Shown: piece by piece, positions 1 through 64,000 of the stretch | Layout: every line of letters starts with the position of its first letter | Position numbering within the stretch: position 1 is the stretch's first letter | Source of the DNA: Halorubrum trapanicum | Lineage (GTDB): Archaea; Halobacteriota; Halobacteria; Halobacteriales; Haloferacaceae | Direction: 5' to 3' | DNA length: 64,000 nt | Assembly (NCBI RefSeq): GCF_002355655.1 | Contig: NZ_AP017569.1 | Location: 1,488,001 to 1,552,000, forward strand | The notes under the pieces: model-generated | Told to the model about the DNA's origin: nothing | The model's input: the letters and a program-made list of their open reading frames with translations, nothing else | Database searches by the model: none | Translations under genes and position numbers: made by a program

Positions 1-955
1 CCTGCGTCTCGACCGACGACTCGATCTCCGCGACGCGCTCCTCGTCGAGGACGCCCTCGCCGCGGAGGTACGACTCCAGCCGGTCGATCGGGTCCTTGCG
101 CTTCCAGCGCTCGACCTCGTCGTCGTCGCGGTAGACGGTCGGGTCGTCGGCGGTCGTGTGCGCGCCGAAGCGGTACTGGACCGCCTCGATGAGCGTCGGC
201 CGCGGCCGGTCCGCCTCGGGGTCCCGCGCCTTCTCCAAGGCCGCTTCCGTGACGCTGTACACCGCGAGCGGGTCCATCCCGTCGACTTGGACGCCGTCGA
301 TGCCGTACGCCTCCGCCTTCTGCGCCAGCGTCGCGCTCCGGGTCTGCCGCTCGCGGGGGACGGAGATCGCCCACTGGTTGTTGTTACAGAAGAAGACGGT
401 CGGCGTGTCGAACACGCCGGCGAAGTTGACCCCCTCGTGGAAGTCGCCCTCGCTCGTCGCGCCGTCCCCGAAGTAGCAGATGAACGCGTCGTCCTCGCCG
501 CGGAGCTTCGAGGCCCACGCAGCGCCCGTCGCGTGGGGCACCTGCGACGCGATCGGGACGGCGACCGGAAAGACGTTGACGTCCGGCGGCGCGTTGTTGC
601 CGTCCTCGTGGCCCATCCAGTAGAGCAGCGTCTGTTTGAGCGGCAGCCCGTGGACGAGGGCGGCGCCGTGCTCGCGGTACGACGGGACCATCCAGTCGTC
701 CGCGGCGAGCGCGTACGCCGACCCGATCTGGGCGCCCTCCTGCCCGGAGAGCGGGGGGTACGTCCCCATCCGGCCCTGCCGCTGGAGGCTCACCGCGCGG
801 CCGTCGAAGTGGCGCGCCAGCCGCATGTGCCTGTACATCTCGACGAGCGAGTCGTCGTCGAGGTCGGGAACGTCGCCGACGACCTCGCCGTCCTCGTCGA
901 GGACGCGAACCGTATCGTCGTACGCCCTGTCGAACACGGTCACGGTCGAACCCAC
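1..955 (-). CDS. pdhA: 2-oxoacid (pyruvate) dehydrogenase E1 component, alpha subunit (3' end outside window)
   Basis: Thiamine-diphosphate-dependent E1 alpha subunit, which with E1 beta decarboxylates a 2-oxoacid and hands the acyl group to E2 lipoate. The leftward frame contains the ThDP signature GDGATSEGDFHEG, ending in an NNN about 27 residues on, plus the family motifs LARHFDGR, GQEGAQIG and YRFGAHTTADDP. The C-terminus runs off the left edge. No ATG fits the frame. The GTG at 953-955 is the most upstream plausible start, and GTGs at 941-943 and 935-937 are alternatives. In haloarchaea the true substrate of such complexes is often uncertain, because pyruvate is mainly oxidised by ferredoxin-dependent PFOR (established knowledge), so a branched-chain oxoacid is possible. 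Confidence 0.9.
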   Translation of the reverse strand, partial: MGSTVTVFDRAYDDTVRVLDEDGEVVGDVPDLDDDSLVEMYRHMRLARHFDGRAVSLQRQGRMGTYPPLSGQEGAQIGSAYALAADDWMVPSYREHGAALVHGLPLKQTLLYWMGHEDGNNAPPDVNVFPVAVPIASQVPHATGAAWASKLRGEDDAFICYFGDGATSEGDFHEGVNFAGVFDTPTVFFCNNNQWAISVPRERQTRSATLAQKAEAYGIDGVQVDGMDPLAVYSVTEAALEKARDPEADRPRPTLIEAVQYRFGAHTTADDPTVYRDDDEVERWKRKDPIDRLESYLRGEGVLDEERVAEIESSVETQ

Positions 956-1313
956 CTTCGCATGTCCGATACGTCCACCGCCCGGGTAATATCGTTTTCG
1001 TAAATAATTTAGTATAATCAGAAATAGCGGCTTCGCGCTGAGAGACCGTCCATCAGATTCGGAGAGAATCGGACGTTTCTGAACAAACTCCGAGTCGTTC
1101 GGCAATATTTTCGCCAAGATGGGCGTTTCGTCGGTCAGTAACGGACGAACAGGAAGGTTTTCGCGCGCAGTAGGTCGGCCGACGCGGGAGCCGGACGTCG
1201 GGGGAGCCGGACGTCGCGGCGCCGCGGCTCGCCGATCGTGCGTGTCACGGTTCGGCGGTCGCGAGTGGCGCGAGAAGATCGGCCGCGATGGGTGTCTGAA
1301 GCTGACCGGACCG
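956..1313. other. intergenic region with E1-alpha promoter
   Basis: About 360 bp without a convincing gene. An AT-rich stretch at 997-1022 lies upstream of the leftward E1-alpha gene and probably holds its TATA element. A second AT-rich patch lies near 1102-1113. The rest is ordinary GC-rich sequence. Confidence 0.5.
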
Positions 1314-1718
1314 CTACCCGAGGCGGAACGAGGGCTCGTCGGGCTCGCCGTCGAGGTCCTCCAGCTGGATCACTTCCTCGTCGCCGTCCTCCAGCTGCTC
1401 GCGGAGGTAGTTGACGTAGCGCTTGTGCTCTTCGAGCTGCTCGCGGAGGTGTTCGGCCTCGAGCTCTAACCGCTCGTGCTCGCGGACGAAGCTCTTCGGG
1501 ACCTCGATCTTCGGGGGGAACGACTCCCCGCTGTCGCCCATGCTGTCCAGTTCGGCCTCCGGGATGACCCGGACCTGACCGTCGTGGGCAACGAGCGTAT
1601 CCACGTAGTCCCGGAAGACCGCCGACAGGGAGATGTCTCGCTCCTCGGCGATGTCGCGGAGGGTCTCGAACGCGTCCTCGTTGACGCGGAACGAGATCGT
1701 CTTGTTCTTGTTGCCCAT
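1314..1718 (-). CDS. ribbon-helix-helix protein with C-terminal coiled coil
   Basis: Protein of 134 aa. The N-terminus (about residues 1-45) reads as a ribbon-helix-helix DNA-binding domain: strand KTISFRV, then two helices around FETLRDIAEER and SLSAVFRDYVDTL. Residues about 75-120 are a charged heptad-like coiled coil ([20 protein letters not shown]), and the tail is acidic. RHH proteins bind DNA as dimers, and the coiled coil could add oligomerisation or partner contact. I chose the start at 1718 because a TATA element at 1743-1750 sits about 25-32 bp upstream, giving a leaderless transcript. The target is unknown. Halophile RHH regulators of cell division (CdrS type) are known, but nothing here links this one to ftsZ. 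Confidence 0.8.
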   Translation of the reverse strand: MGNKNKTISFRVNEDAFETLRDIAEERDISLSAVFRDYVDTLVAHDGQVRVIPEAELDSMGDSGESFPPKIEVPKSFVREHERLELEAEHLREQLEEHKRYVNYLREQLEDGDEEVIQLEDLDGEPDEPSFRLG

Positions 1719-1742
1719 TATCGGACCGTTCGTTCCGCGGAT

Positions 1743-1750
1743 CACTTAAG
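1743..1750 (-). promoter_or_regulatory. TATA element of the RHH gene
   Basis: CTTAAGTG on the minus strand, 25-32 bp upstream of the ATG at 1718, the spacing expected for a leaderless haloarchaeal transcript. Confidence 0.6.
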
Positions 1751-1882
1751 CGTTTGTCAGACGATCGCAAGAACGAGAACCGCGTTCGGCGGCAGAACCG
1801 CGCCGAACGTCGCGAAAACCGGGATCGGCGCGTCGGCGCTCCGGCACGTCGACCGCGTCAGAACGCCGAGCCGCCGGCCGCG

Positions 1883-2548
1883 TCAGGGCTCGGGCGCGCC
1901 GGCCGGGTCGGTCCCGTCCGACGCGTCGTCGAGCGCGGCGTCGTCGCTCCCGGACTCGTCGCCCGCGAGCTCGTCGTCGCTCTCGTCGAGGTCCTCCAGC
2001 GCCGACAGCGCGGCGGCCTTGTACGTCTGGGGGTCGAAGTCGTACTCCTCGCGGGCCATCCGCGCGTACTCGTTGCCCTCGTCGTCGAACGCGGCGACGC
2101 GCTCGACGGTGCGGCGGGCGGTCTCCGCGACCCAGCGGTCGCGGGTGGCGGCGTCGACCTCGGTGATCGACTCGGGGCGGACGGAGACCCGGACCGTGCC
2201 GTCGTCGGTCTCGTAGGTCCGGGGCTTCCCCACGACTGCGACGTAGGCCGGGGGCTCTAAGTCCCGGAGCTTGGAAGCGGCTTCCGGCTGGTACTGGCCG
2301 GCGTACACGAAGAACGTGCCCGTCGGGTCGACGATGCGACCGCGCCAGTACTCGCTGTCCTCGCCGACGTCCTCCTTCTCCGTGAGGGTGCCGACGAAGA
2401 ACACGCGGTTCGATGACTCGCCCGTCGGCAACAGCGCGTAGACGGGGGCGCGCTCGTCGTCGGACTCGGTGAACGTGTAGCCGGCGTCGTTGAACTCGGT
2501 GGCGAACACGCGCCGGGCGACCTCTCGGGTGGGGGCTGACTGGCTCAT
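1883..2548 (-). CDS. rpap3: RPA-associated protein (RPA3 partner, COG3390-like)
   Basis: Protein of 221 aa encoded immediately after rpa3: its ATG (2548) abuts the rpa3 stop codon. This gene order is characteristic of the haloarchaeal rpa3-rpap3 operon, where the two products cooperate in single-stranded DNA binding and DNA repair (established in Haloferax). The middle of the protein (about residues 45-130) has an OB-fold-like pattern with RVFFVGTLTEKED, YWRGRIVDPTGTFFVYAG and YVAVVGKPRTY. The last 35 residues are an acidic, low-complexity tail. Assignment rests on sequence pattern plus operon context. Confidence 0.9.
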   Translation of the reverse strand: MSQSAPTREVARRVFATEFNDAGYTFTESDDERAPVYALLPTGESSNRVFFVGTLTEKEDVGEDSEYWRGRIVDPTGTFFVYAGQYQPEAASKLRDLEPPAYVAVVGKPRTYETDDGTVRVSVRPESITEVDAATRDRWVAETARRTVERVAAFDDEGNEYARMAREEYDFDPQTYKAAALSALEDLDESDDELAGDESGSDDAALDDASDGTDPAGAPEP

Positions 2549-3475
2549 TTAAATCGACCTCGCTTCGATCAGCGCAGTTTCAACGTCGACGGTGCCGGGG
2601 TCCTCCATCTCGTCGACCAGGACGTACCGACGGAAGGTGGGACCGGTGACGCGGTAGTAGCGCCCGAGCACGTCCTCGCCCATCTCCTCGGCGACGACGG
2701 TGGTGTCGAGCGCGTCCATCGCCATGTCCTTGGCCTCCTCGAGGGTCATGCCGGTGAGCTCCTCGGTGGCCTCGCGGTCGAAGATGACCTCGGTGACGGT
2801 CTCGCCGTCGTCGAGGACGCCTTTGATCCGCAGATCGAACTCGCCCTCGACCTGGCCGTGTTCGGAGCAGCGACCGTTCTGGAGGACGCGCGTACAGTCC
2901 TCCTCGGGGCAGCGCTTGATCAGCCCGGATCCGGACTGGATGTCCACGAGGGCGCCCTCGACCGTGTCGGCGTTGTCGCCGACCTCGATCTCCTCGTCGA
3001 TCTCGGTGATACCCGTCGTCCGGTTGAGCTTCACCGAGTAGCTCCCCTCGTACTCGTCGGTGACGACGTTCGAGAGCTCGTACGCCTGCTCCTCCTCTAA
3101 CTCGGGGAGGTCGGAGGTCTCGAAGGCGACGAACTTGATCGTGCCCGACTCGTCGCCGAGCAGGCCGACCTGCGAGATCGAGTCGCTGCGCGGCTCCCAG
3201 AGGTCGACCAGCTTCACGCGCAGGTCGACCCACTGCTCGTCCTCGTCGATGTCGTTGACGAGGACCTCCTCGCTGCCGCCGCGGCCGAGCTCGTCGCGCT
3301 CCATGCCGGCGTCTTCGAGGTAGCTGTTGGTGACGCTCCGGCTCGCCTCGTCGAGCGGCACGCGGTACTCGTCGACGAGCGTCTCAAGCCGCTCCTCGAC
3401 GTCGTCGGGGTCGACGTCGGTGTGGTCCGAGAACTGTTCCGCTATCGCTTCCGCTTCCTGTCGCAGTTCGCTCAT
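2549..3475 (-). CDS. rpa3: replication protein A, RPA3-type ssDNA-binding protein
   Basis: Protein of 308 aa. Two OB-fold segments are visible (about residues 65-150, with DLRVKLVDLWEPRSDSISQVG, and about 165-290). Between them is a zinc-finger-like segment, C-x4-C-x8-C-x2-H (CPEEDC...GRCSEHG), near residue 190, typical of archaeal RPA large subunits. It coats single-stranded DNA during replication and repair. It is translationally linked to rpap3 downstream. A possible TATA element (revcomp CATTTTAATA) lies near 3537-3546, about 60 bp upstream, which would give a short leader. Confidence 0.93.
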   Translation of the reverse strand: MSELRQEAEAIAEQFSDHTDVDPDDVEERLETLVDEYRVPLDEASRSVTNSYLEDAGMERDELGRGGSEEVLVNDIDEDEQWVDLRVKLVDLWEPRSDSISQVGLLGDESGTIKFVAFETSDLPELEEEQAYELSNVVTDEYEGSYSVKLNRTTGITEIDEEIEVGDNADTVEGALVDIQSGSGLIKRCPEEDCTRVLQNGRCSEHGQVEGEFDLRIKGVLDDGETVTEVIFDREATEELTGMTLEEAKDMAMDALDTTVVAEEMGEDVLGRYYRVTGPTFRRYVLVDEMEDPGTVDVETALIEARSI

Positions 3476-3749
3476 GGGGTGTCTCCGCCTCCGGTCTTGT
3501 TTTCAGTGGGAGGCGTACGACGGTTGGTTCCAGATGGTATTAAAATGTACGTGACCGCGGTGAAAGTGGAACGAAACGCCCGCTTGCGGGCCGCTACGCG
3601 GTGTTCTTTCGATCCGAGAAGATCGACCGACGGGACGACCTCGCTCGCGTCAGACGCCCGTCAGCCGTGCGCGGGCTTCGTTTCGAGTGGAACGATCACA
3701 CGGTTCGGGGTCACACAGGAGAAGATTCGACGGAGGTGACGAAGCGGAG

Positions 3750-3997
3750 CGGTGGCGCGTGCCGACGAGCAGCCAAAGGCTGCGAGTCGCACGCGCGAGG
3801 GAGTCGCTGGCTCCCGGAGCGAAGCGGAGGGTGCCAGCGACGAGGCTGGGGAGGCGTGAGGCTGCGGTGCGGGGTGGGACTCGAAGGGGCAGTCGCGAGG
3901 CGGGCGCAGGCGATGTAAGGACCGCAAGGAGTGAGCGGAGCGAACGACTGAGGACCGCAGCGAGCGTGCGCCCGCCTCGCGACTGGGGCTTCGGTGG
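3750..3997 (+). ncRNA. structured repeat element, copy A (putative noncoding RNA)
   Basis: First of five related elements of about 250 bp. Three helices can be drawn: an apical hairpin GCAGCC/GGCTGC near 3771-3785; helix 2 with arms 3803-3811 and 3833-3841 (GTCGCTGGC/GCCAGCGAC); and helix 3 with 18-bp perfect arms at 3890-3907 and 3968-3985. Conserved unpaired blocks are GAGGCTGGGGAGG before helix 3 and GACTGGGGCTTYGG at the 3' end. This copy lacks the upstream TATA box seen in copies B, C and E. It lies between two leftward genes (rpa3, rnz) and is read on the opposite strand. The open reading frames over it have no protein-like features. Confidence 0.6.
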
Positions 3998-4275
3998 TCT
4001 CTGTATCTATCGGTAGTTTATAAATAAAACCGCCATCGTACAGCCGAGCGACTGGGGCTTCGGTGGCCTCTGTATCTATCGGTAGTTTATAAATAAAACC
4101 GCCATCGTACAGCCGAGCGACTGGGGCTTCGGTGGTGTCCATATCGATCAGCTGTTTATAAGTAAATCCACCATCGTACAGCCGAGCGACTAGGTCTTCG
4201 GTGCTGCCCGCATCGATCGGCTGTTTATAAATAAAACCGCCGTCGTACAGCCGAGCGGCTAGGGCTTCGGCGGTC
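3979..4275 (+). repeat. 69-bp tandem repeat, amplified tail of element A
   Basis: Units begin at 3979, 4048, 4117, 4186 and 4255, each starting GCGACTGGGGCTTCGG or a close variant, so the period is exactly 69 bp: four full units and one partial. Each unit contains a TTTATAA box (for example 4017-4023). Units 1-2 are almost identical and later units diverge, which suggests growth by slippage or unequal recombination. 69 is a multiple of three, which is why an open frame runs through it. There are no variable spacers, so it is not a CRISPR array. Confidence 0.85.
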
Positions 4276-4331
4276 TCCATGCCGGTCACAAAATCATTCG
4301 GGGAGGACCGACCGGTCGAACCGTCAACGTC

Positions 4332-5261
4332 TCAGTCCGCGTCGGGGAACGGCACCTCGATCAGGTCGCCGTCGTCGGGCAGGAGGCACTCTCCGTCGAA
4401 CTCCTCGCGGGCGTCGCGGCGGATCGGGGAGGCGTCCGCAGCGTAACGCGAAGAGATGTGAACGAGCGCGAGCCGCTTCGCGTCCGCGCGGTCGGCGATC
4501 GACCCCGCCTCGCGGCCGGTGGAGTGGGCCGTGTCGCGGGCGCGGTCGGCCATGTCGTCGGCGAAGGTGGCGTCGTGGATCAGCAGGTCGGCGCCCTCGG
4601 CCGCTTCCACCGTCGACTCTCGCGGGCGCGTGTCCGCGGTGTACGCCAGCTTGCGGCCCGGGCGCGGCGGGCCGACGACCTGCTCGGGCTCGACGACCGT
4701 GCCGTCCTCGGCCTCGACGGGCTCGCCCTCGTGGAGGCGGCCGTACTTCGGGCCGACGGGGACGCCGAGCGCCTCCGCCTTCGGGCGGTCGAACCGACCG
4801 GGGCGGTCGTCCTCCTCCAAGACGTACCCCTGCGACTTCGTCCGGTGTTCCGTCTCGAAGGCGCGCACCGCGTACTCGTCGGCCTCGTAGGCGACCTCGC
4901 CGGGGGCGACCGGCTCGATCCGGACCGGGAACGCCGGGTCGTGGCCGACCGCGTGGACGAGGTCGTGGAGGTGGCCGTCGGTCCCCGGCGGGCAGTGGAT
5001 CGTGAGCGGGTCGGTGCGGTCGTTGAACCCGAGCGTCTGGACGAGGCCGGGGATGCCGAGGACGTGGTCGCCGTGGAGGTGGGAGACGAACACGCGGTCG
5101 ACGGCGAACCCGGTGCCGGCGCGCATCATCTCGCGCTGGGTACCCTCGCCGCAGTCGAAGAGGAAGCGGTCGCCCTCGCGGTTGACGAAGACGGCGCTCG
5201 CCGCGCGCTCGACGGTCGGGACGGCGCCGCCCGTCCCGAGGAAGGTGACGCGAAGAGACAT
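4332..5261 (-). CDS. rnz: ribonuclease Z (tRNA 3' endonuclease)
   Basis: Protein of 309 aa of the metallo-beta-lactamase fold, cutting tRNA precursors after the discriminator base to make the mature 3' end. The zinc-binding HLHGDH motif is at residues 61-66, preceded by FLGTGGAVPT at the N-terminus and LFDCGEGTQRE. Further family motifs are DTRP, HDATF and HISSRY, which carry metal ligands and the His/Asp pair near the C-terminus. Length matches the short RNase Z form. The start at 5261 places the protein directly at the conserved N-terminus. The longer open frame upstream is not supported by the family. Confidence 0.96.
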   Translation of the reverse strand: MSLRVTFLGTGGAVPTVERAASAVFVNREGDRFLFDCGEGTQREMMRAGTGFAVDRVFVSHLHGDHVLGIPGLVQTLGFNDRTDPLTIHCPPGTDGHLHDLVHAVGHDPAFPVRIEPVAPGEVAYEADEYAVRAFETEHRTKSQGYVLEEDDRPGRFDRPKAEALGVPVGPKYGRLHEGEPVEAEDGTVVEPEQVVGPPRPGRKLAYTADTRPRESTVEAAEGADLLIHDATFADDMADRARDTAHSTGREAGSIADRADAKRLALVHISSRYAADASPIRRDAREEFDGECLLPDDGDLIEVPFPDAD

Positions 5262-5378
5262 GCCCGCTCGTCGGAGCGCCGTTTGTAAACCGGTGTCGAT
5301 GCGGGGGAGGGAACCGCCGGTTCGGCCTCGCGGGGAGTCGGCCGACACCCACATGAGTCCGGCCGCCCGAGCGGGGGC

Positions 5379-5657
5379 ATGCGAGAGCCGATCGCCGCCT
5401 TGGTCAAACAGGAGGGGTGGCGCGCGGAGGGCGCGGCCGCCCGCGTCCACTACGAGGGGGGTAACGACCGATACGCGGTGGAGTTCTACGCCGAGACGGC
5501 CCGCGTCCTCTACTGGGCGGTCCCGACCGACGACGAGGAGGGCGGAACGGCCGCGCCGGTCCCGCGCGACGGCGTTCCGGATCCGCTCCGGCGGCGCGTC
5601 CGGGAGGACCTCGACGAGGCCGGGATCGACACCGAGGTCGAACGGCGCGAACTCTGA
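5379..5657 (+). CDS. small conserved haloarchaeal protein, function unknown
   Basis: Protein of 92 aa, divergent from rnz. It begins MREPIAALVKQEGW and continues with an alternating pattern suggesting beta strands (RVHYEG, RYAVEFYAETARVLYWAV), then an acidic loop and a helix near the C-terminus (RRRVREDLDEAGID). The composition is typical of a folded halophilic cytosolic protein and codon use matches neighbours. I do not recognise a function. Confidence 0.65.
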   Translation: MREPIAALVKQEGWRAEGAAARVHYEGGNDRYAVEFYAETARVLYWAVPTDDEEGGTAAPVPRDGVPDPLRRRVREDLDEAGIDTEVERREL

Positions 5658-5900
5658 GTCGCGCGGTCGTCGGATCCGCGGCCGCCGGGCAGTCGACGGG
5701 TCCGAGGCCGCCGCACAGCCGCCGGGACCGACGCCGCCGCGCGCACCGATTCTACCCCGGCACGACCGGAGGCGTCCCCGCCGTCGACCGCACTCCGGAA
5801 GGCGAGATCACCCGATCGACCGCCCGTTAGCGGCGTTTTCTGCCGATGTATTTCGGTTCGAAGGAAACCTATTTGCCGTCTTACCTGATACGACTCTGTG

Positions 5901-7844
<1,944 letters not shown>

Positions 7845-7913
7845 CCGGGACCGCGGCCGCCAGCGGCGACGTGCCGGACCGACCGGTCGGGACCGCGGGA
7901 CCCGACGACCGAA

Positions 7914-8225
7914 TCACCGCGGGAGTTCGGTCCACTCGTCCGCGGGCGCCTCCGGAGACGCGTCGGCGTGGCCGAGCGCGTCGAGGACCGCCTCGCGGAC
8001 CTCAGCCGGCTCCCGGAACTGCGTCTCCTCGCTCCCTTCGAGCAGGCTGTCGAGCCGCGCCGTCCCCGTCGGAGTCTCCAGTTTCGCGGCGCCGTACTGC
8101 TCTATCAGCTCCGCCGCCGTTACCGGGTAGCGGTGTTCGCGGAGCGCCCGCTTCAGCGGGCCGAACGTCACGGCGGGAGCCGAACCGTGCGCCTCCTGGT
8201 CGTGTTCCGCGTTGTCACCGCTCAT
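7914..8225 (-). CDS. small conserved haloarchaeal protein (DUF5789-like)
   Basis: Protein of 103 aa. The core (about residues 18-85) reads FGPLKRALREHRYPVTAAEL, IEQYGAAKLETPTGTARLDSLLEG and then a helix AEVREAVLDALG. This layout resembles the small DUF5789/DUF2795-type proteins common in haloarchaea, whose function is unknown. The ATG at 8225 is preferred over longer open frame because it begins right before the conserved part. It is convergent with the ABC exporter and divergent from the creatininase-family gene. Confidence 0.65.
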   Translation of the reverse strand: MSGDNAEHDQEAHGSAPAVTFGPLKRALREHRYPVTAAELIEQYGAAKLETPTGTARLDSLLEGSEETQFREPAEVREAVLDALGHADASPEAPADEWTELPR

Positions 8226-8358
8226 GCGGTCGCGATCCACGTGGAGGGTCATAATACCCCGGGAGCGTCCGCGTGCCCGGCGACCGCCGGGCGGGCCGAT
8301 CGGCCGTGTCGTCGGGGGTGACCGCCGCCTATACGGCGCCGCGCGTCGAGGGCACGGT

Positions 8359-9123
8359 ATGCGCCTCAGCGAGGTCGCCTGGACCGACGTGCGCGACGCC
8401 GACGTGGACGTCGCGTTCCTCCCGGTCGGCAGCACGGAACAGCACGGGCCGCACGCCCCGCTCGGAACCGACACGCTGAACGCCGTCGCGGTCGCGGAGG
8501 CTGGCGCCGACGCCTACGAGGGGGCGGGAGCGAGCGCCGACGCCGACGCGTCTCGCGGCGAGGTCGCGGTCGCGCCGCCGGTACCGGTCGGCGTCGCCGA
8601 GGAACACCGCGCGTTCGACGGGACGATGTGGGTCTCGCCGGAGACGTTCCGAGCGTACGTCCGGGAGGCCGCCGAGTCGCTGGCCTCGCACGGGGTCGAC
8701 CGCGTCGTGTTCGTCAACGGCCACGGGGGGAACGTCGAGGCGCTCGCGGAGGTCGCCCGCCGGTTCTCGCGCGACGACGCCCACGCGGGGTACGGCGTCG
8801 CGTTCACCTGGTTCGAGGCGGTCGGCGACCACGCGAGCGACATGGGCCACGCCGGCCCGCTGGAAACGGCGCTGCTTCGCGCGACGAACCCGGAGCTGGT
8901 CCGCGAGGAGCGGGTCGGCGAGGCGAGCGCGGGCGCCGCCGACCGGTGGGGCGAGTGGGTCGCCGGGGTGAACCTCGCGCACGACTCCGACGAGTTCACC
9001 GACAACGGCGTCGTCGGCGACCCGCGAGAGGGAGACGCAGAGCGCGGCACGGAGTTGCTCGACCGCGCGAGCGCGGCGCTCGCGGAGCTGGCGGCGGCCG
9101 TCGTCGACCGCGACGCCACTTAA
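8359..9123 (+). CDS. creatininase-family amidohydrolase (possible ArfB-like formamide hydrolase)
   Basis: Protein of 254 aa. Family signatures are visible: FLPVGSTEQHGPHAPLGTDT near the N-terminus, with Glu/His/Asp metal ligands, VNGHGGN in the middle, and HAGPLETALL later. The creatininase fold hydrolyses cyclic or formyl amides using a metal pair. In archaea one member, ArfB, removes formate in flavin and deazaflavin (F420/riboflavin) precursor synthesis, and haloarchaeal members of this kind are usually annotated so. The exact substrate is inference. No pathway neighbours are present. Confidence 0.8.
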   Translation: MRLSEVAWTDVRDADVDVAFLPVGSTEQHGPHAPLGTDTLNAVAVAEAGADAYEGAGASADADASRGEVAVAPPVPVGVAEEHRAFDGTMWVSPETFRAYVREAAESLASHGVDRVVFVNGHGGNVEALAEVARRFSRDDAHAGYGVAFTWFEAVGDHASDMGHAGPLETALLRATNPELVREERVGEASAGAADRWGEWVAGVNLAHDSDEFTDNGVVGDPREGDAERGTELLDRASAALAELAAAVVDRDAT

Positions 9124-9142
9124 AAGAAGCGCGGCGCGGTCG

Positions 9143-9550
9143 CTACTCCTCGTCCGCGTCGTCCGCCGCGTCCTGAAGCGCCCCGCGGATCGCGGGCACG
9201 GTGCCGGTGAGCGAGGCCACCTCCTCGGCGGCGTCCTCGATGTCGCCGACGAGCGACTCCAGCTCCTCGATCTCTTCTTGTAAATCGTCGGCGTCCTCGA
9301 AGGCGTCGGCGCGCTCGCCGAGGACGTACGCCTTCTTCGCCGAGCGGACGCTGTCGACCGCGTCGCCGGCGTCGAGGGCGGACTTCAGCCCGTTGAGCGC
9401 GCCGAGGACGTTGTCCGCGTCCGTCTCCCAGACCGCGTCGGGGTCGGGGAGCTGGTCGCGCGCCGCCGCGAGGTGCTCTTCGACCTCCGCGCGGGTCTCC
9501 TCGGCCGCCTCGCCGAACAGGTCGTCGTCGTCGAACGTGGACTGGCCCAT
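9143..9550 (-). CDS. small acidic helical protein (DUF5790-like)
   Basis: Protein of 135 aa, very acidic and almost entirely predicted helical, with a coiled-coil-like segment ADAFEDADDLQEEIEELESL. It begins MGQSTFDDDDLFGEAAEE, an N-terminus I associate with the haloarchaeal DUF5790 family of unknown function. A TATA element at 9573-9582 lies about 25-30 bp upstream of the ATG at 9550, supporting this start and a leaderless transcript. Confidence 0.75.
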   Translation of the reverse strand: MGQSTFDDDDLFGEAAEETRAEVEEHLAAARDQLPDPDAVWETDADNVLGALNGLKSALDAGDAVDSVRSAKKAYVLGERADAFEDADDLQEEIEELESLVGDIEDAAEEVASLTGTVPAIRGALQDAADDADEE

Positions 9551-9572
9551 ACCGGACACGTCGTGCCCGCAC

Positions 9573-9582
9573 CTTTTAAAAA
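9573..9582 (-). promoter_or_regulatory. TATA element of the small acidic protein gene
   Basis: The minus-strand AT-rich box TTTTAAAAG ends 23 bp upstream of the ATG at 9550, fitting a leaderless promoter. Confidence 0.6.
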
Positions 9583-9729
9583 CGCGCCCGAAAGCGAAAG
9601 TGAAATCTGCGGTGAGGGCGGGTCCGAAGCCCGATCGAGGGGATTTCGCGTTCAGTTCCGGTTCGCCGGGAGCCGCGGACGGCGGAGCGGTGTCGGGCGG
9701 CGGCTCGGATCCGGACGAGGAGCGGCGAC

Positions 9730-9915
9730 TCAGAGCCGGACGAGCAGTTCCACCGCGATCAGCGTCAGCAGGAGTCCGAGGAGGCCCGCGAGGGCGGCGA
9801 GCGTCCGGAGCCAGTCGGACACCGCCTCCGCGTCGGGCGTGGCGGCGAGGAGGGCCGGGCGGTCGCGGGGGCCGGAGTCGCGGTCGGGGACGGTGTCACG
9901 GTCCGGGTCCGGCAC
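9730..9915 (-). CDS. possible small membrane protein
   Basis: Frame of 61 aa with a polar N-terminal half and one C-terminal membrane segment (LRTLAALAGLLGLLLTLIAV) ending close to the terminus, a tail-anchored layout. It fills an otherwise empty gap between two leftward genes, and codon use is GC3-rich like real genes here. There is no recognisable family and it could be chance, so it is a tentative call. Confidence 0.45.
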   Translation of the reverse strand: MPDPDRDTVPDRDSGPRDRPALLAATPDAEAVSDWLRTLAALAGLLGLLLTLIAVELLVRL

Positions 9916-10006
9916 GGTTCGTGCGTGGCACGGTCGAAAGGTAAAACCGACTATGAGGCGACAATACCGATATTGAGCGCTCCCGAGCGCGCGGGCGACG
10001 AGAGGG

Positions 10007-10813
10007 TCATCCCCGGTTCCACGGCGCCTCCTCGAAGTCGACGATCCGCTCGCCGCGGTCCACGGCGTCGATCCGGGCGATCTCGTCGTCGGTCAGGTCG
10101 AGCTCTCGGGCGGTCCAGTTCTCCTCGACGTGCCCGAAGTCGGCCGCCTTCGGGATCGGCGCGACGCGCTCCTTCGAGAGCAGCCACGCGAGGCTCACCT
10201 GCGCCGGGGTGGCGTCGTGCGCCGCGGCGACGTCTTGAAGGGCGCCGACGTCGGCGACGCGGTTGCGCGCGATCGGGGAGTAGGCGACGAGCCAGTGGTC
10301 GTCTTCGACGGCGTACTCGCGGAGCCGCTCCTGTTGAAGCAGGGGGTGACACTCCACCTGATGGGCGAACACGTCGTTCGCGAGTCGGTCGATCGCCTCG
10401 TCGAGCTGGTCGGGGCGGAAGTTCGAGAGCCCGATCCGGTCTATCACGCCGTCGTCGACGAGGTCGTCGAGCGCGGGCAGCGTCTCCTCCGGGTCGTACG
10501 TGTTGATCGGCCAGTGGACGTACAGCAGGTCGATCGAGTCGACGCCGAGCCGGTCGCGGCTGGCGCGGGCGGTCTCGACCGCGTCGTCGTACGAGAGGTT
10601 GTCCGTCGAGAGCTTCGTCGCGACGAACAGGTCGTCGCGGTCGACGCCGCTCCGGTCGATCCCGTCGCCGACCGACGCCTCGTTGTCGTACCCCTGCGCG
10701 GTGTCGACGTGGCGATAGCCGGTCTCGATCGCGTGGGCGACGCCGGCGGCGCACTCCTCGCCGGCGGCCAGCTTGTACGTCCCGTACCCGAGTCGGTCGA
10801 AGGCGTCTGCCAT
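10007..10813 (-). CDS. aldo/keto reductase
   Basis: Protein of 268 aa, an NAD(P)H-dependent TIM-barrel oxidoreductase. Motifs include GTYKLAAGE, GYRHVDTAQGYDNE (catalytic Asp and Tyr), FVATKLS (catalytic Lys), DLLYVHWPI (catalytic His) and the cofactor-binding tail PIPKAADFGHVEEN. The likely role is reduction of aldehydes or ketones, including detoxification; the substrate is unknown. It is divergent from the DoxX gene, and the shared intergenic region contains a 23-bp tandem repeat that may control one or both genes. Confidence 0.9.
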   Translation of the reverse strand: MADAFDRLGYGTYKLAAGEECAAGVAHAIETGYRHVDTAQGYDNEASVGDGIDRSGVDRDDLFVATKLSTDNLSYDDAVETARASRDRLGVDSIDLLYVHWPINTYDPEETLPALDDLVDDGVIDRIGLSNFRPDQLDEAIDRLANDVFAHQVECHPLLQQERLREYAVEDDHWLVAYSPIARNRVADVGALQDVAAAHDATPAQVSLAWLLSKERVAPIPKAADFGHVEENWTARELDLTDDEIARIDAVDRGERIVDFEEAPWNRG

Positions 10814-10865
10814 GGTCCCCCACGCGGACGGCGACGCCCTCAACGTACCGGTCGCCAACGAACGC

Positions 10866-11026
10866 GGGAGCGACCTCGAACAGATCGCGGGAGCGACCTC
10901 GAACAGACCACGGGGTCGACCCCGAACAGATCGCGGGAGCGACCTCGAACAGACCACGGGGTCGACCCCGAACAGATCGCGGGAGCGACCTCGAACAGAT
11001 CGCGAGACCGGCCTCGAACGGCTCGT
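10866..11026. repeat. 23-bp tandem repeat array between divergent genes
   Basis: Seven units of exactly 23 bp begin at 10866, 10889, 10912, 10935, 10958, 10981 and 11004 (the last degenerate). Two unit types are interspersed: one opens GGGAGCGACCTCGAACAG and the other GGGGTCGACCCCGAACAG. All contain the core CGAACAG, and TCGAC/GTCGA palindromic pieces recur. The array lies 53 bp upstream of the aldo/keto reductase start and 54 bp upstream of the DoxX start. It could be an operator array or simply a tandem duplication. Confidence 0.85.
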
Positions 11027-11048
11027 ACCGCCCGAGAATCCGCCGTTC

Positions 11049-11056
11049 TATTTAAG
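11049..11056 (+). promoter_or_regulatory. TATA element of the DoxX gene
   Basis: TATTTAAG lies 25-32 bp upstream of the ATG at 11081 and just downstream of the 23-bp repeats, consistent with a leaderless transcript. Confidence 0.65.
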
Positions 11057-11080
11057 TTACCTCCGAGAGTCGGGGGACGT

Positions 11081-11635
11081 ATGTCAACGAAAGAAGTCGC
11101 GCTCCGAAGCACGATCGGCGGCGTCTCGGTCGAGGGGAAGCTCCACACGCTCAGCGTCTGGTTCATCCTCGCGTTGCGGCTGATGATCGGCCTCGCGTTC
11201 CTCCAGAGCGGGCTCAGCAAGGTCCTCAGCGGCGAGTTCAGCGCCGCGGGCTACCTCCAGAACGCGCCCGCCGCGAACGGGAGTCCGGCCGCCGGCCTGT
11301 TCGCCGCGATGGGCGAGAACGCGCTGTTCGTCGACTTCGTGAACGTCGCGGTGCCGTGGGGAGAGGTCCTCATCGGCCTCGGCGTGATCGTCGGGCTCCT
11401 CACGCGGCTCGCCGCGTTCTGGGGGGCGTTCATGATGCTCCTCTTCTACCTCGGCAACTGGGACATCTCGCACGGCTACATCAACGGCGACTTCGCGTAC
11501 ATGCTCGTGTTCCTCTCGGTCGCCGCCTTCGGCGCCGGCCGGATCCTCGGACTCGACTCGGTCGTCGAGGAGTACGACATCGGCGGCCAGCCCCTCGTCG
11601 AGCGGTACCCGTGGACGCGGTACCTCCTCGGATGA
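11081..11635 (+). CDS. DoxX-family membrane protein
   Basis: Protein of 184 aa with four membrane segments. The first has the DoxX pattern LALRLMIGLAFLQSGLSKVL; later segments are VPWGEVLIGLGVIVGLL, WGAFMMLLFYLGNWD and FAYMLVFLSVAAFGAGRILG. DoxX proteins are small integral membrane proteins linked to quinone or thiosulfate redox chemistry and to oxidative stress in some organisms; here the role is unknown. It is divergent from an aldo/keto reductase across a repeat array, so a shared redox-responsive control is possible but unproved. Confidence 0.85.
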   Translation: MSTKEVALRSTIGGVSVEGKLHTLSVWFILALRLMIGLAFLQSGLSKVLSGEFSAAGYLQNAPAANGSPAAGLFAAMGENALFVDFVNVAVPWGEVLIGLGVIVGLLTRLAAFWGAFMMLLFYLGNWDISHGYINGDFAYMLVFLSVAAFGAGRILGLDSVVEEYDIGGQPLVERYPWTRYLLG

Positions 11636-11730
11636 GGCGGGGTCGGTCTCCCTGACCGATTCGGCCGCCAACCGCGAGCTAAACGGGCGCAGCGCCGATC
11701 ACAGTTATCACAGCTAATATTCGGGGAGCA

Positions 11731-11740
11731 GTTATTATCC
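11731..11740 (+). promoter_or_regulatory. TATA element of htrII-sopII
   Basis: GTTATTATCC lies about 28-37 bp upstream of the htrII ATG at 11768, the expected position for a near-leaderless transcript of the two-gene unit. Confidence 0.5.
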
Positions 11741-11767
11741 CGATACGATCCCTGTCGATCGATACAC

Positions 11768-13453
11768 ATGCAAGCGGGATCGTCCTCCGGCATCCGGTCG
11801 AGTTACGGCGCGAAGCTCGCGCTGTCTTTGATCGGGGTCATGGGGGTTTCAGTTTCATACGGTGTCATCGTCTACCTCCGCGCGGAGGAGGCCGGCGCCG
11901 CGGGCGCAGCGGTGCGCTCCGGGCTCGTCGGGATGACGCTGTTGACGGTGATCGGGCTCGCGCTCATCGGCGTCACGGTCGGATCGAACACGGTCATCTC
12001 CCTGCGACAGCTCACGGCCAAGGCCGAGCGGATGGCCGAGGGGGACCTCGACGTGCGACTGGAGACGGGCCGAACCGACGAGATCGGGCGGCTGTTCCGG
12101 GCGTTCGACGAGATGCGCGGCTCGCTGCGCTCGGAGATCGCCGACGCGGAAGCGGCTCGCGAGGAGGCGGAGGGGGCGCGGCGGGAGGCGGACGCGCGCG
12201 CCGAGACGGTCGAGCGCAAGGCGACCGAGTACGAGTCGGCGATGCGCGCGCTCGCCGACGGCGACCTGACCCAGCGGGTCGACTCCGACGTCGACAACGA
12301 GGCGATGGCGCGCGTCGGCGTCGCGTTCAACGAGATGGCCGACGAGCTGGAGGAGACGGTCGCGTCCGTCGCGACCGTCGCCGAGGACACCGCCGACGTG
12401 GCCGGGACCGTCGACGACCGCACGGAGGACCTGCGGGCGACGACCGGGACCGTGAGCGAGGCGGTCGAGGAGATCGCCGAGGGCGCGCGCACCCAGCGCG
12501 ACGACCTCCAGGCGGCGACCGACGAGGCCGAGAACCTCGCGTCGTCGGCCGAGGAGGTCGCCTCCACCGTCACCGACGTGGCGGAGACCGCGGAACACGC
12601 GGCCGAGGTGGGCGAGGAGGGCCGCGAGGCCGCCGAGGAGGCGCTCGCGGAGATGGACGCGGTCGAGGAGACGACCGCGGAGACGACCGCGGAGGTCGAG
12701 GCGCTCGCCGAGGAGGTCGAGGAGATCGGCGAGGTGGTCGACACCATCTCGGAGATCGCCGAGCAGACGAACCTGCTCGCGCTGAACGCCTCCATCGAGG
12801 CGGCCCGCTCCGGCGCCGAGGGCGCCGGCTTCGCGGTCGTCGCCGAGGAGGTGAAGGCGCTGGCCGAGGAGACCCAGGAGTCGGCCAGCGAGATCGAGGC
12901 CCGGATCCGCTCCGTCCAGGAGCGCGCGGAGACGGGCGCCGACGCGATGGCGCGCACCGAACAGCGGATCTCCGCCGGCGTCGAGACCGTCGAGACGTCG
13001 ATCGACGCGCTCGAACGCCTCGCGGAGGCCTCCGAGCGCACCGACACCAGCATGACCGAGATCACCCGCGCGACCGAGACGCAGGCGGACTCCGTCGACG
13101 CGGTCGTCGGTCACGTCGAGGACGTCTCCGCGATCAGCGCGCAGACGGCCAGCGCGGCCGGCGACGTCACCGGCGCGGTCGACGAACAGGAACGGACCCT
13201 CGGGGCGGTCGAAAACGCGGCCGGGTCGCTCTCCGACCGCGCGCTCGCGCTGCGCGACGCGGTCGACGACTTCGAGTTCGCGGCCGACGACGGCCTCGCC
13301 GGGAACGCGGACGGCGCGGACGCGACCGCCACGGCGGTCTCCGACGGGGGGACCGCGGACGGCGAGGGGACCGAGTTCGACTTCTCGCACGGCGGAGACG
13401 AGGAGGCGACCGTCGGAGACGACGACGCGGCCGCCGAGGAGGGGGTGAACTGA
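11768..13453 (+). CDS. htrII: phototaxis transducer HtrII
   Basis: Protein of 561 aa that carries the light signal from sensory rhodopsin II to CheA/CheW. Two membrane segments lie at about residues 17-37 and 55-80 with only a short outer loop, then HAMP-like segments (RQLTAKAERMAEGDLDVRLE) and a long helical cytoplasmic domain. The methyl-accepting hairpin is clear: IAEQTNLLALNASIEAAR, then GFAVVAEEVKALAEET. The short loop resembles the Natronomonas form and lacks the large serine-sensing domain of the Halobacterium form. The stop codon is followed two bases later by the sopII ATG, so the two are an operon. Confidence 0.93.
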   Translation: MQAGSSSGIRSSYGAKLALSLIGVMGVSVSYGVIVYLRAEEAGAAGAAVRSGLVGMTLLTVIGLALIGVTVGSNTVISLRQLTAKAERMAEGDLDVRLETGRTDEIGRLFRAFDEMRGSLRSEIADAEAAREEAEGARREADARAETVERKATEYESAMRALADGDLTQRVDSDVDNEAMARVGVAFNEMADELEETVASVATVAEDTADVAGTVDDRTEDLRATTGTVSEAVEEIAEGARTQRDDLQAATDEAENLASSAEEVASTVTDVAETAEHAAEVGEEGREAAEEALAEMDAVEETTAETTAEVEALAEEVEEIGEVVDTISEIAEQTNLLALNASIEAARSGAEGAGFAVVAEEVKALAEETQESASEIEARIRSVQERAETGADAMARTEQRISAGVETVETSIDALERLAEASERTDTSMTEITRATETQADSVDAVVGHVEDVSAISAQTASAAGDVTGAVDEQERTLGAVENAAGSLSDRALALRDAVDDFEFAADDGLAGNADGADATATAVSDGGTADGEGTEFDFSHGGDEEATVGDDDAAAEEGVN

Positions 13454-13454
13454 G

Positions 13455-14234
13455 ATGCTCGTCGACACCGCCGTCTGGGCGTGGATCGGCGCCCTCGCGA
13501 TGGGCGCCGGGACGGTTCCCCCGCTGTGGGCGTTGTTCTCCCGGTCCTCGGAGGCCGACGAGTCGCACGCCGTCTACTACGGCACCCTCGCCGGCGTCAC
13601 CGGCGTCGCGGCGCTCGCGTACCTCGCGATGGCGCTCGGCGTCGGCACGCTGTCGACGGCGGCCGGCGAGCTGGAGGTCGTCCGGTACGTCGACTGGCTC
13701 GTGACGACGCCGCTCATCCTGCTGTACCTCGGGCTGCTCGCGCGGCCGTCCCGGCGCGTGCTCGCCGGGCTGATCGGCGTCGACGTGGTGATCATCGCCG
13801 GCGGAATCGCCGCCGCCGCCACCGGCGGAACGGTCTCGTGGATCGCCTTCGGCGTCGCCGGGGTCGCGTACCTCGCGCTCGTCTACGGGCTCCTCGTCTC
13901 GCTCCCGCGGTCGGCCTCGGCGGAGGGCGACCGGGTCCGCGCGGTCTTCGGCACCCTCCGGAACATCACGGTGGTGCTGTGGACGCTGTACCCGGTCGTG
14001 TGGCTGCTCGCGCCGACAGGCTTCGGCCTGCTGACGCCCGCGACGGAGATGCTCGTGTTCGTCTACCTCGACGTCGTCTCGAAGGTCGGCTTCGTCGTCG
14101 TCGCGGTCGCGGGCGCCGACGCGCTCGACCGCCTCGGCGCCGACGGCGGGCTCGGCGTGGACGCCGCCGAAGACGAGTTCGTCGCCGCCGACTCCGGGAC
14201 CGAAGAGCGGACGACCGTCCTCGGCGACGACTAA
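13455..14234 (+). CDS. sopII: sensory rhodopsin II (phoborhodopsin)
   Basis: Seven-helix retinal protein of 259 aa that mediates blue-light avoidance through HtrII. The retinal Lys is K210 (LDVVSKVGF), with counterion Asp at D80 (RYVDWLVTTPL) and a second Asp at D206. Y91 occupies the position of the bacteriorhodopsin proton donor Asp, so the protein is not expected to pump well. Y179 (LYPVVW) matches the signalling Tyr of SRII. The residue before the Lys is Ser, as I recall for Halobacterium SRII, whereas Natronomonas SRII has Thr. Helix F, LRNITVVLWTLYPVVWLL, is strongly SRII-like. The gene follows htrII directly. Confidence 0.94.
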   Translation: MLVDTAVWAWIGALAMGAGTVPPLWALFSRSSEADESHAVYYGTLAGVTGVAALAYLAMALGVGTLSTAAGELEVVRYVDWLVTTPLILLYLGLLARPSRRVLAGLIGVDVVIIAGGIAAAATGGTVSWIAFGVAGVAYLALVYGLLVSLPRSASAEGDRVRAVFGTLRNITVVLWTLYPVVWLLAPTGFGLLTPATEMLVFVYLDVVSKVGFVVVAVAGADALDRLGADGGLGVDAAEDEFVAADSGTEERTTVLGDD

Positions 14235-14271
14235 TCTGCGGTCCGTTTCTTCTTTCTCGCTGCTTTCCCTT

Positions 14272-15351
14272 CTACTCGCCGTCCGCGACGAGGTCCGCGT
14301 AGCGCGCGCCGGTCTGTTTCAGCGTCTCAGTCGAGTAGAGCCGCTCGTGAGCGAACGGGAGATGATCGGCCGCCAGCTCGTCGATCTTCGCGTCGACCGC
14401 CTCGGCCTCGCGGCCGTGGATCATCGTGAACAGGTTGTACTCCCACCCCTGGTCGGGGCGGCGCGGCCGGTGGTAACAGAGGGTGACATACGGGAGGCTC
14501 CCGACGGCCTCGCCGCGCTCGTCGAGCTCGTCGTCGGGCACGTCCCAGACCACCATACAGTTGTTCGTGAACCCGGTGACGACGTGGTTGACGACGCAGC
14601 CGATCCGCTTGATACAGCCGTCCGCGAGCAGGCGCTCGACCGCCGCGAGCACCTCGTCGACGGTCGGGTCAACCTCGGAGCCGCTCGCGCCGATCTCGTC
14701 CGCCACGTCGGCGTAGGGGGTCGCGGACAGCGGGAAGCCGTCCTGAATCGCGAGGAGGAGGTCGGCTTCGAGGGGCGTGAGGTCGCCGCGCGCGTCCTCC
14801 GAGATGCGGGTGGCCGACACGTCGGTCTCTTCGAGGGACTCTCTCGCAAATCGGTCGCCGTTGACGACGGGGAACTCCAGATCGATGTAGTAGTCGGTGA
14901 GCATCGGGAGCGCGAGCACCTCGCAGCCGGTGCGCTCCTCGATCTCCGCGAGGATCTCGTCCCGTCGCTCCCGCGAGCCGGCGGTGACGACGAACCACTG
15001 GTTCCACTCGTGGTCGCGGCGGTAGTTGTGGTTCACCTGCCGGTAGCCGTTGATCACCTCGGCGACCTCGTCGAACCGGTCCTCGGGCGCGCGCACCGCC
15101 GCCAGCGTCGAAGAGCCGATGACCGGGGGGTTGAGCACGGCGCCGAACCGCCGGAACACGCCGCGGTCGCGCAGGTCGCGGACGCGGCCGAGGAGCTCGT
15201 CGGCGTCGACATCGGCTCCCGTTTCGGCGCTGATCTCGCGGGCGACGCGCTCGAACGGGCGCGACTCGACGGGGAAGCCGCTCTGGTACTCGTCGATGAG
15301 GGCCGCGTCGACCGCGTCGAGGTCGGCCCGCCAGTCGGCGTCCAGACTCAT
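14272..15351 (-). CDS. ahbAB: siroheme decarboxylase, fused AhbA/AhbB-type Lrp/AsnC protein
   Basis: Protein of 359 aa made of two similar halves, each a winged helix (Lrp/AsnC) followed by an alpha/beta ligand domain. Half 1 contains GVFRRFGAVLNPPVIG and NHNYRRDHEWNQWFV; half 2 contains DGCIKRIGCVVNHVVTG and CYHRPRRPDQGWEYNLF. The histidine-rich RR(D/P)xxW motifs are those of siroheme decarboxylase, the step from siroheme to didecarboxysiroheme in the alternative archaeal heme pathway or heme d1 synthesis. Bacteria usually have two separate subunits; here both are in one chain. It is convergent with sopII. Confidence 0.85.
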   Translation of the reverse strand: MSLDADWRADLDAVDAALIDEYQSGFPVESRPFERVAREISAETGADVDADELLGRVRDLRDRGVFRRFGAVLNPPVIGSSTLAAVRAPEDRFDEVAEVINGYRQVNHNYRRDHEWNQWFVVTAGSRERRDEILAEIEERTGCEVLALPMLTDYYIDLEFPVVNGDRFARESLEETDVSATRISEDARGDLTPLEADLLLAIQDGFPLSATPYADVADEIGASGSEVDPTVDEVLAAVERLLADGCIKRIGCVVNHVVTGFTNNCMVVWDVPDDELDERGEAVGSLPYVTLCYHRPRRPDQGWEYNLFTMIHGREAEAVDAKIDELAADHLPFAHERLYSTETLKQTGARYADLVADGE

Positions 15352-15439
15352 TACGCGGGTTAGGATTCGGGCGTACGTACGGGTTTCGGAGGACGTCGAT
15401 CGTCAACGGGAGCGCGCCGGCCGGTAACGTGCGCGCGGG

Positions 15440-15598
15440 TCAGTCGTCGGCGGGGGCCTCGCCCGGCGTCGGCGCGAACGCCCGGGCGCTCTCTTCCAGC
15501 TGCGTCGTCGAGCAGCCGCCGACGGTCGCGGCCTGTTCGAGCGTCAGGGTGCGGGAGCGGTACAGCGTGAGCGCGGTGGCGACGGATTTGGACGTCAT
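15440..15598 (-). CDS. small helix-turn-helix-like protein (DUF7317-like)
   Basis: Protein of 52 aa beginning MTSKSVATALTLYRSRTLTL, followed by EQAATVGGCSTTQLEESARAF, a pattern typical of a short HTH. Comparable small proteins are widespread in haloarchaea without known role. The ATG at 15598 is chosen because an AT-rich TATA-like box (minus strand, 15625-15634) lies about 27-36 bp upstream. Confidence 0.65.
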   Translation of the reverse strand: MTSKSVATALTLYRSRTLTLEQAATVGGCSTTQLEESARAFAPTPGEAPADD

Positions 15599-15651
15599 CG
15601 GGTACAACCAGTTAGTAGATGGACGAATATATAACACTAACGCTATTTAGA

Positions 15652-15770
15652 GAGTGTTACAGAATATGAACGGCATAGAGTTGTACGTGCGTATTCTATT
15701 TTGTGTCAAAAAGAGACGTTCGTCTTGTTAAGATGTGTGATCGTGTGTTACGCAACCGGCGCGAGCCGCC
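15652..15770. other. AT-rich intergenic segment
   Basis: Between two leftward genes the sequence drops to a much lower GC content than its surroundings, with runs such as TCTATTTTGTGTC and TCAAAAAGAG. I see no gene. It may be a promoter region or a remnant of transferred DNA. Confidence 0.4.
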
Positions 15771-15818
15771 GGCTAACCGGTATTCGTCGCTCGCGCGCGC
15801 CGCGAACGGGGACGGAGG

Positions 15819-16310
15819 TCAGTCGCCTCGCTCGTAGTGCGCCACGTTAACTTGGTCCTCGTCGTCGCGGAGATAGTGTGTCAGGGTGAAATCGCGGACC
15901 GTGAACTCGAACTCGATCTCGCCCTCGTACGCGACGGCCGCGGGACCGTCACAGCCCGCTTCGGTCTCCGTGGCCGCGATCTCCACGACTGCGAGGCCCT
16001 CGTCGGGCCTCGAGGTGAACACGCTCGCGTCAAGGGCGACGCAGTCGACCGGCGCGGCGAACCGCCCCTCGATCCGCGCGGTCCGGTCGGCTACCTCGAC
16101 GGTCGCGTCGTGTGCGGAGTCGTCGACCCGCTCGGTCGACCGCACCGACACGGTCGCTGCCGGGAGGTCGTCGCGGAACGCTCGCCCGAGACAGCCGGAA
16201 ACGCCACCGAGCGCGAGCGTGGAGCCGGCGAGGACCGCCCGCCTCGTCGCTCGGTATCGGCGTTCGACCGTAGGGCTTCGACCCGAGCCGTTCGGGGCTT
16301 GATCGGTCAC
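15819..16310 (-). CDS. Tat-exported lipoprotein, function unknown
   Basis: Protein of 163 aa, starting at a GTG (16308-16310). The N-terminus has a twin-arginine region (RRYRATRRAVLAGSTLALGG) ending in the lipobox VSGC, so it should be exported folded and lipid-anchored. The rest is beta-rich with acidic surface and a DCVALDASVF / EIEFEFTVRDF pattern. It stands alone between a small HTH gene and the divergent TrpD-like gene. No functional family recognised. Confidence 0.75.
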   Translation of the reverse strand: MTDQAPNGSGRSPTVERRYRATRRAVLAGSTLALGGVSGCLGRAFRDDLPAATVSVRSTERVDDSAHDATVEVADRTARIEGRFAAPVDCVALDASVFTSRPDEGLAVVEIAATETEAGCDGPAAVAYEGEIEFEFTVRDFTLTHYLRDDEDQVNVAHYERGD

Positions 16311-16438
16311 GATCTGTCCCGCAGCGGGGCGAAATAAATATCTTCTGCGCCCGCATCCGGTCCGATCCGGTACCGTCCCCTTCCCAGCGCTCGGGAGTCG
16401 AACGGGGGACTTTTCGTCGGAGAACCCGAACGGTGCGT

Positions 16439-17554
16439 ATGGCTCAGGCGACCCAGGAGTTCGGCGACTGGCCCCTCAAGCGGCTGATGACCGAGGTCTG
16501 CGGCTCCGGCCACAAGTCGGCCGACGACCTCACGCGCGCGCAGGCGACCGAGGCGTTCGAGCGCATCCTCGCGGACGAGCCGGACCCGACGACGCTCGGG
16601 GCGTTCTGGCTCGCGAACCGCTGGAAGCGGAACACGCCCGAGGAGCTCGGCGCGTACGTCGACGTGATGTGCGACCGCGTCGAGTACGCCGAGCCCGACG
16701 TCGACCCAGTCGACTGCGGCGCCAACTACGACGGGAAGGGGCGGACCGCAATCTTAGGCGTCGCGGCCGGGGCGGTCGCGGCCGCCGCGGGCACGCCCGT
16801 CGTCGTCCACTCGGGCGACCGCGTCCCGACCCAGAAGCAGGACGCGTACAAGCACGTCCTCGACGAGCTGGGCGTCCACACGGAGCTGACGCCCTCGGAC
16901 TCCGCCGACATGGTCGACGAGACCGGCTTCGGCTTCTACTACCAGCCCGCGTTCAACCCCGCGATCGACGACCTGTTCGACCGCCGCGACATGATGGGCG
17001 TCCGGACGTTCGTCAACACCGTCGAGACGCTGGCGAACCCCGCCGGCGCCTCGACGCACCTCGGCTCCTTCTACCACCTCGCGTTCGCGAAGAAGGTGGT
17101 CGACACGTTCGTGGAAAGCGAGTTCCACGACCTCGACCGCGTCCTGATGTTCCAGGGCATGGAGGGGTACGACGACGTCCGCCCCGGCTACACGAAGGTC
17201 GCGGAGTGGGACGCGGGCGACCGCGGTGAGGCGGCGGGGAACGACGCGGAGGAAGCCGGCAGCGAGGGCGCCTCCTTCGACGACTTCGAGATCGAGACCG
17301 CGGAGTACGGGATGGACCTCGAAGAAGAGGACCTCGCGGTCGACGACGTGGCGGTCGATTCGGCCGCGATCACCGAGGCGGTGCTGGCCGGCGAGCGCGA
17401 CGGCGCCTTCGCGGACGCGGTCGCGGTCAACGCCGCGCTCCGGATCTACGCCGGCGAGGACGCGGACTCGATCGAGGAGGGCCTTGACGCGGCCCGAGAA
17501 GCCATCGACGACGGCTCCGCGTACGAGGTTCTAGAGGAACTGCGGGAGTTCTGA
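16439..17554 (+). CDS. anthranilate phosphoribosyltransferase-like protein (TrpD2-like)
   Basis: Protein of 371 aa with the TrpD fold pattern: an N-terminal helical domain (LTRAQATEAFERILADEPDPTTLGAFW) and a nucleoside-transferase core. In true TrpD the core has GTGGD and a KHGNRAVSSSSG-like loop. Here the equivalent stretches read DCGANYDGKGRTAI and VVHSGDRVPTQKQDAYKHVL, so the PRPP/anthranilate sites are changed. This points to a TrpD2/YbiB-type paralogue rather than the tryptophan enzyme; some paralogues bind nucleic acid. No trp genes are nearby. The ATG at 16439 is chosen over the in-frame GTG at 16433. Confidence 0.8.
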   Translation: MAQATQEFGDWPLKRLMTEVCGSGHKSADDLTRAQATEAFERILADEPDPTTLGAFWLANRWKRNTPEELGAYVDVMCDRVEYAEPDVDPVDCGANYDGKGRTAILGVAAGAVAAAAGTPVVVHSGDRVPTQKQDAYKHVLDELGVHTELTPSDSADMVDETGFGFYYQPAFNPAIDDLFDRRDMMGVRTFVNTVETLANPAGASTHLGSFYHLAFAKKVVDTFVESEFHDLDRVLMFQGMEGYDDVRPGYTKVAEWDAGDRGEAAGNDAEEAGSEGASFDDFEIETAEYGMDLEEEDLAVDDVAVDSAAITEAVLAGERDGAFADAVAVNAALRIYAGEDADSIEEGLDAAREAIDDGSAYEVLEELREF

Positions 17555-17700
17555 GAGCGGTCGCGTCCCCAGAGTTCCGGTTGTGATCGATCGGTGTTTC
17601 CGTCGGATATTTATAAGTGATCGACGACTCTGCGACGAATTCCTCCAAAGAGCCGGTCGTTCGCTTATAAATGGCTGATAGTGGATCGGCGTTGAACTCC

Positions 17701-17943
17701 GTCAAATCCCCAGCCGCGAGGCGGACGCACGCTCGCTGCGCTCCTCGTCACTCGCTGCGCTCGTTCCTGCGGTGCTTGCGTCGCCTGCGCCGCCCTCGCG
17801 ACTGCCCCTTTGAGTCCCGTCCCGCACAGCACCGCCCCGCGCCTCACGCCTCCCCAGCCTCGTCGCTCACTGCGTTCGCGACTCCCTCGCGCGGTGCCGC
17901 TCACGGCCGCCAAGGCGGCCGTTCGCGGGCACGCGCCACCGCA
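17701..17943 (-). ncRNA. structured repeat element, copy B (putative noncoding RNA)
   Basis: Same family as copy A, on the minus strand. It keeps the 5' block GCGGTGGCGCGTGCC, the apical hairpin ACGGCCGCC/GGCGGCCGT, a shortened helix 2 (GTCGC/GCGAC), the block GAGGCTGGGGAGGCGTGAGG and the 3' GGCTGGGG. Helix 3 pairs less perfectly here than in A, D and E. A CTTATAAA box at 17950-17957 starts 15 bases before GCGGTGG, the same spacing as copy E. Further TTTATAA boxes lie on the tail side at 17609-17619 and 17664-17671. It sits between the convergent TrpD-like and nadE genes. Confidence 0.6.
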
Positions 17944-17949
17944 GTCCTC

Positions 17950-17957
17950 TTTATAAG
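17950..17957 (-). promoter_or_regulatory. TATA box upstream of element copy B
   Basis: CTTATAAA on the minus strand starts 15 bases before the conserved GCGGTGGCG 5' end of the element. The same box at 15-16 bases is present at copies C and E, which supports a promoter for the element itself. Confidence 0.55.
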
Positions 17958-17982
17958 TATTCGTCGAGACGCAGTCGATTCC

Positions 17983-18822
17983 TTATAAGTCGCGGTCGGG
18001 CGCCGGCGGCATCGCCCGCTTGTGGGCGCTGCGCTCGTAGAGGTCGACCACGCGGTCGACGGCCGCTTCGGGGACGTCGAGCTCGCGGACCGTCGCCGCG
18101 CGCGAGAGCCCGCCGTCGACGTGGACGGCGAGGATGGCGTCGACGGTGTCGTAGTCGAGCCCCATCTCCGCGGCGTCGGTCTGTCCCTCCCACATGCCCG
18201 CCGTCGGCTCCTGCATCACGAGGTCGCGGTCGACGCCGACGTGCGCGGCCAGCTGGCGCACCTGCTGTTTGTAGAGGTTGCCGATGGGGTTACAGTCGAC
18301 CGCCTGGTCGCCGTACTTCGTGAAGTAGCCGGTCATCGCCTCGGCGCGGTTTCCGGTGCCGAGGACGACCCGATTTTCGGCGTTGGCGACGAAGTAGTTC
18401 AGCACGGCGCGGGTGCGGACGTAGACGTTGCCCGCGGCGGTGCGGTCGTCGGCCGCGTCCGGGAAGGCGTCGAAGAAGGCCTCCGCGATCGGCTGGATCT
18501 CGACCACGTCGTACTCGATTCCGAGGTCGTGGGCGACGCGCTCGGCGTCGCTCATCACGTCCGGGTCGTTCACGGACGAGGGCATCGTCAGCCCGTGGAG
18601 GCCCTCCTCGCCGAGCGCCTCGACCGCGAGGTGGGCGGTGAGCGTCGAGTCGATCCCGCCCGAGAGACCGAGGACGGCGCCCTCCGCCCCCGCGTCGTCG
18701 ACGACGTCGCGGATGAACGAGACGATGCGCTCGCGGGTCGCCGCCAGCTCCGCGTCCGAGAGGCGGAGGTCGAGCGGGGGGTCGTCCGACAGCAGCACCG
18801 ACTGCTCCGAGGTCTGACTCAT
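17983..18822 (-). CDS. nadE: NH3-dependent NAD+ synthetase
   Basis: Protein of 279 aa that amidates nicotinic acid adenine dinucleotide with ammonia and ATP. The ATP-pyrophosphatase loop GLSGGIDSTLTAH is near residue 53, with LTMPSSV, NVYVRTRAVLNYF, GTGNRAEAMTGYFTKYGD and the conserved tail RSAHKRAMPP. There is no glutaminase domain, so ammonia is the direct donor. Length fits the family. It is followed downstream by repeat element B. Confidence 0.96.
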   Translation of the reverse strand: MSQTSEQSVLLSDDPPLDLRLSDAELAATRERIVSFIRDVVDDAGAEGAVLGLSGGIDSTLTAHLAVEALGEEGLHGLTMPSSVNDPDVMSDAERVAHDLGIEYDVVEIQPIAEAFFDAFPDAADDRTAAGNVYVRTRAVLNYFVANAENRVVLGTGNRAEAMTGYFTKYGDQAVDCNPIGNLYKQQVRQLAAHVGVDRDLVMQEPTAGMWEGQTDAAEMGLDYDTVDAILAVHVDGGLSRAATVRELDVPEAAVDRVVDLYERSAHKRAMPPAPDRDL

Positions 18823-18891
18823 GGGCGGGTAGAGGGACCGAGGCGACTAATACCTCCCCGTCGGCGCGGGGAACTGGACGCGCGTCGGGTT

Positions 18892-19539
18892 CTACAGCAG
18901 TCCTTCCTCTTCGGCCAACAGTAACCCTTCCAGCGTCGCGTCGTTCGTCGGCGGCTCGCGGGCTATCTCCAGTGCTTCGTCGACCGGGACCGCCCGCGGG
19001 GCGAGGAACTCGTTGCTGTCGTGGTCGACGTCGACCGGCGCTAACCCCTCCGCGAACACGTAGCCGCGCTTGTGGCGCAACACGCCGGTCGAACACCACA
19101 CCTCCTGGAGCAGCGAGGTCGACGACGGCGCGAAGCCGGTCTCCTCGGCGAGCTCGCGCGCGCCCGCTTCCGTGTATGACTCGCCGGACTCGACGATCCC
19201 CGCGGGGAGCTCCAGCTGGGTGTTCCGGACGGTGGGGCGGTACTGCTCGACGAACAGCACCCGGTCGTCCGCGACCGCGACGACGACCGTCGCGGGCGAC
19301 AGCTCCGCCCAGTAGTAGTTCTTCTCCGTCCCGTCGGGCTGCTCGACGCGGTCGTAGCCGCCGACGAACCACCCCTCATCGTACTCGACGACGACCTCCG
19401 TCACCGGCCACTCCGGCTCGCCCGGCAGCGAGTGGCTGCGGCCGTCCGAGAACGCCGGCAGGTCGCGGAGGTCGGCGGCCGGGGCGTCGGGGTCGGCGGG
19501 GCCGTCGCCCGCGCCGGGGCCCGGTCGCTCATCGGTCAC
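18892..19539 (-). CDS. NUDIX hydrolase, ADP-ribose pyrophosphatase-like
   Basis: Protein of 215 aa. The NUDIX box is complete: GIVESGESYTEAGARELAEE followed by TGF. Upstream, VLFVEQYRPTVRNTQLELPAG matches the ADP-ribose/sugar-nucleotide hydrolase subgroup. The enzyme should split a nucleoside diphosphate derivative, most likely ADP-ribose. The GTG start at 19539 overlaps the end of the upstream gene by four bases, so the two are translationally coupled. About 20 proline- and aspartate-rich residues precede the conserved domain. Confidence 0.88.
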   Translation of the reverse strand: MTDERPGPGAGDGPADPDAPAADLRDLPAFSDGRSHSLPGEPEWPVTEVVVEYDEGWFVGGYDRVEQPDGTEKNYYWAELSPATVVVAVADDRVLFVEQYRPTVRNTQLELPAGIVESGESYTEAGARELAEETGFAPSSTSLLQEVWCSTGVLRHKRGYVFAEGLAPVDVDHDSNEFLAPRAVPVDEALEIAREPPTNDATLEGLLLAEEEGLL

Positions 19540-19919
19540 GGGCGGACCACCTCCGCGTGGTACGCCTGGCCGTCGCGACGCACTCGCACCCCGGTCTCCG
19601 TCGCGGCGTCCGGCACCTGCCGGGTGAGCGCGTCCACCTCGTCGAACGGGGTGTGCGTGAACCACTCCTTCATTCCGTACGGGCCGGTCTGGTACCCCGC
19701 GGAGCGCCCGTCGTCGCTCTCTATCGCGCCGATCAGGTACGGGTACCGCCGGTCGGAGACGTTGTTCACGTCGGCGGCGGTGCCGTTCGTCTCGATCGGT
19801 TCGACGGTGAGGTAGTACGGGTCGCCGCTGCCGAGGTAGCTGGGGAGGGCGCCGAGCGCGAGCAGCGCGACGACGACCAGGGCGATGGCGACGAGGAGGT
19901 TCCGGGTGACCCGGCGCAT
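19536..19919 (-). CDS. membrane-anchored protein, function unknown
   Basis: Protein of 127 aa with one N-terminal membrane segment (LLVAIALVVVALLALGALP) and an outer or soluble domain of about 95 residues (YYLTVEPIETNGTAADVNNV, YPYLIGAIES, GPYGMKEWFTHTPFDEVD). It is the first gene of a two-gene unit with the NUDIX hydrolase (four-base overlap). Similar proteins exist in haloarchaea as far as I recall, with no known role. Confidence 0.7.
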   Translation of the reverse strand: MRRVTRNLLVAIALVVVALLALGALPSYLGSGDPYYLTVEPIETNGTAADVNNVSDRRYPYLIGAIESDDGRSAGYQTGPYGMKEWFTHTPFDEVDALTRQVPDAATETGVRVRRDGQAYHAEVVRP

Positions 19920-20042
19920 GGTCGCCGTACGGTCCCGCGGGGAATACCGGTTTCGACCCGCGGGGGCGCGGTCGGCGAAACGGCGGCCGGACCCGGCGCA
20001 GCGCGGCGACGCGTTTTACACCGCGGCGGCCCTGTCGAGGGT

Positions 20043-20999
20043 ATGGAGTACCGGTTCGAGCTGGCGCTCTGCGCCGCGCTCGAATCCCCCGACCGCGTCG
20101 TCGCCCGCCAGCTCGGCGCAGGGGTCGAAACGCCGGGGACGCGCATCGTCGACGGCTGCCTGCTGTCGCCGGGACCGGGCTTCGACGACCGCGCCGCGAT
20201 CAGCGCCGAGCGCATCCCGGACCCCGCTATCGAGGCCGCCGTGGGTCCCGGCGAGGCCGTGCCCGTCGCCGAGGCGTTCGACCTCCCGCCGGACCGGGCC
20301 GCCGCCGTCGTCGAGCGCGCGGTCGAGGTCGGCTACCTCGAACGCGAGCGGCGGAACGGGCGGGACGCCGTGCGCGCCACCGCCCGCTACCCGGAGGACT
20401 GGGTCGGCGAGCTGGTCGCCGTCGAGAACAAGCCCGACCTCGGGACGCCCGGCGACCTGGAGGCGCAGTTGCGGTACGACGCGGCGCTCGGCCTGTTCGA
20501 CGAGGTCGTCCTCGCGACCGCCTCCTACGTCACCCGCGCGCACCTCAACCGGATCCCCGACGCGGTCGGGGTCTGGCGGTTCGACCCCGAGACCGGGGCG
20601 CGCGAGGTCGTCCGCGAGCCGACGCCGCTCGACCCGGACGCGCCCGGCGTCGAGATCCGGGCGGAGCGCCCCTCCCGCACGGAGGTCGCCTTAGTCGATC
20701 CCGAGGCGAAGGCCCGCAAACGGCGGCGGATCGCCGAGCGCGCGTACGGGAAGGGGTGGCGCCCCGACCCGCCGGCGTGCGCGCACGGCGAGGCGACCGC
20801 CGACGGGCGGCCGCGCTGCGCGCACTTCGACCGCGTGGTCGACCCCGGCCGCGAGTGCGGGAGCGGGTGTCCGGCCTTCGAGCCCGCCGACCCGCCGGAC
20901 GCGGAGCGCGACCGCCTGCGCGACGAGCGCACGGCGTGGGTCGCGGACCCCGACGGGGGCGGACCGCGCCGCCAGTCCGGGCTCTCTCGGTACCTGTGA
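20043..20999 (+). CDS. DUF5787-like protein; possible PD-(D/E)XK fold with cysteine cluster
   Basis: Protein of 318 aa. Residues about 60-115 resemble a winged helix. The central segment GELVAVENKPDLGTPGDLEA has an E-x-K motif (E128, K130) followed by a helix and strand (LFDEVVLATAS), as in PD-(D/E)XK nucleases. The C-terminal part has cysteines at 246, 259, 272 and 276, and the N-terminal part has C10 and C39. An N-terminal Cys plus a C-terminal Cys cluster around such a core recalls Cas4/AddB iron-sulfur nucleases (inference only). Haloarchaeal homologues are, I believe, annotated DUF5787. No neighbouring repair or CRISPR genes. Confidence 0.75.
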   Translation: MEYRFELALCAALESPDRVVARQLGAGVETPGTRIVDGCLLSPGPGFDDRAAISAERIPDPAIEAAVGPGEAVPVAEAFDLPPDRAAAVVERAVEVGYLERERRNGRDAVRATARYPEDWVGELVAVENKPDLGTPGDLEAQLRYDAALGLFDEVVLATASYVTRAHLNRIPDAVGVWRFDPETGAREVVREPTPLDPDAPGVEIRAERPSRTEVALVDPEAKARKRRRIAERAYGKGWRPDPPACAHGEATADGRPRCAHFDRVVDPGRECGSGCPAFEPADPPDAERDRLRDERTAWVADPDGGGPRRQSGLSRYL

Positions 21000-21003
21000 G
21001 AAC

Positions 21004-21011
21004 GCTTATAC
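21004..21011 (+). promoter_or_regulatory. TATA element of the CBS-domain gene
   Basis: GCTTATAC lies 23-30 bp upstream of the ATG at 21034, consistent with a leaderless transcript. Confidence 0.6.
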
Positions 21012-21033
21012 GGCGAGAGCGGGTCCTTCCGGT

Positions 21034-21441
21034 ATGGACGAGATCGAAGACGTCTTCGTGGCGCGACTGATGTCGACGGACCTCCACACGGTGACCCCGG
21101 ACACGCTGGTCGAGGACGCGGCCGCGGTGCTGCTCGAGAACGACATCAGCTCGGTGCTGGTCGTCGACGACGACGGCGACCTCGTCGGGATCTTAACCTC
21201 GACGGATTTCGTCGACATCGTCGCGAAGAGCCAGCCGAAGGCCGAGACGACGGTCGAGCGGTACATGACGCGGGACCCGATCACGGCGGGCGCACAGGAC
21301 GACGTCGCGGCCGTCGCCGCGACGATGCTCGAACGCGGCTTCCACCACGTGCCGGTCGTCGACGGGGAGACGCCCATCGGCATCATCACCACCTCCGACT
21401 TCGCCGCGTACGTCTCCTCGCCGGAGTCGGTCTCGGCGTAG
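21034..21441 (+). CDS. CBS-domain pair protein
   Basis: Protein of 135 aa consisting of two CBS motifs: residues about 10-65 (MSTDLHTVTPDTLVEDAAAV ... LVGILTSTDF) and about 75-130 (YMTRDPITAGAQDDVAAVAA ... PIGIITTSDF). Such stand-alone Bateman modules bind adenosine nucleotides and regulate partner proteins. The partner is unknown, and the gene stands alone with its own TATA element. Confidence 0.9.
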   Translation: MDEIEDVFVARLMSTDLHTVTPDTLVEDAAAVLLENDISSVLVVDDDGDLVGILTSTDFVDIVAKSQPKAETTVERYMTRDPITAGAQDDVAAVAATMLERGFHHVPVVDGETPIGIITTSDFAAYVSSPESVSA

Positions 21442-21568
21442 CGCGTCCCGCACCGAACCGGTCGCGGCGGCGGTCGACGCTGCCGCGGCGTCCCCTCGTC
21501 CGTCCGCGACCGCGACAAGTGCCGCCACTTCCTGTGTCCGTATTACCCCGGAGCGCGTACCGGGGACC

Positions 21569-22933
21569 GTGTCCGATCACCTACACCTCAACCTCTTCAC
21601 CATGTCCTCGGTCGAGCACGTCTCGCCCGGGTCGTGGCGGTACCCCGGCGACCGGTCGGCGGACTACGCCGACCGCGAGTACTGGACCGAGGTCGCGCGC
21701 ACCGCCGAGCGGGGCGGCTTCGACGCCGTGTTCTTCGCCGACGTACGCGGGATCTACGACGTGTACGGCGACGACCGCGAAACGGCCGTCAAGCGCGCGG
21801 TCCAGACGCCCGCGAACGACCCGCAGCTCGTCGTGCCCGCGATGGCGGAGGTCACGGAGGACATCGGCTTCGCGGTGACGCGCTCGACGACGTACACCCA
21901 CCCCTACCAGCTCGCGCGGGAGTTCTCGACGCTCGATCACCTCACCGACGGGCGGGTCGCGCTCAACGTCGTCACCTCCTACCTGGAATCGGCCGCCGAG
22001 AACCTCGGGCTCGACGAGCGGATGGACAAGGAGACGCGCTACGACCGGGCCGACGAGTTCCTCGACGTCTGTTACAAGCTGTGGGAAGAGTCGTGGGACG
22101 ACGACGCCGTCGAGGTCGACCGCGAGGCCGGCCGGTACAGCGACCCGGAGAAGGTCTCTGCGATCGACCACGAGGGCGACCACTTCTCGGTGCCGGGCCC
22201 GCACGGCTGCGAGCCGTCCCCCCAGCGCACCCCGGTCATTTACCAGGCCGGCTCCTCCGATCACGGCCGGTCGTTCGCCGCGCGCAACGCCGAGGCCGTC
22301 TTCGCCAGCCAGCCGACCGAGGAGGGCGTCGTCGAGTACATGGCGGACGTGAAGTCGCGCGCGGCCGACGCCGGCCGCGACTCCGAGAGCCTCCGCTTCT
22401 TTATCGGCGTGGTGCCGGTCGTCGGCGAGACGGAGGCGCTCGCGGAGGCGAAGTACGAGGAGTACAAGCGCCACGTCGACGTCGAGGCGACGCTCGCGCT
22501 GTTGTCCGGCTTCCTCGACATGGACCTCTCGGAGCTCGACCCCGACCAGAAGGTCGAACACATCGAGACGGACGCGATCCAAGGGACGATGAACGCGTTC
22601 ACGAAGGCCCAGCCCGACCGCGAGTGGACGGTCCGCGAGGTCGCGGAGTTCTGCGGGCTCGGTACCACCTCGCCGAAGATCGTCGGGACGCCGGAGCAGG
22701 TCGCCGACGAGCTCCAGCGCTGGCACGAGGAGGTCGGCGTCCACGGGTTCAACGTCAAGGAGGTCGTCCGCCCCGACTCGCTCGTCGACTTCGTCGACCT
22801 CGTCGTCCCGGAGCTGCGCGAGCGCGGACTGGTCCCCCCGGCCGACGCCGAGCCCCCGGGCGAGACGCTCCGCGAGCGGCTCCTCGGCGAGGGGCAGACG
22901 GGGCTCCGCGGGGACCACCCCGCCCGGCAGTAG
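21569..22933 (+). CDS. LLM-class flavin-dependent monooxygenase, NtaA/DmoA-like
   Basis: Protein of 454 aa, a luciferase-like TIM barrel using reduced FMN. Features of the NtaA/SnaA/DszA group are YWTEVARTAERGGFDAVFFA, TYTHPYQLAREFSTLDHLTD, GRVALNVVTSYLESAAENLG and VIYQAGSSDHGRSFAARNAE. The family oxidises sulfonates, sulfides or chelators; the substrate here is open. Start is a GTG at 21569. No flavin reductase gene is adjacent. Confidence 0.88.
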   Translation: MSDHLHLNLFTMSSVEHVSPGSWRYPGDRSADYADREYWTEVARTAERGGFDAVFFADVRGIYDVYGDDRETAVKRAVQTPANDPQLVVPAMAEVTEDIGFAVTRSTTYTHPYQLAREFSTLDHLTDGRVALNVVTSYLESAAENLGLDERMDKETRYDRADEFLDVCYKLWEESWDDDAVEVDREAGRYSDPEKVSAIDHEGDHFSVPGPHGCEPSPQRTPVIYQAGSSDHGRSFAARNAEAVFASQPTEEGVVEYMADVKSRAADAGRDSESLRFFIGVVPVVGETEALAEAKYEEYKRHVDVEATLALLSGFLDMDLSELDPDQKVEHIETDAIQGTMNAFTKAQPDREWTVREVAEFCGLGTTSPKIVGTPEQVADELQRWHEEVGVHGFNVKEVVRPDSLVDFVDLVVPELRERGLVPPADAEPPGETLRERLLGEGQTGLRGDHPARQ

Positions 22934-23054
22934 CGCGCGGAGACCGCTCGGAGTCCGATCCGACCGGACGCCTTCGCGTGGTTTCGCGGCTCGTGTGAGC
23001 GAGCTGTTGTGAACGCGTTGCCGCTAACTAATACGACAACGCTGCCGCCCCCGG

Positions 23055-23215
23055 CACGCTTAAGTGTCTACCACCGCTTGTTTCAGGTGACGCTTCGCTT
23101 GGAGGGCCGAAGCGTCAGCGGGGACCTACAGAACGACACGCTCGTGCCATCTTTTCCCGGCACGGGCGTGCCGTTCGTTCCTTTACGCGCGGAGCGATTC
23201 GCTCGCGCAGCCGCC
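23055..23215 (+). ncRNA. candidate structured noncoding RNA
   Basis: In a 338-bp gap without a gene, a TATA-like CTTAAGTG (23058-23065) is followed by three consecutive hairpins. Hairpin 1 is a perfect 10-bp stem TGACGCTTCG/CGAAGCGTCA (23088-23097, 23108-23117). Hairpin 2 is a near-perfect 15-bp stem (23134-23148 with 23159-23173). Hairpin 3 pairs 23187-23196 with 23200-23208 around a single bulge. The base of hairpin 1 can extend as AGGT/ACCT followed directly by ACA, a faint echo of H/ACA guide RNAs. I cannot assign a known family; a 5' regulatory leader of the tautomerase gene at 23272 is an alternative. Confidence 0.4.
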
Positions 23216-23271
23216 GGTAACCGACTACTCTAGGCCGACAGTGCGAAGTCGCTCCCGTTCGAGCCACGGGT

Positions 23272-23646
23272 ATGCCGCTCTTACAGTTCGCGACGACGCT
23301 GTCGCTGTCGTCCGCCGAGCGCGAGGCGTTCGTCGCGTTCGTCACCGACCGGTACACCGAGGAGATGGAGACGAGCGCGGGCCACGTCGCGGTGACGATC
23401 GCGGAACACGAGCCGTCCGCGATGGCGATCGGGCGGGCGGTCGAGGGACCGCTCCTCTTCTTGGACGCCGAGATCCGCGAGGGCCGGCCCTTCGAGTACA
23501 AGCGCGCGTTCGCGCTGGCGGTGATGGAGCGGGCGGTCGAGGCGTTCGGCGTCCCCGAGCCGAACTGTAAGGTCGTCTTCACCGAGCACGCCGGCGAGGA
23601 CATGATGGGGGTCGACCGCGTCGGCGGCGACTGGGACGGGGCGTAG
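23272..23646 (+). CDS. tautomerase/MIF-superfamily protein
   Basis: Protein of 124 aa starting M-P-L-L, so the mature N-terminus would be the catalytic Pro of the tautomerase superfamily. The pattern of two beta-alpha-beta halves is visible (PLLQFATTLSLSSAEREAFV, then LFLDAEIREGRPFEYKRAFA). Length fits 5-carboxymethyl-2-hydroxymuconate isomerase or MIF-like members. The substrate is unknown and no aromatic degradation genes are nearby. Confidence 0.75.
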   Translation: MPLLQFATTLSLSSAEREAFVAFVTDRYTEEMETSAGHVAVTIAEHEPSAMAIGRAVEGPLLFLDAEIREGRPFEYKRAFALAVMERAVEAFGVPEPNCKVVFTEHAGEDMMGVDRVGGDWDGA

Positions 23647-23700
23647 GCGGCCCGCCGCCCCTCGATCGCTCTCCCGAGCGCGGCCGGCCCGCACCGCCGC

Positions 23701-24174
23701 TCAGAGGTTCTCTTTCTGGTAGTCGCCCTCGTACGTCCCCTCGTGGTCGGCCTCGGCGAAGACGAGCTGCGCGATCCGCGCGCCCGGCTCGATCTCGATC
23801 GGGTGGCCGACGTCGAGGCGCCCCTCGCCGACGCCCTCGTAGCCCGCGTCCCACACCGCGGTGTCGAGGGTACAGGCGTTCCGCAGCAGCGTCGAGCGCG
23901 GGAGGACGAACCCGATCCGCTCTTCCGGGATCCGCACCGGCTCGCCGTAGCGGACGACGTAGCTCCCGCGTTCGAGCCGGTAGCAGTCGCCCCGGGGCTC
24001 CAGCTCCCGCCGCTCGCCCACGCGCTTCCCGTCGCGCCCGAGCCGGCCCGGTTCGGTCTGTGCGAACACCGCGTCGACGGTGAGGTCGACGCCGTTCGGC
24101 TGTCGCTGCTCCTCGTCGAGGTCGGCGCCGGCCGCCTCCAGCGCCGCCGCGACCGCGGCTCCCGAGTCGTACAT
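23701..24174 (-). CDS. dut: dUTP nucleotidohydrolase of the dCTP deaminase-like family
   Basis: Protein of 157 aa. Motifs of the dUTPase/dCTP deaminase fold are present: NGVDLTVDAVF, FVLPRSTLLRNACTLDTAVW, DAGYEGVGEGRLDV and GARIAQLVFAEAD. The enzyme controls dUTP to keep uracil out of DNA and feed dTMP synthesis. Archaeal members can be dUTPase, dCTP deaminase or bifunctional, and the split cannot be made by eye; the PRSTLLRNA and AGYEG blocks fit the haloarchaeal dUTPase annotation. The ATG at 24174 is preferred over the longer frame beginning at 24201. Confidence 0.82.
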   Translation of the reverse strand: MYDSGAAVAAALEAAGADLDEEQRQPNGVDLTVDAVFAQTEPGRLGRDGKRVGERRELEPRGDCYRLERGSYVVRYGEPVRIPEERIGFVLPRSTLLRNACTLDTAVWDAGYEGVGEGRLDVGHPIEIEPGARIAQLVFAEADHEGTYEGDYQKENL

Positions 24175-24415
24175 GCGCGTCCGGAACCGCGGGCGAGGCA
24201 AAACGGTGTCGTCCGCGGCGCGCGACGAGACCGGTCGAATCGGCGGGTTTCGCCGTGACCGCTGAGAGGCCCGATTTTGGCCGTTTCAGGCGTTTAATGT
24301 CCTAAAATACACTGGACGGCTACGTATTTCACGGTGCGTGGTATCACGCGGGGATCACAGCGAGCGTTGCCGCATCGCGGGATCTAACACGGTCGATCTT
24401 CGGGAAACTCGCGGG

Positions 24416-24423
24416 TTTTATAT
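24416..24423 (+). promoter_or_regulatory. TATA element of aconitase gene
   Basis: TTTTATAT lies 27-34 bp upstream of the ATG at 24450, a strong box by haloarchaeal standards, fitting a short or absent leader. Confidence 0.7.
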
Positions 24424-24449
24424 CCACGGGACGGCCATCTTCGCGTGAT

Positions 24450-26435
24450 ATGGGACAGACGATTACGGAGAAGATCCTCGATGACCATCTCGTCGAGGGC
24501 GAGCTGACGCCCGGCGAGGAGATCGGCATCGAGATCGACCAGGTGCTGACGCAGGACACGACGGGGACGATGGTGTGGCTGCAGTTCGAGGCGCTCGACT
24601 TGGACGAGGTCCAGACGGAGCTGGCCGCGCAGTACTGCGACCACCAGACGTACCAGTTCGACTTCAAGAACACCGACGACCACCGCTTCCTCCGCTCCGC
24701 GGCGGGCACGTACGGCGCCTACTTCTCCCGGCCCGGCAACGGTATCTGCCACCAGGTCCACAAGGAGAACTTCGCGGCGCCCGGCAAGACGCTGCTCGGC
24801 TCCGACTCGCACACGCCGACCCCCGGCGGGCTCGGCCAGCTCGCGATCGGCGCGGGCGGCCTCGACATCGCCGTCGCGATGGGCGGCGGCCCCTACTACG
24901 TCGAGATGCCGGAGGTCGTCAACGTCCACCTCGAAGGGGAGCTGCCCGAGTGGGCGACCGCGAAGGACGTCGCGCTCCACCTGCTCGGCGAGCTGACCGT
25001 CAAGGGCGGCGTCGGCAAGATCTTCGAGTACACCGGCCCCGGCGCCGAGAAGCTCACGATCCCCGAGCGCACCACGATCACGAACCTCGGCACCGAGCTC
25101 GGCGCCACCTCCTCGATCTTCGCGACCGACGAGAAGACGAAGGACTGGCTCGCGCGCCAGGACCGCGAGGAGGAGTACGTCGACCTCCAGCCCGACGACG
25201 ACGCGGAGTACGCCGAGACGATCGAGGTCGACTTAAACGAGCTCGAACCGCTCGTGGCCGCGCCCTCGATGCCCGACAACGTCGCCCCCGTCAGCGAGTA
25301 CGAGGGCACCGACGTCGAGCAGGTCATCGTCGGCTCCTGTACCAACGGCGCCTACGAGGACATCCTCCCCAGCGCGAAGATGCTGGAGGACCGCGAGGTC
25401 GCCAAGCAGACCGAGATGATCGTCGCGCCCGGCTCGAAGCAGGCCTCCGAGATGCTGGCCCGCGAGGGCTGGACCGCGGAGATGATGGCGGCCGGCGTCA
25501 ACTTCTCCGAGGCGACCTGCGGCGCGTGCATCGGCATCGGTCACGTGCCCGCCTCCGACTCCGTCTCGCTGCGCACCTTCAACCGGAACTTCGAGGGTCG
25601 CTCCGGCATCGAGGACGACTCCGTCTTCCTCTGTTCGCCCGAGGTCGCCACCGCGGCGGCCATCACCGGCGAGATCGTCGACCCGCGCGACCTCGCGGAC
25701 GAGCTCGGCGACCTCGAGGCGCCCGGCCTGGAGATGGGGACGAAGTACGGCCCCGGCATGGGCGAGGACGACTCGGACATCATCTCGCCCGACGAGGCGA
25801 TCGACGACGGCCTCGTCAAGGGCCCGAACATCGGCGACGTGCCGCTGAAAGACGACATCGACGTGGACGGCGGTGAGGCCCTCCTCAAGATGGAGGACAA
25901 CATCACCACCGACCACATCATCCCGGCGACGGCGGACATCCTCAAGTTCCGCTCGAACATCGAGAAGCTCTCCGAGTTCACGCTCTCGCGCGTCGACGAC
26001 ACGTTCGCCGAGCGCGCGCTCGCCGCCGACGGCGGCGTCCTCGTGGCCGGCGAGAACTACGGCCAGGGCTCCTCGCGCGAACACGCCGCGCTCTGTCCGA
26101 TGTACCTCGGCATCGAGGCCGTCTTCGCCCAGAGCTTCGCCCGCATCCACAAGGCGAACCTCTTCAACTTCGGGATCGTCCCGCTGGCGATCGACGAGGA
26201 GACGTACGAGAAGATCGACCAGGGCGACGACCTCGAGATCGTCGACGACGTGCCCGCGGGCGTCCGCTCCGGGCAGGAGGAGTTCACCGTGAGCGTCAAC
26301 GGCGAGTGGGAGTTCACCGCCGACCTCGACGCCTCCGAGCGCGAGCGCGACATCCTCGCGGCCGGCGGCAAGCTCTCGTGGGTCAAACAGCAGCACGCCG
26401 ACGGCGGCTCCGGCGCGGCGCCGGCCGACGACTGA
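24450..26435 (+). CDS. acn: aconitate hydratase
   Basis: Protein of 661 aa catalysing citrate to isocitrate in the TCA cycle. [4Fe-4S] ligands are in GSCTNGAYEDIL (about residue 294) and in EATCGACIGIGHVP (about 356). Substrate-site motifs include GSDSHTPTPGGLGQLAIGAG and, in the swivel domain, GENYGQGSSREHAAL. Length and layout match the shorter archaeal/mitochondrial-type aconitase rather than the 900-residue AcnA. A strong TATA element precedes it and a T-run follows it. Confidence 0.96.
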   Translation: MGQTITEKILDDHLVEGELTPGEEIGIEIDQVLTQDTTGTMVWLQFEALDLDEVQTELAAQYCDHQTYQFDFKNTDDHRFLRSAAGTYGAYFSRPGNGICHQVHKENFAAPGKTLLGSDSHTPTPGGLGQLAIGAGGLDIAVAMGGGPYYVEMPEVVNVHLEGELPEWATAKDVALHLLGELTVKGGVGKIFEYTGPGAEKLTIPERTTITNLGTELGATSSIFATDEKTKDWLARQDREEEYVDLQPDDDAEYAETIEVDLNELEPLVAAPSMPDNVAPVSEYEGTDVEQVIVGSCTNGAYEDILPSAKMLEDREVAKQTEMIVAPGSKQASEMLAREGWTAEMMAAGVNFSEATCGACIGIGHVPASDSVSLRTFNRNFEGRSGIEDDSVFLCSPEVATAAAITGEIVDPRDLADELGDLEAPGLEMGTKYGPGMGEDDSDIISPDEAIDDGLVKGPNIGDVPLKDDIDVDGGEALLKMEDNITTDHIIPATADILKFRSNIEKLSEFTLSRVDDTFAERALAADGGVLVAGENYGQGSSREHAALCPMYLGIEAVFAQSFARIHKANLFNFGIVPLAIDEETYEKIDQGDDLEIVDDVPAGVRSGQEEFTVSVNGEWEFTADLDASERERDILAAGGKLSWVKQQHADGGSGAAPADD

Positions 26436-26474
26436 GCGCGCTGTCACGCGAGACTCGACGGTCCGGTTTCCCGA

Positions 26475-26480
26475 TTTTTT
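26475..26480 (+). terminator. T-run terminator after aconitase
   Basis: Six consecutive T residues in GC-rich sequence 40 bp after the acn stop codon, the usual archaeal oligo-T termination signal. Confidence 0.5.
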
Positions 26481-26621
26481 CGACGCGTCCGTGCTCGTAG
26501 CGGCGGCCGTGCGCATCGGCGGCGCCTCGTTGATATCGACGTGAACGAGAGCGGGAGTGAGTATCGCAGATCGGTGGCGACGAGACAGTATTTAAATAGC
26601 CGTGAGCGACGGCGACAAGCG

Positions 26622-26630
26622 CTTATAAAA
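26622..26630 (+). promoter_or_regulatory. TATA box upstream of element copy C
   Basis: CTTATAAAA starts 16 bases before GCGGTGGCG, the 5' end of copy C. It is the same arrangement as at copies B and E. Confidence 0.55.
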
Positions 26631-26637
26631 AGAGAAT

Positions 26638-26894
26638 GCGGTGGCGCGCCTGCGAGCGGCCGCCATCGGCGGCCGCGAGCCAGCCCGCGAGGGAGTCAGT
26701 CGCCGGAGCGAAGCGGAGGCGACTGACGAGGTTGGGGAGGCGTGAGGTGCGGTCGCTGTGCGGTGCGGGTGGGACTCAAAGGGGCAGTCGCGAGGCGGCC
26801 GCAGGCGACGGAAGCACCGCAGCGAAGGAGCGCCAGCGACTGAGCGAGGAGCGCAGCGAGCGTGCGCCCGCCTCGCGACTGGGGCTTTGGCGGT
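26638..26894 (+). ncRNA. structured repeat element, copy C (putative noncoding RNA)
   Basis: Third copy, located between the convergent acn and rps7 genes. The apical hairpin is GCGGCCGCC/GGCGGCCGC; helix 2 is a 10-bp stem GTCAGTCGCC/GGCGACTGAC with GGAGCGAAGCGGA between the arms; helix 3 has arms CAGTCGCGAGGCGGCCGC and GCGCCCGCCTCGCGACTG with a single mismatch. The conserved blocks GAGGTTGGGGAGGCGTGAGG and GGGACTCAAAGGGG are present. Downstream are single, not tandem, TTTATAA boxes near 26925-26931 and 26953-26959. Confidence 0.6.
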
Positions 26895-27129
26895 CGTCAT
26901 CCCAGCAGCGTCAGTCATTTATAAACAGCCGACAATGACACCGCGATTCTCCTTATAAACAACTACGCCATCACACTGAGCAACGTACTACACTCACTCC
27001 CGCTATCAATCGAGGGTCTTCCAGTCCGATCCACACACCTCAACGCCGAACAGCGCTACCGCTCCGCGCTTGGAGTCGAAACGGAAAACCGCGAAAACGC
27101 GACCGGTCGGTCCGAACGCTGAACCGGCG

Positions 27130-27783
27130 TTAGCGGGCCGCGGCGGCGACGCGTTCGCGCTCCTCCTTCTGCGAGATGGAGTAGGAGCCCTCGACGTCGT
27201 AGTCGGCGGCGGCGACGAGCTCGTTCGCGAGCGCCTCGGCGGCGGCGGTCGTCGACTTGTACGTCGCGCTGGCGACGGCGTCGGAGATGAAAAGCAGCGC
27301 TTGGTCGACGCGGCGCTGGGGCGCGACGTCGACCGCCTTCGGGACGGAGATGCCGCCGTACTTCAGGCGGACGGTCTCCTCGCGGGGCGCGGCGTTCTCG
27401 ACGGCCGTCACGAGGACCTGAACCGGGTTCTCCTCGGTCCGATCGTGGACGATGTCGAAGGCGTCGCGGACGATCCGCGTCGCCTGCTGCTTCTTCCCCG
27501 TGTTCTCGTCGGTCTGCATCAGGCGGTTGATCAGCCGCTCGACTAAGGAGATCTCGCTTTTCTTGAACTGTTTCGACGCGTGGCGGCCCATGGTGTGCGC
27601 GATGGGCGTCACGGTCATGTAGCGCTTCGTCGAGGGGTCCTCGTAGGCGATCTCGGTGACGTCCCAGACGCCGAACAGCTTGGCGTTCTCGTTGGCGGCC
27701 TCGCTGGAGGCGGGCGCCTCCGGGTCCGGCTCGTCGGCGGCGACGTCCTCCTCGGACGGCGCCTCGGTCTCTTCGCCGCTCAT
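27130..27783 (-). CDS. rps7: 30S ribosomal protein S7
   Basis: Protein of 217 aa, the head-domain primary binder of 16S rRNA. The archaeal S7 core is clear: [60 protein letters not shown] and [20 protein letters not shown]. The first 35 residues are an acidic halophile-type extension. It overlaps rps12 by four bases. In many archaea the elongation factor 2 gene comes next; here the next item is repeat element C and the convergent acn. Confidence 0.97.
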
Positions 27784-28208
27784 CTGACCGGCTTCTCCGC
27801 GTTGCCGCGAACCAGTTCGATCATCGACACGCCGTTGACCTTCTCGACCTTGTAGTTGACGCCGGAGAGGTCGCCCATCGCGCGGCCCTTCGCACCGCCG
27901 ATCCCGGCGATGGTGACCTCGTCGTGCTCGTCGATGAAGGAGATCGCGCCGTCACCGGGACAGAACGCGGTGACCTGCTTCCCGTTTTTGATGAGCTGAA
28001 CCCGAACGCACTTTCGGATCGCCGAGTTCGGCTGCTTTGCCTCGATGCCGACCTTCTCGAGGACGATGCCGCGCGCCTGCGGGGCACCTTCCAGGGGGTC
28101 GGACTTCGTCTTGAGCCCGCGCTCGCGCCGAGCGTACTCGGAGTCGGACCAGCGGCGCTTCTGCCGGTCCTTTTTGAGCTTACGGGCCGCGTACTTGCCG
28201 TTCGCCAT
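27780..28208 (-). CDS. rps12: 30S ribosomal protein S12
   Basis: Protein of 142 aa at the decoding centre. It begins [20 protein letters not shown] and carries the S12 signature [19 protein letters not shown], then [23 protein letters not shown] element at 28232-28240 on the minus strand indicates that rps12-rps7 has its own leaderless promoter in addition to any read-through from the RNA polymerase operon. Confidence 0.98.
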
Positions 28209-28231
28209 CGTACGCCTACTTCCGAACGGAG

Positions 28232-28240
28232 CTACTTAAG
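28232..28240 (-). promoter_or_regulatory. TATA element of rps12-rps7
   Basis: CTTAAGTAG on the minus strand lies 24-32 bp upstream of the rps12 ATG. Confidence 0.6.
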
Positions 28241-28421
28241 CGTCGTCTTTCTCCGCCGCGAAACGCCCTCAGATCCCCCGAGCGGTCCCTCTCGACGGAT
28301 CTGAGGGTGTTTCACGAATCAGTTCGGCCGAAAACGACGGGCGTTCGCTCCCGCTGAGCCGGTAAGCCGGCGAGAGCGCCCGTCGTTTCGTCCGGAAACG
28401 ACCCGGGCCGCGCTCCGATAG

Positions 28422-29258
28422 TCAGGAACCGGTCTCCTCGCGCGCCGTCTCGACCCACGCCGGCTCCGACACCGTCGCGCCGAGGTCGCGGTAGTCGATG
28501 TCGACGTCGACAGTCGCCTCCCCGCCGTCGTGTTCGCCCGCCCACGACTGTTCGAGCCGCGGCACGACGCCGGACTCGTACACGTGAACCGTCGCCGACG
28601 CCGTCTCGACGGTCTCGGGGATATTCCGGTCGCCCTCGAAGGCGTCGGCGACGAACTGCGCGGTCTCCTCGCCGCGCACCTCGCCCGCCCCGTCGCTCTC
28701 GGGGTTCCACAGGTTCAGCCCCTCGTACTCCGTCTCGCCGCTCGCGGTCTCGCTCTCGACGCGGATCCCGGTCACCATCTCCGAGCGCATCGCCGACTCG
28801 AGCTCGCCAGACGACCGGTCGACCGCTCGACGGGCGTACCGCGTCCCGTCGCCGGTCCGACGGCGGATGAAGGCCGTCCCGTCGGCGACGTACAGCTCCG
28901 AGACGTCCGGCTCGTCGGTCTCGGTCACCGCCTGTCGCACGTACTGGCGTCCGTTTTCGAGGTCGTACGCGGCCTCGTACTCCTGGGAGGGGAGCCACGG
29001 GCTCGGTTCCGCTTCGCCGGCGTGACTCGTCGCCGCCGTCGAGAACAGCGTAGCGCCCCCGGCGTCGACGAGCGCGTCGGCGTGTCGCTCCGCCAGCGTC
29101 TCGACGTCGAGCCCCTCGCCGTCGCGCCACGCGGCGTCGGGGAACGGGCGATCGGCGGTGTCGCCGCCGTCGCTTTCGTTGCCGCCGTCGCCGGAACAGC
29201 CGGCGAGTCCGACCGCGGTGACGGTTCCGAGACCGGCGAGGAGGCGTCTGCGGTTCAT
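28422..29258 (-). CDS. lipoprotein inserted in the ribosomal/RNA polymerase operon (DUF7537-like)
   Basis: Protein of 278 aa. The signal peptide is MNRRRLLAGLGTVTAVGLAGC: twin arginine, hydrophobic stretch and lipobox LAGC, so it should be exported and lipid-anchored. The mature part has a linker of Gly/Asp/Ser and then a domain with repeated strands (YVADGTAFIRRRTGDGTRYA, ATVDVDIDYRDLGATV), resembling haloarchaeal lipoproteins of the DUF7537 kind (recalled, not checked). It lies between nusA and rps12, genes that are normally close neighbours, so it is an insertion in an otherwise conserved operon. Confidence 0.78.
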   Translation of the reverse strand: MNRRRLLAGLGTVTAVGLAGCSGDGGNESDGGDTADRPFPDAAWRDGEGLDVETLAERHADALVDAGGATLFSTAATSHAGEAEPSPWLPSQEYEAAYDLENGRQYVRQAVTETDEPDVSELYVADGTAFIRRRTGDGTRYARRAVDRSSGELESAMRSEMVTGIRVESETASGETEYEGLNLWNPESDGAGEVRGEETAQFVADAFEGDRNIPETVETASATVHVYESGVVPRLEQSWAGEHDGGEATVDVDIDYRDLGATVSEPAWVETAREETGS

Positions 29259-29302
29259 GGGTCGACAAGCGGGCCGGCGGGCAAAAGGGCGCGGGTTCGG
29301 CC

Positions 29303-29722
29303 TCAGGTCAGTTGGACGTCGTCGACGTCGTAGTGGCGCTCCGCGAGCCGGCGGGCGGTCTCGATGTTGTCGCCGTCCGCACCGATGGCGACGCCGCGGT
29401 CCGCCTCCTCGACCTCGACGTACGCCACGCGGTCGTTCTGCTCGGAGATGGTGACGGCGTTGACGGCCGCCGGCGCGAGCGCGCTCGCGACGAACGCCTC
29501 GGCCGTGTCGGCGTCCTCGACCAGTTCGATCGACTTGTCGAGCCGCCGTTCGGCCTCCGCGACGGTCTCGCCGCCCTGGCCGATCGCGGCCGCCATCTCG
29601 CCGGCGGGCACCACGAACACGAGCCGGTCGCCCTCCACGAGGCAGTCGGTCGGCGTGACGCCGGTCAGCTCGTCGAACCGACCGATGTAGCGCCGCGCCT
29701 CGTCGGAGAGCTCGACGCGCAT
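29303..29722 (-). CDS. nusA: NusA-like transcription factor, KH-domain protein
   Basis: Protein of 139 aa. Two KH domains are visible with GxxG loops AAAIGQGGETV and GVAIGADGDNI. Archaeal NusA consists only of the KH part and lacks the bacterial N-terminal and S1 domains; it is thought to act in transcription elongation or termination. The ATG overlaps the rpoA2 stop codon by one base, so it is part of the polymerase operon. Confidence 0.94.
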   Translation of the reverse strand: MRVELSDEARRYIGRFDELTGVTPTDCLVEGDRLVFVVPAGEMAAAIGQGGETVAEAERRLDKSIELVEDADTAEAFVASALAPAAVNAVTISEQNDRVAYVEVEEADRGVAIGADGDNIETARRLAERHYDVDDVQLT

Positions 29723-30936
29723 TAGTCGTCGCTCACGACGCGCGACCCCATCCGGAGGTCGACGTCGCCGGTCCCCATCGAGATGGGCTTGCCGGCGATG
29801 ACGTTCTCGATGACGCCGTCGAGGTCGTCGTACTCGCCGTGGATCGCGGCGTCGAGCAGGTGGTTGACCGTCACCTCGAACGCCGCGCGCGCGAGCACCG
29901 AGTCCTTGTTGCCGGAGATGCCGTGCCGGCCGATCGACTCGATCTCACCGTTGTTCGTCATGATGTCGGCGACGAGCATGAGGTGCCGGACGTTCACGTC
30001 GTCGAGCCCCTGCTCTTCGAGCGTGTTCTTCGTCTCGTCGATGATCGTCTCGCGGGCCGCTTCGACCCCGAGGTTGCGGTAGATCTCGTGGATGTTGTTA
30101 CACGTCGTCCGCGAGGCGTCGACGCCCTCGATGTCGAGGGCGTCGCCGAACGCCGATCCCTCGGTGTAGAGGACGAACTCCTCGTCGCCGTCGATCTCCT
30201 CTTTGCGGATGACGACGCGCTCGATCTCCTCGATCCCCTTGAACACGATCTCCCGGAGCCGCTCGACGAGCTGGAGCAGCTCGCGGTAGCTCGGCTCGTT
30301 GGGACCGAACTCGATGACGGTGCCGGCCTGCCGGGCGTCGACGCCCAGCGAGTCCTCGATCGTCTCGGCGATGATCTCCGCGACCTCCGTCGGGTCGGAG
30401 TGGGTGGGCCACCGCTCCAAGAGCGTGTCGTCGTTCAGGTCGATCCGCACCAGCATGTCCGCGACGTTCGTCGACACGTCGCCGAGCGCGAGGATACGCG
30501 TCGCCTCGATCGACCAGACGACCTCGTGGGCCTTCTCGCGGTCGGTCGCGTACTCGCCGTCGAGGTGGACCGTCATCATCGGCGTGTCCGGCGTCTTCCG
30601 GGCGTCCACCAGCTCGATGAGCCGAGGGAGCCCCTGCGTAACGTCGATTTCTGCGACGCCAGCGTAGTGAAAAGTATTCATTGTCATCTGAGTACCGGGC
30701 TCGCCGATCGATTGGGCAGAAACAGTGCCCACAGGGTCCAAGGGATCAACCCGCGTCTGCTCGTAGCGGTTCTCGACGCCCTCCACGATGTCGGTCGCCT
30801 GTTCGATGGTGACCTCGCCGGCCTCCTCGGCCTTCCGGTCGATGGCCTCGTACACCTTCGACTTGAGTCGGCGGGGGAGCTCGGTCGCCTCCACGACCGC
30901 CTCCATGTCGTCGGTGACGTGGTCGTGCTCAGTCAT
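29722..30936 (-). CDS. rpoA2: DNA-directed RNA polymerase subunit A''
   Basis: Protein of 404 aa, the C-terminal third of the largest polymerase subunit, containing the jaw and part of the trigger loop. Motifs include [38 protein letters not shown] and [20 protein letters not shown]. In archaea the largest subunit is split in A' and A''. The reading frame overlaps rpoA1 by eight bases. Confidence 0.97.
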
Positions 30937-33862
30937 CGGACTCCACCCCCGGCCCGCCGGCCTTGTTGAGTCCCGGCCCGGCGTGCTCCGAGAGGTTCGT
31001 CGGCGGCTCGCGCTCGCCGAGGAACCGCTCCTTCTCCTCGTCGGAGGCGAACTCGGCGTCGACCACGCGGTCGACGATGCCGTCGACGTCGATGCCGTCC
31101 TCCTCGCCGGAGGAGACCTTCACCGGCGAGGTGCCGTCCTCGCCGAACTCGAACTGGACGATCCGGCCCGAAGTGTCCCGGACCGTCCCGTCGTACTGCG
31201 CCTCCAGCTCGGAGAGCGCGTTGATGAGCCGGCGCTGGAGGTAGCCGGACTTGGAGGTCCGGACCGCCGTGTCGACGAGCCCCTCGCGGCCGCCCATCGC
31301 GTGGAAGAAGAACTCCTGGGGCGTGAGCCCGCCGCGGTAGGAGTTCTCCACGAAGCCGTGGGCCTCCGAGGAGAGGTCGTTCGGCCGGTAGTGGGAGAGC
31401 GTCCGGTCCTCGTAGCCGCGGTTGATCCGCTCGCCGCGGACCGCCTGCTGGCCGACGGAGCCGGCCATCTGCGTCAGGTTCAGCATCGAGCCGCGGGCGC
31501 CGGAGCGGGCCATCACGACCGCCGGGTTGTCGTCGTCGAAGTGCTGGTCGGCGATCTCACCCGCCGAGTCGCGGGCCTTCCCGAGCGTCTGCATGATCTT
31601 CATCTCCAGCGTCTCGTCGACGCCGCGGCCGGGCAGCGACTCCAGCTCGCCGGCCTCGTACGTCTCGATGAGCTCTTGGACGCGGTCGTAGGCGCTCTCG
31701 ATAGCGTCGTCGACCTGCTCTTCGGCCTCCGGCGGGATCGACTCGTCGTCGATCCCGATCGAGAACCCGAAGTTCATGATCGCGCGCATCGCTAGCGACG
31801 CGATCTCGTTGATGAACACGCGGGCGCGCGTCTCGCCGTACTCCTTCGTGAGCGTGTCGACGACCTCGCCGCCGAACGCGCCGACCGCGTCCTCGTCGAT
31901 GGTCCCCTCGATCAGCTGACCGTCCTCGATGACGACGCTGTCGCCGGCCGAGGAGGTAAAGGAGAGGTCCAGATCGTCCGGGAGCAGTTCCGAGAACAGC
32001 GTCCGGCCGGTCCAGAACTCGCGGCCGTCGTCGCCGACGCCGTCGGCCTCGGGCAACTCGTCGACTCGGGTGGCGCGCAGCAGGTCCAGCGCCTGCGTCT
32101 CCGTGAACTCGGGGTTCGAGTGGGTGAGCAGGTAGGTGCCGGAGATGTGGTCCTGAATGGCGCCGATGATGTTCCCGCCGAACCGCGGCGAGAGGATCTG
32201 CTCTTGGACGCGCATGAGGACGCGCGCCTCGGCGCGGGCCTCCTCGTTTTGCAGCGCGTGCATGTTCATCTCGTCGCCGTCGAAGTCGGCGTTGTACGGC
32301 GGACAGACGACGGTGTTGAGCCGGAACGTCTTGTACGGCATCACCACGACCTCGTGGGCCATGATGGACATCCGGTGCAGCGAGGGCTGCCGGTTGAAGA
32401 TCACGATGTCGCCGTCCACGAGGTGGCGGTTCACCTCCCAATCGGCCTCGACCTTCTCGGCGAGCTCCTCGCAGTTCTTCTCGGTCACCTTCAGCCGGCG
32501 GCCGTCGGGGCGGCGCACGTAGTTGGCGCCCGGGTGGGCCTCGGGCCCGTTCCGGACGTACTGCCGCGCCTCCTCGACGTTGCGCTCGGTGACGTTGAGC
32601 GTCTGGGTCATCTCCTTGGCGACGCGGTCCGGGACGCCGACCTCGTTCAGCGAGAGCGTCGGGTCGGGCGAGATGACGGTACGGGCCGAGAAGTTGACGC
32701 GCTTGCCCGAAAGCGAGCCGCGGAAGCGGCCCTCCTTCCCCTTCAGCCGCTGGCTGAGCGTCTTGAGGGGGCGGCCGGAGCGGTGTCGCGCCGGCGGCGT
32801 CCCGCTGATCTCGTTGTCGACGAACGTGGTGACGTGGTACTGTAACAGCTCCCAGAGGTCCTCGATGATCAGCTGCGGGGCGCCGGCCTCGCGGTTCTCC
32901 ATGAACCGCTGGTTGATCCGGATGATGTCGACCAGCTTGTGCGTGAGGTCGTCCTCGGAGCGCTGGCCGTTGTCGAGCGTGATGGAGGGGCGGGTGGTGA
33001 CCGGCGGCACCGGCAGCACCGTCAGGATCATCCACTCCGGGCGGGAGTGCTCGGCGTCGATGCCGAGGACCTCGAGGTCCTCGTCCGGGATGTCCTCGAA
33101 CCAGTCGCGGATGTCCGAGGGCATCAGCTTGTTCATGTCCTCCTCGGTGAGGTCGACGTCCAGCGCCGTCTCGATGGCGCGGCGGTCCTCCTTGCGCGGG
33201 CGGAACTCGCCGGCCATGATCTCGTTGATCCGGTCGACGGCGATGTCAGTCTCGTCGGCGAGTTCCTGCGGCGAGGTGCCCGGGTCGTCCTCTTCCTCGT
33301 CGGGCTGCATCGCGGCCGCGATGCGCTCGGAGTAGTCGCCCGAGAGCACGTCCTGGACCTCGTAGTAGGTGGTCGGCTTCTCGTGTTTGATGTCCGCCTG
33401 CGGCTCGCCGCAGAAGGGGCAGGTCGACGCCTTTCGGGCCTGCCGGACGGCGGCCTTCAACACGTCGTGCTCGTCGTCGCCGAGCTCCTTCGCCCGCTCG
33501 TAGCGGTCGCGGAACTCGTCGCGCTGCGCCTCGTCTAAGGCGAGCCGACCGCACTCTCGGCACGTCGAGCGGAGCAGCCGCCGGATGAGCTTCGTGAAGC
33601 CCACGTGGATGACCGGGGCGGCCAGCTCGATGTGGCCGAAGTGGCCGTTACAGGAGCCGGAGTGGGAGCCGCAGGTTCGACACTCCAGGCCGGGGTCGAT
33701 GACGCCCAGCCGCGGGTCCATCAGCCCCATGTCGATCGGATAGCCGTCGTCGTCGTACGTGTCGGCCGTGATCACCTTCGTCGCGGACATGTCCCGGTAC
33801 GTCTCCGGGTCCATGAGGCCGAAGTCGATCCCGCCGAGCACTTTCGGTGTTTGCATTGACAT
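30929..33862 (-). CDS. rpoA1: DNA-directed RNA polymerase subunit A'
   Basis: Protein of 977 aa containing the active-site Mg motif [16 protein letters not shown]. The N-terminal zinc-binding clamp has [20 protein letters not shown], followed by CRECGR and CPFCGE. Other family blocks are [35 protein letters not shown] and, near the C-terminus, [11 protein letters not shown]-like [20 protein letters not shown]. It starts immediately after the rpoB1 stop codon. Confidence 0.98.
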
Positions 33863-35692
33863 CTAAATCGCGTCCTCCAGTTCGAGTTTCGGTCGGATGC
33901 CGAGAGCGATCATCTCGTCGAGCAGCAGCTTGAACGCGTAGCTGACCTCCAGCTCGTGGATGTCGTCCTCGTCGCCCGTCACCGGGTCGTACACGCGGCG
34001 CTGCTCGCGGTCCTCGACGGCGACGAGCCCGGTCTCGGCGGAGACGTGGACCGTCTCGGCGTCCGAGGACTCCAGCAGTCGCTCGTTGAGCACCATCGAC
34101 GCGCCGTGGCCGATGATCGTGTCGCGCTCCATCTCCCCGACGCGCAGGCCGCCCTCGCGGGCCCGCCCCTCGGTCGGCTGGCGCGTGAGCACCTGGACCG
34201 GCCCGCGCGAGCGGGCGTGGAGCTTGTTCGACACCATGTGGTACAGCTTGTGGTAGAAGATCGTCCCGACGAAGATCTCGGCGTCGATCTTCTCGCCGGT
34301 GACGCCGGAGTACATCACTTCCTTGCCGGAGGACTTGAACCCGTGCTCCTCTAACTGCTCGCGGAGCTCCTCCTCGTCTTCGCCCTGGAACGGCGTGCCG
34401 TCGACCCGGGAGCCGCGGAGCGAGCCGACCTTGCCGCCGAGCATCTCCAGCACGTGGCCGACCGTCATCCGCGACGGCAGCGCGTGCGGGTTCATCACGA
34501 GGTCGGGAACGACCCCCTCCTCGGTGAAGGGCATGTCCTCCTGGGGCGCGAGGTGGCCCACGACGCCCTTCTGTCCGTGTCGGGACGCGAACTTGTCGCC
34601 CAGCTCGGGGACGCGCTGGTCGCGCACCTTCACCTTCGAGAGCTTGGAGCCGTCCTCGCCCTCCATCAGCGTCACCGTGTCGACGACGCCCGACTCGCCC
34701 GAGCGCATCGTCACCGAGGTCTCGCGGCGCTTCTGCGGGGAGAGCCCGCCCATGTCGTCGGGCTCTTCGAGGAAGCGCGGCGGGCTGGTCTTGCCGAGCA
34801 GGACCGAGGACTCGTCTACCTTCGTCTCGGGGTTGACGAGGCCGTCCTCGTCGAGGTGGGTGTACGCGTCCTCGCCGCGGGCGCCGCGCACGTCCTGTTC
34901 TGGGATCTCGAAGCGGTCCTCCTGACCGCCGGGGTAGCGGCGCTCCTCGCCCTCGTACGTCCGGAAGAAGTGCGAGCGGGTGAGCGCGCGGTCGACGGAG
35001 CCCTGGTTCATCACCAGCGCGTCCTCGATGTTGAACCCCTCGTAGGACATCACGGCGACGACGAAGTTCTGCGCCGCCGGCCGCTTGTCGAAGCTGATCT
35101 GGTCGGAGGTCTGCGTCTTCACCATCGCCAGCTGCGGGTAGTGGAGGAGGTGCTGGCGCGTGTCCGGCCGGATGCGGTAGTTCGCCGAGGGGAGCCCGAG
35201 CGACTGCTTCATCATCCCCGCGCCCATCGTAATCCGGGGCGAGGCGTTGTGCTCGGGGTAGGGGATCATCCCCGCGCCGATGCCGAAGACGAGCTGCGGG
35301 TCGATCTCGAGGTGCGTGTGGTCCTCGGTCACGTCCTCCTCGTCGACGGCGACGAGGATGTCCTCCTCCTCCTCCGCGTCGATGAACTCGACGTAGCCGC
35401 GCTCGACGAGGTCCTCGAACTCGACGTCGCCGCGTTCGAGCGCCTCGATCTCCTCGTCGCCGAGGAGCGGCTCGCCGTTCTCGACGACGATGAGCGGACG
35501 CCGCGCCCGCCCCGCGTCGGCGTTGACGATGACCTCGCGGGTCCGGTCTTTCACCGAGACGTTCACCATCTCCGAGACGTCGCCGCGGCGGCGCGCCTCG
35601 CGGATCTGTTCCGCGAGCTCCTGGGGGTTCTCGTGGGTGCCCACGAGGCTCCCGTTGACGTACACCTTCGCTTCGCGTTCTGCTTGTGCCAT
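33863..35692 (-). CDS. rpoB1: DNA-directed RNA polymerase subunit B'
   Basis: Protein of 609 aa, the C-terminal half of the second-largest subunit, which is split in haloarchaea. It holds the hybrid-binding domain and wall. Motifs: [54 protein letters not shown] and [20 protein letters not shown]. Start at 35692 ([20 protein letters not shown]) is two bases from the rpoB2 stop and preferred over a longer frame that reads into rpoB2. Confidence 0.97.
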
Positions 35693-35693
35693 G

Positions 35694-37259
35694 TTAGTCG
35701 TCCGCCGTCTGTCGTTCGACGCCCTCGATGCCGGGGATCCCCTCGACACCCATCGACGCCAGTTCTCGTTTGAGTCCCTGTTCGTCCTCGACCGTCTGCG
35801 ACAGCTCCATCGCCTGCGCGAAGTTCTTCACGAGCCCGCAGTTCGGCCCCTCCGGCGTCTCGGAGGGGCAGATGCGACCCCACTGGGTCGCGTGGAGGTC
35901 CCGCGCCTCGAAGTGCGGCTGCGACCGCGACAGCGGCGAGCGCAGGCGCCGGAGGTGCGAGAGCACGCCCATGTAGTCCGTCCGGTCGACGAGCTGGGAG
36001 ACGCCCGAGCGGCCGCCGACCCAGTTGCCGGTCGCGATCGGGTGTTCGAGCCGCTCGGTCAGCACGTCGGACCGGACGACCGTGTTGACGGTGAGCTGCC
36101 GGTTCCGCATGTTGGCGCGTTCGAGCTGGTACTTCACGTCGCGCGCCAGCTTGTTCAGGGCGGTCCGGAACAGGTCGCGCATCAGGTCGCCGGAGACCTT
36201 CAGGCGCTTGTTCGCGTAGTGGTCCTTGTCGTCGGCCTCCCGGCGGTCTAAGGCGAGTTCGAAGCACGCCTCGGCCATCCGGCAGAGGTAGTACGCCTTG
36301 TTGATGCGGACGTCCTCCTCGTCGACGCCCTCCTCGTGGAGGTGCGGGAGGAGGTAGCGGTCGATGACGTAGTTCGCCCGCTTGAGCTGGTAGTTCTTCC
36401 CCTGGCCGCTCGCGACGCGCTCGCCGAGGGTCTCGATGGCCTCCTCGGTCGTCTGGACGTCGGCCTCCTCCAGATTCTCCAGCATGAACTTCACGATCTC
36501 GGGGTCGTCCGAGACGCGGTGGACGATCTCCTCGTCGGATTCGAGTCCGAGCGCCCGGACGAGCGTCACGAAGTCGATGGAGCCGGAGACGGAGGGGAAC
36601 GACACTTCGAGCAGCCCCTCGCGGTTGCGCTCGCAGAGGACCAGCGCGCGGTAGCCGCGGCGCTGGGAGAACGTCTTGGCGACCTGGATCTCGTCGCCGT
36701 ACTTCGAGTCGTACTCCGCGAGGATCTTGTTCGGCGCCAGGTCCTCCGAGGTCATCAGCACGCGCTCGGAGCCGTTGACGATGAAGTAGCCGCCGGGGTC
36801 GACGGGGTCCTCGCCGATGTCGATGAGCTCCTCGTCGGAGAAGCCCGCCATGTTACACTTGTTCGAGCCGACCATGATCGGCATCCGGCCGACCTTGGTC
36901 TCGGTCGTGTCGACGACCTCCTCGGGCTCGTCCTCGCCGCCGCGCACGATGGACATCTCCATGAACACGGGCGCCGAGTAGGTGATGTTGCGGAGCCGCG
37001 CCTCCTGGGGGTAGAGCAGCTCCTCGGAGCCGTCGGCCTCGCGGACGCGCGGGGTGACCATCCGCACGTCGCCGAGCTCGACGTAGACGGGCTCCTGGCC
37101 CTCCTTGTCGCCGATGTCCGTCTCGATCGTCTCCTTCTCGTCGACCACTTCCTGCATGCCGCGGTCCAGGAAGTTGTTGAACGAGCGGAAGTGGTGTTCT
37201 GCGAGCCGTTCGTCCGAGAAGTACTCGCGTGAAACCACGCGTCGATCTTGCCTGTTCAT
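35694..37259 (-). CDS. rpoB2: DNA-directed RNA polymerase subunit B''
   Basis: Protein of 521 aa, the N-terminal half of the split second-largest subunit, with the lobe and protrusion. Motifs: [57 protein letters not shown] and the fork region [20 protein letters not shown] followed by NCGLVKN. It overlaps rpoH by four bases. Confidence 0.97.
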
Positions 37260-37486
37260 GAGACGACCAGTCGGTACACGACCGCCTCGTCGGTCGTGCG
37301 GGAGTCGCGAACGATCTTCACCACGTCGCCGACCTCGGCTTCGTCGGGGAGCGCGGGATCCGTGCGTTTGATCTTCGGTAAGTTCGTTTTCTTCACGTCG
37401 TACTCCGCCAGGACCTCCTCGACCTCCTCGGGGTCGTCGAGGAGAACGTGGTCCGGGACGAGTTCGTGTTGGCTTACGTCTACCAT
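37256..37486 (-). CDS. rpoH: DNA-directed RNA polymerase subunit H
   Basis: Protein of 76 aa, homologous to the C-terminal domain of eukaryotic RPB5. It reads [40 protein letters not shown] and [20 protein letters not shown], all typical. It is the first gene of the polymerase operon. A TATA element at 37531-37540 lies about 45 bp upstream of the ATG, implying a leader of about 20 nt. Confidence 0.97.
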
Positions 37487-37530
37487 GGGTGCTGGTGGTG
37501 GGGAGAAGCTATCACGAGATACTACAGGTA

Positions 37531-37540
37531 CGTATATACG
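37531..37540 (-). promoter_or_regulatory. TATA element of the RNA polymerase operon
   Basis: The palindromic box CGTATATACG lies 45-54 bp upstream of the rpoH ATG and would drive rpoH-rpoB2-rpoB1-rpoA1-rpoA2-nusA. Confidence 0.55.
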
Positions 37541-37764
37541 CCAGCGGCATAAGAGTTACCAAGCGCTGCCGCGCGCGGCTCACGGACCGAGGGCGTTCGA
37601 CACTCTCACGCACGCGAGGTCGACACAAAAGGATACCGGCCGCGGCCCCGACCGCGCCCCTCGGCGTCCCGGCTCGGACGTCCCGATTCCCTGTCACCGA
37701 CCCGCACTCCCGTCAGGGATGACAAGCCTTATTTGCCAGACAGGGATACGAACTGATGCGACAA

Positions 37765-37837
37765 GCCCGGATGGTGTAGTGGCCCATCATACGACCCTGT
37801 CACGGTCGTGACGCGGGTTCAAATCCCGCTCCGGGCG
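37765..37837 (+). tRNA. tRNA-Asp (GTC), copy 1
   Basis: A complete cloverleaf of 73 nt. Acceptor arms are GCCCGGA and TCCGGGC with discriminator G. The anticodon stem-loop CCCTGTCACGG has anticodon GTC, and the T arm is GCGGG-TTCAAAT-CCCGC. The CCA end is not encoded. A possible TATA (CCTTATTTG, 37726-37734) lies about 35 bp upstream. A short CCCC/GGGG hairpin separates it from copy 2. Confidence 0.96.
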
Positions 37838-37866
37838 TCCCCTCTTTCGGGGCGCTGTCGCTGTTT

Positions 37867-37939
37867 GCCCGGATGGTGTAGTGGCCCATCATACGACCCT
37901 GTCACGGTCGTGACGCGGGTTCAAATCCCGCTCCGGGCG
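37867..37939 (+). tRNA. tRNA-Asp (GTC), copy 2
   Basis: Identical in sequence to copy 1 and 102 bp downstream of it. There is no promoter-like box in the 29-bp spacer, so both are probably cut from one transcript. The 3' end is followed by an inverted repeat, an inverted copy of the T arm and a partial direct copy of the 3' end. Confidence 0.96.
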
Positions 37940-37944
37940 TTCCT

Positions 37945-38114
37945 GTCGACGCCGACTACGAGCGAGGAGCGCCAGCGACGAGCGAGTCCGGCGTCGACGA
38001 ACGCAGACTGAAGGGATTTGAACCAGGGAGTGGAGCGAGCGGTGCGAGGCGCGAGCGAAGTGAGCGCCTCGAAAAGCGAGCGGAAAGACTGAGGTACAAA
38101 TCCCGCTCCGGGCG
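37945..38114 (+). repeat. tRNA-Asp tail-derived repeat unit
   Basis: After tRNA-Asp copy 2 there is an imperfect inverted repeat (37945-37957 with 37985-37998), then an inverted copy of part of the tRNA T arm (GGGATTTGAACC, 38013-38024), a second GCGAGGCGC/GCGCCTCG hairpin (about 38044-38071), and an 18-base exact direct copy of the tRNA 3' end (38097-38114). Beyond it, about 38128-38166 repeats the stem-loop sequence found at 37952-37993. No integrase gene is nearby. Confidence 0.75.
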
Positions 38115-38184
38115 CTTCTGCTGCCGCAACAACGAACGAGGAGCGCTAGCGACGAGCGCGTCCGGCGGCGGTTCCGATCCCGAG

Positions 38185-39189
38185 CTACAGCCCCAGTGCC
38201 GCCCGGAGGTCGTCGACGAGCGTTTCCGTCTTCTCGTCCGGCTCCTCGTCGGTGTCGACGGGCGTCCGCCCGTCGTACGTCTCGTGGACCATGGAGACCC
38301 CCTCGGCGAGCGTGTCGAGACCGTAGCCGCCCTCCAGCACGTACGCGTCGGCGGCGCCGACGTCGTCGGCGAGCGTCCGGATCCGGTCGGTCAACAGCGC
38401 GTACCCCTCCGAGGAGACGCGCATCCGCGAGATTGGATCGTGGCGGTGCGCGTCGAACCCGGCCGAGACGATCAGCAGGTCGGGGTCGAACCGGTCGACG
38501 GCGGGCGCGATCCCCTCGTCGACCGCGTACAGGTAGTCGGCGTCGCCGGCGCCGGCCGCCAGCGGGAGGTTCGCGGTGGTCCCCTCGCCGTCCCCCTCGC
38601 CGGTCTCGTCGAGGTCGCCCGTGTCCGGGTACAGCCCGTCCTCGTGGATCGACGCGTAGAACACGTCGCCGCGGTCGTAGAAGATGTCCTGCGTGCCGTT
38701 CCCGTGGTGGACGTCCCAGTCGAAGATCGCGACGCGGTCCGCGAGGTCCTCGTCGAGCGCGGTCTGGGCCGCGACCGCGGCGTTGTTGAAGAAGCAGAAC
38801 CCCATCGCGTCGTCGGTGACGGCGTGGTGGCCCGGCGGGCGGCCGATCGCGAACGGCGTCCGTCGGCCGGTCGACCCGTCGAGCGCCTCGCGGGCGGCCC
38901 ACTGGGCGAGTCCGGCGGAGCTGAGCGCGGCGTCCCACGTCCCGTCGCTGGCGACGGTGTCGGGGTCCCAGCTCCCGCCGCCGTCCGCGACGAACGACTC
39001 CAGTTCGTCGACGTAGTCCGGGTCGTGGACCGCCGTGACCGCCGCCTTCTCGGCGGGGTCCGCCTCGACGTACTCGACGCCGTGTCGCTTCGCGAGGCCG
39101 CGGCGGATCGCGCGGAGCCGGTCCGGGTTCTCCGGGTGTCGCTCGCCGGTGTCGTGGTCGAGACACCGCTCGCTGTAGCCGAACCGCAT
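38185..39189 (-). CDS. hdaI: histone deacetylase-family protein
   Basis: Protein of 334 aa of the arginase-like deacetylase fold (class II/AcuC type). The catalytic pair is H121-H122 (RPPGHHA); zinc ligands are D159 and H161 (FDWDVHHGNGTQ) and the Asp of SAGFDAHRHDP; the catalytic Tyr follows in EGGYGLDTLA. It should remove acetyl groups from lysines or small molecules. Its ATG directly abuts the stop codon of the histone gene, so the two are cotranscribed, a strong hint that chromatin or histone-like protein acetylation is the target (inference). The order hdaI-hstA-rpa2 is, as I recall, conserved in Haloferax. Confidence 0.93.
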   Translation of the reverse strand: MRFGYSERCLDHDTGERHPENPDRLRAIRRGLAKRHGVEYVEADPAEKAAVTAVHDPDYVDELESFVADGGGSWDPDTVASDGTWDAALSSAGLAQWAAREALDGSTGRRTPFAIGRPPGHHAVTDDAMGFCFFNNAAVAAQTALDEDLADRVAIFDWDVHHGNGTQDIFYDRGDVFYASIHEDGLYPDTGDLDETGEGDGEGTTANLPLAAGAGDADYLYAVDEGIAPAVDRFDPDLLIVSAGFDAHRHDPISRMRVSSEGYALLTDRIRTLADDVGAADAYVLEGGYGLDTLAEGVSMVHETYDGRTPVDTDEEPDEKTETLVDDLRAALGL

Positions 39190-39621
39190 CTACTCGAACA
39201 ACGCGAAGTACGTCTCGATATCCTCGGCCTGTACCGTTCGCCGGTCCGCGTGGCGGGCCAGCGTCGCGGCCGCGCTCGCGACGTTGTCGGCGTAGTCCTC
39301 CAGAATATCGGCCAGCGCGACCCGCGCGTCGACGCCGACCCGGTATCGGTCGTCGATCCGGAGCCGAGCGATCCGGTCGATCGGCGCGACCGGCAGCGTG
39401 AGGTCCTCCCGGCTGACGACCTGCTCGACGCCGAAGTCCGCGGCCATCAGCGTCTTCCGGCCGTCCGCGGTCGCCCGCTCTGCCGCGTCGACGGCCAGCA
39501 CCGCGCCGTGGGACTGGATCCGTCGCGCGAGCTCCTCGGCGGCGTCCGCGCTGACGCGGAGTTCCCCCGCGTTCCGCCGGATGATCCCGTCGACCGGCGC
39601 GAACGGCAACTCGACACTCAT
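39190..39621 (-). CDS. hstA: archaeal histone, two fused histone folds
   Basis: Protein of 143 aa made of two tandem histone folds: residues about 5-68 (PFAPVDGIIRRNAGELRVSA ... TLMAADFGVEQVV) and about 75-140 (LPVAPIDRIARLRIDDRYRV ... TVQAEDIETYFALFE). Haloarchaeal histones are such head-to-tail doublets; genetic work in Halobacterium suggests a regulatory rather than general packaging role (established knowledge). It is translationally contiguous with the deacetylase downstream and preceded by rpa2. Confidence 0.94.
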   Translation of the reverse strand: MSVELPFAPVDGIIRRNAGELRVSADAAEELARRIQSHGAVLAVDAAERATADGRKTLMAADFGVEQVVSREDLTLPVAPIDRIARLRIDDRYRVGVDARVALADILEDYADNVASAAATLARHADRRTVQAEDIETYFALFE

Positions 39622-39718
39622 ACACACAGTCGCGTCCGTGTATCGTATAACGCTTTCCGTTACCCGCGTCCCCGCCGGATCCGGACGGGGACCGTCGGGG
39701 CCGGAAGACGCGTCCGCC

Positions 39719-41221
39719 TCAGAACACGTCGTCCGCGTCGATGGTCCCGTCGCGCTCCGGCCCGCGGACGGTTATCTCCTCGCCGAGCCGGAGGCTGGCG
39801 TCGGTCTCGACCGTCTTCGTCCGCTGGCCGTCGTCGAGGACGACCGGGTCGCCGGTCTGGACGACGGTCCCGGTGAACTCCACGTCCTCGCTCGCCCGCT
39901 CCGCCGTCGCGGCCGCGGCGCCGCCGCTCGCGCTTCCCGCCTCGTCCTCGCCGCCCTCGCCGGCGACGGCCTCCGCGGCCGCCTTCTGTCCGTCCTCGGC
40001 GAAGGCGCCGAGACCGGTCTCGTCCGCGCCGCGGTCGCCGTCTCCCGCGGTCCCGTCGCTCCCGGCGGAGCCGGAGCCGGACGCCCCGCCAGCGACGCCG
40101 GCCGCAGCGTCGCTCCCCTCGTCGAGGACCGAGACCGTCGACCGCCAGTTCGCGGACGCCTCCAAGTCGTCCTGCCAGCCGTCCTGGATCTCGACGTCGG
40201 TGAAGACGACGCGGTCGGCCAGTTCGATCTCGCGGTCGGCCTTATCGCCCCACAGCGCGACGCGGATCTCGCCCGTCTCGTCTTTGATCCGGACGTTCCG
40301 GACCTGCCCCTCGCTGCCGTCGTCGCGGTCGAACGTCCGCTTCGGGTCGGTCTCGATGACGCCGCCGCCGATGTCGACCGTCTCGCCGATTTCCAGGTCG
40401 GCGACGTCGGTCGTCTCCGGGACGTACTCGACGTCCTCGTCGACGCGTTCGACCGTGCCGCGGTCGCCGACGTGGAGCTCTAAGTCGCCGTCGCGCTCGC
40501 GGACGTAGCCGTCGCCGACCTCGACGACCTCGCCCGCCTCGAACTCCTCGGCGAGGTCGGCCTTGTCGTCCCACAGCGTGACGCGGACGCGGCCCGTTTC
40601 GTCGCCGACCGTGAGGTTCGCCACGCGCCCCTCGCTGCCGTCGTCGCGGTCGAACGTCCGGATCGAGTCGGTGTCGAGCACCTGCCCGACGAGGTCGACG
40701 TCGGACGCGCCGAGCGTGAGGTCCTCGACGCGGTAGGTGTCGAGCACCTGCACGTCGACCTCGGCGTCCTCGTCCGGCTCGACCTTGTCCGCGCTCACTT
40801 CGAGCCCGCTGTACCCCTCCTTCGGGCGGCCCATGACGCGGAGCACCTGCCCGACCTCCAGTTCCTCCTCGGCCGCCGCGGCCATGTCGTCCCACAGCGC
40901 GACCCGGACGGAGCCGGAGGCGTCCGCGACGTCGACGTTGCACACGCGGCCCTCGTCGGCCTCCTCGTCGTCGCGCTCGAAGGTCTTGACCTCGCCGATG
41001 GCGGTCACCTTCCCGAGGAACTTCACCTCGTTCATCCCCGGTTCGATGTCGGCGATGGTGTCCGCCTCCTCGTCGCGCAGCTCGTGCGCGATGAGCATCG
41101 CGGCGGTCTCCTCGTCCGCGAGCCCGCCCATCTGCTCGACCTTGTCCTCGACGGCGGCCTCGAACTCCTCGAACTCGACGTCGGTGTCGAGGTCCTCGTA
41201 CACCTCCTCTATGGCTCCCAT
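39719..41221 (-). CDS. rpa2: replication protein A, multi-OB-fold ssDNA-binding protein
   Basis: Protein of 500 aa. After an N-terminal helical domain (about residues 1-60) come three clear OB folds, each with the pattern TFxRDDxxxGxVxNxxVxDxxGxxRVxLWxDxA (about 70-165, 172-265 and 275-380). A Gly/Ala/Asp-rich linker (about 390-445) leads to a shorter OB-like C-terminal part (VEFTGTVVQTGDPVVLDDGQ). This is the essential single-subunit RPA of haloarchaea. Start at 41221 fits the family. Confidence 0.93.
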   Translation of the reverse strand: MGAIEEVYEDLDTDVEFEEFEAAVEDKVEQMGGLADEETAAMLIAHELRDEEADTIADIEPGMNEVKFLGKVTAIGEVKTFERDDEEADEGRVCNVDVADASGSVRVALWDDMAAAAEEELEVGQVLRVMGRPKEGYSGLEVSADKVEPDEDAEVDVQVLDTYRVEDLTLGASDVDLVGQVLDTDSIRTFDRDDGSEGRVANLTVGDETGRVRVTLWDDKADLAEEFEAGEVVEVGDGYVRERDGDLELHVGDRGTVERVDEDVEYVPETTDVADLEIGETVDIGGGVIETDPKRTFDRDDGSEGQVRNVRIKDETGEIRVALWGDKADREIELADRVVFTDVEIQDGWQDDLEASANWRSTVSVLDEGSDAAAGVAGGASGSGSAGSDGTAGDGDRGADETGLGAFAEDGQKAAAEAVAGEGGEDEAGSASGGAAAATAERASEDVEFTGTVVQTGDPVVLDDGQRTKTVETDASLRLGEEITVRGPERDGTIDADDVF

Positions 41222-41475
41222 ACTCGTTCCTCCGTGGTCGGCGAGGTCACGCATAAGCGTTGCCGTCGGTCCGGGCTCGCGCCGGCGCCCGTCCGATCTG
41301 CGGAGCGACCGGTTCGGGTCGCGGTCGCGGCTCGAAGGCGTCTCATAGAGGCGCATGGGGCCCGTCGGTACAAAAGGTGTTCATCCCGCGCCGCGAGTGC
41401 GCGTTCGTCTACTCCACCTTCGTCCCGCACCGCGTGCGTGCGGACCGGACGCACGGGACCCGCGGACCGTAACCG

Positions 41476-41484
41476 TCTTAAGTT
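41476..41484 (+). promoter_or_regulatory. TATA element of tRNA-Arg
   Basis: TCTTAAGTT lies 23-31 bp upstream of the first base of tRNA-Arg. Confidence 0.55.
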
Positions 41485-41506
41485 CTACCGCGGTACGTGG
41501 AGATGA

Positions 41507-41579
41507 GTCCTGGTAGGGTAGTGGACTATCCTCTTGGCTTGCGGAGCCAGGGACCGGAGTTCAAATCTCCGTCAGGACG
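41507..41579 (+). tRNA. tRNA-Arg (GCG)
   Basis: A cloverleaf of 73 nt. Acceptor arms are GTCCTGG and TCAGGAC with one G-T pair and discriminator G. The anticodon loop TTGCGGA has anticodon GCG, reading CGC and CGT, and the T arm is CGGAG-TTCAAAT-CTCCG. CCA is not encoded. It is followed by tail-derived repeats. Confidence 0.93.
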
Positions 41580-41825
41580 TTTTCGGACACACAAAACGGC
41601 GAGCGTAGCGAGCCGTGCGTGTGTCCGAAAACTCCGCGGAGATTTGAGCAGGAAAGTCGCAGCGGCCGAGCGAAGCGAGGCCGACCGTCTTTCCGAGTTC
41701 AAATCTCCGTCAGGACGTTCACTTTGCGGCTGTCTCACTTCGTTCGACAGCCGCTGCGCTCACGTCCTGACGTGCCTCACGCTCGCTTCGCTCGCGTGAG
41801 ACTCCGTCAGGACGTTTTCGGACAC
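41580..41825 (+). repeat. tRNA-Arg tail-derived repeats
   Basis: Directly after tRNA-Arg, TTTTCGGACACAC (41580-41592) pairs with its inverse at 41619-41631, followed by an inverted copy of the T arm (CGGAGATTTGA, 41637-41647). A direct 23-base copy of the tRNA 3' end lies at 41695-41717. A second partial direct copy, 13 bases of the tRNA plus 11 bases of its original flank, lies at 41802-41825 and is identical to 41567-41590. The layout parallels the tRNA-Asp locus. Confidence 0.75.
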
Positions 41826-41840
41826 GGCAGTTGAACCTAT

Positions 41841-42100
41841 GCGGCGGCGTGTGCCTGCGAGCGGCCGCCATCGGCGGGCGCGAGGAGCACGCGCGAGGGA
41901 GTCGGTCGCCGAGCGGAGCGACGGCGACCGACGAGGCTGGGGAGGTGTGAGGCGCGGTGCTGTGCGGGGCGGGAATCGAAGGGGCAGTCGCGAGGGCGTC
42001 GCAGGCGACGAAAGCACCGCAACGAGGGAGCGAACGAAGTGAGCGACAGAGTGAGGAGCACAGCGAGCGTGCGACGCCCTCGCGACTGGGGCTTCGGTGG
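41841..42100 (+). ncRNA. structured repeat element, copy D (putative noncoding RNA)
   Basis: Fourth copy, starting about 15 bp after the tRNA-Arg repeats. Apical hairpin GCGGCCGCC/GGCGGGCGC; helix 2 is a 10-bp stem GTCGGTCGCC/GGCGACCGAC; helix 3 is an 18-bp perfect stem with arms 41985-42002 and 42071-42088. The central bases of helix 3 (GGCGTC/GACGCC) differ from copies A and E on both arms, so pairing is kept. No good TATA box precedes it and the downstream TTTATAA appears decayed. Confidence 0.6.
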
Positions 42101-42200
42101 TGTTCGCCGCACCGTTGTCAGAAGTTTCCAAACAGTTCACCGGGGATCCACAGGTCCCGGTCCTTCCTCCGCGGACGGACCGAACCGGACACACTCTATC

Positions 42201-44063
42201 CTAGTCGTGCGGGTGGAAGCGCTCCATCGCGCGGCGGACCGCGTCGGTGTCGCCGATGAACGTCACGTGGTCGCCGATTTCGAGGACGGTGTCCGCGGAG
42301 GGGACGTGGTTCTCGCCGTCGCGGCTGACGACGGCGACGAAGGTGCCGTCGGGGATCCGCGCGTTGAGGTCGCGGATGCTCTTGCCCGCGAGCTCCGCCG
42401 AGGTCACCTCGACCTCCTGGACGTCGTGGCTGTCGCCGAGCTCGTTCATCCAGTGGGTGAGCGCGGGGCGCTCGATCTCGTCGTCGATGGCGACCGCGGT
42501 CGCCGTCGAGGCGTCGATACCGGTGACGCCGATGCTGTCGAAGGCGTCGACGTTGTCCGGGTCGTTCACCCGCGAGTACACCGAGGCGACGTCGAACTTA
42601 GTGATCGCGAGCTGGCACGCGAGGAGGTTGATGTCGTCGTCGCTCGTCGTCGTGATGAACCGCTTGGCGTCCTCGATGCGGGCGCCGCGCAGCGCCTCCG
42701 TGTCGCTGCCGTCCCCCTCGTAGACGGTGTACCCCTCCGATCGCGCGCGCTGGGCGACGTCCGGGTCCGACTCGACGACGACGACGTACTCGCCCCTGTT
42801 CTCCAGTCGCGTGGCGAGCGCCTGGCCGACCCGGCCCCCGCCGATGATTATCGTGCGCATTGGTGACACTCCGAGGAACTCACCGATCTGCCGCGCGAGC
42901 CCCGCCTCGACGAGGACCGTCGCGAAGATGACCGCGAACACCGTGCCGACGAGCAGTTCGCCGGCGGCGACGCTGCCCGCCAGCTCCAGTTCGATGGCGA
43001 ACAGCGTCGCCACGCTCGCCGGGATTATCCCCCGCGGCCCGACGCTCGCGATGAAGAGCCGCTCGGGCCGGGTGAACCGCTCGACGCCGACGGTCGCGAG
43101 GAAGGCCCCCAGCGGCCGGAGGACGAGCATGATGACGGCGACGAGCGCGACCACGCCGAGGCCGAGCCCCGCGATCGCCTCGACGTCGATCAGCGCCGCC
43201 AGCGAGATGAACACGAAGGACAAGACGATCGTGGTGGTGTTTTCCGCGAACTTCTCTATCTCCTCGCGGTTGTCGATCCCGAGGTTCCCGAGGAGGATCC
43301 CGCTCGTCGCCGCCGCCGCGATGCCCGCCTCCGCGGCGACGGCCTCGGCGGCCGCGAACGACCCGATCGCGGCCGACAACACGAGGAACTGCGAGGCCTG
43401 CACGTCGCGTTCGGGGACGAGGTCGCTCTCCAGCAGCGCGTAGATAATGACGGTGGCGAGCAGCCCGGCGGCGACGCCGACCCCGAACCGCTGGAGGAAG
43501 GACAGCACCGTCGCGGGGACGCCGAGGTCGTCGAGCAGCAGCGTCTCGAAGATGACGACCGCGACGATCGCGGCCGTCACGTCGTTGACGATCCCCTCGG
43601 TCTCCAGCGCGGTCGCGACGTGGTCCCGCACCCGGACCACGTTGAGGATCGGCGTGATGACGGTCGGCCCGGTCGCCACCAGCAGCGCGCCGATCAGCAG
43701 CGCGATCTCCCACGTGCCGTCCGTGAACGCGCGGACCGCCGCCGCGGTGCCGAGGAACATCACGAGGGCGCTGACGGTCACCAGCCGGAGCGACACCGTC
43801 GACGCGCGTCGGATCCGGTCGATACGGAGCGCGAACGCCCCCTCGAAGACGATGATCGCCACGCTGAGTCCGACGATTATCTCCAGTCCGTCACCGAACG
43901 TCTCCAGCGTGACCAGCCCCAGCAGCTCGGGTCCCAACACCACCCCGATCGCGAGGTAGAAGATGACGCTCGGCACCCGGAGCCGGTGAGCGAGCAGCTG
44001 GACCGCGAGCCCCGACACGAGTATCACCGCGATCACCGGCAGCAGGCTACTGGACACGTCCAC
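42201..44063 (-). CDS. cation/proton antiporter with C-terminal TrkA domains (NhaP-type)
   Basis: Protein of 620 aa. The first 410 residues contain about 12 membrane segments of the CPA1 antiporter fold, with VIFYLAIGVVLGPELLG, GALLVATGPTVITPILNVVR, ALETEGIVNDVTAAIVAVVI and SVGPRGIIPASVAT. Then follows a TrkA-N Rossmann domain (MRTIIIGGGRVGQALATRLE) and a TrkA-C domain (about residues 535-620). It should exchange Na+ or K+ for H+, gated by nucleotide binding. No ATG fits; the GTG at 44063 is the likely start (a second GTG lies at 44057). Confidence 0.88.
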   Translation of the reverse strand: MDVSSSLLPVIAVILVSGLAVQLLAHRLRVPSVIFYLAIGVVLGPELLGLVTLETFGDGLEIIVGLSVAIIVFEGAFALRIDRIRRASTVSLRLVTVSALVMFLGTAAAVRAFTDGTWEIALLIGALLVATGPTVITPILNVVRVRDHVATALETEGIVNDVTAAIVAVVIFETLLLDDLGVPATVLSFLQRFGVGVAAGLLATVIIYALLESDLVPERDVQASQFLVLSAAIGSFAAAEAVAAEAGIAAAATSGILLGNLGIDNREEIEKFAENTTTIVLSFVFISLAALIDVEAIAGLGLGVVALVAVIMLVLRPLGAFLATVGVERFTRPERLFIASVGPRGIIPASVATLFAIELELAGSVAAGELLVGTVFAVIFATVLVEAGLARQIGEFLGVSPMRTIIIGGGRVGQALATRLENRGEYVVVVESDPDVAQRARSEGYTVYEGDGSDTEALRGARIEDAKRFITTTSDDDINLLACQLAITKFDVASVYSRVNDPDNVDAFDSIGVTGIDASTATAVAIDDEIERPALTHWMNELGDSHDVQEVEVTSAELAGKSIRDLNARIPDGTFVAVVSRDGENHVPSADTVLEIGDHVTFIGDTDAVRRAMERFHPHD

Positions 44064-44523
44064 CGTTGATACGCCCCCGTCCACCCTTAGTGTACTGGTG
44101 GGCGCGCCGGTCGACCGAATCGGCGCGACGTGTGACCGCCGAACGAGACAGATGACTGCCGAACGAGACATTGGTTCCCACACACGAGCAACTATTAACT
44201 CGGTTCCGTCACTCGGTGAAGGTACGCCCGGTCGGTCCCCCACCGCCGGGTCGAACCCATGACCGTCCGCAGCCCCATCCCGACGTTCGCCCCCCGCCGG
44301 AGCGTCCGGAAACGGGCCCGCGGACCGGTCGCCGCTCTCCTCGGCGCCGTCGCCGCGTGACCCCGACGCGGGGGCGGCCCGCTCGTCCGCCGTGACGAGC
44401 GCCGTCTTCTCCCGAACGCTCCGAGACCCCGCTTCGCCGTCAGTGGCCCGCCGCGCGCGGGCAGAGGCGGCCGAACCGACACCCCGCGAGGCGGACGCCT
44501 CGCACCGCACCCACGATCCGACG
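44064..44523. other. intergenic region with a short direct repeat
   Basis: About 460 bp without a convincing gene. An 18-base direct repeat, TGACYGCCGAACGAGACA, occurs at 44133-44150 and 44153-44170, 20 bp apart, upstream of the antiporter gene; it could be an operator. ACTATTAACT at 44191-44200 could be a TATA element for rightward transcription toward 44524. Confidence 0.4.
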
Positions 44524-44820
44524 ATGAACGCAGACCGATCCCCCTCCAGACGCACCGACCGTCCCGACCACCCCGACTACCCCGACCCGAACGCGGGCCC
44601 GCACCCGTCCGAACCGCTCCCGTCGCGCGGCGCGATGATCGCCTTCGCGGCGCTGCCGGCCGCGACGGTCGTCGCCCTCTCGTTCCCGGCCGCTGCCGCG
44701 GTCGCGCTGGCGGCCCTCTGCGGCGCCGTCGCCGGCGCGGCGCTCGGCCGGCGGTACCCGAGCGCGGTCGACCGGACGCTGAGTCTTCCGAACGACGACG
44801 CCGGCGTCGGCGAGGTCTGA
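44524..44820 (+). CDS. small membrane protein, function unknown
   Basis: Protein of 98 aa: a polar N-terminal part rich in Arg, Asp and Pro (MNADRSPSRRTDRPDHPDYP), then two close membrane segments (AMIAFAALPAATVVALSF and AAVALAALCGAVAGAALG), and a polar tail. The open frame extends further upstream, but the ATG at 44524 directly precedes the protein-like part. I do not recognise the family. Confidence 0.55.
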   Translation: MNADRSPSRRTDRPDHPDYPDPNAGPHPSEPLPSRGAMIAFAALPAATVVALSFPAAAAVALAALCGAVAGAALGRRYPSAVDRTLSLPNDDAGVGEV

Positions 44821-44961
44821 TCCGCCGGCCGCGGCGGCGCTTCGCTCCCCGCTGACGTTTCGCTCCCGCCGACGTTCCGCCCTCCCTTGAGTTTCCGTCT
44901 CCCGACGCCGCCGCCGTGATTCCGGTCGCGGCGACTCGGACGTCGCGTTCGCGTAACTCGG

Positions 44962-44969
44962 CATTTATC
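44962..44969 (+). promoter_or_regulatory. TATA element of the DUF309 gene
   Basis: CATTTATC lies about 25-32 bp upstream of the GTG start at 44994. Confidence 0.55.
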
Positions 44970-44993
44970 AGTCGCCGTCGCCGACCGCGAGGC

Positions 44994-45656
44994 GTGACCG
45001 ATCCCGACGACGGCCCGGACCGAGACGCGCGGCCGTCCGCGTCCGTCGCGATCACCGCGGGCGCCGCGCTGTTCAACGAGGGGAGGTTCCGCGCGGCGCG
45101 GGACGTCTGGGACGCGGAGGGGCGACCCTCCGCCGACGTCGACCGCGACGGCACTCCCGAGCGACTGCTCCGGGGGCTGGCCGCGACCGCGGCGGCGACG
45201 CACCGCGCGAGCGACGGCGACGGACCCGGGGCGGCGGAGCGCGCGGACGACGCCGTCGCGGCCCTAGAGGACGTCTCCGATCCGCGGGGAGTCGCGCTGG
45301 GTCCCGTCCGGGGGTGGGCGGAGCGACTCGCTTCGGCCCCGGGAGACGCGGACGCGGCGGCCGCGCCGCGGGTCCGGATCGACGACGAGACGCCGGACTT
45401 CGACGTCCTGTCGCTCGCCGCGACCGGGCTCGCGGTCCCGGCGCTGGCGAGGGCTGGCGAGCCGGGCGACCCGGCTGCGCTCGCGAGAGCGGCGGACTTC
45501 GCCCGCGAGGAGCGCGGGACGGGACGGACCGAGTTCGCCGAACTGCTGTTCGCGTACCTCCGGACGCCGGACGCGCGGCCGCAGGTGGCCGCTCGGCTGG
45601 GCGATCACGTCGAGCGCGAGGCGAGGAAGCGGCGCGACGTCGACGGGCTGTTCTGA
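44994..45656 (+). CDS. DUF309-domain protein
   Basis: Protein of 220 aa starting at GTG. The DUF309 helical hallmark is near residues 22-40: AALFNEGRFRAARDVWDAEG, equivalent to the FNxGxFxxxHExWE pattern but lacking its His-Glu pair. The rest is Ala-rich and helical. The function of the family is unknown. The TATA element at 44962-44969 supports this start. It is convergent with azf. Confidence 0.78.
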   Translation: MTDPDDGPDRDARPSASVAITAGAALFNEGRFRAARDVWDAEGRPSADVDRDGTPERLLRGLAATAAATHRASDGDGPGAAERADDAVAALEDVSDPRGVALGPVRGWAERLASAPGDADAAAAPRVRIDDETPDFDVLSLAATGLAVPALARAGEPGDPAALARAADFAREERGTGRTEFAELLFAYLRTPDARPQVAARLGDHVEREARKRRDVDGLF

Positions 45657-45668
45657 GCGTGGGGCCGA

Positions 45669-46571
45669 TCAGGCGTCGTCCGGGTCGGCGGGGAAGTTGG
45701 GTTCGGCGGGCGACTCCGGGGCGGGCCGATCGGCGTCCGACGCGAACGAGTCCTCGCCGTAGCGACCGCCGTTCGTCTCGGTGTCGCGGTCGGACTTGGG
45801 TTTGCCCTCGAAGGTGTAGTCGGCGGAGTTATCGGCGGGGTCGTAGCCGAGCGCCTCGCGGGCGCGCTCGATGGAGTAGTACCGGCGGTCGTTGTTCGAG
45901 ATGCCGTAGACGACCTCGTAGCCGTACTCCGCGCGGAGGCAGCGGTCGAACAGGTGCGCGCAGTCGCGGTGGGAGAGCCACATCGCCTGCCCGCGCTCGT
46001 ACTCCCGCGGCGGGTGGTCCTTCGTGAGGTTGCCGATGCGGACGCAGACGACGCTCATGCCGAACTCGTCGTGGTAGAAGCGCCCGAGGGACTCGCCGGC
46101 CGCCTTCGAGACGCCGTAGAGGTTGCCGGGGCGGGGGAGCTCGCTGCCGTCGAGCCGGTAGTCGTCCTCGGGGCGGTACAGGTCCGGAGTCCGCTCGTCC
46201 GTCTCGTAGCCGCCGACGGCGTGGTTCGAGGAGGCGAACGCGAACTTCTCGACGCCCGCCTCGGCGGCCGCGCGCATCACGACCTGCGTCCCGTCGATGT
46301 TGTTCCGGAGGACGGAGTCCCACGGCGCCGTCTTCCGCGGGTCGCCGGCGAGGTGGATCACCGCGCCGACGTCGGCGACCGCCTCGCGGACGGCGCGCTC
46401 GTCGGTGATGTCGGCGACGTACCGGTCGGCGTCGGTGACCCCGTCGGGCACCTTCGCGGCCGGGAGCGGCTCGCGGTCGAGGAGCCGCCAGTCGTAGTCG
46501 TCGCCGAGACCGCGGAGGATGGCCTGCCCCACCCGTCCGCCGGCGCCCGTCAGGAGGACCGGCTCGTCCAT
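45669..46571 (-). CDS. azf: NAD+-dependent glucose-6-phosphate dehydrogenase (archaeal Zwischenferment type)
   Basis: Protein of 300 aa of the extended short-chain dehydrogenase fold. NAD site: VLLTGAGGRVGQAILRGLGD near the N-terminus; catalytic Ser-Tyr-x3-Lys: FASSNHAVGGYE and LYGVSKAAGE. The pattern APWDSVLRNNIDGTQ and RGQAMWLSHRDCAHLFDRCL closely match Haloferax Azf as I remember it, the enzyme that starts the oxidative pentose phosphate pathway in haloarchaea. About 40 extra acidic residues at the C-terminus go beyond that protein. Confidence 0.85.
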   Translation of the reverse strand: MDEPVLLTGAGGRVGQAILRGLGDDYDWRLLDREPLPAAKVPDGVTDADRYVADITDERAVREAVADVGAVIHLAGDPRKTAPWDSVLRNNIDGTQVVMRAAAEAGVEKFAFASSNHAVGGYETDERTPDLYRPEDDYRLDGSELPRPGNLYGVSKAAGESLGRFYHDEFGMSVVCVRIGNLTKDHPPREYERGQAMWLSHRDCAHLFDRCLRAEYGYEVVYGISNNDRRYYSIERAREALGYDPADNSADYTFEGKPKSDRDTETNGGRYGEDSFASDADRPAPESPAEPNFPADPDDA

Positions 46572-46692
46572 TCGACTCTACGTGGGCGGGAGAACGGCAT
46601 ATATGACACGGTTCGACCGGTGGGACCGAATCCGGGGCCGGAGAAGCGGGACGGCGGCGGGAAAGGCGGGTCGAAACCGCCGATGGTCGGTG

Positions 46693-47043
46693 CTACAGCT
46701 TCTTTCGCGATACCTTCACGCCGGTGGGGGTGACGATGATCTGGTCGTCGCCCTTCTGGACGATGTCGCCGTCGACCTCCTGAACTACCTGGCGGAGCTC
46801 GTCGTAGACGTGTTCTATCGTCCGGTCCGACGTGGAGTGGCGGGTGATGTCCGCGATGACGAAGTCGCCGTCGTAGACGGCGTCTTTGATCGGGATGACG
46901 TCGCTCTGGTCGCCGATCTCGGCGAAGTGTACCTGCGTGCCCGTCTCCGCGTGCGCGTCGGCGAAGTCGTCCGTGTCGAGCTCGACGTAATCGTCGACGG
47001 AGCGGCTCCCACTCCCGCCGAGGATCTTGCTCATGATGCCCAT
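46693..47043 (-). CDS. sepF: cell division protein SepF
   Basis: Protein of 116 aa. It starts MGIMSKILGG, the membrane-binding amphipathic N-terminus, and continues with the SepF core (YVELDTDDFADAHAETGTQV, HFAEIGDQSDVIPIKDAVYD, GDFVIADITRHSTSD). In haloarchaea SepF anchors FtsZ at midcell (established in Haloferax). The start at 47043 retains the conserved MGIMSK. It lies between azf and mutS, not near ftsZ. Confidence 0.94.
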   Translation of the reverse strand: MGIMSKILGGSGSRSVDDYVELDTDDFADAHAETGTQVHFAEIGDQSDVIPIKDAVYDGDFVIADITRHSTSDRTIEHVYDELRQVVQEVDGDIVQKGDDQIIVTPTGVKVSRKKL

Positions 47044-47112
47044 ACACACCACACGACGAGGTTAGACATTAGTTCTTACGTCAGACGCACCCGCGTCCGT
47101 CCCGCACCGCGG

Positions 47113-49875
47113 TCAGTCGAGCCGCTCCTGCCACTCTTGGACCCGCGAGAGCAGCTCCACCGGCGGAGTCTCCGCGACGTCGACGTCGCTCAGCTCCTCG
47201 ATCACGGCGCGGGTCTCGGGGTCGAGCCGGTCGGCTTCGGCGGCCCCCGCGGTTTCGCCGGAGGGCGCCGGTTTCGACTCGGCGCCCGCCCCGTTGCGAC
47301 CCGCCCCGAGGTCGGGGGCGTCCGCCGCCGTCCCCTCGTCGCCGTCGCCGCCCTCCGCGAACGACCCGGACGAGAGGTCGAACACGACCTGCCGCGTGTC
47401 CCCCGCGCCGCCGCCCGGAACCTCGCCGGCGCCGTCTCCCCCGCTTCGCGAGCCGCGGGCCTCGATCGCCTTCTCTTCCCGGAGCCGGTCGAGGACCTCG
47501 TCCGCGCGGGAGACGACGGGGTCCGGGACGCCCGCGAGGTCGGCGACGTGGACGCCGTACGAGCGGTTCGTCGGACCGTCGCGGACGGTACGGAGGAACG
47601 TCACCTCGCCGTCGCGCTCGTCGACGGCGACGTGGACGTTCGCGACGCGCGGGAGGTGGTCCGCGAGCGTCGTCAGCTCGTGGTAGTGGGTGGCGAAGAG
47701 GGTGCGCGCGCGCACCTCGTTGTGGAGGTACTCCGTCGCGGCCCACGCGATGGAGATGCCGTCGTAGGTGGCGGTGCCGCGGCCGACCTCGTCGAGGATG
47801 ACCAGCGAGTCCTCCGTCGCCGAGTGGAGGATGTTTGACAGCTCCTGCATCTCGACCATGAACGTCGACCGGCCCTGCGCCAGCTCGTCGAGCGCGCCGA
47901 CGCGGGTGTAGATGCCGTCGACGAGCCCCACCTCGGCGGCGCGAGCGGGGACGAACGAGCCCGCCTGCGCGAGCAGCTGGATCAGCGCGGCCTGGCGCAT
48001 GTACGTCGACTTCCCGCTCATGTTCGGCCCGGTGACGATCAGGAAGCCGCGCTCGGCGTCGAGCCGGAGGTCGTTCGGGACGAAGTCGGTCGTCCCCTCG
48101 ACGACGGGGTGGCGCCCGGCCTCGACGTCGAGCCGACGCTCGTCGGTCAGCTCCGGGCGCGTCCAGTCGCGGCGGGCGGCGTGGGTCGCGAGCGAGGCGA
48201 GCGCGTCGAGCTCCGCGACCGCCCGCCCGGCGTCCTGAAGCAGCTCGGCGCGCTCGGCGACGCGCTCGCGCAGCTCCTCGAACAGCTCGTACTCCAAGTC
48301 GCCGCGCGCCTCCTCCAGGCGGAGGACCTCCCGCTCCTTCTCCGCTAACTCGTCGGTGACGAACCGCTTCGAGTTCTTCAGCGTCTTGATCTCGCGGTAG
48401 CCCTCGGGCACCTGGTCGGCGACCGACTTCCCGACCTGGATGTAGTAGCCGTCCGTCTTGTTGCGGTCGACGGTGACGTGGCTGAGCCCGTGCTTCCGCT
48501 TCTCGTGCTCGGCGAGCCCGTCGAGCCACGATTTTACCGATTCGTGGCGCTCGATCAGCTCGTCGAGCTCCTCGTCGTACCCCTCCTTCAGCAGTCCGCC
48601 GCCCGTCTTCGCCTTCGGCGGGTCCTCCGCGAGCGCCTCGGCGAGCTCCTCGCGCAGGTCGGCCGCGCGCTCGCGGTCGACGCGGTCGAGCACGGCCGCG
48701 GCGGGCGAGTCGGCGAGCGCGGTCCCCCCTATCGCGTCGGCGAGGTCCGGGAGCAGCGCGAGCGTGTCGCGGACCGAGAGGAGTTCGCGCGCGCCCGCGC
48801 TCCCGCTCGTCGTCCGCGCAGCGAGCCGTTCGAGGTCGTACGCGTCGCCGAGCACCTCCCGGATCCGGTCGCGCGCGAGCGCCGCGGACGCCAGCGCCTC
48901 GACCGCGTCGAGCCGGTCGGCGAGCGTCTCGCGGTCCCGGCGCGGGCGGGTGAGCCACTCTCGGAGCAGCCGGCCGCCGGCGGCCGTGACCGTGTGGTCG
49001 ACCGTGTCGAACAGCGAGCCGTCGGCGTCGCCTCGCATCGTCTCCGTGATCTCCAGGTTGCGCTGCGTGGTCGCGTCGACGTCGACCCGGTCGTCGGCGC
49101 CGTAGGCGGTGAGGCGGGTCATCGAGGCGAGCACGCCCGCGCCCGTCTCCTCGACGTACGAGAGGACCGCGCCCGCGGCCCGGACCGCGAGATCCGAGTC
49201 GAGCCCGACGCTGTCGGTCGTCTCCCGGCCGAACTGCTCGCGCACGGCGTGTCTCGCGCGACCCGTCGCGAACGCCTCCGCGTCGAACGCCGTCACGCGC
49301 CCCGAGAGGTCCTCGCGGACCGCCCCGAGGAGGTCGTCGTCGTTACGGACCTGGGGCCCCGGCAGGACCTCCGCCGGGTCGAACCGGTACAGCTCGGCGC
49401 GTAAGTCGCCGCCGTCGTCGACCGCCGTGGCGAGGAACCGCCCCGTGGTGACGTCGGCGAACGCGAGTCCGTAGGGGCCGTCGGCGTCGGAATCGCCCCC
49501 CTCCTCGCGCACCACGGCCGCGAGGTAGCGCGCGTCGTCGTCGCTCGTCTCCAGGACCGTGCCCGGCGTGACGACGCGGACGACCTCGCGGGCGTGGTCG
49601 CCGTCGTCGGTCTCGTACTGGTCGGCGACCGCGACCCGGTAGCCGCGCTCGACGAGGGCGTTCACGTACGGGGTCAGCTCCGACAGCGGCACGCCCGCCA
49701 TCGGGTACGACGAGCCGTGAGAGGACTTCTGCGAGATCGAGAGATCGAGCTCGTCCGCGACTAACTCCGCGTCGTCCGCGAAGAACTCGTAGAAGTCGCC
49801 GCACTGCATCGCGAGGACGTCCGCGTCCGTCTCCGCCTTGAGATCGAGGAACTCCCCGACGATCCCCGTTGCCAT
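47113..49875 (-). CDS. mutS: DNA mismatch repair protein MutS
   Basis: Protein of 920 aa. The mismatch-recognition domain begins MATGIVGEFLDLKAETDADV and includes the FYEFF motif (CGDFYEFFADDAEL), which supplies the wedge Phe and Glu. Then follow connector, core and clamp domains. The ATPase has Walker A GPNMSGKSTYMRQ and Walker B DEVGRGTATYDG. A linker rich in Gly/Asp/Ala (about residues 800-875) leads to a short C-terminal helix pair (YWER-like VQEWQERLD end). No mutL is adjacent. Confidence 0.96.
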   Translation of the reverse strand: MATGIVGEFLDLKAETDADVLAMQCGDFYEFFADDAELVADELDLSISQKSSHGSSYPMAGVPLSELTPYVNALVERGYRVAVADQYETDDGDHAREVVRVVTPGTVLETSDDDARYLAAVVREEGGDSDADGPYGLAFADVTTGRFLATAVDDGGDLRAELYRFDPAEVLPGPQVRNDDDLLGAVREDLSGRVTAFDAEAFATGRARHAVREQFGRETTDSVGLDSDLAVRAAGAVLSYVEETGAGVLASMTRLTAYGADDRVDVDATTQRNLEITETMRGDADGSLFDTVDHTVTAAGGRLLREWLTRPRRDRETLADRLDAVEALASAALARDRIREVLGDAYDLERLAARTTSGSAGARELLSVRDTLALLPDLADAIGGTALADSPAAAVLDRVDRERAADLREELAEALAEDPPKAKTGGGLLKEGYDEELDELIERHESVKSWLDGLAEHEKRKHGLSHVTVDRNKTDGYYIQVGKSVADQVPEGYREIKTLKNSKRFVTDELAEKEREVLRLEEARGDLEYELFEELRERVAERAELLQDAGRAVAELDALASLATHAARRDWTRPELTDERRLDVEAGRHPVVEGTTDFVPNDLRLDAERGFLIVTGPNMSGKSTYMRQAALIQLLAQAGSFVPARAAEVGLVDGIYTRVGALDELAQGRSTFMVEMQELSNILHSATEDSLVILDEVGRGTATYDGISIAWAATEYLHNEVRARTLFATHYHELTTLADHLPRVANVHVAVDERDGEVTFLRTVRDGPTNRSYGVHVADLAGVPDPVVSRADEVLDRLREEKAIEARGSRSGGDGAGEVPGGGAGDTRQVVFDLSSGSFAEGGDGDEGTAADAPDLGAGRNGAGAESKPAPSGETAGAAEADRLDPETRAVIEELSDVDVAETPPVELLSRVQEWQERLD

Positions 49876-49933
49876 ATGTCCGTACTCCCGCCGTGTGAGG
49901 GTAAAACCCTGCGGGTGTCGGGCCGAGCCGGAA

Positions 49934-50488
49934 CTACCCGACCCGGTTGCGGCGCGTCACCGTTCGGTGGACCAGACCGGAGACGCCGAACACGAGCGCG
50001 AAAAGCGTCGCGTACGCGTACCCCGAGACCGCGCCGAACGGGACGGTGCCGACCCACGCCGCCGTCGCCAGCAGCCCGCACACGACCGCGAGCCCGACGT
50101 AGTACTCGCCCCAGAGGATCTCGTTGTCCGAGACGATCTCCAGGTACACCTCCAGCTGCCGGCTCTCCTCGGTGAGCGAGACCAGTCCCCGGTCGGACTC
50201 GTAGTCGATGAAGCCGCTGGCGGCCAGCTTCGGGAGGTGTGACTGGTGAAGCGCCGTGTACACTCGCTTGCGCTGCTTGTACGTCACTTCGGGGATCTCG
50301 AGGTCGTTCTCCCACGCCGCCAGCTGCTCGGCGATGTCGCGGACGCGCGCCTCGGTGCCGTTAGCCTTCAGATACTTGATCACGTTCCGACGTCGTCGGT
50401 TGCTCAGGGCCGTGAACACCTCGTCGCGCGACGGACTCTCCGCGTCGGCGGGCGAGGGCTCGTCCGACCCAATGAGTTGCGGTGTCAT
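49934..50488 (-). CDS. winged-helix regulator with C-terminal membrane segments (DUF7344-like), copy 1
   Basis: Protein of 184 aa. Residues about 20-115 form a winged helix: DEVFTALSNRRRRNVIKYLK, EVTYKQRKRVYTALHQSHLP and KLAASGFIDYESDRGLVSLT. Two membrane segments follow (YYVGLAVVCGLLATAAWV and AYATLFALVFGVSGLVH), so it is a membrane-tethered DNA-binding protein. A second, related gene lies at 51760. Both are leftward and flank the beginning of the surface-fibre-like cluster, suggesting that they control it (inference). Confidence 0.8.
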   Translation of the reverse strand: MTPQLIGSDEPSPADAESPSRDEVFTALSNRRRRNVIKYLKANGTEARVRDIAEQLAAWENDLEIPEVTYKQRKRVYTALHQSHLPKLAASGFIDYESDRGLVSLTEESRQLEVYLEIVSDNEILWGEYYVGLAVVCGLLATAAWVGTVPFGAVSGYAYATLFALVFGVSGLVHRTVTRRNRVG

Positions 50489-50796
50489 GACTCACCCATT
50501 TGAATTGAGAACGCATTGTCCTGACATTACATATCACTTTCTATTAATACAGCAGTAGCGGCGGTCGCAATAAATTTCGGGTCGAAAAAGACACAAAAAC
50601 TATTTTGGAGCCCATATAATGGATATTTATAAATGGATATTCTATCGGGAAAAGATTTTGTCAATAAAATTATTTTTCTATGACAATCAGATCGGGATGA
50701 GACCCGCGGCGTCGGTGGCTGATCCGCGGCAGCAGTAGGGGGCGCACGCGGCGGTAGGCGGCGCATACATACGCGGATAGGCGCCGTTCGAGCGGT
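50489..50796. promoter_or_regulatory. AT-rich divergent promoter region
   Basis: About 300 bp between divergent genes. From about 50510 to 50695 the base composition is strongly AT-rich, with CATATAATGG, TATTTATAAATGG and CAATAAAATTATTTTTC, in sharp contrast with flanking DNA. At 50761-50771 the motif GCGCATACATA lies about 26-36 bp upstream of the ATG at 50797 and is the likely core promoter of that gene. Confidence 0.55.
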
Positions 50797-51693
50797 ATGA
50801 ACGCGTCACGAAACACGATCACCGATCGCCTCCGACGACCCGCGCGCGTCGCCGTCGACCGACTCCGACAGCCCGAGTACACCGGAGAGAACCGCTGTCT
50901 CCCCTGTACGATCGTCAACGTCGGGATCGCGGCGGTCGGGGCGACCGCGGTGGCCGCAGTCGGTGCGCCGCTCCTCGGCGCGGCCGGGTTCGGCGCCGCG
51001 CTCGCAGCGATCTGGCTTCGCGGCTACCTGGTACCGGGTACGCCCGAACTCACGAGGCGGTACCTCCCCGAGCGCGTCCTCGCGCTGTTCGGGAAAACGC
51101 CCGGTTCGAGGGTGACAGCCGCCCGTCAGTCGGGCGAGGTCGATCCGGAGACGTACCTGCTCGACGCCGACGTCCTCGTCGAGACGCCCGCCGGCGACGA
51201 CTTCGCGTTCGCGCCCGAGTTCGCGTCGGCGTGGCGGGCGGCGGCGACGGGCGAGCCGAGGGACGCTGGCAGCGACGGGAACCGAAGCGACCGCGACGAC
51301 GTGGCGGCGCTCGCGACGCTCACCGGGATCGACACCGACGAGCTGGCGATCGACTGGTACGAGGGCGTCGGGCTCGCGTACGCGGGCGACGAGAAGATCG
51401 GCCACTGGGAGTCGCGCGCGGCGTTCCGGGCGGACGTCGCGGCCGACCGCGTGCTGACGGCGACCCGCGACGACTGGACGACGCTGGCGCTCGCGGACCG
51501 CAGCGCGGTGCTCGGCGCGCTCAGGCTGTTCGTCGATGAGTGTCCGAGCTGCGCCGGCGAAGTCGGGCTGGAAGAGCGCGTCGTCGAGTCCTGCTGTTCG
51601 AGCTACGACGTGGTCGCCGGACGATGCGCCGGCTGCGACGCGCGGCTGTTCGAGCTGCGGCTGCCGGAGTCGGTCGCGGCCGCCGCCGAGTAG
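50797..51693 (+). CDS. membrane protein with CxxC motifs, function unknown
   Basis: Protein of 298 aa. An N-terminal CLPC motif (residues 34-37) directly precedes two membrane segments (TIVNVGIAAVGATAVAAVGA and LLGAAGFGAALAAIWLRGYL). A soluble domain follows, and the C-terminal 50 residues hold a zinc-ribbon-like set: CPSC, then CC, then CAGC. The layout suggests a metal-binding or redox-active membrane protein. It is divergent from DUF7344-like copy 1 and convergent with copy 2. Confidence 0.75.
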   Translation: MNASRNTITDRLRRPARVAVDRLRQPEYTGENRCLPCTIVNVGIAAVGATAVAAVGAPLLGAAGFGAALAAIWLRGYLVPGTPELTRRYLPERVLALFGKTPGSRVTAARQSGEVDPETYLLDADVLVETPAGDDFAFAPEFASAWRAAATGEPRDAGSDGNRSDRDDVAALATLTGIDTDELAIDWYEGVGLAYAGDEKIGHWESRAAFRADVAADRVLTATRDDWTTLALADRSAVLGALRLFVDECPSCAGEVGLEERVVESCCSSYDVVAGRCAGCDARLFELRLPESVAAAAE

Positions 51694-51759
51694 GGGAGGC
51701 CGACAGTTCGGATAGGAGAGCGGAGTACGACGGAGAGGGAGTCAGTTTTTCGAGCCCAG

Positions 51760-52290
51760 TCACCGGAGCCGAAGCTGCCGCAGCACCGAGAAGCGGTTGA
51801 CCCACAGCTGGACCGCGCTGGCGGCGGCGAAGGCGCCGAGACCGAGGCTGGTCCAGAGGACCGGGTCGACGGCCGACACGAGCGGGACGTCGAGGAGCGC
51901 CGCGAGCACGACGAGCAGCGAGCCCACGGCGAGCGCGCGGTAGAGTTCCGACCACGTCGCGCCGCCGGGCGCGAGGACCTCCGTGTAGAGCCGCACGTCG
52001 CGCGCGCGGCGAGAGAGCTCGATGGTCTGCGTCTCGCGGTCGTACGCTATCACGCCCGCGTCCGCCAGCTTCGGCAGGTGCGTCTGGACGAGCGACGTGT
52101 ACACGCTCTCGCGACAGCGCTTCGGCGGGGGCGTCTCGCCCGTCTCGCGGCCCGCGACGAGCGTCGACAGCTCGTTGACCGAGACCGTCCCGCCGACGGC
52201 GCCGAGCTGTTCGATGGCGCGCCGTCGGCGCTCGTTCGCGAGGATGGTATACACCTGTTCGGCCGGAAGTACGTCGTTGCGGAGTTTCAT
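51760..52290 (-). CDS. winged-helix regulator with C-terminal membrane segments (DUF7344-like), copy 2
   Basis: Protein of 176 aa, parallel in layout to the protein at 49934. The winged helix reads AEQVYTILANERRRRAIEQL, KRCRESVYTSLVQTHLPKLA and DAGVIAYDRETQTIELSRRA, then two membrane segments (ALAVGSLLVVLAALLDVPLV and WTSLGLGAFAAASAVQLWV). It is divergent from the first SipW-substrate gene. The motif GCGCATACATA at 52360-52370 on its strand is a likely promoter with a leader of about 40 nt. Confidence 0.8.
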   Translation of the reverse strand: MKLRNDVLPAEQVYTILANERRRRAIEQLGAVGGTVSVNELSTLVAGRETGETPPPKRCRESVYTSLVQTHLPKLADAGVIAYDRETQTIELSRRARDVRLYTEVLAPGGATWSELYRALAVGSLLVVLAALLDVPLVSAVDPVLWTSLGLGAFAAASAVQLWVNRFSVLRQLRLR

Positions 52291-52684
52291 GGAGTGGGAT
52301 CCGGGCGGCCGCGCTCGGCGGCACCCGAGTTCTGTCGTCCACTGCGTCGGACGGAGGTATATGTATGCGCTCGCTACCCGGGGAAGCGGCCGATCGAGGG
52401 AAGAGGGTACGAGCAGCTTGTCGGATCCGACACGTCGAGTACGGTTCTCGTACCGGGTTCGGGGGCGACAGTACGGAACGCCGGCGGGCGAGATCGCTTC
52501 CGGTAGGACCACCGAACCGTCCGTCGAACGAGACCGTTGACCGGTTTCGTGAGACGTTCTACCGGCTGGAATCGTCCGTTCGACGGTGACGTGGGAACGC
52601 GTAACTAGGTGGGTGTCCCTCGGAGGAGGAAGTAACCGATTCGGTCAGCCCATCGCGGACGGGGGGCGAGTCGGGGGAGAAACC
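52291..52684. other. divergent promoter region of the surface-fibre-like cluster
   Basis: About 390 bp without a gene between the DUF7344-like regulator and the first SipW-cognate substrate. Contains the GCGCATACATA motif on the minus strand (52360-52370). A purine-rich GGAGGAGG near 52622 lies 60 bp upstream of the 52685 start. No convincing TATA box for the rightward gene was found. Confidence 0.4.
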
Positions 52685-54169
52685 ATGAGCCAAGACACAA
52701 ACGACAAAATCGGACTCTCGCGGCGCAAGGTGCTGGCCGGCCTCGGCGCGGTCGGCGTGGCCTCCGCGGGCGCGGGACTCGGCACCACGGCGTACTTCAA
52801 CGACACGGAGACGTTCGAGGGCAACACGCTCACCGCGGGCGAGCTGGACCTGAAGCTGGACTACAAGTCGACGTACCTCGGCGGTCCCGGGCGTCTCGAA
52901 GACGTCCAGTCGATGGGCTACCCGGACGCCGAGGAGCTCGGCGACGGGCGGTACCTGCTCGATCAGGCGCCCAGCCCCGCGGACATGCAGGCGTGGGAGG
53001 ACCTTGTTACGGGAGAGGAGTTCGATTTCTGTTCGCCCGAGGCGGACGAGTTCCTCGTCAACGGTGACGGGATCCCGGTGTTCACGCTTGACGACGTGAA
53101 GCCCGGCGACTCCGGCGAGGTCACGATCAGTATCCACATCTGTGACAACCCCGCGTTCCTCTACCTCGCGGGCGAGCTGTCCCAGGCGGAGAACGGGCAG
53201 TCCGAGCCCGAGGCGGACGAGGACGACACGCCCGGGCAAGGCGATCTCGCCGACGCAATCGAGGTCTGCGTCTGGTACGACGAGGACTGCGACAACGTGT
53301 ACGAGCCCACGGGCACGGGCCAGCAGCAGGAGCTGGAAGTCGCCTTAGTCAGCGACGTCTCCGGCTCGATGAGCGGTTCGATCGACGACCTCCAGGCCGC
53401 CGCGAACGGGTTCGTCGACAACCTCTCTGCCCCGGACGAGGCCGCCGCGATCTCGTTCAACAGCTCCGCGTCGCTCGACCAAGAGCTGACCACGAACTAC
53501 CAGGCCGTCAAGGACGCCATCAACGCCTACAGCGACGGTGGCGGCACGAGCATCGACCTAGGTATCGACGTTGGTGCGGACGAGCTCCTCAACGGGAGCA
53601 ACGCCACCCCCGGCGCCTCGAAAGTGATGATCCTGCTGAGCGACGGGAACTCCAGCGCCAGCGCCGCGAACGCCGCGGCGGACGCCGCGAAGAACGCGGG
53701 CATCCGCATCTTCACGATCGCACTCGGGAGCGCGAACACCTCGCTGCTCCAGAGCCTCGCGAGTTCGCCAGACGACGCTTTCGTCGCGCCCGACCCGTCC
53801 GACCTCGACACCGTCTACGCCGAGATCGCCCAGATCGTCCTCGCGGGCGAACAGAAGATCCTCTCGGGCACGATGAGCGAGGTCTTCGCGGAGCTGGCCG
53901 ACGGCGAGGCGCTCGACGGCAACCGCCAGGAGGAGGGTCGGCAGCCGTACCCCGGCGCGACCACCCAGTGTATCGGTTTCGAGTGGACGCTCCCGGCGGA
54001 GGTCGGCAACGAGATCCAGACCGACTCCGTGAGCTTCGATCTCGCCGTCTACGCCGAGCAGTCGCGGCACAACGACAATCCCCAGGTGGCGTTCAACGGG
54101 ACCGACGTGAACAGCACCAGCCCCGGTCCCGCACCCAACGGCACCGGCAACATGAGCGGTCAGAACTAG
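52685..54169 (+). CDS. SipW-cognate (TasA/camelysin-like) secreted protein with inserted von Willebrand A domain
   Basis: Protein of 494 aa. The N-terminus combines a twin-arginine motif (LSRRKVLAGLGAVGVASAGA) with the SipW-cognate pattern TTAYFNDTETFEGNTLTAGE, after which the mature protein starts. A beta-rich TasA-like domain follows (to about residue 206: DVKPGDSGEVTISIHICDN, AIEVCVWYDEDCDN). A vWA domain is inserted at about 218-388, with MIDAS residues D224, S226, S228, T288 and D320. The TasA-like fold then resumes with ILSGTMSEVFAELADG and DSVSFDLAVYAEQSRHND. It is probably exported folded and trimmed by the SipW peptidase at 59881. Confidence 0.85.
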   Translation: MSQDTNDKIGLSRRKVLAGLGAVGVASAGAGLGTTAYFNDTETFEGNTLTAGELDLKLDYKSTYLGGPGRLEDVQSMGYPDAEELGDGRYLLDQAPSPADMQAWEDLVTGEEFDFCSPEADEFLVNGDGIPVFTLDDVKPGDSGEVTISIHICDNPAFLYLAGELSQAENGQSEPEADEDDTPGQGDLADAIEVCVWYDEDCDNVYEPTGTGQQQELEVALVSDVSGSMSGSIDDLQAAANGFVDNLSAPDEAAAISFNSSASLDQELTTNYQAVKDAINAYSDGGGTSIDLGIDVGADELLNGSNATPGASKVMILLSDGNSSASAANAAADAAKNAGIRIFTIALGSANTSLLQSLASSPDDAFVAPDPSDLDTVYAEIAQIVLAGEQKILSGTMSEVFAELADGEALDGNRQEEGRQPYPGATTQCIGFEWTLPAEVGNEIQTDSVSFDLAVYAEQSRHNDNPQVAFNGTDVNSTSPGPAPNGTGNMSGQN

Positions 54170-54269
54170 CTCCTCGGAGCGACGCGGCCCCGGACGACGA
54201 GACACGTCCGGTTCCCGGCTCGGCGCCTTCGGGCGGCCGACGCGGCGGTTCGCGACCGCCGCCGGGAGT

Positions 54270-54281
54270 TCCCTTCGGGGA
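54270..54281 (+). promoter_or_regulatory. UUCG-loop hairpin before the 54291 gene
   Basis: TCCCTTCGGGGA forms a 4-bp stem with a stable TTCG tetraloop, ending exactly 9 nt before the ATG at 54291. An identical hairpin is found at the same distance before 55734. A larger GGCGGT/ACCGCC hairpin lies just upstream. It may affect mRNA stability or translation. Confidence 0.55.
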
Positions 54282-54290
54282 TGATACACA

Positions 54291-55619
54291 ATGAACGACG
54301 ACAAAATCGGACTATCGCGGCGCAAGATGCTGGTCGGACTCGGTGCGGTCGGCGTGGCCTCGGCGGGCGCGGGCCTCGGCACCACGGCGTACTTCAACGA
54401 CACGGAGACGTTCGTGAACAACGAGCTGACGGCCGGCTCGCTCGACCTGTTCGTCCACGTCGACTACTCCGAGGACCAGGGCAGCTACGCGCAGTACTCC
54501 ACGGAGCCCGGCACCTACGTCGACGGGAACGTCGTCGGGATCGAGGGCCAGCAGATCGAGGGCGAGCCCCTCAGCATCCAGGTCTCCGACCTGAAGCCCG
54601 GCGACTCCGGCGAGGGCGAGTTCTGCTTCTCGATCGTCGACAACCCCGCGTACATGTGGATGTGCGGTGAGCTGACCGCGAACGACGAGAACGGAATGAC
54701 CGAACCCGAGATGGACGACGACGACACGCCCGACGAGGGCGAACTCGCCGACGCGATGCAGGTGACCGTCTCGTACTGTACCGACGACGGCGACGGCGGC
54801 AACGAAATCGGCGACGAGATCGTCTCCGGCTCGCTGGCGGAGGTCATGCTCGCGCTCCAAGCCGGCGTCCCGCTGTCCAGCGACGGTGACGCGAACGCGC
54901 CGCTCGCGGACCGCCCCACCTTCGATGGCGTCACCGAGGCGTTCACCGACGGAGAACCGAACGTCGACGAGCAGTGCGTCTGCTTCACCTGGGAGGTACC
55001 GACGAGCGTCGAAAACGAGATCCAGACGGACTCGGTCATGTTCGACTTCGAGTTCTACGCGGTCCAGGCTCGCCACAACGACGGGGCGCACAACCCCTGC
55101 GTCGACGAGACCGTCGTCACGGCGTACGACAACAGCTGGAAGGGCCAGACGCTCGGCAACCCCACCGAGGGGAACGTCTACACCAGCGTCTCGTTCGGCC
55201 AGAATCAGACCGTTCTGAGCTTCGCGTTCGCCGACGACGGCGACGGGGTCGACTTCCTCGACACGGCGGACTACTCCAGCACGAATCTCCCCGTGGCGGT
55301 CGACGCGGACGACGACGGCACGCACGACTGGCAGGTCATCTGGCAGCCCAACGCCGGGTTCCCGGACGCCCCGTTCGGATACAAGGAGAACAACAGTGGC
55401 AGCTACGGTCCGGCTCAGCCGCTTCCGGCCGGCTTCTCGGCGGCGAAGGTCGGGAACACGATCGTGTTCGGGATCCCGAATAGCGAGATCGGCTCGACGT
55501 TCCGGCTGCTCGGATACGGCAGCACCGGCGGCGAGGGACCCATCGCGGAGGTCAACGTGGACCCCTCGCTGGGCCCGGACTTCTACAACAGCGCGAACGC
55601 GATCGAGTTCAGCGACTGA
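54291..55619 (+). CDS. SipW-cognate (TasA/camelysin-like) secreted protein
   Basis: Protein of 442 aa. Tat motif LSRRKMLVGLGAVG and SipW-cognate pattern TTAYFNDTETFVNNELTAGS. The TasA-like domain (about residues 50-265) matches the neighbours: LKPGDSGEGEFCFSIVDNPA, ELADAMQVTVSYC and SVMFDFEFYAVQARHND, but has no vWA insert; the equivalent loop is only about ten residues. The C-terminal part (about 265-442) is an extra beta-rich domain unlike its neighbours (GNTIVFGIPNSEIGSTFRLL). It may be the plain fibre subunit while the vWA versions are decorated subunits (inference). Confidence 0.82.
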   Translation: MNDDKIGLSRRKMLVGLGAVGVASAGAGLGTTAYFNDTETFVNNELTAGSLDLFVHVDYSEDQGSYAQYSTEPGTYVDGNVVGIEGQQIEGEPLSIQVSDLKPGDSGEGEFCFSIVDNPAYMWMCGELTANDENGMTEPEMDDDDTPDEGELADAMQVTVSYCTDDGDGGNEIGDEIVSGSLAEVMLALQAGVPLSSDGDANAPLADRPTFDGVTEAFTDGEPNVDEQCVCFTWEVPTSVENEIQTDSVMFDFEFYAVQARHNDGAHNPCVDETVVTAYDNSWKGQTLGNPTEGNVYTSVSFGQNQTVLSFAFADDGDGVDFLDTADYSSTNLPVAVDADDDGTHDWQVIWQPNAGFPDAPFGYKENNSGSYGPAQPLPAGFSAAKVGNTIVFGIPNSEIGSTFRLLGYGSTGGEGPIAEVNVDPSLGPDFYNSANAIEFSD

Positions 55620-55712
55620 TGTGCTGACGACGCCGCTCGAAGCGGCGTGACCGCCTCCCACCCCGGACCCGCGCGGGCGGCCGGGACGACGGTTCGACCC
55701 CGTCGGTGGGAC

Positions 55713-55724
55713 TCCCTTCGGGGA
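55713..55724 (+). promoter_or_regulatory. UUCG-loop hairpin before the 55734 gene
   Basis: Same TCCCTTCGGGGA as at 54270, again ending 9 nt before the start codon. Directly upstream is CGACGG/CCGTCG, a second hairpin parallel in position to that at the 54291 gene. Confidence 0.55.
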
Positions 55725-55733
55725 ATTACACTC

Positions 55734-57449
55734 ATGACAGACAACGACGACATCGACACGATCGGACTGTCGCGGCGAACGGTGCTGGCCGGCCTCGGCG
55801 CGGTGGGCGTCGCCTCCGCGGGGGCGGGCCTCGGTACCACGGCGTACTTCAACGACACCGAGTCGTTCGAGGGCAACCAGCTAACCGCCGGCCAGCTCGA
55901 CCTGCTCGTCGACTGGCAGCAGACGTACGACTTCGGCGACGGCCACCAGTTCGTCAACGCGCACCCCGACCACGACGGCGACGGCGAACAGTCGATCCTC
56001 GATCCCGAGACGGAAGAAGTCATTAAGTACAGCGACTTCCCGGACGAGGACGACGAGGACAGCAACGGGGCGAACATCACCGGCCTGAATTGTGAGAACA
56101 TCCCACCGCTCTCGGAGGCGAACTTCAGGCACGACCCCGTCACTGGTGAGGAGATGGACAGGCTCGTCCAGTTCACCGACGTAAAACCCGGCGACTCCGG
56201 CGAGATCACCTTCTCGCTCCACCTCTGTGACAACCCCGGCTACATCTGGATGCAGGCGGACAACGTCAGTGACAACGGCGGCACTGCCACCGAGCCCGAA
56301 CTGATCGTCGACCCGGACAACCTCGGCGACCTCGGCGACGCGATCCAGGCGACGCTCTGGTACGACGAGGACTGCGACAACGTGTACGACGGCGCGGAGC
56401 CGGTCGACATCATGCTGACGCTCGACTTCTCGGGCTCGATGCTGTACGAGCAGTACGGCGGCCTCGTCAGCGAGGACGATATCACGGTCGGCGGGACCAC
56501 CTACACCGAGACGACGAAGATCGACCTCGTCGAGCTCGGCACCCGCCAGTTCGTCAGCTACCTCCAGTCACAGGGGTCGGACGTTCAGGTCGGTGTGGCG
56601 TACTTCGACGGCGAGGGGAGCGACGACTCCGTGCCGCGGACGGGGATCCTCCAAGGCCTGACGAGCGACCTCTCCGTGGTGGACGCGCAGCTGACGGATC
56701 TCCGGCAGAAGCTCGCGGACGTGGTGACCGGTCCCAGCCCCTCGACGCCGGGCGACGGCGACGGCGACCCCGATCCGTTCGCGAACGCGAACGGTATCGC
56801 GACGGGCACCTACATCGGCGAGGGCGTCGACGACGCGCAGGCCGAGCTCGACGCGAACGGACGTAGCGGCGTCGAGTACCGGAACATCGTCCTATCCGAC
56901 GGCGAGTCGTTCAACGGGGACGGCAGCACGTCGTTCTCATCGCCGACCGGCGCGGCGGCCGACGCCCGCGCGGCGTCGCCGAACCCCGCGACGAACGTGT
57001 ACACGATCAACGTCGACGGCAGCGCGAGCACGCTCCAGGCGATGGCCGGCGCGGCCGGCGGCCTGGGTGGTGACCCGGCGTTCTTCAACGACGTCAGCGA
57101 TCCGTTCAACATCCCGACGGTGTTCGGTAACCTCGCGGCACAGACCGCACAGGAGAAGAAGATCATGGAGGACTCGCTCGGCAACGTCCTCACGGCGCTC
57201 GCCGACGGGAACGGCGTGCCGCTCGACGCGATCCGGACGACGACGTACGACGAGCTCTCGGATCCGGCGAACGACCCGGACCGCGAGCCGTTCCGCGGCG
57301 ACGGCGTGATGCACTGCGTCGCGCTCTCGTGGGAACTGCCGTTCGACGTGGGCAACGAGGTCCAGGGCGACACGCTCGGCTTCGACCTCGGCTTCTACAC
57401 CGAGCAGGCGCGCCACAACGACGGCGCGGGGCCGTCCCAGACGGCCTGA
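55734..57449 (+). CDS. SipW-cognate (TasA/camelysin-like) secreted protein with larger von Willebrand A insert
   Basis: Protein of 571 aa. Tat motif LSRRTVLAGLGAVGVASAGA and pattern TTAYFNDTESFEGNQLTAGQ. The TasA-like domain is interrupted after ATLWYDEDCDNVYDG (about residue 220) by a vWA domain (about 224-485): MIDAS DFSGS at 231-235, ATGTYIGEG and VLSDGESFNGDG. The fold resumes at KIMEDSLGNVLTALADG and DTLGFDLGFYTEQARHNDGA. The insertion site is the same as in the 52685 protein, but the insert is about 90 residues longer. Confidence 0.85.
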   Translation: MTDNDDIDTIGLSRRTVLAGLGAVGVASAGAGLGTTAYFNDTESFEGNQLTAGQLDLLVDWQQTYDFGDGHQFVNAHPDHDGDGEQSILDPETEEVIKYSDFPDEDDEDSNGANITGLNCENIPPLSEANFRHDPVTGEEMDRLVQFTDVKPGDSGEITFSLHLCDNPGYIWMQADNVSDNGGTATEPELIVDPDNLGDLGDAIQATLWYDEDCDNVYDGAEPVDIMLTLDFSGSMLYEQYGGLVSEDDITVGGTTYTETTKIDLVELGTRQFVSYLQSQGSDVQVGVAYFDGEGSDDSVPRTGILQGLTSDLSVVDAQLTDLRQKLADVVTGPSPSTPGDGDGDPDPFANANGIATGTYIGEGVDDAQAELDANGRSGVEYRNIVLSDGESFNGDGSTSFSSPTGAAADARAASPNPATNVYTINVDGSASTLQAMAGAAGGLGGDPAFFNDVSDPFNIPTVFGNLAAQTAQEKKIMEDSLGNVLTALADGNGVPLDAIRTTTYDELSDPANDPDREPFRGDGVMHCVALSWELPFDVGNEVQGDTLGFDLGFYTEQARHNDGAGPSQTA

Positions 57450-57539
57450 GCGATCGGAGCGACCGAGTCTATCGGACGACCGCGGGGGGGTACGGCGCCC
57501 GTACCGCCGGGTACGGTCACCGGACCGGCCGGGTAGGGC

Positions 57540-57550
57540 GCGCATACATA
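57540..57550 (+). promoter_or_regulatory. GCGCATACATA motif, possible internal promoter
   Basis: The same 11-base motif occurs upstream of the genes at 50797 and 52290. Here it lies 83-93 bp before the ATG at 57633 and could start a separate transcript for 57633-61894 with a leader of about 60 nt. Confidence 0.45.
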
Positions 57551-57632
57551 CGGGCGCGGTCGGCGTGGTGAGGGGTATCGAGGGGCGGGGACGCATCGAC
57601 GAAACGGCCGTTCGGAGCCGCGACGACACACA

Positions 57633-58463
57633 ATGACACAGAAAGAATCGGGACTCACGCGGCGGGAGGCACTCGCGGGCGCCGGAGCCGTCGGCTTCGC
57701 GACCCTCGGGGCCGCCTCCGGACGGCGGACGGGGACGGACAACTGGGACGAGTACTCGGACTACACGTACGCCCAGTCGGACACGCCGTGGGACCTGCTC
57801 GTCGGGTGGCGGCGCACGGAGAACGGGACGGTCGTCGGTTCGAGCCCGACCGATAGCTTCGACGACGTCGAGGCGGCCGGAATCCGGCTCGTCGACATCG
57901 ACAACGCGCTGCCGGGCGACTACGGCACCGCGAGCGTCGGGCTCCGGCTCGACGACCCCGCTGAAACCGCGCCGGACGGGGTCCGCGTGTGGCTGCGGAT
58001 CGATCCCCACCTCGACGGCGCCGACGCCGCGAGCGCGGCGCTCGCCGAGCGTATCAGCCTCGAGGTCCGGTACGACACGGGGATCCTCGGGATCGGCGGC
58101 TGCGCGGGCGCCGAGAGCGACTTCGCGGGCTACGGCGAGCGGATCGCCGACGGCACGCTCGCGGAGCTCGACGGCTCCGCGCTCGCGACGGGCGTCGAGC
58201 TCACCCCCGATCTCCTCGGGAACGGCTGTCTCCGGACCGACGAGCGGCGCTGTCTGATATTCTCGTGGGCGTTCGACGAGGAGGGCGGCAACGCCGGACA
58301 GGGCGGCGCGATCGACTTCGACGTGGAGTTCGCCGCGGACGACTGCGCCGCCGAGGGGAACCCGTTCGACATGAACGGCGAGGCGAACGAGACCGATTCG
58401 ACCGGCATCGGCAGTTCGGTCGACGCCGGCGGTTCGACCGACACCGGCGAGGGGTCCGTATGA
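57633..58463 (+). CDS. divergent TasA-like secreted protein of the SipW cluster
   Basis: Protein of 276 aa. A Tat-like N-terminus (LTRREALAGAGAVGFATLGA) is present, but the TTAYFNDTE pattern is replaced by SGRRTGTDNWDEYSDYTYAQ. The later body keeps cluster features: DNALPGDYGTASVGLRLDDP, SLEVRYDTG, IADGTLAELDG, RRCLIFSWAF and AIDFDVEFAADDC. So it is a diverged relative, possibly a minor or terminal subunit. The Ser/Thr/Gly-rich tail may be glycosylated. Its stop overlaps the next start (ATGA). Confidence 0.72.
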   Translation: MTQKESGLTRREALAGAGAVGFATLGAASGRRTGTDNWDEYSDYTYAQSDTPWDLLVGWRRTENGTVVGSSPTDSFDDVEAAGIRLVDIDNALPGDYGTASVGLRLDDPAETAPDGVRVWLRIDPHLDGADAASAALAERISLEVRYDTGILGIGGCAGAESDFAGYGERIADGTLAELDGSALATGVELTPDLLGNGCLRTDERRCLIFSWAFDEEGGNAGQGGAIDFDVEFAADDCAAEGNPFDMNGEANETDSTGIGSSVDAGGSTDTGEGSV

Positions 58464-59881
58464 CCCCCGGAGACGGGACGCGGCGCCCGAGCGGTCTGAG
58501 TCGGCGGCGGCTGCTCGCCGGCATCGGCGGCGTCGGCGCCGTCGGGATGGCGAGCGGCATCGGCACGGGCGCGTACCTCTCGGACCGGGAGACGTTCGCT
58601 GACAACGCGTTCGGCGCCGGCTCCGTCGAACTGATCGTGAACGACGCGGTCTCCGACGGGACCTTCGCGGTCGACGTGTCGGGGATACGGCGGGGCGACT
58701 CCGGCCACAAGAAGTTCGAAATCGACGTGCGAACGAACCCCGCCCGGGTCTGGATCGCGACCGACTGTCCGGACGACGGCGCGCTCGCGCGCGCTCTCGA
58801 AGTCGAGATCTCCGTCCTCGGCGGACCGTCGCTGACCGACGGCTACCGCTCTCTCGCGGACGTCGAGCGCGACCTCGTCGCGGGCGAGCGGATCGACGCG
58901 GACTGTCTCGTCCCCGAGGAGCCCGTGACCCTCGAGGTGGCCTGGCGGCTGCCCGCCGACGCGCCCGACGAGGCGGCGGACGAGGCGACCGACCTGCGGT
59001 TCCGGCTGTACGCCGAACAGTGTCGCCACGTCAGCGAGACCGACGCGGCGGAGTCGAACCCCTTCGCCGACCGGGTCTGTGAGGAGTCGGGGAACGAGTG
59101 CCTCGCGTGCGTCGAGTTCGGGAAGGCCGAATTCGGCGACTCTCCGGTCGCGGTCGGGGACGCGCTCTCGCTGATCGAACTCCCCGACGGCGTCGGTGAA
59201 TACGAGATCGCGATCACCGCGGTCGAGACGAAAGACGAGGGAGGCAACGCCGAGACGGTCGGCGTCGAGTTCACTCTCCAAGACGCCGACGGGGATCCCG
59301 GACCGGACATGTGTAAGGTCGAGATCAAGGGCGGGCCAGGGACCGAGTCCTACGAGATCGACCCGGTCTCCACGGAGACGGGCGAGATCCTGTTCGCGCC
59401 ACTGAAGCCCGACAAGGACAAGCGACACGGGATCAGCAACATCGTCGTCTTCGTCTGTTCCGATTCGGGCGACGGCGACGACCCCGACGAGGACGAGACG
59501 GTCGACTGCGTCGTCTGTGACGACGAGAACGCCTCGCTCGCGACGCTCGACGTCCTCTACCGCGGCGACGACGAGCCGTCGATCACCGTCGTCTCGACGA
59601 AGGGCGGCACCAGCGGGACGCTGTTCACGGGGACGGTCGCCAACGGCGACGTGTTCACTCTCGACGGGAGCGACGTCGAACACCAAGGGAAGGGGAAAGG
59701 CCCCGACAAGCTCGGCCCGGAGGTCGAGATACGGGTCGACGACGGAGCGACGACCCCGATCCACGTGAGCTGCTCGGAGCCGCTCACGGTCGGAATGCGG
59801 TTCGGACCCGAAGACGAGTTCGAGATCGACGGCGGCACGACCACGAAGGGCGCGCGGCTCTGCGGCGCGGAGGACAACTGA
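58460..59881 (+). CDS. SipW-cognate secreted protein with extra C-terminal domains
   Basis: Protein of 473 aa. Tat motif LSRRRLLAGIGGVGAVGMAS and SipW-like GTGAYLSDRETFADNAFGAG. The TasA-like domain (to about residue 200) contains IRRGDSGHKKFEIDVRTNPA, VTLEVAWRLP and LRFRLYAEQCRHVSETD. About residues 205-473 form added beta-rich domains with repeated CxxC pairs (CLACVEFG, CVVCDDEN) and a Lys/Gly/Asp stretch (HQGKGKGPDKLGPEVEIR). It overlaps the peptidase gene by one base, so production of substrate and peptidase is coupled. Confidence 0.8.
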   Translation: MTPGDGTRRPSGLSRRRLLAGIGGVGAVGMASGIGTGAYLSDRETFADNAFGAGSVELIVNDAVSDGTFAVDVSGIRRGDSGHKKFEIDVRTNPARVWIATDCPDDGALARALEVEISVLGGPSLTDGYRSLADVERDLVAGERIDADCLVPEEPVTLEVAWRLPADAPDEAADEATDLRFRLYAEQCRHVSETDAAESNPFADRVCEESGNECLACVEFGKAEFGDSPVAVGDALSLIELPDGVGEYEIAITAVETKDEGGNAETVGVEFTLQDADGDPGPDMCKVEIKGGPGTESYEIDPVSTETGEILFAPLKPDKDKRHGISNIVVFVCSDSGDGDDPDEDETVDCVVCDDENASLATLDVLYRGDDEPSITVVSTKGGTSGTLFTGTVANGDVFTLDGSDVEHQGKGKGPDKLGPEVEIRVDDGATTPIHVSCSEPLTVGMRFGPEDEFEIDGGTTTKGARLCGAEDN

Positions 59882-61065
59882 TGAACCACACACTCACATC
59901 ACCACGGATCAGGAAGGCGGCGAACGTACTCGGGATCGTCCTGTTGCTCGCGCTCGTCGCGCCCTTCGCGGTGTACGCCGCGCCGGAAATCGTCGGCGCC
60001 GACGAGAGCTTCGTCGTGCTCACGGCGAGCATGACGCCCGCCATCGCGCCGGGCGACGTGGTGATCGTGGCCGAGCGCGACCCGACGACGGTCGTTGACG
60101 GCGACGTGATCACGTTCATGCGCGGCACGAGCGAGGTGCCGGTGACGCACCGCGTGATCGACGTCGTCGACGAGGGCGGGACACTCGCCTTCGAGACGAT
60201 GGGCGACGCGAACGAGGGGCCGGATCCGGGGCTCGTCCCCGCCGGGAACCTCGTCGGCGTGGTCGCGCTGACGATCCCGTACATCGGGTACGTGATCCAG
60301 TTCGCGGGCACCCAGGCCGGGTTCGTCACGCTGGTGTTGCTCCCGTTCGGCCTGCTCGCGGTCACGGAGGTCTGGTCGATCGTTCGCAGCCGCGAGGAGA
60401 CGCACACGGGCGCAGACGCGGGCTCGGACACGGGCTCGGACACGCCGGAAGCGACGGCCGACGGATTCGTCGGCCCGGACGCGATCGCGGCGCCCGGCGC
60501 CGTGGCGTCCGACGGGACCGACGCGGCACCCGCGGAGACCGCCGAAGACGACGTTGCTTCCGCGGAGACCGCCGCGACCGGTTCCGGGGGAATCTCCGTC
60601 GACGCGGTCGGCGGCGCGGCGGCGGTGTTGCTGGCGTTCGCGCCGTACGCCGCCTACGTGGCGTTCGAACTCCGCACCGCTGCGACTATCGCGGTCGCGG
60701 TGGCGGCGGCGACGCTGCTGCTCGGCGCGCTCGCGGCGTGGGTTCCGGCCAGCGGCGTCCTCGACCGGAACCGACCGAGCGCGGAGCCGGCGACGGTCAA
60801 CGACGCGGCGAGCGACGACGCGGTAATCGATGACGCCGCGGACGGCGCAGCGGACGACCACGCCGCGGGCGACGACATCGCGGCCGACGCGGCGGGCGAC
60901 GACCACGGACCGGAGTACGCCGAGCGAGCGAGCGATTCGGTCGAACCGTCGGGTTCGGCGGCGGTGACGGACGGGTCCGGGGGGGTTCAGTCGGCAACGG
61001 CGCCGGCCTCGTCGCCGTCGACGACCCCACCGTCACAGCCGGACCGCGCCGGGGAGGTGGACTGA
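59881..61065 (+). CDS. SipW-type signal peptidase I (Ser-His, ER/archaeal type) with long tail
   Basis: Protein of 394 aa. After a first membrane segment (about residues 15-35) comes the catalytic Ser in LTASMTPAIAPGDV (S50), then VTHRVIDV with His (H90) and the third box MGDANEGPD. Use of His instead of Lys marks the archaeal/ER Sec11-SipW group. More membrane segments occur near 145-168 and 225-270, separated and followed by acidic Ala/Asp-rich stretches that are unusual for the family. It lies within the cluster of SipW-cognate substrates and most probably processes them. Confidence 0.9.
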   Translation: MNHTLTSPRIRKAANVLGIVLLLALVAPFAVYAAPEIVGADESFVVLTASMTPAIAPGDVVIVAERDPTTVVDGDVITFMRGTSEVPVTHRVIDVVDEGGTLAFETMGDANEGPDPGLVPAGNLVGVVALTIPYIGYVIQFAGTQAGFVTLVLLPFGLLAVTEVWSIVRSREETHTGADAGSDTGSDTPEATADGFVGPDAIAAPGAVASDGTDAAPAETAEDDVASAETAATGSGGISVDAVGGAAAVLLAFAPYAAYVAFELRTAATIAVAVAAATLLLGALAAWVPASGVLDRNRPSAEPATVNDAASDDAVIDDAADGAADDHAAGDDIAADAAGDDHGPEYAERASDSVEPSGSAAVTDGSGGVQSATAPASSPSTTPPSQPDRAGEVD

Positions 61066-61733
61066 TGGCCGTGAACCGCGGCCTCGTCGGCCTCGTCGCC
61101 GTCGCGGTGCTGGTGTGGGGAGTCGCCTTCGGCGGCGGGCTCACGCTGGCCGTGCTCACGTCGAGCGCGAACGTGACGACCACGTTCGAAACGGTCGAGG
61201 AGTTCGATCCGATCGTCGAGGAGACGGAGGGGGATTTCAGGATGGCGACGCTCCCAGTTGAGAGCGGAACGAACGCGACGACGCCGGGCAACGCGACGAC
61301 GCCGGGCAACGCGACGACGCCGTCGGGCAACGCGACGACGACGCCGGGCAACGCGACGACACCGGGCAACGCGACGACGCCGGACAACGCGACCGTGTCG
61401 GCTCCCGAGAGCGCCTCGGCGCCGCCGGACAACGCGACCGCGTCGGATAACGAAACTGCGCCGGACAACAAGCCCGCACCTGACAACGCGACGCAGCCGG
61501 ACAACGGGCCCGCACCGCCCGAGAACGCCTCGGCATCCGACGACGAACCCGCGCCGGACAACGAGCCCGCGCCGCCTGAAAACGAAACTGCGCCGGACGA
61601 CGAGACGGAGGAGGACGAATCGACTCCGGACAACGACGAGACGACGCCTCCCGAGAACGACTCGAAGCCGGCCGGGGACGCGTCTGATCCGAGCGGCTCG
61701 GAGCCCGCCGCGTTCGTCCCGACCGGGGTGTGA
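61065..61733 (+). CDS. N-glycosylation-rich stalk protein
   Basis: Protein of 222 aa. One N-terminal membrane or signal segment (LVGLVAVAVLVWGVAFGGGL), a short folded stretch, then about 150 residues of Pro/Thr/Asn/Asp repeats with unit NATTPG (6-residue, 18-base repeats) changing into (A/P)PDN and APPEN units. Many NAT sequons suggest dense N-glycosylation of an extended surface stalk, similar to spacer regions of S-layer proteins (inference). Its start overlaps the peptidase stop, so it belongs to the operon. Confidence 0.78.
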   Translation: MAVNRGLVGLVAVAVLVWGVAFGGGLTLAVLTSSANVTTTFETVEEFDPIVEETEGDFRMATLPVESGTNATTPGNATTPGNATTPSGNATTTPGNATTPGNATTPDNATVSAPESASAPPDNATASDNETAPDNKPAPDNATQPDNGPAPPENASASDDEPAPDNEPAPPENETAPDDETEEDESTPDNDETTPPENDSKPAGDASDPSGSEPAAFVPTGV

Positions 61734-61735
61734 GT

Positions 61736-61894
61736 ATGAACTCGCCGATCCGGCCGCGAGGGTCCGCGTCGGAATGCGGCGGCGAGGCGTGGGCCCGTCA
61801 GCCCTCGCTCGTGACGAAGCTCAGGGTGCTGCTGTTGTTCCTCGCGCTGTTTCTGTTCGTGCTCCTCGCCGGTCTCGTTCGCAGTCTCGGGTGA
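61736..61894 (+). CDS. small membrane protein at the end of the SipW operon
   Basis: Frame of 52 aa beginning two bases after the previous stop codon. A polar N-terminus (MNSPIRPRGSASECGGEAWA) is followed by a membrane helix LRVLLLFLALFLFVLLAGLV close to the C-terminus. The tight spacing suggests translational coupling. It is short and could be missed by gene finders. The helix and position argue for a real gene; no family recognised. Confidence 0.6.
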   Translation: MNSPIRPRGSASECGGEAWARQPSLVTKLRVLLLFLALFLFVLLAGLVRSLG

Positions 61895-61960
61895 GTCCTC
61901 CCGGATTCCGGGCATCGTCGGCGGGATTATGTACCGAACTGACGAAGCCTCACGCGAGAG

Positions 61961-62758
61961 ATGGTCGCGCTCGACGCCTACGCGTTCGTCTTCGTCGCCG
62001 GCCTGATCACGGCGCTTGCGACGGGGATCGGCGCGTTGCCGTTCTTCTTCTTCGAGACGATCAGCGACCGCGGGAACGTGGCGCTGTGGGGGTTCGCGTC
62101 GGGGATCATGCTCGCGGCGTCGCTGTTCGGACTGGTCCAAGAGGGGCTCGCGGAGGGAACGCCGGTCGAAATCGGGGTCGGCATGCTCGCGGGGGTCGCC
62201 CTCGTCGTTCTCGCGCACGACGTGCTGATGGACGCCGAGATCGACCCCCGGGAGTACGCGGAGGCGGACTTCAAGAAGCTGATCCTGATCCTCGGGGTGC
62301 TGACGGTCCACAGCTTCCCGGAGGGGATCGCGGTCGGCGTCTCCTTCGCGGACCTCGGCGTATCGGGCGGCACCGCGCTGTTCGGCTTCACGGTCCCGCT
62401 GTTGGCCGTGTTCATGACCGTCGCCATCTCGATCCACAACGTCCCCGAGGGGACGGCCATCTCGATCCCGCTGCGGGCGATGGGCGTCTCGAAGTGGAAG
62501 ATGGTGTGGTGGTCGGTGTTCTCCAGCCTCCCGCAGCCGATCGGCGCCGTCGTCGCCTTCGCGTTCGTGCGGTACGCCCGCGAGTTCCTCCCGTACGGCT
62601 TCGGCTTCGCGGCGGGCGCGATGATCTACCTCGTCCTCACCGAGTTCGTCCCCGAGGCGCTCGAAACGGGCGCCGACCTCCCGCACGGCGGCAAGCGGGT
62701 CCTCGTCGGCGGCGTCGCGCTCGGCGTCGCGCTGATGATCCCGCTCGCGTATTTATAA
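61961..62758 (+). CDS. ZIP-family metal transporter
   Basis: Protein of 265 aa with eight membrane segments. The two metal-binding helices carry the hallmark motifs HSFPEGIAVG (segment IV) and HNVPEGTAISIP (segment V). An acidic, His-poor loop (HDVLMDAEIDPREYAEADFK) lies between segments III and IV. It should import Zn2+ or another divalent metal; direction and specificity are not visible. The gene stands alone and is followed by repeat element E. Confidence 0.92.
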   Translation: MVALDAYAFVFVAGLITALATGIGALPFFFFETISDRGNVALWGFASGIMLAASLFGLVQEGLAEGTPVEIGVGMLAGVALVVLAHDVLMDAEIDPREYAEADFKKLILILGVLTVHSFPEGIAVGVSFADLGVSGGTALFGFTVPLLAVFMTVAISIHNVPEGTAISIPLRAMGVSKWKMVWWSVFSSLPQPIGAVVAFAFVRYAREFLPYGFGFAAGAMIYLVLTEFVPEALETGADLPHGGKRVLVGGVALGVALMIPLAYL

Positions 62759-62814
62759 GCGACCGAAGGCGACGACGAGGTATTTTAAACGAGAGTGACC
62801 GGCTGCGACGATCG

Positions 62815-62822
62815 TTTATAAA
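62815..62822 (+). promoter_or_regulatory. TATA box upstream of element copy E
   Basis: TTTATAAA starts 15 bases before the GCGGTGGCG 5' end of copy E, exactly as at copy B. Confidence 0.55.
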
Positions 62823-62829
62823 ACGCAGT

Positions 62830-63093
62830 GCGGTGGCGCGTGCCGACGAGCGCCCGGTAGGGCGCGAGTCGCAGGCGCGAGGGACGCGGCGAGCGAGGGG
62901 GCGACCGAAGGGAGCCCCGAGCGAGCCGCGAGGCTGGGGAGGTGTGAGGTGCGGTCGCTGTGCGGTGCGGGGTGGGACTCAAAGGGGCAGTCGCGAGGAC
63001 GGCGCAGGCGACGCGAGCACCGCAGGAGCGAGTGGAACGAGCGACGAGGAGCGCGGCGAGCGTGCGCCGTCCTCGCGGCTGGGGCTTTGGAGG
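62830..63093 (+). ncRNA. structured repeat element, copy E (putative noncoding RNA)
   Basis: Fifth copy, between the convergent ZIP and thiD genes. Apical hairpin GCGCCC/GGGCGC. Helix 2 is remodelled as GCGGC/GCCGC with an internal GGGG/CCCC stem. Helix 3 arms are 62988-63005 and 63064-63081 (18 bp, one G-T pair); the middle bases ACGGC/GCCGT differ on both sides from copies A and D. Blocks GAGGCTGGGGAGGTGTGAGG and GGGACTCAAAGGGG are conserved. The tail is amplified in tandem. Confidence 0.6.
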
Positions 63094-63416
63094 CGTTCGT
63101 CGCCGATCTTCCGGAAACCGTTTATAAATAAGCGACTGGGGCTTTGGAGGCGTTCGTCGCCGATCTTCCGGAAACCGTTTATAAATAAGCGACTGGGGCT
63201 TTGGAGGCGTTCGTCACCGATCTTCCGGAAACCGTTTATAAATAAGCGACTGGGGCTTTGGAGGTGTTCGTCGCCGATCTTCCGGAAACCGTTTATAAAT
63301 AAGCGACTGGGGCTTTGGAGGCGTTCGTCACCGATCTTCCGGAAACCGTTTATAAATAAGCGACTGGGGCTTTGGAGGCGTTCACCAGCTGTCATCCATT
63401 TATAAACAACCACCCG
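63075..63416 (+). repeat. 57-bp tandem repeat, amplified tail of element E
   Basis: Units begin at 63075, 63132, 63189, 63246, 63303 and 63360, a period of exactly 57 bp. Each starts GCGACTGGGGCTTTGGAGG and contains TTTATAAATAA at its end. Units are almost identical (single A/G and C/T changes), so expansion is recent. It is related to the 69-bp array of element A by the shared first 16 bases and the TTTATAA box, while the rest of the unit is unrelated. Confidence 0.88.
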
Positions 63417-63426
63417 ATTCGACGGC

Positions 63427-64000
63427 TCACTCGCCACCCAACACGGTCGGGTTGACCGCACCCGAGCCCTCGCCAACGTCGTAGCCGCGGCGGACCGCCT
63501 CGGTCATCTCCTCGACCGCGGCGCCGACCGCCTCGGGGAGCGACTCTCCCCGCGCCAGCCGCGCCGCGATCGCGCTCGATAACGCGCAGCCGGAGCCGTG
63601 GGTCGCGTCGGTGTCGATCCGGGGCGTCTCGAAGCGGTCGACGGTCGGCTCGCCGCGCTTCGCGGTTTCGCCCCCACCCGCACCTGCTGCGCGAACGAGC
63701 GTGTCGACGACGACGCCCTCCTCGACCGATTCACCCTCGGTCAGGTGCCCCCCTTTCACCAGCGCCGCGTCCGCGCCGAGCGCGACGAGCTCCCGCCCGG
63801 CCGCCTCGGCCTCGGCCGGGGTCTCGACCGGTTCGTCGGTCAACACCGCGGCCTCGTCGGCGTTCGGCGTGACGAGCGTCGCGGCCGCGACCAACTCCTC
63901 GTAGGCGTCCTCGGCGGCGGGCGAGAGCAGCCGGTCGCCGGTCGCCGCGACCATCACGGGGTCGACGACGAGGGGCGCGTCGGCGTCCCCCGCCAGCTCC
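63427..64000 (-). CDS. thiD: hydroxymethylpyrimidine/phosphomethylpyrimidine kinase (5' part outside window)
   Basis: Partial ribokinase-fold kinase of thiamine biosynthesis; 190 residues visible, N-terminus beyond the right edge. Motifs: VVDPVMVAATGDRLLSPAAE, LVTPNADEAAVLTDEPVETP, AALVKGGHL and the ATP/anion-hole THGSGCALSSAIAARLARGE. It ends in AVNPTVLGGE, so no fused ThiN domain is visible downstream in this copy. The enzyme phosphorylates HMP and HMP-P before joining to the thiazole. Confidence 0.93.
   Translation of the reverse strand, partial: ELAGDADAPLVVDPVMVAATGDRLLSPAAEDAYEELVAAATLVTPNADEAAVLTDEPVETPAEAEAAGRELVALGADAALVKGGHLTEGESVEEGVVVDTLVRAAGAGGGETAKRGEPTVDRFETPRIDTDATHGSGCALSSAIAARLARGESLPEAVGAAVEEMTEAVRRGYDVGEGSGAVNPTVLGGE

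Follow-up and report, generated by a model that had tools for sequence, protein, structure and literature searches.

A predicted PD-(D/E)XK nuclease with an inserted winged helix: the haloarchaeal family DUF5787

We propose that the haloarchaeal family DUF5787 consists of PD-(D/E)XK nucleases that are encoded on the chromosome, are inherited vertically, occur as two ancient paralogues and are probably related to repair. One member, paralogue A, is encoded in the 64,000-nucleotide stretch of Halorubrum trapanicum DNA that we analysed (the window). We give this reading as a whole a probability of about 0.6, and its parts differ in confidence. Judging by predicted structures and residue conservation, DUF5787 is very probably a nuclease, and its predicted substrate is likely to be DNA rather than RNA. 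A role in DNA repair, which is argued by analogy, appears evenly balanced. The architecture is unusual, in that a winged helix lies inside the nuclease core and a module with four cysteines (Cys4) forms the C-terminus, and the protein is not a relative of Cas4 or AddB.

The gene and its predicted fold

The window protein belongs to the DUF5787 family (PF19100), which it matches with an E-value of 2.7e-93 and 313 bits, against a gathering cut-off of 25. DUF5787 is the only family listed by hmmscan for this protein up to an E-value of 10, and an NCBIfam search yielded a chance match only. In translation, the open reading frame ends with a stop codon at 20997-20999 on the forward strand. Most of the Halorubrum relatives displayed have a TTTTA-like box at approximately the same position, and this recurrence supports the start codon given in Table 1. 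The box also suggests a leaderless transcript beginning at that ATG. The next gene, at 21034, encodes a CBS-domain protein and has its own TTATA-like box just 3' of the DUF5787 stop codon, so the two genes are probably on separate transcripts.

Table 1. Features of the DUF5787 gene in the window and the basis of each assignment
Feature	Position	Strand	Basis
TATA-like box TTTTA, 27 bases 5' of the ATG	20014..20018	+	direct sequence reading; putative promoter
DUF5787 paralogue A, 318 aa, proposed PD-(D/E)XK nuclease	20043..20999	+	ORF, Pfam, model
Nuclease core part 1: helix A (E6, C10), strand 1 (R22 Q23 L24 G25), strand 2 with D37 (20151-20153)	20043..20186	+	AlphaFold, conservation
Inserted winged-helix domain (residues 58-114), lying between core strands 2 and 3	20214..20384	+	VIA-align, model order
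Nuclease core part 2, residues 119-196: strand 3 ending E128-N-K130 (20424-20432), helix B (Q142, D146), strand 4, MmcB-aligning stretch	20397..20630	+	model, profiles, conservation
C-terminal module, residues 220-300: helix with conserved AERAYGKGWR; Cys4 C246-x12-C259-x12-C272-x3-C276, putatively metal-binding	20700..20942	+	model, conservation

The AlphaFold model of paralogue A, built with 60 family sequences, has a pLDDT of 90.9 and a pTM of 0.87. According to DSSP, its elements are a helix (residues 2-13), two strands (19-25 and 35-43), the insert, a third strand (121-129), a helix (139-149) and a fourth strand (154-159). This is the helix-strand-strand-strand-helix-strand order of the PD-(D/E)XK core, with the insert between strands 2 and 3, and the same order is found in a separate model of paralogue B, which is weaker (pLDDT 77.2).

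It is important to consider how the fold was assigned. A Foldseek search of the PDB with model A gave no match at an E-value of 0.001 or better (best 0.015), and a sequence search of solved structures with the window protein gave none. The assignment thus rests on VIA-align, which re-examines the candidates supplied by Foldseek itself, and on BFVD. The highest-ranking VIA-align match of model A is 3dnx, with a Z-score of 10.1 and an rmsd of 3.5 over 134 of 146 residues. Next come PaqCI (8.0), XisH (7.4 and 7.2), NucS (6.3), EndoMS (6.1), Card1 (6.1) and SfsA (5.8), all of which we take to be PD-(D/E)XK nucleases; several of these scores are below 8, where by the tool's own warning a match may reflect a merely common arrangement, whereas that to 3dnx is above it. 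For model B, the leading matches are PaqCI (11.0), 3dnx (10.0 over 145 residues), XisH (8.5) and Can2 (7.7). In BFVD, the top two matches of model A are MmcB proteins (E-values 4.1e-4 and 6.8e-4); model B has none at 0.001 (best 0.015), and an MmcB-like protein ranks fifth. A CDGSH protein that was the best match of the family profile among solved structures (E-value 0.46) was judged to be due to chance.

The preliminary description, made from the DNA sequence, had suggested a PD-(D/E)XK core in this protein, and the AlphaFold models, the VIA-align matches and the conservation of D37, E128 and K130 all bear this out. It had also placed a winged-helix-like part before the nuclease. A winged helix is indeed present, as the VIA-align matches over the insert are MarR- and ArsR-type proteins; however, it lies inside the nuclease, between D37 and E128, and does not precede it.

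Conserved residues and the relationship to MmcB

We counted residues in an alignment of 113 sequences, comprising 82 of paralogue A (including the window protein and its own-genome copy) and 31 of paralogue B. The relatives behind the A set are 80 of 327 and are skewed to Halorubrum, and of the 31 B loci, 30 are the best-scoring ones of a PF19100 search of the class genomes. D37, E128, K130, Q142 and D146 are identical in all 113 sequences. Every sequence thus has the superfamily motif, in which strand 2 carries an Asp and strand 3 carries (D/E)xK. An E-x-K by itself is a chance-level motif, and it is the conservation in 113/113 that makes it more than chance here. At position 6, all sequences that extend over it have Glu (81/82 A, 25/31 B).

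Among the cysteines, C246, C259 and C276 are likewise invariant and C272 is present in 112 of the 113 sequences, the exception being a gap; the spacing C-x12-C-x12-C-x3-C is the usual form of paralogue A (73/82). C10 is Cys in 74 of the 82 A sequences (otherwise seven Ala and one Ser) and in 28 of the 31 B sequences (otherwise gaps). C39 is found in 66/82 A and in 0/31 B, so it is not a feature of the whole family. Since the fixed cysteines are the four C-terminal ones, the cluster is probably self-contained, with C10 optional. The residues named in the preliminary description (E128, K130 and the four C-terminal cysteines) lie where it placed them and are conserved; C10 and C39 are likewise present in the window protein. 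Its proposal of additional N-terminal cysteines does not extend to the whole family, given the substitutions of C10 and the absence of C39 from B. In three genomes (G031, G044 and G045), the match to paralogue A is split around residues 182-188 (217 in G045), which suggests an insertion there in this group.

The best-supported relative is MmcB, a repair protein of bacteria. Sequence comparison places the protein of structure 3dnx with MmcB: a Sphingomonas MmcB, which itself scores with the MmcB family model PF06319, finds it by phmmer with an E-value of 2.4e-26. When the profile of the 113 DUF5787 sequences was compared with 19 MmcB sequences using hhalign, the score was 34.9 (P 1.6e-4, probability 50), and E128 and K130 were paired with the E-x-K of MmcB; with insert columns removed, the score was 35.1 (probability 58) and D37 was paired too. 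By comparison, 12 unrelated haloarchaeal families scored 8 to 17.4, reversed controls 15.5 to 16.1, and 30 haloarchaeal Cas4 proteins 12.6 (probability 0.1), which is null level. On this basis MmcB is the closest relative that the fold and profile comparisons identified, although a distant one. The reverse comparison, MmcB against DUF5787, is weaker (22.7, probability 2.9), and for model B, PaqCI equals or exceeds 3dnx. Moreover, DUF5787 is not MmcB as defined by PF06319: the window protein does not reach the cut-off of that model, and neither does any of 246 genomes of the phylum. The D-x-K-W motif in helix B of most MmcB sequences that we retrieved is absent from DUF5787, which has Q142-L-x-x-D146 instead.

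Distribution and gene neighbourhoods

Of 292 Halobacteria genomes, 289 contain PF19100 matches, which agrees with the earlier suggestion of an unassigned protein common in haloarchaea, and the family is still a DUF. There are at least two places with matches in 286 of the 292, some of which are pieces of one gene. A close copy of the window protein (48 to 100% identical) occurs in 68 of 69 genomes, the exception being G021, and the genome of the window protein has a second copy at C1:635071-635856. In a tree of the 113 sequences, the clades A, which contains the window protein, and B are separated by a long branch with a support of 1.0. DUF5787 is missing altogether from three small Halobacteria genomes, G021, G217 and G285 (families f5 and f11), and these may have branched off early, in which case they would date the origin of the family.

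Outside the class, no relative was confirmed in a phylum sample of 294 genomes. Of the 53 that match, one (G480) is outside Halobacteria, and its match (E-value 2.9e-4) lies in a reading frame that we identified from its sequence as methionyl-tRNA synthetase. Viral contigs gave 21 pattern matches and no true relative, the phage records searched contained no DUF5787, and the plasmid records searched contained one match, a Natronorubrum protein annotated as DUF5787 and 35.9% identical. Given its near-universal presence in the class and its rarity on mobile DNA, DUF5787 appears to be a core gene of the chromosome that is passed on vertically.

The two paralogues differ in their neighbours. In 27 of 31 loci, a MutT-like NUDIX gene lies upstream of B in the same orientation, at a distance of 89 to 1323 bases. 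A second set of 11 longer loci, which covers several families and shares some genomes with the first, has this gene in 10. This NUDIX protein weakly matches models of RNA pyrophosphohydrolase and of MutT alike. A second, weakly NudE-like NUDIX gene (18892-19665 in the window) lies close to paralogue A and is divergent from it. A NUDIX gene of this kind, together with a small protein, is kept alongside A in 16 of 45 compared loci; unlike the pair of B and NUDIX, it is not class-wide. In 13 of 25 compared loci, A is near a homologue of aIF2-gamma, in a region that also has Rpb7-type and PIN genes. Because the neighbours of A change between lineages, we rejected a general reading of its surroundings as an operon.

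Several bacteriophages present related arrangements. In five jumbo phages, AD1, Y3, JA11, Yoloswag and SNUABM_5 (L168, L169, L174, L176 and L177), the gene order is NUDIX, MmcB and dTMP kinase, an arrangement similar to that of B in haloarchaea, with its upstream NUDIX gene. As these five phages look related, we did not treat them as independent cases. Five further phage loci that we retrieved have no NUDIX gene next to MmcB. The NUDIX protein of JA11 is 28% identical to the haloarchaeal one. In phage PaBG (L175), a gene for a SprT/Spartan-like protease takes the place of NUDIX. The MmcB homologue of Erwinia phage Yoloswag (L176:448-936) is annotated as a putative transcription elongation factor, probably wrongly. 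In Anoxybacillus phage A403, a DUF1064 gene annotated as a Holliday junction resolvase (L171:323-736) is directly 5' of an MmcB-like gene, so that two nuclease genes of one superfamily stand in tandem.

Possible function and comparison with known systems

The conserved residues and the modelled domains are consistent with the following mechanism. D37 and E128, together with E6, would hold Mg2+, and K130 would orient the attacking water, such that D37, E128 and K130 carry out metal-dependent cleavage of a phosphodiester with E6 and Q142 in support. The inserted winged helix may grip duplex DNA beside the scissile strand. The Cys4 site, which could bind Zn or an Fe-S cluster, would brace the C-terminal module, and this module may act as a brace or as a reader of branches. 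By analogy with what has been proposed for MmcB, the likely task of the enzyme is to cleave DNA that is abnormal or branched, as part of repair. According to a review (PMC9578287), MmcB is an SOS-regulated PD-(D/E)XK endonuclease that shields Caulobacter from mitomycin C and may deal with crosslinks in concert with translesion synthesis.

The preliminary description had favoured a nuclease like Cas4 or AddB, that is, a RecB-family exonuclease in which C10 and three C-terminal cysteines hold a [4Fe-4S] latch. A PD-(D/E)XK core accompanied by cysteines is what this would lead one to expect; in addition, C10 is conserved in most A sequences and in all 28 B sequences that cover the position, and a Tyr stands three residues after the Gln of helix B in 52% of the A and 65% of the B sequences. 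However, the cysteines of Cas4 and AddB are arranged as one N-terminal and three C-terminal ones in the passages available to us (PMC3466216), while in DUF5787 C10 is replaced in 8/82 A sequences although the four C-terminal cysteines stay fixed. The profile score for Cas4 is at null level, where that for MmcB stands out, and hmmscan lists no Cas4 even at an E-value of 10. Cas4 and AddB chains are also absent among the 50 VIA-align matches listed per model, an absence on which we place no weight. The affiliation is thus not supported by profile or cysteine layout, and we regard an Fe-S exonuclease of this type as very unlikely.

The same fold might instead serve an RNA endonuclease that processes tRNA, rRNA or mRNA. 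The genes for aIF2-gamma, Rpb7-type and PIN proteins near A would suit such a role, as would the resemblance of the NUDIX protein next to B to RNA pyrophosphohydrolases. However, in the locus that we read (L074), A is on the strand opposite to the aIF2-gamma cluster, winged helices are typical of DNA binding, and DNA is what the closest relatives (MmcB, NucS and PaqCI) act upon, so we consider an RNA substrate of this kind unlikely. It is also conceivable that DUF5787 is a transcription regulator, a pseudo-nuclease that binds specific sequences through its winged helix and has lost catalysis. The winged helix is clear in the VIA-align comparison and two paralogues are present in nearly all genomes, both of which fit a regulator. 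Lost catalysis, however, does not predict catalytic positions that are invariant in both paralogues, and we find this explanation highly improbable.

Within the preferred reading, that of a DNA repair nuclease, a more specific scenario can be imagined. The paralogues would be two lineage-specific DNA endonucleases, universal in haloarchaea and selective for lesions or structures, each an MmcB-type nuclease with an inserted winged helix and a Cys4 module. B would be paired with the adjacent MutT-like NUDIX protein, combining cleaning of the nucleotide pool with cutting of damaged DNA, and the arrangement would have recurred independently in jumbo phages as NUDIX, MmcB and thymidylate kinase. 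We offer this scenario as a speculation that is more doubtful than the general proposal.

If DUF5787 is a repair nuclease, it would fill a gap in the picture of genome maintenance in haloarchaea, organisms noted for surviving radiation and desiccation. In the parts of one study available to us (PMC7776575), Haloferax volcanii is described as lacking the HerA-NurA resection nuclease, and deletion of its NucS is reported to have no phenotype. Since it specifies the residues of the active site, a metal site and a pair of paralogues, the prediction is directly testable in the genetic model H. volcanii. DUF5787 is a real and conserved family that is still unnamed, and nowhere described, in the portions of the literature that our searches on haloarchaeal RecB-like and core nucleases, MmcB and winged helices covered.

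DUF5787 shares features with several known systems. Nucleases of the Cas4/AddB/Dna2 type also have a PD-(D/E)XK core and a C-terminal cysteine cluster, but their cysteines follow a 1+3 layout, as opposed to 0(+C10)+4, there is no profile similarity to Cas4, and the literature passages note no inserted winged helix. The N-terminal nuclease domain of PaqCI (8em1) is alike in fold, but PaqCI is a Type IIS restriction enzyme with other domains, whereas DUF5787 is a core chromosomal gene. NucS/EndoMS is, like the proposed enzyme, an archaeal PD-(D/E)XK repair nuclease; to our knowledge, its accessory domains differ and include neither a Cys4 module nor an inserted winged helix. The short MmcB proteins that we retrieved are also without these two additions and have D-x-K-W in helix B. 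Nevertheless, the MmcB family (PF06319, including SPO1766, the protein of 3dnx, and Caulobacter MmcB) shares with DUF5787 the PD-(D/E)XK core, the aligned D/ExK and an LP..G...D stretch after strand 4, and its structure 3dnx is the top fold match for paralogue A and is matched over almost its whole length by paralogue B.

Follow-up and report, generated by a model that had tools for sequence, protein, structure and literature searches.

Why should a tRNA gene be followed by direct and inverted copies of its own 3' end? The question is raised by a tRNA-Arg(GCG) gene of Halorubrum trapanicum, located by ARAGORN and Rfam (RF00005) at 41507..41579 on the forward strand of the window. The window is the whole stretch of 64,000 nucleotides that was analysed, namely positions 1,488,001-1,552,000 of the 2.84-Mb main contig in a genome of 3.08 Mb in total.

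Architecture of the tRNA-Arg array

Downstream of the gene there are two units, each closed by a copy of the tRNA's 3' tail (t1, 41557-41579, + strand). Unit A (138 bp, 41580..41717, +), which was delimited by its fold and by 22 aligned copies in the genus, consists of a flank hairpin, an inverted T-arm, a GC-rich loop module and a tail copy. The hairpin (h1, 41580..41631, +) is an exact inverted repeat: the flank TTTTCGGACACAC forms arm f at 41580-41592 and is mirrored in arm f' at 41619-41631, and the arms covary between species. It is followed by t' (41637..41649, - strand), an inverted T-arm copy with the sequence CGGAGATTTGAGC, which is identical at 12/13 positions to the reverse complement of the tRNA-Arg T-arm and is own-specific in the relatives as well. 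Then comes the loop2 module AGGAAAGTCGCAGC...GACCGTCTTTCC (41650..41694, +), with related modules near tRNA-Lys(ctt), Gly(ccc), Gly(gcc) and others. The direct tail copy t2 (41695..41717, +) closes the unit with 23 identical nucleotides, or 25 if the next TT is counted. Unit B (97 bp, 41718..41814, +; fold and 36 aligned genus copies) contains a hairpin at 41726-41754, an inverted acceptor copy at 41762-41772, a second hairpin at 41776-41800 and a 13-nt tail copy at 41802-41814. This last tail is followed by 11 nt of the original flank, TTTTCGGACAC, and t3 as a whole (41802..41825, +) matches the tRNA tail plus flank exactly over 24 nt. The mirrored flank, the inverted T-arm copy and the two direct tail copies had been described at just these positions by an earlier sequence-only reading of this DNA, and all of them are real. 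As single strands, both segments fold more strongly than their dinucleotide shuffles, with z of about -7.4 for unit A and -6.0 to -6.3 for unit B, and the start right after the tRNA is pyrimidine-rich. At a permissive threshold, Rfam recognised only the tRNA in the array, the rest being sub-threshold noise, and it holds no family for the units.

The same two unit types, non-coding and about 60-190 bp long, recur at other tRNA genes. Type A has the flank with its mirror hairpin, t', the loop module and a tail from -21 to the last base; this tail starts at GGTTC, that is, from the last two bases of the T-stem 5' strand onward. Type B is built from two hairpins with an inverted copy of the acceptor strand between them, and ends with the tail from -14 or -12. 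On their left side the tail copies start at a rather constant point (-21 in A, between -14 and -12 in B), and the module boundaries lie in the T-loop core (T-core), whose consensus is GGTTCRAATCC, with an inverse copy within t'. The purine motif GCGAGCGAAGCGAGC, which could form tandem G.A pairs, is frequent in the stems, on the tRNA strand in A and on the opposite strand in B. The orientation of the purine-rich loops is mostly conserved in the same way. By sequence and fold, neither unit A nor unit B has terminal inverted repeats.

The tRNA-Asp locus had been described as having the same components in the same order, and this holds in part. The second of two tandem tRNA-Asp(GUC) genes (37867..37939, +; ARAGORN and Rfam) is followed by a cassette of the unit A type (37940..38114, +), with an inverted T-arm at 38013-38024 and a tail copy with 1 mismatch at 38093-38114. 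Unit B is absent there, so the likeness is that of one unit and not of the whole locus. Three further species of the genus share the tandem tRNA-Asp duplicates with their short spacer (37765-37939). The window also contains, at 41840-42100 and 26636-26880, a long interspersed repeat that is rich in GC. A 160-bp stretch of it has at least 39 further chromosomal copies, which are 79-91% identical, and is followed by an inverted repeat. A few of the copies are found no more than about 300 bp from a tRNA 3' end, and there is a T-arm-like stretch, GGAATCGAAGGGGCAGTCGCG, inside; the repeat is possibly related to the tail cassettes.

Occurrence, turnover and concerted evolution

How general are such arrays? 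With the Rfam model, 45 tRNA genes were located in this genome (the full list of 47 records includes two extra tRNA-like calls). For each gene its own 13-nt tail, with at most 1 mismatch, was searched in the next 400 nt downstream, with the tails of the other tRNAs as control. An own-tail copy was found downstream of 20/45 genes, compared with 3/2068 cross pairs. The corresponding numbers in a second species of the genus (G022) are 20/44 and 3/1810, and the set of unit-bearing genes differs widely between the two species. The best own-tail match scores 13-25 downstream for some 20 genes and at most 11 upstream, the duplicated Asp gene excepted. Given these upstream scores and the rarity of cross pairs, the downstream copies are not due to chance. 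This bears out the proposal of the sequence-only reading that one mechanism is repeated with each tRNA's own tail. It had allowed that the Arg and Asp loci would be a coincidence if all other tRNA genes lacked such structures; clearly, many of them carry one. As a small control, 26 tRNAs were taken from seven genomes that belong to the phylum but not to the haloarchaeal order; none had an own-tail copy (0/26). Farther off, at 500-5000 nt downstream, only tRNA-His(GTG) has an own-tail match, a 37-bp copy of its 3' end 2.95 kb away (L099; G000 C1:2595493-2598500). The interval contains an ORF with a universal-stress-protein domain and a fragment of an IS240-like DDE transposase. We regard this copy at +2950 as part of an ordinary inserted element, a candidate small integrated element, and keep it apart from the arrays.

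The distribution among prokaryotes was surveyed with a pattern from the unit A loop, GATTYGAANCAGGGAACN{8,38}GTTCRAATC, in one genome each for 84,980 species. It matched in haloarchaea only, in many genera, with the named matches being mostly Halorubrum. In the 80 loci that were analysed there are 81 matches; 72 of these follow a tRNA on the same strand at a distance of 31-270 nt, with some 17 isoacceptors represented. Among the remaining nine, some begin with a tail fragment that has no tRNA body: L124 and L183 at GGTTC, L178 at TTCG and L189 at ATCCC. Such fragments are as expected if a larger element was inserted between the tRNA and the array. At L124 an integrase gene (PHROG integrase, E 1.2e-19) adjoins a tRNA-Val tail fragment and a cassette array without the tRNA body. 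The gene, at about 5096-6568, encodes a divergent tyrosine integrase with a clear PHROG match and only a weak Pfam score, giving no match at the default threshold. Another locus (L119) carries the loop that separates t' from t2 in exact inversion. In viral contigs the loop motif gave only chance matches in unrelated genes.

Are the arrays gained and lost as whole units? The genus sample comprised 52 species, and the tRNA-Arg(GCG) locus was compared in 49 of them. The region downstream is empty in 4 species and otherwise reads B, A-B, B-A, B-A-B, A-B-A-B, A-B-B or B-B-B. The 13-nt tail copies have 0 mismatches in nearly all cases, and the per-site diversity is 0.02-0.03 in the tail copies vs 0.16-0.20 in the rest of the units. 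An empty allele (G040), in which the tail is directly followed by TTTTCGGACACACCAAACGG, differs by exactly one unit from a filled allele (G051), which reads tail, B, tail and the same flank. Similarly, when the present species is compared with G022, Met, Pro(tgg), Tyr, Ser(tga), Leu(caa) and Ser(gga) are filled in one species while the corresponding unit is absent in the other. At these six loci the flank after the last tail of the filled allele matches the flank right after the tRNA in the other species, and the filled alleles have an extra tail copy of 13-23 nt. The unit at the Met locus in G022 has a flank hairpin unlike the local flank; therefore not every unit arose in place. The array at tRNA-Lys(ttt) in G043 (L239) consists of four identical units in tandem and then a different one; the identity of the four suggests a very recent amplification. 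The units of this tRNA stand in other orders in other species. A tRNA-Arg(ccg) locus in G046 (L247) has no unit, and a bare T-core, TTCAAATC, lies there about 16 nt downstream, followed by unrelated sequence.

Units are also reassorted between tRNA loci. Loop modules are common to tRNAs with unrelated tails while flank hairpins are not: the similarity of the loop exceeds that of the flank hairpin in 18/18 units here and in 19/21 in G022. This comparison is unbiased; an earlier one, on loci selected by the loop motif, was biased and has been set aside. Four species have tRNA-Lys arrays in which TTCGAATC and an Arg-like right half make up the tail ahead of unit B, and the tail after unit B has its own Lys right half. 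The inverted acceptor copy in this unit B matches the foreign, Arg-like half in most of the four species. The same chimeric pattern, with the tail of Arg(ccg), is found at tRNA-Arg(cct) here. Judged by sequence, the chimeric Lys tails are the pattern that an exchange at ATC|CC would leave; tails bracketing units are mostly identical, and the Lys chimera before unit B could also reflect a later exchange.

The tail copies keep pace with their tRNA. Over 71 tRNA-associated matches, the right half of t2 agrees with its own tRNA at 10.85/12 positions and with other isoacceptors at 5.61. Within isoacceptors, t2 fits the tRNA of its own genome better than those of other species (1193 vs 1162.6 +/- 5.9; 0/5000 permutations, in a test that is somewhat inflated by species relatedness). 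The variable T-loop purine is concordant in tRNA, t2 and t' in 69/71 cases, a concordance that is not built in since the search pattern admitted every purine combination. For Leu(tag) both purine states, A and G, exist among species (loci L114-L188), and tRNA, t2 and t' switch together. These joint switches raise the question, do the pseudo-tails convert the tRNA gene itself?

The stems change in a coordinated way too. In 22 A and 36 B units, two-arm changes outnumber one-sided mismatches, with 69 vs 37 in A and 94 vs 21 in B, where the counts are of sequences and not of independent events. There are several hairpin alleles in which three or four adjacent positions differ on each of the arms, and in G024 one B loop is inverted within arms of 7-9 bp. 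Such two-arm changes and the flipped loop fit fold-back copying or module replacement. The numbers of G.T and A.C mismatches in the stems are nearly equal (14/15 in A and 8/8 in B), with no strand bias. Because G.T equals A.C, the wobble tolerance expected of a selected RNA is seen on neither strand. The idea that RNase Z or RNase P processes the pseudo-tails likewise gained no support, as the stems have no G.U bias for either strand.

Template switching as a proposed mechanism, and its alternatives

What mechanism could produce these arrays? Our preferred answer, to which we give about an even chance (roughly 0.5), is that they are tail-anchored, non-coding, palindromic DNA cassettes, with the T-loop core as the place of reassortment and with fold-back template switching or conversion keeping them homogeneous. 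Each cassette lies between two copies of the tRNA's own 3' tail, and the T-core would be the switch point for gain, loss and reassortment, acting within a locus and between tRNA genes. The nascent strand would copy the tail and the flank and fold back on the flank hairpin, giving f' and t'; it would then jump at the T-core to a loop module of the same or another tRNA locus, and would finally come back to its own tail, again at the T-core. Fold-back template switching, or conversion between neighbouring copies, would create the palindromes f/f' and t'/t2 and hold them in register. Direct and inverted tails that match their own tRNA, flank hairpins that are particular to each tRNA, loops common to several tRNAs, chimeric tails and flipped loops would all follow from such a model of fold-back and T-core jumps. 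We infer that template switching at replication drives the process, and that the arrays are not functional RNAs but neutral or selfish DNA.

A palindromic duplication by template switching had already been proposed by the sequence-only reading. This mechanism is plausible, and the palindromes, the two-arm changes and the flipped loop agree with it, but it is insufficient as a purely local event. A local triplication as the sole cause is ruled out by the loop modules common to different tRNAs, and exchange between loci at the T-core is also needed because of the shared loops, the variable order and number of units, and the chimeric tails. The mostly conserved strand orientation of the loops counts against unconstrained flipping.

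The main rival, which we consider possible though rather unlikely, is that units A and B are mobile mini-cassettes which are non-autonomous, depend on a tyrosine recombinase for their movement and have the tRNA tail as attachment site. A circular cassette would insert by a crossover at the T-core, the old tail would be displaced to the far end, and cassettes would pile up as in an integron. This is favoured by the clean insertions between tail copies, by the ordered arrays that differ between species, and by the chimeric tails at Lys and Arg(cct), which match a crossover at ATC|CC. It is also favoured by L124, where an integrative element (PHROG integrase, E 1e-19) lies just upstream of the tRNA-Val-tail array and the tail fragment starts at the same GGTTC. 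The rather constant left edge and the boundaries in the T-core would be explained at least as well by a site-specific recombinase. A tyrosine recombinase acting at the T-core accounts equally well for insertion, order and chimeras, but not for the behaviour of t' and the stems. By itself, it leaves unexplained why t' tracks the tRNA, why the arms change jointly, and how a loop was flipped in a hairpin without a T-core. Moreover, there is no recombinase gene in or beside the arrays here: integrase-domain matches in the genome lie only at about 232, 288, 925 and 2293 kb, which is hundreds of kb off, and none falls inside the span of the window (1488-1552 kb). Recombinase and template switching may both be acting.

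Could the units instead be scars, that is, remnants of larger tRNA-targeting elements deleted down to their attachment ends? It is true that tRNA tails are known archaeal attachment sites (PMC9897764; the Haloquadratum tRNA-His island, PMC3119063), and the 37-bp tail copy 2.95 kb downstream of tRNA-His is in line with this. However, the units are short and discrete and look alike from one tRNA or genus to another, the two element ends at L124 and L183 have no t'-loop2 beside the tail on the element side, and four identical tandem units are not scar-like, which makes this origin improbable.

We also think it improbable that the units are a selected RNA element in the pre-tRNA trailer, working as a terminator, a processing decoy or a small RNA. 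The strong folds, the pyrimidine-rich start after the tRNA and the conserved tail copies would suit such a role, and by analogy with E. coli, where the tyrTV tail repeats yield the annotated small RNA RttR, it might be imagined here. Against it stand the stems, which have no bias for G.U over A.C, the set of unit-bearing tRNAs, which varies widely between two congeneric species, and the clean empty alleles; in addition, the purine-rich loops of B are on the antisense strand and no Rfam family is known for the units.

Finally, casposases are reported to insert at tRNA 3' ends with target duplication. Integration in the manner of a casposon or of CRISPR adaptation, with the tRNA 3' end as the duplicated target site, would suit polar arrays with the tail as repeat, but it is most improbable here, since t' is left unexplained and the chimeric tails, for which the simple target-site-duplication model was set aside, have a foreign right half before the Lys unit B where such a duplication would give two own tails.

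A broader picture is put forward more tentatively. The tRNA genes would serve as anchors and templates, modules would be exchanged across loci via the T-core, and conversion would keep the tails equal to the resident tRNA, possibly with feedback on the tRNA itself. This would be a class-wide system that had previously escaped description.

Comparison with known systems

Our search of the open-access literature found no description of haloarchaeal tRNA-tail arrays or of their hairpin sequences, and priority is unproven. About half of the tRNA genes in two species, and many across a major archaeal class, carry structured DNA that is apparently undescribed in that literature. In the arrays, recombination or template switching at a fixed core of 10 bp has been recorded by nature, and the tRNA gene provides an internal reference. 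They make testable both a haloarchaeal activity for tRNA-tail recombination and the conversion of tRNA genes by pseudo-tails. The cassettes can also mislead the annotation of tRNAs and attachment sites.

Then which known systems do the arrays resemble? Fragments of tRNA genes from integrative elements are well known, flanking long elements (PMC9897764). Like the arrays, tRNA-targeting elements repeat a partial tRNA tail at the far end, and the T-loop edge is the same in L124. The arrays, however, have no integrase and no genes, their units are about 60-190 bp long and have an inverted copy inside, and several units stand together. The small mobile repeats (SMRs) and PATEs of Haloquadratum belong to the same class of archaea and are short (80-110 bp), palindromic and transposase-free, but no use of tRNA tails is described for them (PMC3119063). 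SMRs carry terminal inverted repeats and leave their target unduplicated, and it is other mobile elements that they target and not tRNA genes (PMC3119063), whereas the arrays, unlike SMRs or MITEs, have no terminal inverted repeats and their filled alleles gain a tail copy of 13-23 nt. Integron cassette arrays are reported also in archaea (PMC9668308). Here the likeness lies in ordered, reshuffled units whose order and number vary between related genomes, and in an imperfect hairpin at the exchange site. The haloarchaeal arrays differ in having no integrase-domain match nearby, no cassette genes and a site identity that follows the tRNA, and the T-core, GTTCAAA/GTTCGAA, misses the attC core RYYYAAC/GTTRRRY by a C at the first R position.

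Among known cases, the tail repeats of E. coli tyrTV (rttR) come closest. There, as in haloarchaea, tandem units downstream of the gene each end in an exact copy of the tRNA tail: behind tyrV, exact 19-nt copies stand at +160, +338 and +516, with their left edge in the T-loop (AATCC...). Unlike the arrays described here, the tyrTV repeats contain no good inverted tail copy, have a uniform spacing of 178 bp and come with an annotated small RNA and a small protein. To our knowledge, repeats of the tyrTV type are confined to this one locus. The haloarchaeal arrays, in contrast, are modular and palindromic, and in two species they are found at about half of all tRNA genes.
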